Part shown: positions 1 through 34,434 of the stretch, in pieces
How positions within the stretch are numbered: the first letter of the stretch is position 1
How the letters are laid out: the number at the start of each line of letters is the position of its first letter
Position numbers and translations under genes: made by a program
Source: an uncultured Saprospiraceae bacterium
GTDB taxonomy: Bacteria > Bacteroidota > Bacteroidia > Chitinophagales > Saprospiraceae
Assembly: GCA_937974575.1 (NCBI GenBank)
Contig: CALJVI010000272.1
Coordinates: 1 to 34,434 of the forward strand
Direction of reading: 5' to 3'
Length of the DNA stretch: 34,434 nucleotides
The notes under the pieces: model-generated
Told to the model about the DNA's origin: nothing
What the model saw: only the letters and a program-made list of their open reading frames with translations
The model's database searches: none

Positions 1-3000
1 CCGTCTTGTAATGGAAATAATAATGGATCTGTTTCTGCTAATGCATCTTATGCAGGTAGTGGAAGCTTATCTTATAGCTGGTCTAACAGTGCTACATCTA
101 GCAGCATTGACGGATTGGCTGCTGGTACTTATTGTGTAACGATTACTTCAAGTGATGGCTGTGTGGCTACTTCATGTGCCACTTTGGTTGAGCCAATTGC
201 TGTTACGATCACAGAACAAATCACCAATACTTCTTGCGGTGAATCAGATGGAGCTATAATGGTAACTGCATCAAATGGAGTTGCACCTTATACTTATGCA
301 TGGAATAATGGAGCAAGTGGATCTCAAATAAATAATTTAGCTGCTGGTCAATATTGTGTAACTGCAACTGACGCAAACGACTGTACAGTTACAGAATGCT
401 ATACTATACAAAGTAGTACTGTGATTTCGACAAGCGCTCAAGTAACAAACATCACATGTAATGCACTTGGTAGTATTGCAGTAACACCTTCAGGTGGAAG
501 TGCTCCTTATAGCTATTCTTGGGATTCAGGTCAAACTACATCTTCAATTTCAGGACTGACTGCTGGTACTTATTGTGCAGTAGTAACAGATGCTAATGGC
601 TGTGCTAGTACAGAATGTGTCACTCTTGTAGATGTAGAAGAGGTAACTTTAACAGGCACTTCTCAAAACCCAACATGTGAACTAGCTAATGGCTCAATAA
701 ATACAACTGTTACAAATGGTGTTGCTACTACCTACGTTTGGTCAAATGGAGCAACTACTGCTGATTTGCAAAGCCTAGCAGCTGGTAGCTACTCCGTAAC
801 TGCCACTGCCATTTCGAGTGGATGTACGGCAACAGCATCTTATACCCTAGTGAATGAAGGAGAATTGGCTGTATCCGTAAATCCAACTAACCCTTTCTGT
901 GAAGGTGCTGACAATGGATCGGTTACTACGACAACTTCATACTCTGGAACGGGTACACTTTTATACAGCTGGAATACAGGAGCAACAAGCTCAACTATAA
1001 GTGATCTTGCAGCTGGTACATACTGTGTAACTGTAAGTTCTACGGATGGATGTGAAGCAACAGCATGTACCACCTTAACTGCACCAGTAGCCGTAAATGC
1101 TAATGGAATAGTCGGAGCTGCAAGCTGTGGTGCCGATGATGGAAATATCAAATTGAATGTAATGGGAGGTACTGCACCATATACCTACAAGTGGGATACT
1201 GGAGCGACCACAAAGGATATTGAGGCCTTAGCAGCTGGTACATACTGTATCACTATTTGTGATGCTGTGGGATGTATCTTCAATGGTTGCTTTACTGTAG
1301 CTGGTGGATCTGACTTCAACACTACTATTACAAATACAGAAATCACTTGTGCTACTGGAAGTGATGCTTCGGCAACTGTTACAGCTGTAGGAGGTACAGC
1401 ACCATATACATATACTTGGTCTACTGGTTCATTCGCAACAAGTAATAGTGCTAGCATTAGTGAAAACGGATTGTCAGCTGGTACTTATTGTGCAACTGTT
1501 ACAGACGTATTTGGATGCTCATCCACTGTATGTGTTACCATTGATGATGCTCCAGAACTAAGTATTGCTGCGTCAGCAACACCGACTTCTTGTGGAACAG
1601 CTAACGGAACAGCTACAGTAACTGCACCGTTCACACCGGCTTCTATTGCATGGAGTGGACAAGGTACTTCTGGAACTACAAGCACGATCAATAATTTAGC
1701 AGCGGGTACATACACAGTAGTTGTAACAAATGATGATGGCTGTACAGCTTTTGCTTCTGTAAACGTTGCAAACTCAACAGATCTCAATACCTCAATAACA
1801 CCTTCAAATAGTACAATTTGTCCTGGAGAGGAGATTACTTTAAATGGGTCTAGCTCTCAAGCAACAGGAGTAACTTATGCTTGGACTACAACAGGAGGAA
1901 ACCTTGGATCCAATGCATCAGCAAATACTACTTATACGATGATGATGCCTGGAACATATACAGTAACACTGGTCACTACAAATGCTGAGGGATGTACTGC
2001 TTCAGATCAGGCAACGATCACCGTAAGAGATGAAGATGATCCAATTTGTAATCCAACAAGCGATCAAGTAAATATCGGAGATTACGTTTGGTTTGACAGC
2101 AACAACAATGGTATCCAAGATGACGGCGAACTCGGAATAGAAGGTATAAAAGTTAAATTGTTGACTGCTGGTCCAGATGGCGAGTTTTACACTGCGGATG
2201 ATGTGATGGTTGACATGGTAGTAACCAATGAAAACGGATACTACTTGTTTACTGACGTCGCTCCAAATGAATATGTCATTATGTTTTGCCTAGATTTACC
2301 TGGTACAGAATACACTAGTCAGGATGTAGGAACAAATGATCTTCTTGATAGTGATGCCAACCCTACTAATGGCAAAACAGACCCATTCACTGTAACAGCT
2401 GGACAAGATGATGACTTAAGCTTTGATGCGGGTGTAATCCTTACTCCAAGTGGATGTGATAATATCACCTCGGGAGGTGAAATAGCAGCTCATCAAATGG
2501 TTTGTGGTGCGGGAGCTATTCCTGATTTAATCACAAATACTACCCTACCGTCTGGTGGAAGTGGAGCCATTGAATATCTCTGGATGACTACTACTATTGG
2601 AGGACCATTTGATATGAATACATGGACTGTAATTGCAGGAGCTACTGGTTCTGAATATCAGCCATCAGCAGTAACTCAGACCATCTACATCGCTCGATGT
2701 GCAAGAAGAGTAGGATGTACAACTTACAAGGAAAGTAACATTATCAAGATTGAATTGAAGCAATCTCCTGTGGTGAGTATAGAAAGTTTGCCTGCCTTTA
2801 TCTGTGTTGGTGAAACGGATAATTTCAATTCTACAAGTGGAGGAAACGCCGTTACATATACATGGAATTTGGGTGAAGGTGCTAGTCCAGCAACAGCTAC
2901 TGGCCAACACTTAACTAATGTACAATGGAATACGCCTGGCACAAAGACTATTACCTTAACAACAACAAACTTGAATTGTACTTTTGTAGTGACGAGAACT

Positions 3001-3585
3001 GTTGAAGTAGGTAGCTGCTTGAATCAGGAAAGTAATCTAAGATTTATACATGTTCAATCTAATCCTATACCAGAGTCAATGGATGTTGATTTGAATTGGT
3101 CTACTTCTGAAGGAATGAATGATTATAAATTTGTAATTGAGCATTCAGCAGATGGAGAAGAATTCAACATTATTTATACTATGGATGGTAATGATGCTTT
3201 CGAATCAAAAGATTATGCATTCATGGATACAGATGCAAGAGAAGGTAGAAACTACTACCGTATCAAGCATATAAACAATAATGGTAAAACGGAGAAAAGT
3301 GAAGAGGTGATGAGTATATTAGTTGATCAAGCTGATAAGTTTATCGTCTTTCCTAACCCTACGCAGGACTATGTTGTATTTGAAAGTTTGAAGTTGACTC
3401 AAGATCAAGGAACGATTGTGGTCTCTGATATGAAAGGTGTTATTTTACAAGAAATAGTAATCCCTGCAAATACAGAAAGAAAGACAATCGATATTTCAAA
3501 CTATCCTCCAGGTCTTTATACATTCTATATTCAATACCATAATGTAAGATCTGTCCCTAGACAAATTTACAAGATGGAGGACTAA
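1..3585 (+). CDS. T9SS-secreted SprB-repeat adhesin (5' end missing)
   Basis: This is the C-terminal part of a very large cell-surface protein; the reading frame is open to the left window edge, so the TTG at 115 is not a credible start. About eight repeats of 70-80 residues (bases 1-1780) each contain APYTYxW-like and AAGTYCVT-like motifs, which fit the SprB repeat family of gliding and adhesion proteins. An Ig/PKD-like segment follows (1780-2030), then an SdrD B-like domain (2065-2435, starting NIGDYVWFDSNNNGIQDDGE, with Ca-binding-type Asp/Asn loops), a second PKD-like region (2800-3015) and an FN3-like region (3030-3320). The end (3340-3582) looks like a T9SS type A sorting domain: FPNPTQD, then VVSDMKG, then ISNYPPGLYTFYI. 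From family knowledge it is exported by Sec, moved across the outer membrane by T9SS and anchored at the surface. The ligand cannot be inferred. A strong terminator follows. Confidence 0.9.
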   Translation, partial: PSCNGNNNGSVSANASYAGSGSLSYSWSNSATSSSIDGLAAGTYCVTITSSDGCVATSCATLVEPIAVTITEQITNTSCGESDGAIMVTASNGVAPYTYAWNNGASGSQINNLAAGQYCVTATDANDCTVTECYTIQSSTVISTSAQVTNITCNALGSIAVTPSGGSAPYSYSWDSGQTTSSISGLTAGTYCAVVTDANGCASTECVTLVDVEEVTLTGTSQNPTCELANGSINTTVTNGVATTYVWSNGATTADLQSLAAGSYSVTATAISSGCTATASYTLVNEGELAVSVNPTNPFCEGADNGSVTTTTSYSGTGTLLYSWNTGATSSTISDLAAGTYCVTVSSTDGCEATACTTLTAPVAVNANGIVGAASCGADDGNIKLNVMGGTAPYTYKWDTGATTKDIEALAAGTYCITICDAVGCIFNGCFTVAGGSDFNTTITNTEITCATGSDASATVTAVGGTAPYTYTWSTGSFATSNSASISENGLSAGTYCATVTDVFGCSSTVCVTIDDAPELSIAASATPTSCGTANGTATVTAPFTPASIAWSGQGTSGTTSTINNLAAGTYTVVVTNDDGCTAFASVNVANSTDLNTSITPSNSTICPGEEITLNGSSSQATGVTYAWTTTGGNLGSNASANTTYTMMMPGTYTVTLVTTNAEGCTASDQATITVRDEDDPICNPTSDQVNIGDYVWFDSNNNGIQDDGELGIEGIKVKLLTAGPDGEFYTADDVMVDMVVTNENGYYLFTDVAPNEYVIMFCLDLPGTEYTSQDVGTNDLLDSDANPTNGKTDPFTVTAGQDDDLSFDAGVILTPSGCDNITSGGEIAAHQMVCGAGAIPDLITNTTLPSGGSGAIEYLWMTTTIGGPFDMNTWTVIAGATGSEYQPSAVTQTIYIARCARRVGCTTYKESNIIKIELKQSPVVSIESLPAFICVGETDNFNSTSGGNAVTYTWNLGEGASPATATGQHLTNVQWNTPGTKTITLTTTNLNCTFVVTRTVEVGSCLNQESNLRFIHVQSNPIPESMDVDLNWSTSEGMNDYKFVIEHSADGEEFNIIYTMDGNDAFESKDYAFMDTDAREGRNYYRIKHINNNGKTEKSEEVMSILVDQADKFIVFPNPTQDYVVFESLKLTQDQGTIVVSDMKGVILQEIVIPANTERKTIDISNYPPGLYTFYIQYHNVRSVPRQIYKMED

Positions 3586-3612
3586 GAATTTTTTAAGTAA
3601 ACATCATGTTAC

Positions 3613-3649
3613 AAGCCCTAGTATCCAAATGGATACTAGGGCTTTTTAG
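3613..3649 (+). terminator. Rho-independent terminator of the adhesin gene
   Basis: A perfect 14-bp stem (AAGCCCTAGTATCC at 3613-3626, its complement at 3631-3644) with a 4-base loop AAAT, followed by a T run. It lies 27 bp after the adhesin stop codon. Confidence 0.92.
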
Positions 3650-3933
3650 TTTCTTTTAGTATTTAAAAAAATAACTAAGCCCAACAACTAATCCTTGTTA
3701 GATAAAAAAATGAAGTATTTAGAAATTAAATTTCGATTTCCTGTTTCACAATGAATGAATAAACAAGATGTGCACTAGCACTTAAATATTTGATAATCAG
3801 CGCACTGTATATTTACCTTAAAATAATTAACACAAATATTAACTTTTCATTTAGCTCAAGTTGGCGTGATTTTGAGTCTTAATATATAAACGGGAGAATT
3901 GTTTCTTCTGATTAAATCACCAAATAGAATATT
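3650..3933. other. AT-rich intergenic spacer
   Basis: With the preceding terminator this makes a gene-free gap of about 350 bases. I see no ORF, RNA gene or convincing promoter. TATATTTA at 3808-3815 is one base off the Bacteroidota -7 consensus but has no well-spaced -33 TTG. Confidence 0.5.
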
Positions 3934-4551
3934 ATGAGAAATTTGATGATAATTATACCGATGGTTTTTTCCTTTTCTTATGTAAGTATTGGACAAGTAA
4001 AAGATCAGTTTAGAGATCGTGAAAACACTTCTACAATTGTAGTGGTCAAAGAAGACAGTGCTATTGATGAAACTGTGCTTAACGAGTATTTCGATTTAGC
4101 TGATATGAGTATGAGTGATCAAATCATGATCACCACTAGTAGTCTCCCTGAAGCAACACCAGTAGTAGCAGAAGTAGAAGTCCTTACTGAAGAAGAGACT
4201 GAAGTAGAAATAGAAACGGCTACAGCAAGTATTGATGATGAGATAGAAACATTTTTCGAAAGTATTGAAGAAGTAGATACCGAAGCAGAAGCAGTTGTCA
4301 CATTGGAGACAGCTCCAAACATTCCAACATATCAAGCAACAAATAATCAAGTAGAGACCACTCCCATAGTCAATACAAGAAGAAAAGAAGCTCCTAATAG
4401 AGCAAAGAAATCGTACGCAAAGAAGAGCTCACGTAAGGTTAAAATGTCAGCTAAAAGGAAGTACTTCAACAAGAGAAAAATTAAAAAGAACAAGCGTAAA
4501 AGAAAGTTCTTAAACAAGAAGAGAAGATCTAATAAATGCTATAGCTTCTAA
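3934..4551 (+). CDS. exported charge-segregated protein of unknown function
   Basis: I do not recognise a family. The 205-residue product starts with a plausible signal peptide (basic MRN, hydrophobic stretch to about residue 19, likely cleavage near SIG-Q). Residues 40-130 are strongly acidic and rich in Glu, Thr and Val, with runs such as EVEVLTEEETEVEIE. Residues 148-205 are extremely basic, with clusters such as KRKIKKNKRKRKF, and end in SNKCYSF. No T9SS sorting domain or lipobox is visible. Such a polyampholyte could bind nucleic acid, polysaccharide or oppositely charged protein outside the cytoplasm, but that is inference. It is a single-gene unit with its own terminator, so a link to the upstream adhesin is only positional. 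The ATG at 3934 is chosen because the signal peptide follows directly. Confidence 0.75.
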   Translation: MRNLMIIIPMVFSFSYVSIGQVKDQFRDRENTSTIVVVKEDSAIDETVLNEYFDLADMSMSDQIMITTSSLPEATPVVAEVEVLTEEETEVEIETATASIDDEIETFFESIEEVDTEAEAVVTLETAPNIPTYQATNNQVETTPIVNTRRKEAPNRAKKSYAKKSSRKVKMSAKRKYFNKRKIKKNKRKRKFLNKKRRSNKCYSF

Positions 4552-4583
4552 AGCAGAAATAACAATAATAAAAGGTAACAATA

Positions 4584-4636
4584 AAAAAAGGCTTACAAGC
4601 TCCTTCATGAAGGAATTTCGTAAGCCTTTTTTATTT
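4584..4636. terminator. bidirectional terminator between convergent genes
   Basis: Outer 13-bp stem (4584-4596 with 4620-4632, core AAGGCTTAC/GTAAGCCTT) flanked by A and T runs, with an inner palindrome TCCTTCATGAAGGA at 4601-4614. The A and T runs on either side let it work for the plus-strand gene ending at 4551 and the minus-strand gene ending at 4696. Confidence 0.85.
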
Positions 4637-4695
4637 CATTTATGTTTGAAAAATTTGGTCTTTGTAGTGATCAGTAATTCAAAATAGAGATGGTC

Positions 4696-5364
4696 TTATT
4701 TCCCAATTGGAATTTCTAGACCTATTTTCATTGTACTGTTAGACATGTAAATTCTTTCTTCACTTATAGATTGGCTTAGATCTCGCAGCCCTTTATAATA
4801 CGCTAGGGATATGGATACTCTAAAATCGTTGGCAATAATTCTCTTCACTTCAAATATTCCTTTCAAACCAAAATCTAAATTATTGAGTTCTCTCATTTCC
4901 AACTCTGCCAATTGAAGTTCTAAATTTACGAATTGGTAATTTGCAAATTTACTAGTGACCAATATTCCTGCACTAGCACCAAGGCCTGCAGAGACTATGT
5001 ACCTTCCCAATTCCAACTCTATAATAGGCAATAGACTCAGAGATAAAAAACTCAAGGATACACTATGAACAAAATAGTCATTCTCATCTAAGTGTCTATT
5101 AAGGCTATTGCCTCCAAGAGTCTTGAAAGAAAGTTCATTTCTTAAAAAAAAGTTGGGCCTAAACCAGTGATTATAAGCTAATGCAATGGTAGGCTTATAA
5201 ATGGATTGTGTTGTCAGGATTTGACTGTTGTCTCGGAGTGTATAGATGGGTGAGTTAGAATATGTGATTCCACCATTAAGCGAAACAGACGAATTTTGAG
5301 CCTTACTACTTACACTCAAAACCAAAAATAGAAACAAGGAAAAAGCAAGATGGCAAATTCGCAA
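4696..5364 (-). CDS. outer-membrane beta-barrel protein, PorT-like
   Basis: The 222-residue product has a clear signal peptide (hydrophobic LAFSLFLFLVLSVSS then KAQ, cleavage about residue 22). The rest alternates short polar and hydrophobic stretches typical of an 8-strand outer-membrane barrel, such as ISLAYYKGLRDLS, and ends in a short strand MKIGLEIPIGK. This resembles the OMP_b-brl_2 (PorT-like) superfamily common in Bacteroidota; the assignment rests on overall pattern, not on a motif. Substrate and role are unknown. It lies downstream of the photolyase gene on the same strand, with a 109-bp gap, so it may have its own promoter. Translation starts at the ATG immediately before the signal peptide. 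Confidence 0.65.
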   Translation of the reverse strand: MRICHLAFSLFLFLVLSVSSKAQNSSVSLNGGITYSNSPIYTLRDNSQILTTQSIYKPTIALAYNHWFRPNFFLRNELSFKTLGGNSLNRHLDENDYFVHSVSLSFLSLSLLPIIELELGRYIVSAGLGASAGILVTSKFANYQFVNLELQLAELEMRELNNLDFGLKGIFEVKRIIANDFRVSISLAYYKGLRDLSQSISEERIYMSNSTMKIGLEIPIGK

Positions 5365-5473
5365 GAAAGATGTTTTTCGTTAACGCTTAAAAGGAGTACA
5401 ACGCAAAGATTTGAAACTTTAGTTTGTAAGACGCTTTACTTTAACACTTACCAGCAATATCTAAGATCTATTT

Positions 5474-6811
5474 CTAGGCATTCGCCAAAGCATCCTTGTA
5501 GGTTTTCAAGCACTTTTCTCTAGCTTCTTTATGATCAACTATGGGCTCAGGATAAGCATCTGTACCATATTCAGGAACCCAATGCTTGATATATTTGAAA
5601 TCTTTATCAAACTTCTGTTGCTGACTGTATGGGTTAAATATTCTAAAATAAGGTGCTGCATCAGTACCGCATCCAGCAGCCCATTGCCATCCCCCGCTAT
5701 TGCTTGCTAAATCAAAATCTAAAAGCTTCTCTGCAAAATATGCTTCACCCCATCTCCAATCAATAAGTAAGTGCTTAGTTAAAAAAGATGCGACTACCAT
5801 TCTTACTCGATTGTGCATATGCCCAGTATGCATAATCTCTCGCATACCGGCATCTACTATAGGATAGCCTGTTCTCCCCTGCTTCCATGCTTCAAAGTGC
5901 GTTTCATTGTTTACCCATTCCACGGCTTCGTACTTTGCTCTAAAGGGAGCTTCTTCGACATGCGGAAAATGATTTAATATATTGGAATAGAAATCACGCC
6001 AAATCAATTCACTCAGAAATACAGAACTTAATACACTGGCTTTCCTAGCTTTTTCACGTATACTCACTGTCCCAAATCTAAAGTGAATACCGAGCTTGGA
6101 GGTACCATCAATCGCAGGAAAGTTTCTAGTCTCTTCATAGTTCTTTATCAATCCTTGGCTTACTGTCGTTGAAGGTATTTTTTGATCACTTTTTTCAAAA
6201 CCCATACTATCCAAGCTGGGTATGACTAATTGCTTAGACTTCGCAAAATTAGAAGCATACTTTAGTGTAGGATAGGCTTTAAAAAAGTAGGAGGATTCCA
6301 TTCCTCCTGGGCTCTTCGAAATTGCCTTGGCTTTCCATATTTTAGAATAAGGGGTAAAAACGGTATATGGTAAACCATCCTTTTTCAGTACCTCATCCTG
6401 ATCAAAAATTACATGATCCTTGAAAGACTTGAACCCAATCTGGTTTGCGGACAATATTTGCTGAACCTCGTGATCCCTATTTTTTGCATAGGACTCATAA
6501 TCCCGATTGGTATAAACGGTATCGACATCAAATTCCTTTATCAAATCTTTCCAGATCTCGATAGGATCTCCATATCTAACCAGGAGACTACTCTTAAAGC
6601 CTTTTAACTCTTTTTGAATATGATCTAAAGCATTGTGAATATAGGTGACTCTTGCATCAGCCTTGTCAGATAATTTATCCAAAATTTTTCTATCGAATAT
6701 GAAAATTGGAAGCACAGGCGCACCAGCTTTTAGCGCATGGTAAAGACCTGCATTGTCCTCAAGACGCAGATCACGCCTAAACCAGAAAATTGAAATTTTA
6801 TTTGACATCAT
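5474..6811 (-). CDS. phrB: deoxyribodipyrimidine photo-lyase
   Basis: Repairs UV-induced cyclobutane pyrimidine dimers in cytosolic DNA using blue light, FADH- and an antenna chromophore. The 445-residue length matches class I photolyases (about 450-480). The N-terminal alpha/beta antenna domain opens with FWFRRDLRLEDNAGL. The C-terminal FAD/DNA-binding region has LIWRDFYSNIL, GRTGYPIVDAGMREI, HMHNRVRMVVASFLTKHL, DWRWGEAYFAEKLLDFD and SGGWQWAAGCGTDAAPYF, all hallmarks of the family, including the tryptophans that form the electron-transfer chain. Class I CPD activity is the most likely; cryptochrome signalling cannot be excluded from sequence alone. Two adjacent ATGs (6811 and 6808) are possible starts. 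The neighbouring barrel gene shows no functional link. Confidence 0.93.
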   Translation of the reverse strand: MMSNKISIFWFRRDLRLEDNAGLYHALKAGAPVLPIFIFDRKILDKLSDKADARVTYIHNALDHIQKELKGFKSSLLVRYGDPIEIWKDLIKEFDVDTVYTNRDYESYAKNRDHEVQQILSANQIGFKSFKDHVIFDQDEVLKKDGLPYTVFTPYSKIWKAKAISKSPGGMESSYFFKAYPTLKYASNFAKSKQLVIPSLDSMGFEKSDQKIPSTTVSQGLIKNYEETRNFPAIDGTSKLGIHFRFGTVSIREKARKASVLSSVFLSELIWRDFYSNILNHFPHVEEAPFRAKYEAVEWVNNETHFEAWKQGRTGYPIVDAGMREIMHTGHMHNRVRMVVASFLTKHLLIDWRWGEAYFAEKLLDFDLASNSGGWQWAAGCGTDAAPYFRIFNPYSQQQKFDKDFKYIKHWVPEYGTDAYPEPIVDHKEAREKCLKTYKDALANA

Positions 6812-6887
6812 CGCATATTATAAAATAGGAACAGTGATCTGATGTCATTGTTCACGGTATAAGTATTGGAAGCTAAATCCTATAAGA

Positions 6888-8198
6888 TTAAGATTTTATT
6901 TCAGGTTCTTTTTCCAGTTGAATATTATTCTTACTATGCTCTATGACTGTCGCCTTACCTATATAGCTCACTTTACCAGAAACTTTCCCTTCGCTCAAAA
7001 CTTTTATTCCATTCCATTGACCATCGCAATCATTATACAGATGAGCCCCTTGCAAAACTAATTCGCCTTGCGGATGAACCACTATTTCAGAACCATTAGG
7101 CATAGAGGTTTTACATCTAATTACCAAGCGACCACCATTCTCTATGATTATATTTCCTTGTACCGTCTTGCAACTGTTCCAAGTAATCTCTTCTTTGATA
7201 TTGAAGTTTTTATAAGGATTGAGTTTGCACCAATCTTTTATTACGAGCGCTCTTTTGATAGGGTTGGTTAAGATTGACTTATGTACTCTACCTATTTGAC
7301 ATGGAGTCAAGGCTGACATATGTGCATTGTAATCCATTATATTATTGGAAATCTCGTGACATGGAGGCACTCCTGTAAGAGCCCAACAATTTGGATGCTC
7401 AGGTGTATCCTCACAATTGTCTCTACCCCATGCATGTGCCAAGCCAAAAACATGTCCTATTTCATGATTTAATAATTTAGGTGGATTATACTTTCCAGGA
7501 ACGACCGCTTTACCATTTTGGTAGACGGTATCTCTCAATGCCTCATGCCACAAAGCCACTTTTACCCAAGTCGAGAATGCAACTCCATTTGCCCTAGCTG
7601 TGAAAGATTTGGAGGCTATACTGTCCAAATGTACATCCTGAACAAACACATTCAAAACGGAGTCTTTCTGAATCCCATACTTTTCATAGACATCTCTTTT
7701 AAAGATGTTTTTCTTTTTCCCGCGGTTAATATTGAAATAGTGTTCATCATCATTGTGGAAATATATCCCATCATCGTTGGGTATATAAGAGGTCGGCCAA
7801 AGTTCATATTTGTATCTTGCACTGAGAACCTCCGTGTCATTGCCAGCTGGCAGTCGCATCTTAGAATTTTCGGACAAGCCCTCATTTGCAGATATCAAAA
7901 CCTCTTGTACGTATTTTCGCCCTACTTTTTCGGAGAGATTACCTTTTCCTTCTGCATTTCTGATGATATGAAAATTAACTTTGACTCGTTTATAGGAGGT
8001 ATGCTTTGGATGATCAGGGTCAGGAATGTAGTTTTCTGCATCTCTGCAAGGGTTTGTCATACTGGCTAATTCCTCGATTAGCTCTATTTCTTCGCCAATC
8101 GGAATAAAATTCAACCAATTACTATCGCTCTTCTTTTTACAAGAAAATGTAACAGAACAGCTTATGAGTAAGAGAAAAACGATATATCTTTGATTCAT
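6888..8198 (-). CDS. metzincin-type zinc metallopeptidase lipoprotein (M43/pappalysin-like)
   Basis: A predicted secreted peptidase tethered by lipid. The N-terminus (MNQRYIVFLLLISCSVTFSC) ends in a lipobox-like TFSC, giving a mature N-terminal Cys at about residue 20 followed by KKK. The catalytic centre is HEIGHVFGLAH, the metzincin zinc site HExxHxxGxxH, and NNIMDY further on is the expected Met-turn; several Cys lie between them, as in the M43 pappalysin family. The last 100 residues (ENGGRLVIRC, HPQGELVLQGAHL) look like a beta-solenoid or carbohydrate-binding-like tail, not a T9SS sorting domain. The substrate is unknown. It is divergent from the TPR lipoprotein gene, 92 bp away. The family call is firm at superfamily level and moderate for M43. 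Confidence 0.85.
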   Translation of the reverse strand: MNQRYIVFLLLISCSVTFSCKKKSDSNWLNFIPIGEEIELIEELASMTNPCRDAENYIPDPDHPKHTSYKRVKVNFHIIRNAEGKGNLSEKVGRKYVQEVLISANEGLSENSKMRLPAGNDTEVLSARYKYELWPTSYIPNDDGIYFHNDDEHYFNINRGKKKNIFKRDVYEKYGIQKDSVLNVFVQDVHLDSIASKSFTARANGVAFSTWVKVALWHEALRDTVYQNGKAVVPGKYNPPKLLNHEIGHVFGLAHAWGRDNCEDTPEHPNCWALTGVPPCHEISNNIMDYNAHMSALTPCQIGRVHKSILTNPIKRALVIKDWCKLNPYKNFNIKEEITWNSCKTVQGNIIIENGGRLVIRCKTSMPNGSEIVVHPQGELVLQGAHLYNDCDGQWNGIKVLSEGKVSGKVSYIGKATVIEHSKNNIQLEKEPEIKS

Positions 8199-8290
8199 AA
8201 TGATTAGGACTTAACATCAAATAATTTTGATATAGAATTGATTTAATCTTAATTTTACAGGAATTCTACATAGAAATAAAACGTAATATA

Positions 8291-9202
8291 ATGAAAGCAA
8301 TTATTTATTCAATATTTACCATTGTTCTTCTTGCATTCTTGCCAAGTTGTGGTACAGATACAGCAAATACAAATGTAAGCGCAGACACTGATAGTAAGCC
8401 TACATTAAGTGATCCGAACCTAAACAAAGCAAAGCTTCCTAAAGCACTTACTGCCAAACTAAATGCAATGAAGCAAAACCCTAAGGATCATAACCGTAAT
8501 GCTCAAACCATAAATGAGATTGCGCAGCACTATGTAGAACATAAACAAACCAAAAAAGCCATTGACATATTGAAGACTGGAGCTATTTTTCACGACAAGG
8601 GAAATATGCACAATAAAAATTTGGTATTATTAGCAGAAACGCTAAAAGGAGATGAAGCATTCAAGCAAGACTATATCAACTACATACAATCTCTCCAAAT
8701 AGGAACTCCTACTATGGAAGGGCTGAGTACCTATGCAAGTGATGTCCCAAGTACAGAGCCAAAAATTGCGAAGAAAATTGAAAACATTCAGAATAACCTT
8801 ACCGTCTCTAGTACTGGTAGACTTGATCTAGATAAGGTCAATGAGTTTGTCAATATTGTAGAGCTATTTGTGATTGCTAATCCATCCAATGAGAAAAGCC
8901 CAGCTTACCTTAAATTGGCTGCCGAAGTAGTCAACTCTGTAAAAGTATATCCACGAGCAATTCAGTTTTATGATTGGATATTAACCAGATTTCCAAACTC
9001 TCAGCAAGCTGCACAAGCTTTGTTCATGAAAGGTTTCACATTAGATGATGGCATGAAGAACAAGCAAGCTGCTAAGCCAGTGTATGAAGAATTTTTGAAA
9101 AAATATCCAAAAAATGACTTTGCAGATGACACTCAGTTTTTACTGAAAAACATCAGCAAAACGGATGAAGAAATCATCAAACAATTTGACGATAAAAAAT
9201 AG
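8291..9202 (+). CDS. TPR-type lipoprotein
   Basis: The 303-residue product begins with a lipoprotein signal (hydrophobic IYSIFTIVLLAFLPSC, Cys at about residue 20), then a Thr/Asp-rich linker. Helical repeats follow: an early block around residues 60-120 (AQTINEIAQHYVEHKQTKKAIDILKTGAIFH split over two helices) and a C-terminal block around 225-295 with FYDWILTRFPNSQQAAQALF and VYEEFLKKYPKNDFADD, the usual shape of TPR scaffolds such as BamD/YbgF-like proteins. It probably faces the periplasm and mediates protein contacts; its partner is unknown. It is not BamD itself as far as I can tell. TAATTTTG at 8222-8229 matches the -7 consensus but lacks a well-placed -33 TTG. Confidence 0.75.
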   Translation: MKAIIYSIFTIVLLAFLPSCGTDTANTNVSADTDSKPTLSDPNLNKAKLPKALTAKLNAMKQNPKDHNRNAQTINEIAQHYVEHKQTKKAIDILKTGAIFHDKGNMHNKNLVLLAETLKGDEAFKQDYINYIQSLQIGTPTMEGLSTYASDVPSTEPKIAKKIENIQNNLTVSSTGRLDLDKVNEFVNIVELFVIANPSNEKSPAYLKLAAEVVNSVKVYPRAIQFYDWILTRFPNSQQAAQALFMKGFTLDDGMKNKQAAKPVYEEFLKKYPKNDFADDTQFLLKNISKTDEEIIKQFDDKK

Positions 9203-9270
9203 GTTCAAAATTTTCTTTACCTGCTACTAGGTTCTTGGTCTTTAATAGAGCAAGTATCTCCATTCTACCT

Positions 9271-9489
9271 TTTTTGCGCGAAGGATGGTAGTGAGGGCGC
9301 CAGTTATGGCGGCAGTCTGATACCACTACTGTCTTGAGATGTTGCTTTATCAATCAATACATCCTACAGAAAAGATAAAATTGCACCACAATCGAACAGG
9401 TATAAGACCGGAGCAAAGCGGAGTCACGGACAGCCTGGTCAGCTGCGAGTAGAGCTTGGTGGTGTGAGCAGCAGGTGACGTGCCCAAAT
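9271..9489. repeat. GC-rich structured intergenic element, copy 1
   Basis: The gap between 9203 and 9496 contains no gene but is notably GC-rich. It opens with TTTTTGCGCGAAGG (9271-9284), then GAGGGCGCCAGTTATGGCGG, and closes with GACGTGCCCAAAT (9477-9489). Start and end words resemble those of the element at 20416-20549. No ORF of note. It is called a repeat by inference from the shared boundaries. Confidence 0.45.
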
Positions 9490-9496
9490 GAAAATG

Positions 9497-9961
9497 CTAT
9501 AATAAAACGATCAGTTCCTTATCGAAAGGATCCAAAGCTACGCCATGGACCTTGGCAGACGCCTCCACTCTGTACACAGAACTAACCCCTTCAAACCACT
9601 TTGCTGCTTTGACCAAACCACCCACTAGAATATTGGATTCCTCCAACTCGTCCATATCGGATTTACGTGGGTTGAATGGCAACTCAAAACTGAGCTGTAC
9701 TTTTTTATTGGAGGGAATGTCAATGTTCTGAACCATATCTATATTTCCCAATTCGTACTCGTCGGTCAACTTCTCGTCTTTTTTTCCGCGAGAGTACTTT
9801 TCGATGAGCTTGATCTGAATGCTGGTCACCGTATGATCATTCATAGAGGAAATAAACAACTTGCCCGTTACCAAGCCATCGCTGTACTTGAGTTCTTCGG
9901 GCAACGAAAGTTCCAGTTTTACACCTTCTATTCCTAACCATGATTTTACTTTACCAAACAT
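9497..9961 (-). CDS. Spo0M-like (arrestin-fold) sporulation-control family protein
   Basis: The 154-residue product matches the look of the Spo0M family: it opens FGKVKSWLGIEGVKLELSLP, a region shared with Bacillus Spo0M, and continues with beta-strand-rich segments such as VTGKLFISS and VQLSFELPFNP. Spo0M of Bacillus has an arrestin-like fold and affects sporulation and cell division, but most members occur in non-sporulating bacteria, where the role is unknown. This copy is shorter than the Bacillus protein (about 258 residues), covering mainly the N-terminal lobe. No signal peptide, so cytosolic. It is the last gene of a four-gene minus-strand operon and starts 1 base after the stop of the preceding gene, which suggests translational coupling. 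Confidence 0.75.
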   Translation of the reverse strand: MFGKVKSWLGIEGVKLELSLPEELKYSDGLVTGKLFISSMNDHTVTSIQIKLIEKYSRGKKDEKLTDEYELGNIDMVQNIDIPSNKKVQLSFELPFNPRKSDMDELEESNILVGGLVKAAKWFEGVSSVYRVEASAKVHGVALDPFDKELIVLL

Positions 9962-9962
9962 A

Positions 9963-10469
9963 TTATATGAATCTTTCTACCCAAGAACCCATCACTGGGA
10001 CGATGCTATTGTCTTGCAAATCACTCTTGGTCTTGATCAAATTATCAAATATGAGAACCTCACTTTTATCACCCTGTATTTCTTCTCCAAGGGATGCAAG
10101 CTTAGTCGTCTTGACCTTATCATTTTCAATATAAGTAATAAGCATGCGATCAAACAAGTTTGTTTGATACTTCACACCGAGGTTTTTGACGAACGACACA
10201 GAAGTATCGATAGAACAACCACTCGCACCAGCCATGCTCTCATCTACCATCAACAAAACGATGCGATTGAATAGCACACAGCCCGTAGCCTTCAACTGTC
10301 GGCTATGGCTCGCCCATTGGGTACAGAAGGACTTGATCTCGGCATCTGCCATCTGCGCCTCCTCACTAGTGAGAACGCGATCGGCATGATAGATCCAGAC
10401 CCTGCTATCTGGATGCAATCCATCAGCAAAAGACAAGTCCAATTTATTTATGACTGTTTTAGAATCCAT
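9963..10469 (-). CDS. conserved Bacteroidota protein of unknown function
   Basis: This 168-residue cytosolic protein resembles a family that is often labelled 'ABC transporter ATPase' in Bacteroidota genomes. I see no Walker A (GxxxxGK[ST]) or ABC signature here, so that name is not supported; the only reminiscent element is the hydrophobic stretch before MVDES (about residue 75). Other visible features are DSRVWIYHADRVLTSEEA near the start, a central CVLFNRIVLLMVDES, and GSWVERFI at the end. It overlaps the end of the CCG-domain gene upstream by 11 bp and is followed after 1 base by the Spo0M-like gene, so it is clearly co-translated with them. A role tied to the Fe-S proteins is possible from context only. 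Confidence 0.75.
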   Translation of the reverse strand: MDSKTVINKLDLSFADGLHPDSRVWIYHADRVLTSEEAQMADAEIKSFCTQWASHSRQLKATGCVLFNRIVLLMVDESMAGASGCSIDTSVSFVKNLGVKYQTNLFDRMLITYIENDKVKTTKLASLGEEIQGDKSEVLIFDNLIKTKSDLQDNSIVPVMGSWVERFI

Positions 10470-11253
10470 TGTTATTTACGATTAGTTCTGCAAGATCGTA
10501 GACCATGATTTGATCCTCCTTATTGGCTGCTTTGATTCCATCTTGTAGCATAGTCACACAAAATGGACAATTGGCAGCAACGATCTCAGCACCAGTTGAG
10601 AGTACTTCTTCTACACGCTCTAGATTGATTCTCTTATCACCAGGCTCGTCTTCCTTAAACATTTGAGCACCTCCCGCACCACAGCAAAGTCCATTGCTAC
10701 GTGATCTTTTGAGCTCCACCAGTTGGCTATCTAGATTTTCCAATACCTGCCTAGGCGCTTCATAAACTCCATTGACACGACCTAAGTAGCAAGAATCGTG
10801 ATAGGTTATTTTTTTACCCTTATACTCCCCTCCTTCCTTCATCTTGAGCTTGCCGGTACTGATCAACTCCTGGATAAACTGTGTATGATGAACGACATCA
10901 TAGTTACCCCCCAAGTCAGGATATTCGTTTCGGATGGTATTGAAGCAGTGCGGACATGCGGTGACTATTTTCTTCACCTTGTACATGTTCATGATCTCAA
11001 TATTCTGCAAAGCAGTCATCTGAAAAACAAACTCATTTCCAGCACGTCTAGCAGGATCACCAGTACAACTCTCCTCCGTACCAAGGATAGCAAAATCAAC
11101 TTCTGCTTCGTTTAATATCTTACTGAAAGCTATGGTAATTTTTTGCGCACGAGCATCAAAGCTACCTGCACAACCTACCCAAAATAGCACCTCAGGAGCT
11201 CGTCCCTCCGCTGCCAATTGTTCCATAGTCTTTATCTCCAATGGTTTTGCCAT
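10459..11253 (-). CDS. CCG-domain (Fe-S)-binding oxidoreductase subunit (HdrB/LutA-like)
   Basis: The 264-residue protein contains two cysteine-rich CCG domains. The first has VGCAGSFDARA (about residue 27), then CTGDPARR and ACPHCFNTIRNEYP; the second has YHDSCYLGR, NGLCCGAGGAQMF and ANCPFCVTML. This CX(n)CCGXXCXXC-type pattern occurs in heterodisulfide reductase subunit B, LutA, GlpC and related electron-transfer subunits, where it binds Fe-S clusters. It has no membrane segment and probably docks on the membrane Fe-S protein encoded just upstream (92-bp gap), giving an HdrDE-like pair that passes electrons to or from quinones. The natural substrate is unknown. Followed with an 11-bp overlap by the next gene. 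Confidence 0.88.
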   Translation of the reverse strand: MAKPLEIKTMEQLAAEGRAPEVLFWVGCAGSFDARAQKITIAFSKILNEAEVDFAILGTEESCTGDPARRAGNEFVFQMTALQNIEIMNMYKVKKIVTACPHCFNTIRNEYPDLGGNYDVVHHTQFIQELISTGKLKMKEGGEYKGKKITYHDSCYLGRVNGVYEAPRQVLENLDSQLVELKRSRSNGLCCGAGGAQMFKEDEPGDKRINLERVEEVLSTGAEIVAANCPFCVTMLQDGIKAANKEDQIMVYDLAELIVNNNGF

Positions 11254-11345
11254 AAGATGTTTTTATTTTTTTATTTATCGTTGCAAAATAAAATTAACGA
11301 TATCGCTTCTATTAAAAATTCAATTATTCCGAACAACAATTATTC

Positions 11346-12749
11346 TTACGATGGTGGATTTTCTTTTTCTATGAGCTGTGTCCATTTATCCCTCGCATCA
11401 GGCACCGCCCAGATAGATCCACTATTCTCGATACTAGTGAACATCGGCAACCACTCTGAGGGCCCAGCAGATTCTGTCAGTATTTCATACCTACGCAGCT
11501 TGAGTATTGGCTCCAATGGATTGATCAATATGGGACAAGCTTCAACACAAGCATTACAAGTCGTACATGCATGCAACTCCTCCTTGGTGATGTAGTCAAA
11601 TAGCGACTTCCCATCATCATAGTTATCTGCTGTCAATACCTTTTCGTCTGCACGTTTGTCCTCAGCGATCAGTTCGACATTGCCAGAATCCAAATTTCTA
11701 CCTACCTCCTCTGCACGATCTCTGATATCCATCATGATCTTTCTAGGAGACAGTTTTTTACCCGTCAGGTTTGCTGGACATACAGAAGTACAACGTCCAC
11801 ACTCCGTGCAGCTATATGCTCCCAATACATCTCGCCAACCAATATCAAAAACATCCTTACTTCCAAAATCTGGCAACTCTTCATCCGCTCCTCCATCATC
11901 TGCAAACGCAGCATCCGGATCCATCATACTCTTGACCTCGTTCATGATGGCAGGCATATTCTGCATCTGACCTCTAGATGCCAACTTCGCATGGTACACA
12001 TTCGGAAAGGCAAACATGATGTGCAAGTGCTTGGATATAGGCAAGTAGTTGAGAAAAGCCAATACGACCATGATGTGTCCCCACCAGCCTATCCGTTCTA
12101 CTACCGCCAAAGTACCATCGGACATACCGCCAAATAGCATTGGCCCCAGATGCTCTGTAATGGCAAAGTTAAATGAGCCCGCCATACCTTCGACGCCGTT
12201 GGCATGTGTCAATGATCGATTGAATAGCACCTCATCGGCACCATTCATCATAAACACACATATCACTAATACAATCTCCAAATAAAGAATAATATTTCCA
12301 TCCAACTTCGGAAATCCGTTCATTTCGCTTTTATGAAAACGAGGTATTTTTAGTAAATTTCTTCTTGCCAAAAAAATCAAGGTAGCGATGAATGCTCCCA
12401 ATGATAATACTTCTATCGTAGATATCAGGAAGGTATACATCCCTCCTAGCATGGGTCTAAAAAATCTATGTTGATTGAAGATCCCATCGATGACGATTTC
12501 TATCAGTTCGATCTGCGTAAACAAAAATGCGACGTATATGAAACCATGCAGTACTGCTGGAATCCAACGCTTGAACATTTTCTTCTGACCGAAAGCAATC
12601 AAAAACACATTTTTCCATCTCAAGCCATTGTCTACGACATCTGGCTCATCCTTTCCCAAAAGGATATTTCTTCGGATGGCTAAAAACTTCTTGCCCGCTA
12701 TCCAACTTGCTATCCCGAGTACTATTAAAAAAACTATTGATTGAATCAT
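11346..12749 (-). CDS. membrane-bound 4Fe-4S oxidoreductase subunit (HdrE/DsrM-like plus ferredoxin domain)
   Basis: The 467-residue protein has an N-terminal membrane part (helices at about 1-20, 65-90, 105-130, 155-175 and near 220-240), like the cytochrome-b-type subunits of nitrate reductase gamma or HdrE. The soluble C-terminal part carries two 4Fe-4S motifs: CTECGRCTSVCPANL and CTTCNACVEACPILI. The adjacent gene supplies CCG domains, so the two products together resemble the HdrDE or GlpC-type arrangement and would transfer electrons between a soluble donor and the quinone pool. Several His residues lie in the helices, consistent with haem b, but I did not assign ligands. It is first gene of the operon and is divergent from the phosphoribosyltransferase gene, 109 bp away. 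Confidence 0.85.
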   Translation of the reverse strand: MIQSIVFLIVLGIASWIAGKKFLAIRRNILLGKDEPDVVDNGLRWKNVFLIAFGQKKMFKRWIPAVLHGFIYVAFLFTQIELIEIVIDGIFNQHRFFRPMLGGMYTFLISTIEVLSLGAFIATLIFLARRNLLKIPRFHKSEMNGFPKLDGNIILYLEIVLVICVFMMNGADEVLFNRSLTHANGVEGMAGSFNFAITEHLGPMLFGGMSDGTLAVVERIGWWGHIMVVLAFLNYLPISKHLHIMFAFPNVYHAKLASRGQMQNMPAIMNEVKSMMDPDAAFADDGGADEELPDFGSKDVFDIGWRDVLGAYSCTECGRCTSVCPANLTGKKLSPRKIMMDIRDRAEEVGRNLDSGNVELIAEDKRADEKVLTADNYDDGKSLFDYITKEELHACTTCNACVEACPILINPLEPILKLRRYEILTESAGPSEWLPMFTSIENSGSIWAVPDARDKWTQLIEKENPPS

Positions 12750-12800
12750 GCCCTTTCTTTTATCACATCCTTGTACGAGATAGCAATATAAATGATATAG

Positions 12801-12823
12801 TTAGATTATTCTGATTAATCTAA
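12801..12823. promoter_or_regulatory. inverted repeat in a divergent promoter region
   Basis: A perfect 8-bp inverted repeat, TTAGATTA (12801-12808) and TAATCTAA (12816-12823), with 7 bases between. It is flanked by GCAATAT words at 12783-12789 and 12824-12830. It sits between the divergent starts at 12749 (minus) and 12859 (plus), a natural place for an operator; no regulator is known. Confidence 0.4.
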
Positions 12824-12858
12824 GCAATATTCTCCTCCATAATTGATAATTTTACATT

Positions 12859-13356
12859 ATGCAAATACTACATCATCAACAGATAGAACAAATTGTAAAG
12901 CGCTTATCCATTGAGATACTGGAGCAAAACATTGACGAGACTGAAATCGTCCTGGCAGGCATCAACAACAACGGTATGCACCTAGCCCAACTATTGATGA
13001 ACGAGCTGCTCGACATATCAGACATCCAGTATACCCTGACCCGCATTACCATCGACCCCGCAACCCCACTAGACAGCGACATTTTACTCGAAATACCTGC
13101 TGATAATCTCCAAGATAAGGTCCTGATCATAGTGGACGATGTAGCCAATACCGGCCGCACCCTCTTCTACGCATTCCAACCCCTACTGAGCATTATGCTC
13201 AAAAAAGTAGAGATCGCCGTATTGGTCAACCGTATGCACAAGTCTTACCCTATCAGTGTTGACTACAAAGGCATCGAGCTGGCTACCACGCTGCAACAGA
13301 ATATCAAAGTCGTGCTAAGCGACAATAAAAAGAAAAATAAGGCTGAGGTACTATAA
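12859..13356 (+). CDS. PyrR-like phosphoribosyltransferase
   Basis: The 165-residue cytosolic protein has a type I phosphoribosyltransferase fold. The PRPP-binding loop VLIIVDDVANTGRT is at about residues 88-101, with the acidic pair and TGRT as expected. The length and the opening region (LHHQQIEQIVKRLSIEILE) fit PyrR, which in Firmicutes is an RNA-binding attenuator of the pyr operon and also a weak uracil phosphoribosyltransferase. Here there is no pyr gene nearby, and the C-terminus is a Lys-rich tail, so regulatory function is not shown. Hypoxanthine-type phosphoribosyltransferase is a less likely alternative. The start ATG is the first in frame after the divergent spacer. Confidence 0.8.
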   Translation: MQILHHQQIEQIVKRLSIEILEQNIDETEIVLAGINNNGMHLAQLLMNELLDISDIQYTLTRITIDPATPLDSDILLEIPADNLQDKVLIIVDDVANTGRTLFYAFQPLLSIMLKKVEIAVLVNRMHKSYPISVDYKGIELATTLQQNIKVVLSDNKKKNKAEVL

Positions 13357-13367
13357 CCGCAAGATCT

Positions 13368-13517
13368 ATTTGGGAGGGGCTGCCACGGCACTTCGTGCGT
13401 GTACGGGTGATCCGCTATTATCCCTCGTTGAAAAAAACGAGTGATACCGCTACTCCCCCTCATCTCTACGCACTCCGTTTGTCGAGCTCCACCTATTCGG
13501 TTACGCGACTGCGCAGG
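13368..13517. repeat. GC-rich structured intergenic element, copy 2 (inverted)
   Basis: It begins with ATTTGGG (13368-13374), the complement of the CCCAAAT end of other copies, so it reads in the opposite direction. It holds hairpins GCAC-TTC-GTGC (13388-13398) and CTCGTT-N6-AACGAG (13424-13441), and two related words, GTGATCCGCTA (13407) and GTGATACCGCTA (13441). It runs up to the stop of the next minus-strand gene. No ORF is supported. Confidence 0.4.
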
Positions 13518-13943
13518 CTATGCGTACTCTGAGGGTTCTTTCCCAGCTCCCAACATCCCACCTAACCATGCCATAGGAAGATACGCAAGTACCAAGTCTG
13601 CTACCGTAAACCATATTGGACCCGTGATCATATAATTGATAAGCAAGCCTCCCAATAAGAATATAAGTCCAACGATCATAGCCATCTTAGTTTTATGACT
13701 CGCAGCCAACCTCGCTGCAATAACAGCCCCTACTAATGTGCCTAACGCATGAGCTAAAAAAGGAAACAGAAAATACTTTGGTTCTAAGCTTGGAAACATA
13801 GCAGCCATTGCTTCAAAATCGGAAGGATCCAATCCTTCGACAGGAAAAACTTTATGCCCAGCCTCTACCAAGCCCATATTAATAAAGCTACCACCTATCC
13901 AGCCAGCAATCACTGCTAGAATATTTTTAAGTATTGGATTCAT
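13518..13943 (-). CDS. four-helix inner-membrane protein of unknown function
   Basis: The 141-residue protein is almost entirely membrane-embedded: helices at about residues 5-28, 57-82, 88-107 and 112-133. The loop between helices 1 and 2 is acidic (FPVEGLDPSDFEAM) and helix 1 starts with NILAVIAGWIGGSFINMGL. I do not recognise a named family, although small Gly/Ala-rich proteins of this layout are common in Bacteroidota. It has no clear operon partner: its stop is just after the GC-rich element, and its start is 254 bp from the next gene, which is divergent. Transport or sensing activity cannot be inferred. Confidence 0.7.
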   Translation of the reverse strand: MNPILKNILAVIAGWIGGSFINMGLVEAGHKVFPVEGLDPSDFEAMAAMFPSLEPKYFLFPFLAHALGTLVGAVIAARLAASHKTKMAMIVGLIFLLGGLLINYMITGPIWFTVADLVLAYLPMAWLGGMLGAGKEPSEYA

Positions 13944-14197
13944 CGTCTATTATTTTACACTACAATAGTTTCAGCGTTTCGGCAAAGCGCCATAGTTTTC
14001 TTGTGCTGCATGTGCTTAGGATCCGATCTGCTCTCCTAAAATCAGGTTTACTTAAGAAGATCAGTGAAAATTAATCCTAATAAAAGTAGGGAAATTATTT
14101 CTAATTTTGAAATATTGATTCGATATGCGTCAGCCAATAAAAGCAACATTCTCCTCGATATGGAGTTAAACATGAGTAACTTATAACAACTTGTATC

Positions 14198-14707
14198 ATG
14201 CAAAAATTTCTATTCCTATTTATCGCTTGTTTTAGCCTTACAGTCTGTTCTTGTCAGGATCCAGATATGCCAACCGAGAGCGAACTACAGGAAATGGGTA
14301 TGGAATCAATTGACCTGAACGAATCTCAGCAAGCTGTAGTTACTGACGTAAAAGCAGATGGTACAGACAATAATTACACCTTCAAAGTAACGATTAAAAG
14401 TCCAGATACCGGCTGTAAGCAATATGCAGATTGGTGGGAAATATTTGATCAAGACGGCAATCTCATTTATAGACGAATACTAGCACATAGCCATGTAGAC
14501 GAACAACCATTTACAAGAGCAGGCAATGCTGTGAAAGTGGGCAAAGATCAGTTTGTGTATATACGTGCACACATGAATTCCTTCGGCTATGGATCTTTTT
14601 CATTCTCTGGAACTCCGAGTAAAGGATTTCAAGCTGAACTCATAGGCCTAGACTTCTTTCCTGAACTGGAGAATGTCGAGCCTCAGCCAAAGGATTGCGA
14701 ATTTTAG
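14198..14707 (+). CDS. exported lipoprotein of unknown function
   Basis: The 169-residue product starts with a hydrophobic signal (FLFLFIACFSLTV) ending in CSC; the Cys at about residue 19 or the previous one at 17 is the likely lipidation site, followed by QDPD. The mature part has alternating beta-strand segments (YTFKVTIKS, FVYIRAHMN, FQAELIGLDFFP) and two further Cys (TGCKQ and DCEF) that could form a disulfide. I do not recognise the family. It is a single gene, convergent with the cold-shock gene downstream. TAATTTTG at 14102-14109 matches the -7 consensus but lies about 90 bases upstream and lacks a clear -33 element. Confidence 0.65.
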   Translation: MQKFLFLFIACFSLTVCSCQDPDMPTESELQEMGMESIDLNESQQAVVTDVKADGTDNNYTFKVTIKSPDTGCKQYADWWEIFDQDGNLIYRRILAHSHVDEQPFTRAGNAVKVGKDQFVYIRAHMNSFGYGSFSFSGTPSKGFQAELIGLDFFPELENVEPQPKDCEF

Positions 14708-14763
14708 TACAATTTACACTTCTTCTTAGCCAAGAAAAAAAGCAATGCGATTTGGGTAGGGAT

Positions 14764-14793
14764 ATAAAAAAAGCTCGCCTATATGGCAAGCTT
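14764..14793 (-). terminator. Rho-independent terminator of the cold-shock gene
   Basis: On the minus strand a 9-bp stem (AAGCTTGCC with GGCGAGCTT, one G-T pair; 14785-14793 with 14771-14779) is followed by a run of seven T (14764-14770). It lies 26 bp past the cold-shock stop codon. Confidence 0.85.
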
Positions 14794-14818
14794 ATTTAAA
14801 ACTGAAAGTGTCTTAATC

Positions 14819-15013
14819 TTAAGCCACTTGAACATTCACTGCGTTCGGTCCTTTTCTTCCATCCTCTACATCGTAAGTAACTTTATCTCCCTCGCGGATC
14901 TCTCCACCTGCAAGACCATTAATATGTACGAATACATCTTTTCCACCGTCGTCTGGTACAATAAATCCAAATCCTTTGGCATTATTGAAGAACTTAACTG
15001 TTCCGTTATTCAT
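14819..15013 (-). CDS. cspA: cold-shock protein (CspA family)
   Basis: A 64-residue single-domain nucleic-acid-binding protein. RNP1 is KGFGFIVPDD (residues 13-22) and RNP2 is DVFVHIN (26-32), both complete, and the protein ends NAVNVQVA, so it is full length. It would bind single-stranded RNA or DNA in the cytosol and prevent secondary structure in mRNA, often after a temperature drop, though many family members are expressed constitutively. The name cspA is a family label; the exact paralogue cannot be told. The upstream 134-bp AT-rich region is a long enough leader for RNA-thermometer control, but I see no cold-shock box. A clear terminator follows. Confidence 0.92.
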   Translation of the reverse strand: MNNGTVKFFNNAKGFGFIVPDDGGKDVFVHINGLAGGEIREGDKVTYDVEDGRKGPNAVNVQVA

Positions 15014-15147
15014 CTTGTAAAAATTTAATTGATATAAATGATATTAAAATACAATATAAAAATAAAAATATTTCAAGAAAAACCAGTTTTACGTATTGAA
15101 AAAAACTAAATACTAGGGTTTTTATCCATTTTTTATTCAAAAATGAG

Positions 15148-15642
15148 CTATTTAGACCTCTTCTTGGGGATCCAAACTGCAGTAACCGTCACTTTTATGG
15201 GCTCTACTCCTAGCTCATCCGTGATTTCTACTTCCAAGGGAAGCTCCCCTTTTTCTGAATTTTGGATGTATTCAATTTGCTCTTTAGTCAATGACACCCT
15301 ACCTCTCAGACCACCAGTTGATCTTTTCACAAAGTCCGCATTGATGTTTTTGACCAAAGGCAACTTATCTGCGGGCAGATTCATGGCAACTATAAGAATG
15401 GCGATAGACTCCGCCAAAAGTACCATCCCGCATGCATGGAGTTGCTTGAGGTGGTTTCTTACTCGAGGCCTATTTGGGATATAAGCCATCCACTCCATGT
15501 CGCTGGTCTTTTCAAATCGCAATCCCGATGTGCCCACAAAAGGTACTGCTCTACCGATAACAAAATTCTTAACTGGTTTTTGCAAAAAGCCAGGTAGCTT
15601 ATTTAGGGTGCTGATGGTGTGGTATATTTGACTTCTCTTCAT
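15148..15642 (-). CDS. DUF4442 hotdog-fold protein
   Basis: The 164-residue protein matches the DUF4442 family, which has a hotdog fold related to thioesterases. Supporting features are the long N-terminal helix region (FLQKPVKNFVIGRAVPFVGT), the central HACGMVLLAESIA, typical of the hotdog helix, and strands in the C-terminal half (LPLEVEITDELGVEPIKVTVTAVW split by turns). Enzymatic activity is unproven for the family; acyl-CoA hydrolysis is inference. No signal peptide. It lies 23 bp after the DUF389 gene on the same strand, so the two are probably co-transcribed. No terminator is visible after it. Confidence 0.8.
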   Translation of the reverse strand: MKRSQIYHTISTLNKLPGFLQKPVKNFVIGRAVPFVGTSGLRFEKTSDMEWMAYIPNRPRVRNHLKQLHACGMVLLAESIAILIVAMNLPADKLPLVKNINADFVKRSTGGLRGRVSLTKEQIEYIQNSEKGELPLEVEITDELGVEPIKVTVTAVWIPKKRSK

Positions 15643-15665
15643 TTCATTATTATATGTATGCTAAC

Positions 15666-17096
15666 TCAATATGCAATCACTACCAAGGAATCCAACTTCG
15701 TCCTCAATTTGATGAAATTTTTTAATTTTTGTTCATCACTTTCTCGCTCCTTATTAGACTTCATAGCGCTCCATTTCACCATGGCGATGGGTACTTTTTG
15801 GAAAGAAGAAAAATCAGTTTTAACTACACTTTTCGCTATTGCAATTTCATTCACTAAGGGGAAAATAGTTTTAACTTCTTTATAGACTTTTAATAGCTCA
15901 GATTTTTTCAAACTATCTATTTGCGACTTCAAAATCATCAGTTCACTTGACTTTTGATTTTGCAATGCCTGCATTTCTTGCAACTGCGCTTGCAGCTTGC
16001 CTTGCATTCCACTGACTTTGTTGTCCAGATTCTTTATATCCTCGTAGGGTATTTGCTCACTTTGATAAGTGATGATCTTAACAGACTTTTGTAGCATATC
16101 TTCTAGCTCCATATCACATTGAGTAAGGTATTCCTTGCTCAAAGGATCTCCTATCACCTTCAATAATATTTGTACACTATCCCTATTGGCCAATTGGTTT
16201 CCCTCGGCAAAAGTCCACTCTGAGAGAATGGTTTCTTCAGCACGAATTTTACGTTTTAAATATTGATCTACTTTCTGTTCTTCTCTTACTTGCCTCACCG
16301 TTTCATATAGAATCTTGGACGCTGGTAATAGAATAATCAATGAAAAAATAATCATAAGCAACCTACCTCTATTGCGCTCCCTATTATTAATATACTTCTT
16401 ATATGGAAATCTTAGTATTCTGATTACAATATAGGTGGTGATGGCTATAAAAGAAGAGTTGAGAAAGAACAAATAAAACGCATTCAAAAAGAAAGTCAAT
16501 TCCCAGTTGGCCAATCCAAAGCCAGCGACACACAAGGGAGGCATCAATGCAGTTGCTATGGCTACACCTGGTACGGCATTGGACTTATCCAATCGGGTGG
16601 CAGAAATAACACCCGCCAATCCTCCAAATATGGCTACTAATCCATCCAGAAAGGTAGGTCTCGTACGAGAGGTGATCTCATCCGTTATCGTTCCAAAAGG
16701 GGTTAACTTAAAATAGATAAAACTAGTCACTAGCGCTATGATGATCGCTATTACAAAATGCTGTAAAGATACGATTAGTGTCTCTTTGTCATTGATCCCT
16801 ATGCCAAGACCTATGCCCAATATGGGAGACATGAGTGGAGAGATAAGCATGGCTCCAATGATGACTGCTGGAGAATTCAAATCCAATCCCAGGGATGCTA
16901 CCATAATGGAACACATCAGAAGCCAAGCATTGGCTCCTTTCATTCTTTTATTATTTTGAATATTGGCTAAGGTACCCTCACGATCCATCCCATCTCGGAT
17001 GTCGACTAGGTCATGGAAGAATTTCTTGAGAGACTCCCAAAGTTCTCCAATACTCCTTTCCTTAAGCTTATTTTGTTTTGACTGCTCTAGTGCCAT
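15666..17096 (-). CDS. DUF389 inner-membrane protein with C-terminal coiled coil
   Basis: The 476-residue protein has the DUF389 core: WLLMCSIMVASLGLDLNSPAV then IGAMLISPLMSPILGIGLGI, with GGLAGVISATR and AIATALMPPLCVAGFGLA further on, giving about six transmembrane helices between residues 55 and 270. The C-terminal 200 residues are soluble and include a coiled coil (about 360-415, heptad-like LQAQLQEMQALQNQKSSEL). DUF389 proteins are of unknown biochemical function. TAAATTTG on the minus strand (17101-17108) matches a -7 box only 5 bases before the ATG, which would give a nearly leaderless transcript. The DUF4442 gene follows after 23 bp. Confidence 0.88.
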   Translation of the reverse strand: MALEQSKQNKLKERSIGELWESLKKFFHDLVDIRDGMDREGTLANIQNNKRMKGANAWLLMCSIMVASLGLDLNSPAVIIGAMLISPLMSPILGIGLGIGINDKETLIVSLQHFVIAIIIALVTSFIYFKLTPFGTITDEITSRTRPTFLDGLVAIFGGLAGVISATRLDKSNAVPGVAIATALMPPLCVAGFGLANWELTFFLNAFYLFFLNSSFIAITTYIVIRILRFPYKKYINNRERNRGRLLMIIFSLIILLPASKILYETVRQVREEQKVDQYLKRKIRAEETILSEWTFAEGNQLANRDSVQILLKVIGDPLSKEYLTQCDMELEDMLQKSVKIITYQSEQIPYEDIKNLDNKVSGMQGKLQAQLQEMQALQNQKSSELMILKSQIDSLKKSELLKVYKEVKTIFPLVNEIAIAKSVVKTDFSSFQKVPIAMVKWSAMKSNKERESDEQKLKNFIKLRTKLDSLVVIAY

Positions 17097-17182
17097 GTGG
17101 CAAATTTAAAAAATTAGGTTATTCTACTTTATGCAAACTATAAAAAGAATGAAATAACAAATACTGTATTTACTATAAGATA

Positions 17183-17605
17183 CTAAGGAAAAGCAGATAC
17201 CCAATGACTACCATCTGTAAAATACTCTTTTTTCCAAATGGGTACGGTTTCCTTGAGCGTATCAATGCAAAATCGACAAGCATCAAAAGCAGCTCCTCTA
17301 TGATCGGCCCCTACAGCTATAATAACAGCAATTTCTCCCACCTCAAGACTACCTACCCGATGCCAAATAGCTACCCTTTTACAATCAAAATCCGAAATAG
17401 CTCTATCTGCTATTTTTTGCATTTCCTTTATAGCCATGGGCTCATACGATTCAAAATCCAAGTGGGTAACCGTCCTGCCTAAAGCATGATTTCGTACAGT
17501 ACCTACAAACAAGTCAATTCCGCCAATTTCCGGCAATTCAACGCATTTTAGGATTGCCTCCACTGATAGTTTTTGGTCAGAAATTTGCAGATGTGTATTG
17601 TCCAT
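17183..17605 (-). CDS. moaE: molybdopterin synthase catalytic subunit MoaE
   Basis: Converts precursor Z (cPMP) to molybdopterin by transferring sulfur from the C-terminal thiocarboxylate of MoaD; it forms a heterotetramer with MoaD in the cytosol. The 140-residue length is normal. Conserved segments include FVGTVRNHALGRTV (about 34-47), HRVGSLEVGEIAVIIAV, ADHRGAAFDACRFCID and KETVPIWKKEYF with the active-site lysines, followed by DGSHWV. moaD is present in the window but 700 bp away, separated by an oppositely oriented gene; no other moa or moe gene is seen here. A possible minus-strand terminator hairpin lies 41 bases before this start. Confidence 0.95.
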   Translation of the reverse strand: MDNTHLQISDQKLSVEAILKCVELPEIGGIDLFVGTVRNHALGRTVTHLDFESYEPMAIKEMQKIADRAISDFDCKRVAIWHRVGSLEVGEIAVIIAVGADHRGAAFDACRFCIDTLKETVPIWKKEYFTDGSHWVSAFP

Positions 17606-17647
17606 ATTTATGTGGCCCTAAATAATCAATATTTCCGTAAAACATAT

Positions 17648-17678
17648 AAAAAAAAGTGACATTTATACACAATGTCAC
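17648..17678 (-). promoter_or_regulatory. hairpin plus T run upstream of moaE (attenuator or operator)
   Basis: Perfect 8-bp inverted repeat GTGACATT (17656-17663) and AATGTCAC (17671-17678) with a 7-base loop. Read on the minus strand it is followed by eight T, an intrinsic-terminator layout, yet no gene ends here: moaE starts just 43 bases further on. It may act as a leader attenuator of moaE, stop antisense transcription, or be an operator of the divergent gene. Confidence 0.5.
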
Positions 17679-17720
17679 GTCATAAAGGTATTAATTAACT
17701 AACTACAAATCGAGATTATT

Positions 17721-18206
17721 ATGATGATGGAATTAATAAAAGGTATGGTAATGAAGCAATTAGCAAGTAAGCTAATGGGCGGTTCAATGAACGAAGCTGT
17801 ATCAGGTGCAGTAGCTTCTCAAGGAGCAGGTGCATTTGTATCAATGATACAAGAAAAACTAACAGGAGGAGGAATAGGTGATCTTACAGCTATGTTTTCT
17901 GGTGAAGGTGAAGGCGGAGATTTGATTTCTGGTTTTCAAGAGAAGCTAGGAGGTATCATGCAAGAGCAAGGCGTGTCTGCTGAAGATGCTACAGCTCAAG
18001 CTGGATCTGTTGCTCCAGATCTTTTCAACTCAGTAAAAGAAAAATTTGCTTCAACTGATGAAGCTGATGCAGGATTTGACATCTCTGCTTTAGCTGGACT
18101 TGCTGGAGGCGGAAGTGCAGCGGACCTTTTAGGAGGTGCAGCTGATATGCTTAAAGGAAATGCAGGCGACTTGCTAGGAAAAGCAACTGGTTTGTTTGGT
18201 AAATAA
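17721..18206 (+). CDS. Gly/Ala-rich protein, possibly DUF937-like
   Basis: A 161-residue cytosolic protein without signal peptide. It consists of amphipathic helices separated by Gly-rich turns (LTGGGIGDLTAMFSGEGEGG, ALAGLAGGGSAADLLGGAA, GDLLGKATGLFGK). This layout recalls the DUF937/YidB family, but no diagnostic motif is certain. It is acidic overall. The two ATG codons before residue 3 leave the start uncertain by one or two residues. It sits between moaE and moaD but in the opposite direction, with its own strong terminator, so a molybdopterin role is not implied. Function unknown. Confidence 0.7.
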   Translation: MMMELIKGMVMKQLASKLMGGSMNEAVSGAVASQGAGAFVSMIQEKLTGGGIGDLTAMFSGEGEGGDLISGFQEKLGGIMQEQGVSAEDATAQAGSVAPDLFNSVKEKFASTDEADAGFDISALAGLAGGGSAADLLGGAADMLKGNAGDLLGKATGLFGK

Positions 18207-18247
18207 AATAGAGATTAAATTCTCTAAATATAAAGCTTGAAACACCG

Positions 18248-18281
18248 AAAGCCAATTCATTTTATGAATTGGCTTTTTTTT
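18248..18281 (+). terminator. Rho-independent terminator
   Basis: A perfect 13-bp stem (AAAGCCAATTCAT at 18248-18260 with 18264-18276), loop TTT, then a long T run. It ends the plus-strand gene at 18206; the A residues on the left may let it act on the convergent moaD transcript as well. Confidence 0.92.
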
Positions 18282-18310
18282 ATTGCTATTGACTTTTACC
18301 ACGAAGGACC

Positions 18311-18553
18311 TTAGCCCCCACTGACGGGTGGAATGATCGCAATAGTATCAGACTCTAAAATACGGTCCTCATCATTGGCATAAGACTCATTCACTGCTAT
18401 CATTAGAGATTTGAGTTTTTTGGACTCTGGATACTTATCATGTAGATAAATCTTTAGATCCTGAACTGTAGTACCAGGCTCCAATTCCACATTCAATGTA
18501 GTGTGACCGACCATCTCCTTAAGAACTCCAAACAATAAAATATCCAACTTCAT
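18311..18553 (-). CDS. moaD: molybdopterin synthase sulfur-carrier subunit MoaD
   Basis: An 80-residue ubiquitin-fold protein ending in PPVSGG. The terminal Gly-Gly is adenylated and thiocarboxylated (by MoeB-type enzymes) and donates sulfur to MoaE during molybdopterin synthesis. The N-terminal strand DILLFGVLKEMVG and the segment LEPGTTVQDLKIYL fit MoaD/ThiS; MoaD is preferred over ThiS because moaE is nearby and the ILESDTIAIIPPVSGG ending is typical of MoaD. It lies 12 bp after the DUF1330 gene and appears to be the last gene of a minus-strand cluster that starts with the Xre/RES pair. Confidence 0.92.
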   Translation of the reverse strand: MKLDILLFGVLKEMVGHTTLNVELEPGTTVQDLKIYLHDKYPESKKLKSLMIAVNESYANDEDRILESDTIAIIPPVSGG

Positions 18554-18565
18554 AATTACATTTTG

Positions 18566-18943
18566 CTATTTGCATAAAATCAATCGAGAATCAGCAAGTG
18601 CTTTTTTTCGTATTGCTCCCGGATAATCAGGACTACTGATCATATTGATAAATTTTGCCTTGGTCTCATACTCAATTATCAAGACCTTATCCCACTCTAA
18701 GTCCCCAGCAGGGCCTATCAATGTAAAATAAGGCTTACCATCATAAATCACCCGTGCTCCTGCCTCTAGAAAATAAGGCATCACTTCTTTCATGTATTTT
18801 CTATACTGCTCCTTGCCACTAATATCTGTACCTTCTACACGATCTACAAATTTGAGTAAGTTCAGCATTTGGAATTTTTCTTCCACATCATACTTCATAA
18901 ACTCTAAGTACTGCTCCTTGGTAAGCTCTAAATATACATCCAT
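18566..18943 (-). CDS. DUF1330 family protein
   Basis: The 125-residue protein matches the DUF1330 dimeric alpha-beta barrel family: MLNLLKFVDRV near residue 26, YRKYMKEVMPYFLEAGARVIY, LIGPAGDLEWDKVLIIEY and FINMISSPDYPGAI. Family function is unknown; related folds bind small aromatic compounds or haem. It is cytosolic. It starts 26 bp after the RES toxin stop and ends 12 bp before moaD, so it is likely co-transcribed with both, although an internal promoter could exist in the 26-bp gap. There is no sign that it belongs to the toxin-antitoxin function. Confidence 0.85.
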   Translation of the reverse strand: MDVYLELTKEQYLEFMKYDVEEKFQMLNLLKFVDRVEGTDISGKEQYRKYMKEVMPYFLEAGARVIYDGKPYFTLIGPAGDLEWDKVLIIEYETKAKFINMISSPDYPGAIRKKALADSRLILCK

Positions 18944-18969
18944 ATGGTCCTAGTCTATATAGTTTAAAA

Positions 18970-19428
18970 TCAAGAAAACAATCTGCGATCAAAACGAAAT
19001 GCTTCCCTTTTTACAATCTTTATTTTACTGAATAACTTATGCTGCGGATTGATCAGATAATTAAAATCTCCTTGTGTCACCACTGAAGGAACTCTACAAA
19101 GCAAAAACTTATTTTCCAATACAAAGTCATCTCCTATATGTTGCGTATTGGGCAGCTGTGGGAAAATATTCCAATCTTTGGGTAGATTTTTCAATTTGAT
19201 CTCCTTGGTCGGCGTTTTATCTGGACACTGTAGCGTAAGCATAATATAATCGTCCGGAAGAGTGGCAAGAGAAAAATGAACCAAAATTTCAGCCATTGCC
19301 AAGGATCTATTGGATGCTGTATAAATTAATTCGACTCCTGCAGAATTCCATCTGCCTCCTTTCAAAGCAGCTCCTTTTCCAGAAAGTACTTTTGAGTATT
19401 TTTTGCGTGTCAATCGAAACAGCTCCAT
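18970..19428 (-). CDS. RES-domain toxin of a type II toxin-antitoxin pair
   Basis: The 152-residue protein has the RES-domain hallmarks: Arg5 (LFRLTR), GGRWN at 24-28, Tyr36 and Glu47 (SLAMAEILVHFS), the residues that give the family its name. Characterised RES toxins consume cellular NAD+ (glycohydrolase or phosphorolytic activity), which stops growth. The ATG follows directly on the antitoxin stop (TAGATG), as expected for translationally coupled antitoxin-toxin genes. The frame is intact with all key residues, so it is probably active when free. The toxin is the downstream gene of the pair, the usual Xre-RES order. Confidence 0.93.
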   Translation of the reverse strand: MELFRLTRKKYSKVLSGKGAALKGGRWNSAGVELIYTASNRSLAMAEILVHFSLATLPDDYIMLTLQCPDKTPTKEIKLKNLPKDWNIFPQLPNTQHIGDDFVLENKFLLCRVPSVVTQGDFNYLINPQHKLFSKIKIVKREAFRFDRRLFS

Positions 19429-19929
19429 CTAGATAAAGATGCCATGGTCCAAACGTGTCAACTCTGTCATCACCAGCTCCTTGCCATATGAGTCACTGAG
19501 TAACTCCATAGGAGCAATACTGCCTAAAGCGAAATTGGGGGTATTGAGCCAAAGCAAGAACTTGGATGCCGACCCGAAAATCTCAAAGCCTAAAATAGTC
19601 ACCTCCGTAACCTCAAAGATCTTCTCGGTTTGGAGGGACTTGAAAGTCTTATTGTCCTTTTTGTAACGCTGCATGGACTTGGTAGAAATACCCAAAAAAA
19701 CAGCCCAATCCTCCTCCGAATATGGAGCACTCTGCATAATCGTATCAAAAATATCGTAACTGAGTCCTTTTTTGATGATCAAGGTAAGCAAGAGCTTATC
19801 GTCTAGCCAATCCGAAATACTCGAATGGCTCAACTCGCGGTCTGAATAATACGGAGCTTTTGCATCCTTAACTATGCTGTGCATCCCTTTGGTAATCTTA
19901 TCGTCTGCAGCTGTAGGAAATAAATACAT
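19429..19929 (-). CDS. Xre/MbcA/ParS-type antitoxin (DUF2384)
   Basis: The protein fits the antitoxin partner of RES toxins: an N-terminal Xre-like HTH region (SYDIFDTIMQSAPYSEEDWA then FLGISTKSMQRYK) and a C-terminal DUF2384 toxin-binding part (TEVTILGFEIFGSASKF, LWLNTPNFALGSIAPMELL, then LDHGIF). I choose the ATG at 19929 (MYLFPTAADDK, 166 residues) over a TTG at 19977, because the TTG lies inside the operator-promoter repeats. It binds and neutralises the RES toxin encoded next and very likely represses its own promoter through the twin palindromes just upstream. The toxin gene follows with no gap. Confidence 0.9.
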   Translation of the reverse strand: MYLFPTAADDKITKGMHSIVKDAKAPYYSDRELSHSSISDWLDDKLLLTLIIKKGLSYDIFDTIMQSAPYSEEDWAVFLGISTKSMQRYKKDNKTFKSLQTEKIFEVTEVTILGFEIFGSASKFLLWLNTPNFALGSIAPMELLSDSYGKELVMTELTRLDHGIFI

Positions 19930-19936
19930 AATATGG

Positions 19937-19977
19937 ACATTTGTCCCAAATATAGTACATTTGTCCCAAATATTCAA
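19937..19977 (-). promoter_or_regulatory. Xre/RES promoter with twin palindromic operators
   Basis: Two identical 17-bp copies of ACATTTGTCCCAAATAT (19937-19953 and 19957-19973, offset 20 bp) each contain the palindrome ATTTG-GGA-CAAAT. On the minus strand a -7 box TATATTTG (19954-19947) follows a -33 TTG (19977-19975) at a 20-base spacing, matching the Bacteroidota consensus. One operator lies between the two boxes, the other overlaps the -7 box and likely start site, about 8 bases from the antitoxin ATG. Confidence 0.85.
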
Positions 19978-20237
19978 GTCATTGCTTTGATTTTGTGAGC
20001 AAGAGGAGCCAGCAAGAGCAAGAGTTAAGAGCTTTGAGGATATAGCTCGGGAGCACCCATAAAATGTGTCATATAGAGCGTAGCTCTGTCGGTAGGTGCG
20101 GCTCCATGGTAACCTTAGGCCAGCTGGAGTTGCACCCTTTAATTTAAATCTCTAACCATGAAACATACCTCTATCTAAAAACTTCAAATATCCCCGAAGC
20201 TGCAATCTTGTATTTTGCTCAATCCTCCTGTTCAACC
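19978..20237. repeat. hairpin cluster in the intergenic region after the TA promoter
   Basis: No gene is visible. GAGCAAGAG (19997-20005) and GCAAGAGCAAGAG (20012-20024) are inverse to the CTCTTGCTC tandem repeats further right. A small hairpin AGAGC-GTA-GCTCT lies at 20075-20087, and a larger one pairs 20095-20106 with 20125-20136 (12 bp, two G-T pairs; GGTGCGGCTCCA with TGGAGTTGCACC). The compact hairpins look like REP-type or similar extragenic elements, by inference. Confidence 0.5.
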
Positions 20238-20399
20238 CTCTTGCTCAGGACTCTTGCTGAATACTCTTGCTCTTACTCAATTCCTCTTGCTCAATACTCT
20301 TGCTCTTACTCAATTCCTCTTGCTCAGTACTCTTGCTCTAAACTCTTGCTCTAAACTCTTGCTCAGTACTCTTGCTCTTGCTCAATTCCTCTTGCTCAA
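20238..20399. repeat. tandem CTCTTGCT repeat array
   Basis: Twelve copies of CTCTTGCT start at 20238, 20251, 20264, 20284, 20297, 20317, 20330, 20343, 20356, 20369, 20375 and 20389. Spacing is mostly 13 bp with two 20-bp steps. Intervening bases vary (CAGTA, CTTACTCAATTC). A 114-residue ORF over it encodes only Leu/Thr-rich repeats and is not a credible gene. Confidence 0.85.
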
Positions 20400-20415
20400 T
20401 CCTCAAAACGACCCA

Positions 20416-20549
20416 TTTTGCGAAAGGGGGTGTAAGCAGGGGCGCGATAGCGACCAGTCCCTTAGGACCGTAGCGGAGCGAAGTGCTGAAAGACCCGACC
20501 TCCTGTGCGGGATGGCCTGCGAGCAAGCAACAGGAGGATTCGCCCAAAT
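20416..20549. repeat. GC-rich structured intergenic element, copy 3
   Basis: Runs from TTTTGCGAAAGGGGG (20416) through AGGGGCGCGATAGCGACC and GTAGCGGAGCGAAG to GGATTCGCCCAAAT (20536-20549). Both boundary words are shared with the element at 9271-9489. It lies between the tandem repeat array and lepA; the remaining 20550-20630 holds only AT-rich spacer. Confidence 0.45.
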
Positions 20550-20644
20550 AATCACCTAAAAAGGGTTAAATACCCCAACTATTATGACACAATGCAGTTT
20601 AAATATGATACAGTAGACTGTCTAAAAACGTATATTTGCCGCCT

Positions 20645-22435
20645 ATGAAGAACATGAGAAACTTTTGCGTAATTGCCCATATCGACCATGGGAAAAGTAC
20701 CCTTTCGGATCGTTTACTTGAATTCACACAAACGATAGGTGAAAGAGCTATGCAAAATCAGGCTTTGGATGACATGGATATAGAACGAGAGAGAGGAATC
20801 ACGATCAAGAGTCATGCTATCCAAATGTATTATAAACATACAGATGGCGAGGAATATACCTTCAATCTCATAGATACGCCGGGCCACGTGGATTTCTCCT
20901 ATGAAGTATCTCGGTCGATAGCTGCCTGTGAAGGTGCCCTACTCCTAGTAGATGCATCCCAAGGAATACAAGCACAAACTATCTCCAACTTATACCTAGC
21001 CATCGAAAACGATCTCGAGATCGTCCCAGTTATCAATAAGGTGGACATGGAGTCTGCTGATGTCGAAACCGTAAGTGACCAGATCATAGATTTGATCGGT
21101 TGTGAACTAGAAGATATCGTACTGGCAAGTGGAAAAACTGGACTAGGTGTACAGGATGTAATGAATGCTATAGTTGCTAAAGTACCTGCCCCATCTGGAG
21201 ATCCTGAAGCACCTCTGCAAGCTTTGATATTCGATTCTGTCTTTAACCCATATAGAGGTGTCATTGCCTACTTTAGAATTTTTAATGGCACCATGAAAAA
21301 AGGCGAACTGGTCCGCTTTGTCAATACAGAAAAAGAATATCATGCTGATGAAATAGGTATCCTACAAATGGATATGGTCCCAAGCAAAGAAATGTCTGCT
21401 GGAAATGTGGGATACATTATCACGGGGATTAAGACAAGCAGTGAAATAAAAGTGGGTGATACCATGACTATCGCAAACAATCAATGCGAGGCTGCAATTG
21501 ATGGATTTGAAGATGTGAAGCCAATGGTTTTTGCAGGTATCTTCCCCTTGGATAATGATGACTTTGAGGATCTCAGAGATAGCCTGGAAAAGCTACAACT
21601 CAATGATGCTTCATTGGTATTTGAGCCAGAATCATCCGCAGCATTGGGATTCGGATTCAGATGTGGTTTCCTAGGAATGTTGCACTTGGAAATTATCCAA
21701 GAAAGACTATCCAGAGAATTTAATCAGGAAGTCATCACTACCATCCCGAACGTATCTTACTATGCCTATACGACGAAGGGGGAAAAACTATTGGTCAATA
21801 CGCCATCAGAGTTGCCTGACAACAATCACATGGAGCGTGTAGAAGAGCCGTTCATCATAGCTCAAATAATCACCTCGCCCGAATATATAGGGCCGATCAT
21901 GAAACTGACCATGGAGAAGCGTGGTGTCATGACTAAGCAAAACTACCTAACTCCGGAACGTGTAGAAATGACCTTTGAATTGCCGCTAGCAGAAATCGTA
22001 TTTGATTTTTATGATCGACTAAAGTCTATTTCTAGAGGATATGCTTCCTTCGATTATGCACCCTTGGAATATCGTGCCTCTGAAATCGTAAAGATGGATA
22101 TGCTGCTCAACGGCAATCCTGTGGATGCACTATCTGCCCTAGTACACAAGGACAATGCTTTTGCCTTTGGAAAAAAGATATGCGGTAAGCTAAAAGGACT
22201 ACTGCCTAGACAGCAGTTTGTCATAGCGATACAAGCTTCTATCGGTGCTAAGATCATAGCCCGTGAAACCATCTCTGCTATGAGAAAGGATGTAACAGCC
22301 AAATGTTATGGTGGTGATATCTCTCGTAAGCGTAAGCTGCTAGAAAAGCAAAAGAAAGGTAAGAAGAAGATGCGTAGTATCGGAAACGTTGAAGTGCCTC
22401 AAAAGGCATTCCTTGACGTGCTCAAGCTGGACTAA
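20645..22435 (+). CDS. lepA: translation elongation factor 4 (LepA)
   Basis: A ribosome-associated GTPase linked to elongation and ribosome biogenesis. The 596-residue length is typical. GTPase motifs are G1 AHIDHGKST (11-19 from this start), G2 RGITI, G3 DTPGH and G4 NKVD. LepA rather than TypA is shown by the C-terminal domain: [18 protein letters not shown], then [21 protein letters not shown] choose ATG 20645 over TTG 20636 because the upstream TTG is part of TATATTTG (20631-20638), a candidate -7 box that would give a start site within a few bases of the ATG, and because the G1 region then has the usual short N-terminus. No operon partner; no terminator seen after the stop. Confidence 0.96.
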
Positions 22436-22526
22436 ATCCACAAAAATTCTTTTCTGTAACCCAAACTAATAACTGTCCTGTAAGCGACTTTTTGAATTAA
22501 TGTTTAAACATCAAGTTTGTTTGTTT

Positions 22527-22548
22527 TGTTATGGATGTATTCATAACA
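22527..22548. promoter_or_regulatory. inverted repeat upstream of the YceI gene
   Basis: A perfect 7-bp inverted repeat TGTTATG-N8-CATAACA, 14 bp before the ATG at 22562; the palindrome TGTTTAAACA is close by (22501-22510). The position is that of an operator or a 5'-UTR hairpin. No T run follows, so it is not a terminator. Confidence 0.45.
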
Positions 22549-22561
22549 TAAAAAATAAACA

Positions 22562-23140
22562 ATGAAGTTTTTATACACCACCCTAGCACTTATTACACTT
22601 TCCTTCTTTTCATTTACCAATATAGAGGATGTATCCTACAAGATAGATATAGACCAAAGTACTGTAGAGTGGAAGGCCAGTAAAGTAACTGGTAAGCATA
22701 ATGGAACCATCAAAATAAAGGAAGGCGACCTTACTTTTACAGACACGCAACTCACAGGCGGTACCTTCACGATAGATATGACATCAGTAGAGTGTAGCGA
22801 TCTAGAAGGTAAGTCAAAAGAGAGCTTAGAAGGACATCTTAAATCGCCAGACTTCTTTGGTGTGGAAGAATTTCCAACGGCAAGCTTCCTGATCAAGCAG
22901 GTAGTAGCTAGAGGCGCAGAAGGAGACTACAAAATCATTGGTGATATCACTATAAAAGGGATCACAAAAGAGATCAAGTTCAATACCCTACTTGCTAATA
23001 ATATAGCTACTGCGACCATTATATTGGACCGTACAGACTTTGATGTGCGCTATGGATCTGGGTCATTCTTTTCTAATCTTGGAGACAAGACTATACATGA
23101 TGACTTTGAACTAAATGTATCTCTAGCCTACCAAAAATAG
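22562..23140 (+). CDS. YceI-family exported lipid-binding protein
   Basis: The 192-residue product has a signal peptide (hydrophobic LYTTLALITLSFFSFTN) and the lipocalin-like YceI domain: YKIDIDQSTVEWKASKVTGKH, then GTFTIDMTSVEC, HLKSPDFFGVEEFPTASFLI, GDITIKGITKEIKF and VILDRTDFDVRYGS split over strands. Family members bind isoprenoid or fatty-acyl ligands in the periplasm; a few are linked to polyisoprenoid or quinone carriage, but the ligand here is unknown. Single gene with its own terminator. The hexapeptide region LDRTDFDVRYGSG is the most conserved part of the family and is intact. Confidence 0.92.
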   Translation: MKFLYTTLALITLSFFSFTNIEDVSYKIDIDQSTVEWKASKVTGKHNGTIKIKEGDLTFTDTQLTGGTFTIDMTSVECSDLEGKSKESLEGHLKSPDFFGVEEFPTASFLIKQVVARGAEGDYKIIGDITIKGITKEIKFNTLLANNIATATIILDRTDFDVRYGSGSFFSNLGDKTIHDDFELNVSLAYQK

Positions 23141-23177
23141 GAATTCGATTAATAAAAAATAGATTAACAAAATGTCG

Positions 23178-23216
23178 AAAGGCGATCATCAGAAATTGAT
23201 GGTCGCCTTTTTTACT
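23178..23216 (+). terminator. Rho-independent terminator of the YceI gene
   Basis: A 14-bp stem (AAAGGCGATCATCA at 23178-23191 with 23197-23210, one G-T pair), loop GAAAT, then a T run. It lies 38 bp after the YceI stop. Confidence 0.9.
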
Positions 23217-23257
23217 TTTTTTAATTTTATTCTCATAAATTTTTGCTCCTTTTATAT
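23217..23257. other. AT-rich spacer between terminator and candidate small RNA
   Basis: Part of the gene-free stretch 23141-23472. The bases here show no hairpin or coding signal. No well-spaced -33 TTG is present for the -7-like box that follows. Confidence 0.4.
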
Positions 23258-23442
23258 TATATTTGACCGTAATACGTAAACACGGACTTTTGAGAACTAG
23301 TTATGAGGTGGATGCGCAATCGAGACAAAAAATAATATTTTTATAAAGATCTTTGTGGTCATCTTTCTTATATGTGCTAAGAAGCACTAAAGAATGACTT
23401 TTATCAGAGCCATTGGAGTAGGGTCCATGGCTCTTTTTTTTT
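23258..23442 (+). ncRNA. candidate small RNA with its own terminator
   Basis: Evidence is structural only. TATATTTG at 23258-23265 matches the -7 consensus (the -33 TTG is missing or at an odd 12-base spacing). About 140 bases later a terminator hairpin occurs: AGAGCCATTGGA (23406-23417) pairs with TCCATGGCTCT (23423-23433), with one bulged T, then nine or more T. Upstream of it GTCATCTTT pairs with AAAGAATGAC around an inner hairpin GTGCT-N4-AGCAC (about 23358-23402). The gene preceding it already has its own terminator, and the hairpin has no T run on the other strand, so it does not serve ndh. Size would be about 165 bases. Confidence 0.35.
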
Positions 23443-23472
23443 CTCGTATCCTCTATTCTTTATAACAGTTAA

Positions 23473-24768
23473 TCAGGCTTCTTGTTGATCCTTTTTGGGA
23501 TTTTTCGCTTTGATAATTAGTCTTAAGGACTGGTCATAGGTGAAGTAATTCCAGATCCAGTTGATAAATACCATCACCTTATTCTTTACGCCAAGTATAG
23601 AGAATAGATGCACAAATAGCCAGACCAACCAGGCAAAGAAGCCTTTGAATTTGAAGTGAGGCAAGTCTACTACTGCCCTGTTTCTTCCGATGGTAGCCAT
23701 AGACCCTAAATCCTTGTATTTAAAGGTAGAAGAACATTGTCCTTCAAGTATTTTGAACAGATGCTTTGACAAGAACTTACCTTGCTGGATGGCTACTTGG
23801 GCCAATTGAGGATGACCATAAGGTAAAGCTTCTGTTTGTATAGCTGCGATATCACCAAGGGCAAATACATTTTTTGTACCGATGACCTTACACTGCTCGT
23901 CAGTAAGCATACGACAAGATCTGTTGTACATGGTATCATCCATACCAGGGATCTTCACCCCTTTCACTCCTGCCGCCCAAATCACCTTGTTGCTGCGAAT
24001 CTTGGAGCCATCCTTCATGGAAACAAACTTTCCATCATAGCCCACTACCCTGGTATTGAGCATTATTTTGACATCCAGCTTTTCCAAGAATCGCTTGGCC
24101 CCTTCTGAAGAATTTTCAGACATTCCCTTTAATAAGCAAGAAGCACCCTGAACGAGGTAGATATCTACTTCTTGATTATCTAGCTCTGCGTAGTCTTTAG
24201 GCAGGATGTATTTTTTCATTTCTGCCAGTGCGCCAGCGACCTCTACACCAGTAGGACCTCCACCTACAATAACAATATCAATCAAGCCCTGTCTCTCTTC
24301 ATAATCGGGCGTAACCAATGCCTGCTCATAATCTGTAAGAATTGCATTGCGTAAGTACAGCGCTTCAGAGACCGACTTCATCGGAATCGTCTTTTGGGCC
24401 AACTCTTCATTGCCAAAATAATTGGAATCTACACCTGTTGCTATCACTAAAGCATCATAATGCAATACACCTAGATCGGTAGTGATTTCTTGTTTCTTCC
24501 TATCCAAATGGAGCAACTCCGTAACTCTGATATATACATTCTTTTTGCCTTGAAACAACTTTCTCAAAGGAAAACTAATAGAGCTGGGCTCAAGACCCGC
24601 CATAGCCACCTGATAAAACAGTGGTTGAAACTGGTGGTAATTGTTTTTATCAATCAGCACAATCTGTACATCTTGCTTTGCTAGCTTTTTTGCAAAAGAC
24701 AAACCCGCAAAACCTGCACCAATTACGACAACTCTTTTTTGGTTTGTGTCCGGAATATTGATAGACAT
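23473..24768 (-). CDS. ndh: type II NADH dehydrogenase (FAD-dependent)
   Basis: A 431-residue flavoprotein that oxidises NADH and reduces quinone without proton pumping at the inner face of the membrane. The FAD dinucleotide-binding site is VVVIGAGFAG (residues 13-22), the NADH site is IVIVGGGPTGVEVAG (about 165-179), and NVFALGDIAAI is the FAD-ribityl motif near residue 305. The C-terminal FFAWLVWLFVHLFSILG and the following MVFINWIWNYFTY stretch give membrane attachment, typical of Ndh-2. It is a single gene, divergent from the OmpA-family gene (155 bp apart); its own promoter box could not be identified. Start ATG 24768 precedes the Rossmann motif by 12 residues, as usual. Confidence 0.95.
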   Translation of the reverse strand: MSINIPDTNQKRVVVIGAGFAGLSFAKKLAKQDVQIVLIDKNNYHQFQPLFYQVAMAGLEPSSISFPLRKLFQGKKNVYIRVTELLHLDRKKQEITTDLGVLHYDALVIATGVDSNYFGNEELAQKTIPMKSVSEALYLRNAILTDYEQALVTPDYEERQGLIDIVIVGGGPTGVEVAGALAEMKKYILPKDYAELDNQEVDIYLVQGASCLLKGMSENSSEGAKRFLEKLDVKIMLNTRVVGYDGKFVSMKDGSKIRSNKVIWAAGVKGVKIPGMDDTMYNRSCRMLTDEQCKVIGTKNVFALGDIAAIQTEALPYGHPQLAQVAIQQGKFLSKHLFKILEGQCSSTFKYKDLGSMATIGRNRAVVDLPHFKFKGFFAWLVWLFVHLFSILGVKNKVMVFINWIWNYFTYDQSLRLIIKAKNPKKDQQEA

Positions 24769-24871
24769 ATGAACTATTTATTTATATATAAAATCGGCTA
24801 TTACATTGTTTTAGTAGAATCTTTCATATTTGGATAAATTACTTTAACTTTAGTATAACTACCCTAAGGCC

Positions 24872-24879
24872 TACTTTTG
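24872..24879 (+). promoter_or_regulatory. probable -7 box of the OmpA-family gene
   Basis: TACTTTTG matches TAnnTTTG, 44 bases before the ATG at 24924. A TTTAG at about 24849-24853, near the -33 position, is only a partial match to TTG. Confidence 0.45.
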
Positions 24880-24923
24880 CATCTAAATGGTGAATTAGAA
24901 GCGTTTTACTAAAAACCACGTTT

Positions 24924-26135
24924 ATGAAATATTTGATAAATATAAGTCTTTTGCTCTTGATGCCATATGTGGGCATTGCACAAGATCACACCACTACTAC
25001 TGTAGAAGGATATGTATATGAATCTAACAATAGAGGCTACCTCTCAAATGTAAAAATCACTGTCCTCAATGATGACAACCAAGGAGTAGAAGCCACTACC
25101 GAAACCGATAATGAGGGATACTTCAAAGTAAATCTAGCACATGTACATTCCAGTTTTACGGTAAAAGCAGAGCATAAATTATTTTTCTCTAAAAATATGT
25201 CTGCCGAATTCTCTACTAAAGGGAAAACAGAAAGCTCATTTGTAAAGTTTGAACTCGAACGGAGACCGGGATATATATTTGATGTCACACTTGCTGAAAG
25301 CAATAAGGATAATAGAGCAGTCTCTGTAGATGCTATACAAGGAGCCAAGATCGAGATCTATAATAATACGAATGCCGAAGAGTCTTTAGTCATAGATTCA
25401 CTGCACTCGCCCAACTTCAACTTTACATTTGAGCAAGGCAATCACTATACTGTGATGGTCCGCAAAAAGGGATACCTCACCAAACGAATGGAGGCCTTTA
25501 TCAATATAGATGGCTGCATACTTTGTTTTGAAGGTGTCAGTAATGTAACAGATGTCATGACACAAGGAAATGAGCTAGGGACTTTTCTAGCCAATATAGA
25601 AATGGATAAAATAGCTGTCAATACTACCTTTGAATTGAAAAACATCTACTACGATTATGATGAGTCCTACATACGCCAAGATGCAAGTGTGGAGCTAGAC
25701 AAGGTAGTAGCAGTACTGAAAGACAATCCTGGAATCTCCGTTGAGCTTGGTTCGCATACCGACTCCAGAGGTAAGGATGCCTATAATATGACCTTATCTC
25801 AGGCACGTGCCGCTGCTGCAGTCCGATATTTAGTAGATCAAGGTATCGATACAGATAAGTTATCTTCTCGTGGATATGGGGAAACTCAGTTGGTCAACGC
25901 ATGCTATAATGGGCAGACTTGCTCTGAAGAAGCTCATCAACAAAATCGTCGCACACAGCTAAAGATAACAGGAATTGAGAAGGTCAATCCATTAGATAAT
26001 AAATCTTTGAAACAGATCATTGAAGAGGATGTGATTTTGAAGAGCTTGGATAACACACAGATCCAAGTCCAACCAGGAGATGTATTGCCTGAAGAGATTC
26101 AGAAAGATATTGATCGCTTACGTGGGAAGAATTAA
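24924..26135 (+). CDS. OmpA-family outer-membrane protein with carboxypeptidase-regulatory-like domains
   Basis: The 403-residue product has a signal peptide (LINISLLLLMPYVGIAQ, cleavage near residue 20). A beta-sandwich follows, of the carboxypeptidase-regulatory or CNA-B type (TTTVEGYVYESNNRGYL, TDNEGYFKVNL), and a second similar segment (GAKIEIYNNTN to RKKGYLTKRM). The OmpA domain (about 235-352) contains NIYYDYDESYIR, GSHTDSRGKDAYNMTLS, RAAAAVRYL, GYGETQLVNAC and HQQNRRTQLKI, which binds peptidoglycan. The C-terminal 50 residues are unassigned. It would link outer membrane to the cell wall. It is convergent with the trehalase gene, with 28 bp between stops and no visible terminator. Confidence 0.93.
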   Translation: MKYLINISLLLLMPYVGIAQDHTTTTVEGYVYESNNRGYLSNVKITVLNDDNQGVEATTETDNEGYFKVNLAHVHSSFTVKAEHKLFFSKNMSAEFSTKGKTESSFVKFELERRPGYIFDVTLAESNKDNRAVSVDAIQGAKIEIYNNTNAEESLVIDSLHSPNFNFTFEQGNHYTVMVRKKGYLTKRMEAFINIDGCILCFEGVSNVTDVMTQGNELGTFLANIEMDKIAVNTTFELKNIYYDYDESYIRQDASVELDKVVAVLKDNPGISVELGSHTDSRGKDAYNMTLSQARAAAAVRYLVDQGIDTDKLSSRGYGETQLVNACYNGQTCSEEAHQQNRRTQLKITGIEKVNPLDNKSLKQIIEEDVILKSLDNTQIQVQPGDVLPEEIQKDIDRLRGKN

Positions 26136-26163
26136 GCTGCGCTTTGTGGATATATCAGTTGAC

Positions 26164-27693
26164 TCATGTATTATCATTCTTGATTTCCTTAAAATTCTGC
26201 AATTTTAAATAAACCCCATTGGTCCAACCAAAACCGTCTTGAACTGGGTACTCCCCTCCTCCAGTCGGCAACTCAATATCTTCGACATTGTACTTTTCAA
26301 GCATTTTGCCTGTGTCTTTGAATACCTTCTCATTGAGACTTAGCCATCTCGTCCTGACTTCATGGGCTAGGTCAGTAAATCCATAATTCACTAGGCCTTT
26401 GAATGCCATCCACTGGAGCGGTGCCCAACCGTTAGGCGCATCCCACTGCTCACCAGAGTTGATATTGGTAGTAACTAAACCTCCTGGCTTGAGAAACTTT
26501 GATTCCAGCTTGTGCGCCACCAAGTCTGCTTGTTCATCAGTGGCAAGGTTGAAAAACAAGGGATATACTGCTGCTAGAGACTCTACGTTGGAGAAAGATT
26601 TTGTGTTATGATTGTAGTCACTAAAAAATTGGATTTCCTCATTCCAACAATACTTATGTATTAATTCTTTGCGACGTAGCGCTTTGGACTCAAACCTTTT
26701 GGCTTTGGCTATCTCTCCTGAAAAAGTAAAGGCTTTTGCGATGGTACATTCTAAAAAGTACAATAAGCAGTTGAGATCAACTGGGACTATATCGCTGGTC
26801 TGAATGCTCCGCATTCTTTGGGATTCATCCATCCATCGAGCACTAAAGTCCCAACCTGATTCGGCTGCCGCACGGATATTGTGGTAAAAATCTGTTTTGC
26901 TTTGGGTAGTAGAGATATACTCATCCGTATCATTGCTATACATTTCTGGCCTAGGTGTGTCAAACCGATCGAAGTATCTATTGAGTAACTCTCCTGTGGT
27001 ATCGCCCATACGCACTACATGACGATCTACGTCAGAAGTCGCATAAGTAGTATCCATCCAAAAGTAATATTCTTGAAGTAGTGCTTTACTATAATCGATG
27101 TACACCTGATCACCTTGCGACTGTGCCAGCAAATCTACCATTAATGCAAAAAATGGAGGCTGAGATCTACCTAGGTAGTAGGTCCGATTGCCGTTGGGAA
27201 TCAATCCGAAAGTATCCAGCTGCCAAACAAAATTGTCTATCATATTCTTGATGAGATCTGTCTTTCCAGACACCTCCAATCCTAACATGGTAAAATAGGA
27301 ATCCCAATAATACACCTCATTGAATCGCCCGCCTGGCACAATGTATGGGTTGGGCAAATTCAAAAGAGAACTACCTTCAATAATTTCGTCTGCTTGGCGT
27401 GTTAATAAAGGCCACAGTCTTTCGATATGCTCTGATACAGACATACTTTGATCACTTTCAAAATCCATGGATCTCGACGCTACAGGTGAGAAGTGGGTCA
27501 AATAAAAAGCCATCAAATCAAATCCCTCTGTAAACTTTTGGTCATCATAGTTGTCGAGTATAGTCTCTGGATCATATATTGGTGTAGCATCCGATATAGA
27601 CTTACCATCTTCCCAAAGACCACTTTCATGCATAGCAACAAATAATTCACCATACAACTCCGCTGGATCAAGGCGCCTATGTCTTTTCCGCAT
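26164..27693 (-). CDS. treF: trehalase (glycoside hydrolase family 37)
   Basis: Hydrolyses alpha,alpha-trehalose to two glucose by inversion. The 509-residue protein has both family signatures: PGGRFNEVYYWDSY (120-133) and QWDAPNGWAP (416-425), the catalytic-acid region ESGWDFSARW (278-287, Asp282) and, near the end, GGGEYPVQDGFGWTNGVY with the second catalytic Glu. There is no signal peptide, so it is a cytosolic enzyme; treF is used because the cytosolic E. coli form carries that name, though the exact orthology is not proven. It overlaps the MFS transporter gene by 17 bp, a coupled import-and-hydrolysis unit. Confidence 0.95.
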   Translation of the reverse strand: MRKRHRRLDPAELYGELFVAMHESGLWEDGKSISDATPIYDPETILDNYDDQKFTEGFDLMAFYLTHFSPVASRSMDFESDQSMSVSEHIERLWPLLTRQADEIIEGSSLLNLPNPYIVPGGRFNEVYYWDSYFTMLGLEVSGKTDLIKNMIDNFVWQLDTFGLIPNGNRTYYLGRSQPPFFALMVDLLAQSQGDQVYIDYSKALLQEYYFWMDTTYATSDVDRHVVRMGDTTGELLNRYFDRFDTPRPEMYSNDTDEYISTTQSKTDFYHNIRAAAESGWDFSARWMDESQRMRSIQTSDIVPVDLNCLLYFLECTIAKAFTFSGEIAKAKRFESKALRRKELIHKYCWNEEIQFFSDYNHNTKSFSNVESLAAVYPLFFNLATDEQADLVAHKLESKFLKPGGLVTTNINSGEQWDAPNGWAPLQWMAFKGLVNYGFTDLAHEVRTRWLSLNEKVFKDTGKMLEKYNVEDIELPTGGGEYPVQDGFGWTNGVYLKLQNFKEIKNDNT

Positions 27694-28927
27694 CTGTCAA
27701 TCTTTTCAACATGAATAAAGCTACCAACAAAAGCCCCATTGGTATAAGGGTATAAAAGAAAGCCGTTTCTGCGCCAACAGTTTTGAATAACCATCCAATC
27801 ACTCTAGACCCTATGGTACCTCCTAAGGCTGAGAAGACGACTATCAACCCTGTCATCGGGCTGTGCAACTTTTGCGGCAAAGCACTCAGTACCGCTGAAT
27901 TGAGTAATGGATATATAGGTGCTAAAAATAAGCCTACCAGTGGAAAAGTATAAGCCATCAATGGTATATCTGAAAAACTCTGAATAGAAACAGAATCCGC
28001 TGAAACTACTCTAGGCAAAACAAACAATACAATAGCCATAGAAGCCATGATACAAGTGGCTACTATCCATACCCAAGATATCTTTTGGGCAAGTAATCCA
28101 GCCAAAATGCGACCTACACCGAGAGATATGGCTAAGATGGCTGACATTCTAATGCTTATATTTTGCTGTGCTGCTTCTGTAAGATTTTCAGAAAAATCTA
28201 ATACACGCTCATTGAATGTAGGTAACCATGTCATAATGCCTTGCTCTATCATCACAAATAAAAAAGCACTGCCGACAAATACTATGACTAGCAACTTTAG
28301 CATCAGCTTAATCATAGCTTCGAAATCCTCAGACAAATTAGAGCCTGGTATTTCACTGCCCTCATCAAAGTCCGTAGACCATAAAAACAGAAATGATATG
28401 GCAGACAATCCTGCCAAAACCCAATACACTCGCAGCCAAGAGTCCGGATCTAATTCATGGTTGAAAGCAGGAAACAGAAAATAAGCCAAAGCAATTCCAA
28501 ACATAAACACCCCTTCAATACTACTCATCAAGCTGTTGTGTTCTTTTTCATTATTGGTTACTAAACCAATAGCAGAATAAACCGATACCTTGATCAGAGC
28601 AAAAGCAACCCCAACAGCGGCAAACAAAAACTGAGCAGTGCCAAAGGAATTGCCAAAATACATGGCTATGCAGGCAAAAAACACAATGGCAAGGGCAGTC
28701 AACATAGATTTTTTATATCCTATGCGAGGCAGAAAAGAGGCTATAAAAAAGGAGACTATAGCAATGGGCATGTCCTTGAATAGCTCCAATGTACTTGCTT
28801 GCAACTCATCAACACCAAAATTTGTGATTGATTTGAGGATTACAATACCTACACTGTTTAGCAAAATGGCAAATACAAAGTAGTTGAGGTATAGCGAGAA
28901 TTTAAATCCTAGATTTCGGCTTTTCAT
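27677..28927 (-). CDS. MFS transporter, probably for trehalose
   Basis: A 416-residue protein with about 12 hydrophobic helices, starting YLNYFVFAILLNSVGIVIL and including SLGVGRILAGLLAQKISWVW and MTGLIVVFSALGGTIGSRV. It resembles sugar-type MFS permeases, although the diagnostic MFS-A motif between helices 2 and 3 is weak (LPRIGYKKSMLT). The substrate is inferred from the downstream overlapping trehalase: import of trehalose or a related disaccharide by proton symport. It is the first gene of the two-gene minus-strand operon. No promoter box was recognised upstream. Confidence 0.85.
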   Translation of the reverse strand: MKSRNLGFKFSLYLNYFVFAILLNSVGIVILKSITNFGVDELQASTLELFKDMPIAIVSFFIASFLPRIGYKKSMLTALAIVFFACIAMYFGNSFGTAQFLFAAVGVAFALIKVSVYSAIGLVTNNEKEHNSLMSSIEGVFMFGIALAYFLFPAFNHELDPDSWLRVYWVLAGLSAISFLFLWSTDFDEGSEIPGSNLSEDFEAMIKLMLKLLVIVFVGSAFLFVMIEQGIMTWLPTFNERVLDFSENLTEAAQQNISIRMSAILAISLGVGRILAGLLAQKISWVWIVATCIMASMAIVLFVLPRVVSADSVSIQSFSDIPLMAYTFPLVGLFLAPIYPLLNSAVLSALPQKLHSPMTGLIVVFSALGGTIGSRVIGWLFKTVGAETAFFYTLIPMGLLLVALFMLKRLTDAEKT

Positions 28928-29037
28928 TTTTGACCTTGAATTTATGATTGCTTAAATTACATTAATTAATGGTGTATACAAGAGCTGTATTCAATTCTTT
29001 TACTTTCTATTCATAAATAGTTCTTTGTATATCCAGT
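28928..29037. other. AT-rich spacer upstream of the MFS gene
   Basis: First part of the 328-base gap 28928-29255. It should hold the promoter of the MFS/trehalase operon, but I see no TAnnTTTG box on the minus strand. Confidence 0.4.
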
Positions 29038-29215
29038 GGAGGCGATAGCCGGAACATAGAGCACGGAGTGCGTCAGGACAAGAGGTGGTAGTGGTTCCCA
29101 GTAGAGACACTTTGGCTTGTGGTTCTGCCAGGAAGGGTGTCTCTACTGGGAAGGAACGGACGACTCGGTCACGCCATTAGGCCGTGATGGCCCCAAACCC
29201 CAACCATATGTATCC
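29038..29215. repeat. GC-rich structured element with 16-bp inverted repeat
   Basis: GC-rich island in the gap between divergent genes. A perfect 16-bp inverted repeat, TTCCCAGTAGAGACAC at 29095-29110 and its complement at 29137-29152, brackets 26 bases with a small GGC/GCC pairing. Left of it is AGGCGATAGCCGGAACATAG, a word set reminiscent of the islets at 20416; right of it is TCACG-N9-CGTGA (about 29168-29186). No ORF and no T run, so it is not a terminator. Confidence 0.6.
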
Positions 29216-29255
29216 CCGTATTGGGCATAATGAGTAGAATTTTTATCTTCGTGAT

Positions 29256-29900
29256 ATGAAAGATTTTCTGCCTTTATTTCCTTTAAACTTGGTAGCCTAT
29301 CCTGGTGAGAAGCTCAATCTGCACATCTTTGAGCCGCGATACAAACAGCTATTTAGAGAGTGTCATGAAAATCAAATCACTTTTGGAATTCCGACTTTTA
29401 TCGATGAAAAAATCATGGACATAGGGACGGAACTCAGGCTTGAAAAAATAGAAAAAACCTACGACAGTGGCGAACTTGATGTGCGTACTGTAGGCATAGG
29501 AATCTTTCGTATAGAAGAGTACTTTTCGCAAGCGCCCAATAAGCTATATGCAGGCGCAGATATCACGAGACTCGATCATGAGACAGGGGATGTCGACTCC
29601 GAAACACTTGACAACATCTATATTTATTTGCAAAAACTTTTTGGAATCCTAAGTATAGATAAACATAAAATACCGAAAAATGCGCAGTCCATAGTGTCCT
29701 ATAATATAGCACACCATGTGGGATTTTCGGTAGAGCAGGAATATGCTCTGCTGCGGATAGAGAGTGAGCAAGCCCGCCTAGAATACATACAAATGCAACT
29801 GCAAAAAATAGTGCCTATTGCTAAAGAAATGGAAAATCTGAAAGAGCGTGCACGACTCAATGGACACTTCAAGAAAATAGTACCGCCGCCGAGTATATAG
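29256..29900 (+). CDS. LON peptidase substrate-binding-domain protein
   Basis: A 214-residue cytosolic protein made of the LON N-terminal (PUA-like) domain: DFLPLFPLNLVAYPGEKLNL and HIFEPRYKQLFRECHEN match the start of Lon proteases, but the ATPase and serine-lysine protease domains are absent. The second half is helical. Stand-alone LON-domain proteins are common and their role is unknown; they may recruit substrates for other proteases, which is inference. Single gene; the region before it is the structured islet. No promoter consensus recognised in the short upstream gap. Confidence 0.9.
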   Translation: MKDFLPLFPLNLVAYPGEKLNLHIFEPRYKQLFRECHENQITFGIPTFIDEKIMDIGTELRLEKIEKTYDSGELDVRTVGIGIFRIEEYFSQAPNKLYAGADITRLDHETGDVDSETLDNIYIYLQKLFGILSIDKHKIPKNAQSIVSYNIAHHVGFSVEQEYALLRIESEQARLEYIQMQLQKIVPIAKEMENLKERARLNGHFKKIVPPPSI

Positions 29901-30183
29901 TGAATGTGAGCTGGCTATGGCTCACATATGGGCATAAAAAAACCACAGGATATCAGGGCGTTTTGGACCCTCAAATAGACATGGATGGGGCGCTCAAGAT
30001 GGTTCAGTAATCTCCCTCGCTCTTAATAAAAAGAACACCGGACAAGTCAACGGTTTGGAGCTCGCCCTAGACATCTTTAAAGAATCATCCCCAATAGTAA
30101 TAACGCAGAGTCAAAACTGTTGATACCAAGTGGAGGCATAAATCTAAATAATATATATGTGATAGTCAAGCAAAATGGGTGGA

Positions 30184-31275
30184 TTAAAATCCTTGTTTAA
30201 TATTCCTGCCTGGAAGGTTGTAAAGTAGCGAAATAACATGCGAAAAAGTGTTGTTCCGCTGATCTCCAATATCCGTAAATGCGTAATCCAACTTGAAGTC
30301 CTTGATCTTTACCCCCACTCCAATAGAAGGCTCTATGGTCCAAAAAGGATCTTTATCGATGTCCGTGTCTTGCTGTAGATTGGTCAGTCCAAATCGTAAA
30401 AACGCAAATTGCTTATAATCGAGCTCTGCCCCCATACGAGGTGCTATGCTGAATTGATCGGTTTTGACTAGGGTGTTTCGTTCGCCGTCAAAAGTAGCAA
30501 TCACACTGGCCTCTACCAGTAAACCAAATCCTTTTTTGAGGGCCTTGTATCTGCCTATACCGAAGGTTGCTTTTGGGCGAGTGACTTCGATAGAATTTTC
30601 GGGCAGTTCATTGTCTGTAAGTTGGAGCACTTCCTTTTCGGCCTCGGTAAAGTTGAAAGACCATGCATTGAAAGTACCCGTGATATCTGCTATCGTCAAC
30701 CCAAATCTCCACGTGTCTCCCCAGTATTGGATACCGCCATCCAGACCAAAGCCAAATGCATTGGCAAAGGGGCCTATATTTCTATATATGATTTTGACAT
30801 TTCCACCTATGGTCCACTTATCGCTGTCGGCCAAAAGGTACTGACTGTATCCCCCTAAGAAGGCATAGTCTGCTGCTGAAAAAGGAACCACGTTGTCGTA
30901 ATTGATACTGCCATCAGCTTCAAATAAATTGAGTGTATTGGGAATGTCGTCGATACCAAAACGGATCAATGAAAGCGAGATCGCCCTGCGTCCGTTGCTT
31001 ATTTTATTGGAAGCCGCTAGGTAGTCAAACTTCCCCACCCCAGCAAACCACTCAGCATGCATCGCACCAAACTGCCAATCGTCATGCGGGTTGCGGACTA
31101 GGCCTGCCGGGTTCCAGTAGCTGGCCGTAACATCATTGGTGGAGGCAATCACGGATTTACCCATGGCCTGAGCACGCGCACCTATACCGATGCTAAGAAA
31201 TTCGTTGCTAAATTTTTGAGCTTCAACTTGTGTGAAGAGGAATGCGCAAAATATAAGGAGTATCGTTTTTTTCAT
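30184..31275 (-). CDS. PorV/PorQ-family outer-membrane protein
   Basis: The 363-residue protein has a signal peptide (ILLIFCAFLFTQVEA, cleavage near residue 19). Typical of the family is the opening LSIGIGARAQAMGKSVIAST, then DVTASYWNPAGL (about 48-59), followed by alternating beta-strands of a FadL-type barrel (WTIGGNVKIIYRNIGPF, FGFGLDGGIQYWGD) to the C-terminal strand VISLLYNLPG. PorV is a T9SS shuttle that takes cargo to the attachment complex; many PorV-like paralogues have unknown roles. It fits the T9SS adhesin in this window but is far from it and not next to other T9SS core genes, so a housekeeping PorV role is not certain. A promoter box is at 31317. Confidence 0.8.
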   Translation of the reverse strand: MKKTILLIFCAFLFTQVEAQKFSNEFLSIGIGARAQAMGKSVIASTNDVTASYWNPAGLVRNPHDDWQFGAMHAEWFAGVGKFDYLAASNKISNGRRAISLSLIRFGIDDIPNTLNLFEADGSINYDNVVPFSAADYAFLGGYSQYLLADSDKWTIGGNVKIIYRNIGPFANAFGFGLDGGIQYWGDTWRFGLTIADITGTFNAWSFNFTEAEKEVLQLTDNELPENSIEVTRPKATFGIGRYKALKKGFGLLVEASVIATFDGERNTLVKTDQFSIAPRMGAELDYKQFAFLRFGLTNLQQDTDIDKDPFWTIEPSIGVGVKIKDFKLDYAFTDIGDQRNNTFSHVISLLYNLPGRNIKQGF

Positions 31276-31316
31276 CTAGTAAGCCAGCGTTGTTGAGAGG
31301 CACGTAGTATCAACGC

Positions 31317-31345
31317 CAAATATAAGGGTTTATTTTGTGTCCAAA
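31317..31345 (-). promoter_or_regulatory. promoter of the PorV-like gene
   Basis: On the minus strand TTTG (31345-31342) and TATATTTG (31324-31317) are separated by 17 bases, within the range of Bacteroidota promoters (TTG-N17-23-TAnnTTTG). The -7 box lies 41 bases from the ATG at 31275. Confidence 0.65.
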
Positions 31346-31396
31346 GCCCAGCATTCTACAATTGTCACTGCCTTGCCAAAGCAGCTCTTCATACTA

Positions 31397-32326
31397 CTAC
31401 TCTATGCCCAACTCCTGCCGCAAGGGCGCATCCTTCAGATCATGCTTATTCCAGTAATCCAGCATCTTTCTGGACTTGAGCGTTGCCGTGGTGCTTAACT
31501 TTTTGCGATTGGCTCCAAATCCTGAAAATCCGTCCTCTGACCAACTGCTGATCCGATGTGGAAACGCAGCTTCAAATACAATACTCAAAGTACGGCCATA
31601 ATCGGGATAGGTAATGCTGTAGACTTGCTGCTTGCCCTCCTTTGTCAACTTGCCCTCAGCCATCACTGCTTCAGAAGACTCGTGCACCAAACGCGTAAAG
31701 GTAAGTCCAGGGACTGCCTTGAACTTGCCCGTTGGTAAGTCGGCCGGGTTGATACGAATCTTGCTCCAGAGCTCGTCCTCCAGGACCACTTTGTCAAGCT
31801 TTGTGGTCTTATCCCCCTCGGATTCGAAGTAAGAATATTGTTCCATATTGTAACCCGTGGGCGTCAGGTTGAGCTGACTATAGGTCTGTCCACACCACTC
31901 TTGCGCACCAAATACCGCCTTGAGAGAATGGGGATACTGTCGTGCATCCGTAGGGGTAAATATCGATAGCATGGTAGAGTATGGATAGACACCAGTGTAG
32001 AACTTACGAGTGAAGTTGAGCTTTAACACATGGATGTTATCTCCTCCACTGCCAGATGCATTATCCAATTTTACTTGCTTTGATTTGCTAAATGGTTCAG
32101 TGACGAAAATCGTATTTGCTGTCCCTTCATGCACTTCGCCATAGCGTGCTTGCGATAATGTATATGTCGTAATTTCTGCTTTACCTTGATCCCAATAATC
32201 CGAAAATGGGCTCTTTTCATTGCCCACATTTGTCGCATATGGATTTGATTTTATATTCAGATTCTCATTCGTCTCACAGGAGCAGAAACCTATTATAGTA
32301 GCCAGGAGTAGGATTGTATATTTCAT
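31397..32326 (-). CDS. conserved Bacteroidota lipoprotein of unknown function
   Basis: The 309-residue product has a lipobox (TIIGFCSC, Cys at about 17 in LATIIGFCSC, followed by ETNE), then a large domain with LSQARYGEVHEGTANTIFVT (about 57-76), NFTRKFYTGVYPYSTMLSIF, and CGQTYSQLNLT. Similar proteins in Flavobacteria are labelled 'septum formation inhibitor Maf', but no nucleotide-pyrophosphatase Maf motif (SxSPRR) is present here, so the name is unsupported. It is exported and lipid-anchored; function unknown. It lies upstream of the PorV-like gene on the same strand with a 121-bp gap that contains a promoter box, so the two are probably transcribed separately. Confidence 0.75.
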   Translation of the reverse strand: MKYTILLLATIIGFCSCETNENLNIKSNPYATNVGNEKSPFSDYWDQGKAEITTYTLSQARYGEVHEGTANTIFVTEPFSKSKQVKLDNASGSGGDNIHVLKLNFTRKFYTGVYPYSTMLSIFTPTDARQYPHSLKAVFGAQEWCGQTYSQLNLTPTGYNMEQYSYFESEGDKTTKLDKVVLEDELWSKIRINPADLPTGKFKAVPGLTFTRLVHESSEAVMAEGKLTKEGKQQVYSITYPDYGRTLSIVFEAAFPHRISSWSEDGFSGFGANRKKLSTTATLKSRKMLDYWNKHDLKDAPLRQELGIE

Positions 32327-32370
32327 CTGTTGTTTTCTTTGTTATCTAAACACATGTCCATAAAATATGT

Positions 32371-32490
32371 TGTCGGGGTCTACCCAGACGAAAAAGTCTG
32401 GGTCGCTATGTTTCAGGGCTCGGCATGCGCCTCGGTCCTAGCGGACTGGAGCGAAAATGCTCCACCCTTGCACAGCGCTAGCCCGAAGGA
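32371..32490. repeat. GC-rich structured intergenic element, copy with two hairpins
   Basis: Gap 32327-32699 has no gene. This GC-rich part starts TGTCGGGGTC and contains perfect hairpins ACCCAGAC-N6-GTCTGGGT (32382-32403) and GGAGC-N6-GCTCC (32448-32463), ending near AGCGCTAGCCCGAAGGA. It lacks the CCCAAAT end of other islets, so membership in the same family is uncertain. Confidence 0.45.
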
Positions 32491-32497
32491 ATTGGGA

Positions 32498-32569
32498 ATG
32501 ATCAATTTGCAATTGAGAATGATCAATTTGCAATTGAGAATTGGGAATTGAAAATTGACAATTGACAAT
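32498..32569. repeat. AATTG-type tandem repeats
   Basis: Two perfect 21-bp copies (32498-32518 and 32519-32539; start ATGATCAATTTGC, end AATTGAGA) followed by degenerate ATTGGGAATTGAAAATTG and CAATTGACAATGG. Such AATTG-based intergenic repeats are common in Bacteroidota. The remaining gap up to 32650 is AT-rich with nothing further. Confidence 0.8.
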
Positions 32570-32656
32570 GGAGAGTTATTATGACAGAAAGGAATTATAC
32601 GCTGATAATCAATGACTTAGAAATAAAATATGAAATAAATGGCTATAAACTGGATT

Positions 32657-32681
32657 AAAAGACCTTTTTGTCCTATATTTG
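32657..32681 (+). promoter_or_regulatory. promoter and candidate Rrf2 operator, site 1
   Basis: A -7 box TATATTTG (32674-32681) lies 18 bases before the Rrf2 gene's ATG; the -33 position has only CTG. Overlapping it is AAAAGA-CCTTTTTG-TCCTAT (32657-32676), a degenerate form of the AAAAGA-N8-TCTTTT site at 33141. Overlap with the -7 box would allow autorepression. Confidence 0.5.
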
Positions 32682-32699
32682 TAATGTAAATAATAAATC

Positions 32700-33125
32700 A
32701 TGTTTTCAAAGTCATGTGAATACGGGATACGAGCTTTGACCGTAATAGGAAAAGCTCAATCGGAGGGACGTAAAGTCGGGATCAAAGAGATTTGTGAAAC
32801 GGCCAAAACACCAGAGTCCTACACTGCCAAAATATTGCAGAATCTGGTAAAGAGAAATATACTTAGCTCTCAAAAAGGGCCAGCTGGAGGATTCTATTTC
32901 AATCGGAAGTTGGACGAGATACCCTTGATAGAAATCGTTACCGTGATCGATGGCGAAGGCATATTTAGTAAGTGCGGTCTAGGCATGGAGCATTGTGATG
33001 CAAAGCGCCCCTGCCCTCTTCATCATCAATATGAGATAGTCAGAAACGAACTCATAGAAATGTGTAAGTCTAATACTTTATTACATCTTACAGAGGACAT
33101 GAATGCAATGAGTTTTATCAGATAA
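32700..33125 (+). CDS. Rrf2-family transcription regulator with Fe-S-type cysteines
   Basis: A 141-residue winged-helix regulator. It begins MFSKSCEYGIRALTVIG, the usual Rrf2 opening, with the recognition region TPESYTAKILQNLVKRNIL (about 37-55) and the wing SQKGPAGGFYF. Cys92, Cys99 and Cys105 (KCGLGMEHCDAKRPCPLH) form a CX6CX5C pattern, close to the CX5CX5C of IscR and CX4CX5C of NsrR, so it probably carries a 2Fe-2S or 4Fe-4S cluster and responds to nitric oxide, iron or redox state. It leads an operon ending in a truncated hemoglobin, which favours NO sensing (inference). Two similar dyad sites flank it. Confidence 0.9.
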   Translation: MFSKSCEYGIRALTVIGKAQSEGRKVGIKEICETAKTPESYTAKILQNLVKRNILSSQKGPAGGFYFNRKLDEIPLIEIVTVIDGEGIFSKCGLGMEHCDAKRPCPLHHQYEIVRNELIEMCKSNTLLHLTEDMNAMSFIR

Positions 33126-33140
33126 AAAATTTAATTCAAT

Positions 33141-33160
33141 AAAAGATATAAAGGTCTTTT
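33141..33160. promoter_or_regulatory. candidate Rrf2 operator, site 2
   Basis: Inverted repeat AAAAGA-TATAAAGG-TCTTTT, 22 bases before the ATG at 33182. Its reverse complement agrees with site 1 (32657-32676) at 16 of 20 positions, including AAAAGACCTTT. No TAnnTTTG box follows, so it may regulate through a downstream or read-through transcript. Confidence 0.45.
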
Positions 33161-33181
33161 TAACTTATTAAACTAATAATT

Positions 33182-33550
33182 ATGAGTGCGATACAATTAG
33201 GAAAAAATTACACCGAGAAAAGAAACACTGACACGAGTAAAAGTACGCGAAAAGGATTGCTGAGTAGGTACATGGATTTTGCCATAGCTCAAGAAAAGGA
33301 AAAAATTTACTGGTACATGAAAGCCATCATTATCATACCATGTGTCATAATGGTGCCTACCATATTCTTGATGCGTGCAGCTACAGAAGACTATGTAACG
33401 TTTGTAGGACTGGCCATGGCGTTATTCTTCTTGAATGTGATGGTACATATCGCAGGTGCTAAGAGCAAGATATTTGTTCCAGTATATCACTTAAGTATTG
33501 CCCTGATGATTTTGATTCCTTCTATCTCATACCTGATAACTCAACTTTAA
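33182..33550 (+). CDS. three-helix membrane protein in the Rrf2 operon
   Basis: The 122-residue protein has a polar N-terminus of about 45 residues, then three transmembrane helices (about 47-65, 70-90 and 95-118), with MVHIAGA and HLSIA in helices 2 and 3. I do not recognise a family. The His residues in helices could bind metal or haem, but this is speculation. It is followed after 2 bases by the cupin-like gene, so it is firmly in the operon with the truncated hemoglobin; preceded by the second candidate Rrf2 site. Confidence 0.75.
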   Translation: MSAIQLGKNYTEKRNTDTSKSTRKGLLSRYMDFAIAQEKEKIYWYMKAIIIIPCVIMVPTIFLMRAATEDYVTFVGLAMALFFLNVMVHIAGAKSKIFVPVYHLSIALMILIPSISYLITQL

Positions 33551-33552
33551 AA

Positions 33553-33846
33553 ATGAAACCAGACATAAAAGTAAAAATAGAGAACGGATCTTTTAAAGTA
33601 TTGGAAATACATGGCAAGCCGGGAGATCTACTAGCAAAGCATAAGGTAAATAACGATGCCTTGCTGCAGGTGATCAGTGGTAAAGTTGTCTATAAGGAAG
33701 AGGATGTAAGTCTTGAGCTATCTAGCCATGACTTACACTCTATTCCTGCTCATCAAGTACATGAATTGGCTTTTGAAGAGATATCGCATTTACAATTAAT
33801 ACTTGCGGTAGATACGAAAATGAAATTTATGACCTCCAAGGAATGA
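33553..33846 (+). CDS. small cupin-like protein
   Basis: A 97-residue protein with beta-sandwich character: GDLLAKHKVNNDALLQVISG then KVVYKEEDVSLELSSHDLHS and IPAHQVHELAFEEISHLQLI. The spacing of the His residues (KHKV, HDLHSIPAHQVHE) resembles the metal-binding motif of cupins, so a small metal-containing cupin is likely, not proven. Its stop overlaps the next start (ATGA at 33843-33846), meaning translational coupling with the membrane protein that follows. Confidence 0.75.
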   Translation: MKPDIKVKIENGSFKVLEIHGKPGDLLAKHKVNNDALLQVISGKVVYKEEDVSLELSSHDLHSIPAHQVHELAFEEISHLQLILAVDTKMKFMTSKE

Positions 33847-34274
33847 AGACACATATATTACTTTTGTTAGGTATCTGGATCGGACTGGTCCTTGGACTAT
33901 CCTTTGTAGAAGCACCTCTCAAATTTCAGGCTCCTGGCATAACGACCAAACTGGGCTTGGGTATTGGCAGATTGGTATTCAGTACGTCCAATAAAATTCA
34001 ATTGGTATTCTTGGCAGTTCTATTATGTACTACTGGGCTGAATATTACTTCCTTTTCAAAATTTAGTATTGTACTGACTTGCTGCGCTACAATTATTTTG
34101 GGTTTTCAGACATTTTATCTTTTACCTGCACTGGATGAACGAGCATTACTCCTACTCCAAGATCAAGAAGTAGGTTCATCGCATCATCATTTAATCTTTG
34201 TGGGACTTGAGATTGCAAAACTTATTGTCTTGGTATTGCTCTATAAAAATTTATACAGTTCATGGGAGATATAG
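33843..34274 (+). CDS. four-helix membrane protein (DUF4149-like)
   Basis: A 143-residue protein with four predicted helices (about 5-22, 45-70, 72-93 and 115-135). The opening ILLLLGIWIGLVLGLSFVEAPLKFQAPG recalls DUF4149-like proteins, but in 20-residue steps only FVEAPLKFQAPG and GLGIGRLVF stand out. Its end overlaps the truncated-hemoglobin start by 13 bp. A respiratory or NO-related membrane role is suggested by the operon only. Confidence 0.75.
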   Translation: MKTHILLLLGIWIGLVLGLSFVEAPLKFQAPGITTKLGLGIGRLVFSTSNKIQLVFLAVLLCTTGLNITSFSKFSIVLTCCATIILGFQTFYLLPALDERALLLLQDQEVGSSHHHLIFVGLEIAKLIVLVLLYKNLYSSWEI

Positions 34275-34434
34275 CTCAAAAACAAGATGTTGTCCTTTTT
34301 GTGAATAGCTTTTATCAAAAAATAAGAGCGGATCATCTTATAGGGCCCATATTTAGCGGTAAGGTGGCTGACGATCAATGGCCACAACATCTAGCAAGGA
34401 TGGCAAGCTTCTGGAATACTGTTTTATTTGGAGT
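34262..34434 (+). CDS. group III-like truncated hemoglobin (3' end missing)
   Basis: The frame starting at ATG 34262 is open to the right window edge (57 codons). It reads MGDIAQKQDVVLFVNSFYQ, then KIRADHLIGPIFSGKV and WPQHLARMASFWNTVLFG, which matches group III truncated hemoglobins: Tyr in the B helix (NSFYQ) and His in WPQHL at the E7 region, followed by the FW pair. The proximal His lies beyond the edge. Family members bind O2 and NO; in some bacteria they protect against nitrosative stress. The start overlaps the preceding gene by 13 bp, so it is the last known gene of the Rrf2 operon. Confidence 0.85.
   Translation, partial: MGDIAQKQDVVLFVNSFYQKIRADHLIGPIFSGKVADDQWPQHLARMASFWNTVLFG

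Follow-up and report, generated by a model that had tools for sequence, protein, structure and literature searches.

How an Xre/RES toxin–antitoxin operon might control its own promoter, and which bases its antitoxin would read there, are the questions raised by a short segment of DNA from an uncultured Saprospiraceae bacterium. The whole stretch analysed here, called the window, comprises 34,434 nucleotides of contig CALJVI010000272.1. Xre/RES pairs are type II toxin–antitoxin systems in which the toxin depletes NAD and the antitoxin neutralises the toxin. The sequence makes it probable that the locus is an autorepressed operon of this type, in which the Xre-RES complex would clamp two candidate operators placed across the promoter. 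The two genes are the following:

19429..19929 (-): Xre antitoxin gene, starting at ATG 19929, 166 aa, with a helix-turn-helix (HTH) and a DUF2384 toxin-binding domain.
18970..19428 (-): predicted RES toxin gene, 152 aa, NF049844 177.1 bits (cut-off 110), PF08808 78.9 bits (cut-off 23.2).

The antitoxin gene immediately precedes the toxin gene, the antitoxin stop and the toxin ATG being directly adjacent (19429/19428). The first-pass annotation had called the two genes an Xre/RES pair, and both exceed the cut-offs of curated models (NF049844 and PF08808, NF049845 and PF09722). Run on a longer frame that begins at a TTG, the antitoxin scored 107.7 bits with NF049845 (cut-off 90) and 42 bits with PF09722 (cut-off 24.5), the C-terminal MbcA/ParS/Xre toxin-binding domain thus being present, while the HTH model PF20432 stayed under its own cut-off (23.3 vs 25.8 bits) on that same frame. 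The HTH is nevertheless counted as present because the antitoxin, modelled with confidence by AlphaFold2 (mean pLDDT 94.2), finds its best PDB matches, by fold comparison, in the antitoxins of 8gug, 6gw6 and 9r35, and because the profile aligns the HTH with that of 6gw6. The best match of the antitoxin by both profile (1.3e-23) and fold is the Vibrio parahaemolyticus VPA0770-VPA0769 pair (PDB 8GUG), whose toxin also matches (9.2e-22). Pseudomonas aeruginosa NatR-NatT (PDB 8QNL) is also a RES/Xre system, whose 4:2 complex binds its own promoter (PMC11535050), and a weaker fold match to the window antitoxin; the available text of that article does not define its operator. As an operon it is a typical representative of a family already described. 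On the same strand, 3' of the toxin, lie genes for a DUF1330 protein, a MoaD-like protein and MoaE (window 17183-18943, (-)), and a degenerate tandem array of CTCTTGCTC units (window 20215-20397) separates the toxin–antitoxin operon from lepA.

The starting observation was a repeated palindrome upstream of the antitoxin gene. Two identical 17-bp copies had been described with a start-to-start distance of 20 bp, each holding the palindrome ATTTG-GGA-CAAAT, and both the copies and the palindrome are there, ATTTGGGACAAAT being exact at 19939-19951 and at 19959-19971:

19957..19973 (-): upstream 17-bp repeat copy, containing the palindrome at 19959-19971.
19937..19953 (-): downstream 17-bp repeat copy, containing the palindrome at 19939-19951.

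With up to two mismatches, ATTTGGGACAAAT has four matches in the window (1.97 expected), and the exact string occurs three times in the bacterium's own 3.3-Mb assembly (89.7% complete), the third occurrence lying inside an ORF on another contig and being dismissed as chance. When the 400 bp upstream were shuffled 500 times with dinucleotide composition kept, no exact direct repeat at offsets of 12-45 was longer than 10 bp; the real 400-bp region also carries a 34-bp exact direct repeat, attributed to the array at 20.2-20.4 kb. The agreement of the two window copies over 17 bp includes the string ATATTTG ahead of each site, and could be explained by duplication or gene conversion acting locally on the box together with its site. 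A sequence-blind score was also used, which adds the palindromy of two 10-mers to their likeness to each other. The best pair in the window scores 14, a value reached by 64 of 2000 shuffles, so that palindromy alone is unremarkable. Two registers tie at 14 in the window, one like that of the first-pass palindrome and another centred on GACA, and therefore only relatives can tell them apart.

Twenty-five related loci were recovered by scanning genome contigs, all of them with a RES toxin match beside the antitoxin. Upstream of these genes GACAnnTGTC is often followed, one base further on, by a TAnnTTT box, then, after two or three more bases, by a second GACAnnTGTC, and finally by an ATG. In total, 207 loci were collected, two of which (L002 and L072) were dropped since they had no antitoxin match; the remaining 205 were reduced to 160 at 80% identity, window included, and two with runs of N were excluded. 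As the GACA motif had been fixed by eye from loci L005-L078, the 109 non-redundant loci fetched later were counted apart. Both sites, with at most two mismatches in the 16 fixed bases, were found in 18 of these 109 unseen loci, vs 0.06 expected from 5,450 shuffles, all of them at an offset of 21 or 22 (one tied with 35), and 75 of the 109 have at least four mismatches to the GACA pair.

Over the whole set, pairs with up to two mismatches were present in 39 of 157 relatives and in none of five shuffles of each, with offsets of 21 (32 loci), 22 (six) and 14 (one). When up to three mismatches were allowed, GACANNTGTC pairs were found in 68 of 157 relatives (3.0 expected). Native controls, drawn at these loci from coding sequence and from regions far upstream, gave 0/158, 0/157, 1/82 (offset 14) and 0/69. 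Among the 21 close relatives, 17 carry a pair with up to three mismatches at 20-22 bp, and L039, L046, L083 and L109 fail that criterion. The sequence-blind score showed no clear peak in 21 loci with a 3-mismatch GACA pair (1.0 at offset 21 vs 0.5, and none at 22). The record of one locus, L024, is titled as a Rhizobium sp. MAG, the locus being Flavobacterium-like by eye and the contig probably mis-binned. Pairs of GACA-NN-TGTC sites, mostly 21-22 bp apart, are strongly enriched in Bacteroidota relatives.

The layout of the promoter region in the window, with the sites placed in this register, is as follows:

19975..19977 (-): -33 TTG element, which is also the TTG start of the listed ORF.
19956..19965 (-): candidate operator site 1, which occupies the -33/-7 spacer and reads GACAAATGTA, one mismatch away from GACANNTGTC.
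19947..19954 (-): -7 box, TATATTTG, between both sites, its position being conserved in relatives.
19936..19945 (-): candidate operator site 2, which reads GACAAATGTC, matches GACANNTGTC exactly and overlies the predicted transcript start.
19942 (-): predicted transcription start, with a leader of about 13 nt, deduced by placing the -7 box at -12 to -5.

Bacteroidota sigma-A promoters carry a TTG near -33 in addition to a -7 box. In the window such a promoter had been proposed as TTG-N20-TATATTTG, and its letters are present, with the TTG at 19977-19975, the N20 spacer and TATATTTG at 19954-19947. Bacteroidota promoters and starts have been treated in PMC9723704 and PMC6847099. The sigma-A -7 consensus is TAnnTTTG (PMC9723704), which TATATTTG fits, the window box having the particularity of lying between two candidate operators. 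With the -7 box placed as in Flavobacterium psychrophilum (PMC9723704), at -12 to -5, the transcript would start near 19942, leaving a leader of about 13 nt, and with this start site 2 would span about -3 to +7 and site 1 would lie within the -33/-7 spacer.

Comparison with relatives supports the claim that two sites wrap a Bacteroidota-type promoter. A TAnnTTT box with up to one mismatch is found in the spacer of 40 of the 50 loci with offset 21 (22.9 +/- 3.3 in shuffled spacers) and of eight of the ten with offset 22 (4.4 +/- 1.3). A TTG starts 11 or 12 bp ahead of site 1 in 23 of the 50 offset-21 relatives, the distance being 12 bp in the window. The 62 loci with a pair have it at offset 21 (50 loci), 22 (ten) or 20 (two), so that the 20 bp of the window is unusual and shared only with L029, which has three mismatches; the base missing in the window sits between the -7 box and site 2.

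The same comparison bears on the start codon. The listed ORF begins at TTG 19977, its first in-frame ATG being 19929, and the first-pass annotation had moved the antitoxin start from the former to the latter. Counting from site 2 onwards, 55 of the 62 loci that carry a pair have their first in-frame ATG within 30 nt of the end of that site, and an in-frame ATG further upstream exists in three of the 62. This placement favours ATG 19929 as the start and leaves TTG 19977 as the -33 element. Six relatives (L036, L049, L016, L074, L162 and L168) have their first in-frame ATG, counted from where site 2 starts, inside that site. GACAAATGTC itself contains an ATG, so translation may start within the operator in some relatives. 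In L025, around 2870-2910, site 1 and the following box are apparently duplicated across the start codon (GACAAATGTCGTAATT twice).

Relatives that have no GACA pair were also informative. Among 97 such Bacteroidota loci, about 43 reach a sequence-blind score of at least 13, and their best offsets peak at 22 (14.5 vs 1.4 shuffled) and 21 (5.5 vs 0.5). About 20 of the 97 carry other matched palindromes 21-22 bp apart, with half-sites that include GTAA, GCCA, ATCA and GTCA. Outside Bacteroidota, the best pair lies at 21-23 bp in 17 of 22 sampled loci at a loose threshold (12). These loci come from plasmid representatives that were hand-picked for diversity, and several of them are related (Enterobacterales, Burkholderiaceae, Halomonas, Pseudoalteromonas) and therefore not fully independent. 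The first set, scored from annotated starts, comprises 14 of 18 plasmid loci (L235, L248 and L249 are without an annotated antitoxin start and L247 repeats L233) and gave 10/14 with the best pair at 21-23 (0.94 expected), or 5/14 at the stricter threshold of 13 (0.09 expected), part of this set having been seen before the 21-23 range was chosen. The four loci that fall short at threshold 12 belong to Hydrogenophilus, Citrobacter b, Skermanella and Paraburkholderia PGU19; in L231, L243 and L245 the best offset ties with others, the Meiothermus pair (L243) being unconvincing by eye. The second set, eight loci picked before their promoters were seen and scored with the rule already fixed (four starts being inferred from protein match), gave 7/8 at 21-23 (0.48 expected) and 5/8 at threshold 13 (0.04 expected). 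By eye, many non-Bacteroidota loci have a TATAAT-like string between the sites. The Bacteroidota plasmid loci L236, L237 and L238 entered no count; L236 yielded neither repeat nor palindrome, and L237 has, besides a palindrome of the GTAAAATTAC type, a weak 23-bp repeat.

The diversity of half-sites can be set against that of the antitoxins. The recognition helix corresponds to residues 83-92 of the antitoxin model. A mutual-information test was applied to the 59 antitoxins with a called pair, using groups of at least four members (45 antitoxins), and the z values placed residue 84 first in association with the half-site, residue 61 (outside the helix) second and residue 89 third. When pairs of antitoxins less than 30% identical outside the helix were used, the top five of 117 columns were 87, 79, 89, 84 and 82, each of which belongs to the recognition helix or lies next to it; below 25% identity the signal was weaker, with residue 124 first and residues 156 and 114 also in the top five. 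By profile alignment residue 84 corresponds to Arg67 of the Pseudomonas putida antitoxin, in its recognition helix, which contacts bases and whose change to Ala abolished repression (PMC12204516).

Helix classes, defined after the table was seen, agree with half-sites as follows: GACA in 19/25 antitoxins of the class K/R84-R88-Y/N/I89 (another half-site call in 6/25), GCCA in 7/8 with K/R84-R88-R89, ATCA in 5/6 with A84-R88-R89, ACCA in 4/4 with S/T84 and S/G89, and GTAA in 4/4 with S84-K88-K89; 12 of the 59 antitoxins fall in no class. Beyond Bacteroidota, the combination of GACA with RTLQRY-like helices extends to a cyanobacterium (L233) and a Nitrospirota plasmid (L232); that of GCCA with RTLxRR helices is shared by Bacteroidota and Burkholderiaceae. 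An exception is L189, whose RTLARR antitoxin has GACA. The half-site therefore appears to follow recognition-helix residues, with common descent as a confounder.

The closest functional model is the Xre-RES system of P. putida (PP_2433-2434; PDB 6GW6 and 9R35), with the same Xre/DUF2384 antitoxin and RES toxin. Its 4:2 complex represses through a palindrome, and a position some 20 bp upstream is predicted to take a second dimer (PMC12204516). The window resembles it in having a palindrome near the start, through which autorepression operates in P. putida, and another site about 20 bp upstream; the P. putida second site is itself a prediction (AlphaFold 3 and a crystal contact), compared here by the description in that article (PMC12204516). 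In the window, the candidate site near the start was found, is conserved in relatives, and is accompanied by the other candidate at 20 bp, a distance of 21-23 bp in relatives. Unlike the P. putida arrangement as described, both sites have nearly the same sequence in the window and a -7 box lies between them.

A mechanism of repression can be proposed on this basis. The two near-identical palindromes GACAAATGTA (19965-19956) and GACAAATGTC (19945-19936), both on the minus strand, flank the -7 box, a layout that recurs in relatives. Each site would accommodate one Xre dimer, whose recognition helix (about residues 83-92 of the window antitoxin) would make the contact, and the two dimers, belonging to one 4:2 Xre-RES hexamer or being simply adjacent, would sit about two helical turns apart. 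At 21 bp, which makes two turns of B-DNA, the dimers would point in the same direction, and the 20 bp of the window deviates by about a tenth of a turn. Placed close to the same DNA face, the dimers would exclude RNA polymerase sterically; loss of Xre dimers would reopen the promoter and allow the antitoxin to be replenished, translation presumably proceeding from ATG 19929 behind a leader of about 13 nt. Cooperative binding is plausible. We infer binding, bridging by one 4:2 complex, polymerase exclusion and relief, the last steps being modelled on the P. putida system.

Other explanations of the repeats differ in what they take the operator to be, or in the protein that would bind it. According to the operator model of the first-pass annotation, the dimers would bind symmetrically about the centre of ATTTG-GGA-CAAAT. 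That palindrome is perfect in both window copies, where it ties with the GACA register, and there is a weak enrichment in relatives, ATTTGNNNCAAAT pairs with up to three mismatches being found in 10/157 (1.0 expected) and pairs of the shorter TTTGNNNCAAA with up to two mismatches in 16/157 (3.0 expected). However, with up to two mismatches ATTTGNNNCAAAT pairs are reduced to 1/157 (0.2 expected), the offsets of the shorter form are scattered from 17 to 39, and GACANNTGTC pairs are far more enriched in the same relatives. Moreover, in a profile of the 50 offset-21 loci the left arm of the palindrome is poorly conserved at site 1 (0.10-0.51 bits per position); these loci were chosen by their GACANNTGTC sites, which inflates the bits inside those sites; the selection took no account of the left arm, of the -7 box or of flanking sequence. 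We therefore regard ATTTG-GGA-CAAAT as a very unlikely operator, and its ATTTG reads better as a -7 box abutting the operator. The observation behind that model was right, as was its outline, but the operator is to be redrawn as GACA-NN-TGTC. Still less credible is that the palindromes serve a global regulator or belong to a mobile repeat. Some pairs do lie away from xre in other genomes, three of them in G080, but the bacterium's own assembly (3.3 Mb, 89.7% complete) contains a single GACA pair, on which ground the global-regulator reading was rejected, the half-site tracks the helix class of the antitoxin, and of the 18 distinct places at which a pair with three mismatches occurs in 150 genomes, 11 are just upstream of an antitoxin. 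In that scan a backward control pattern had nine matches in two genomes, eight of them in one. The exact pair pattern occurs at four distinct places in 395 genomes, two of which precede xre. With 7/18 and 2/4 of the places lying away from xre, the pair search was discarded as too weak for genome-wide detection by itself. The G080 pairs (L208, L211 and L228) are 21 bp apart and have no listed xre gene beside them; one is inside an ORF (L208), another in a convergent gap (L211) and the third has three mismatches (L228), and they could be extra targets or chance. Two further genomes, G149 and G153, have seven and nine antitoxin matches, and these paralogues would be useful for studying how operators are insulated from one another.

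A more serious alternative, which we still consider unlikely, accepts the GACA register and takes only the start-covering site as a real operator, with one palindrome per hexamer and the upstream copy being weak or accessory. Site 2 of the window matches GACANNTGTC exactly, against one mismatch in site 1, and in P. putida only S4 was bound in vitro, 1:1 with the hexamer, S3 alone being unbound (PMC12204516). Nevertheless, relatives and loci from other phyla also carry the two sites, at an almost constant spacing, and neither site is better overall in the profile of the relatives, where site 2 has the sharper left arm and site 1 mostly the sharper right. The reading in which the complex holds both sites thus stays the preferred one. 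Extended to the family, it is held with less assurance, at slightly better than even: Xre/RES operons across bacteria would share one grammar, in which a single hexamer bridges, with its two Xre dimers, matched palindromes 21-23 bp apart that enclose a -7 or -10 box, and helix residues set the half-site.

Xre/RES systems are known, and a shared two-site rule was not found in the literature searched on RES/Xre systems. The available text of PMC12204516, PMC11535050, PMC12457610, PMC7301842 and PMC8065639 describes no paired operator across species, and a search of literature text with GACAAATGTC returned no title on Xre/RES among the matches listed. The paired-operator rule bears on an open point of the 2025 structure paper, since a near-fixed paired site in several phyla speaks for that point and makes it testable. 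It also offers a sequence rule for locating Xre/RES promoters and start codons, and a candidate protein–DNA recognition code for the Xre antitoxin family. The recurrence of the arrangement in several phyla suggests that the antitoxin complex may grip its own promoter at two points and thereby switch it off.
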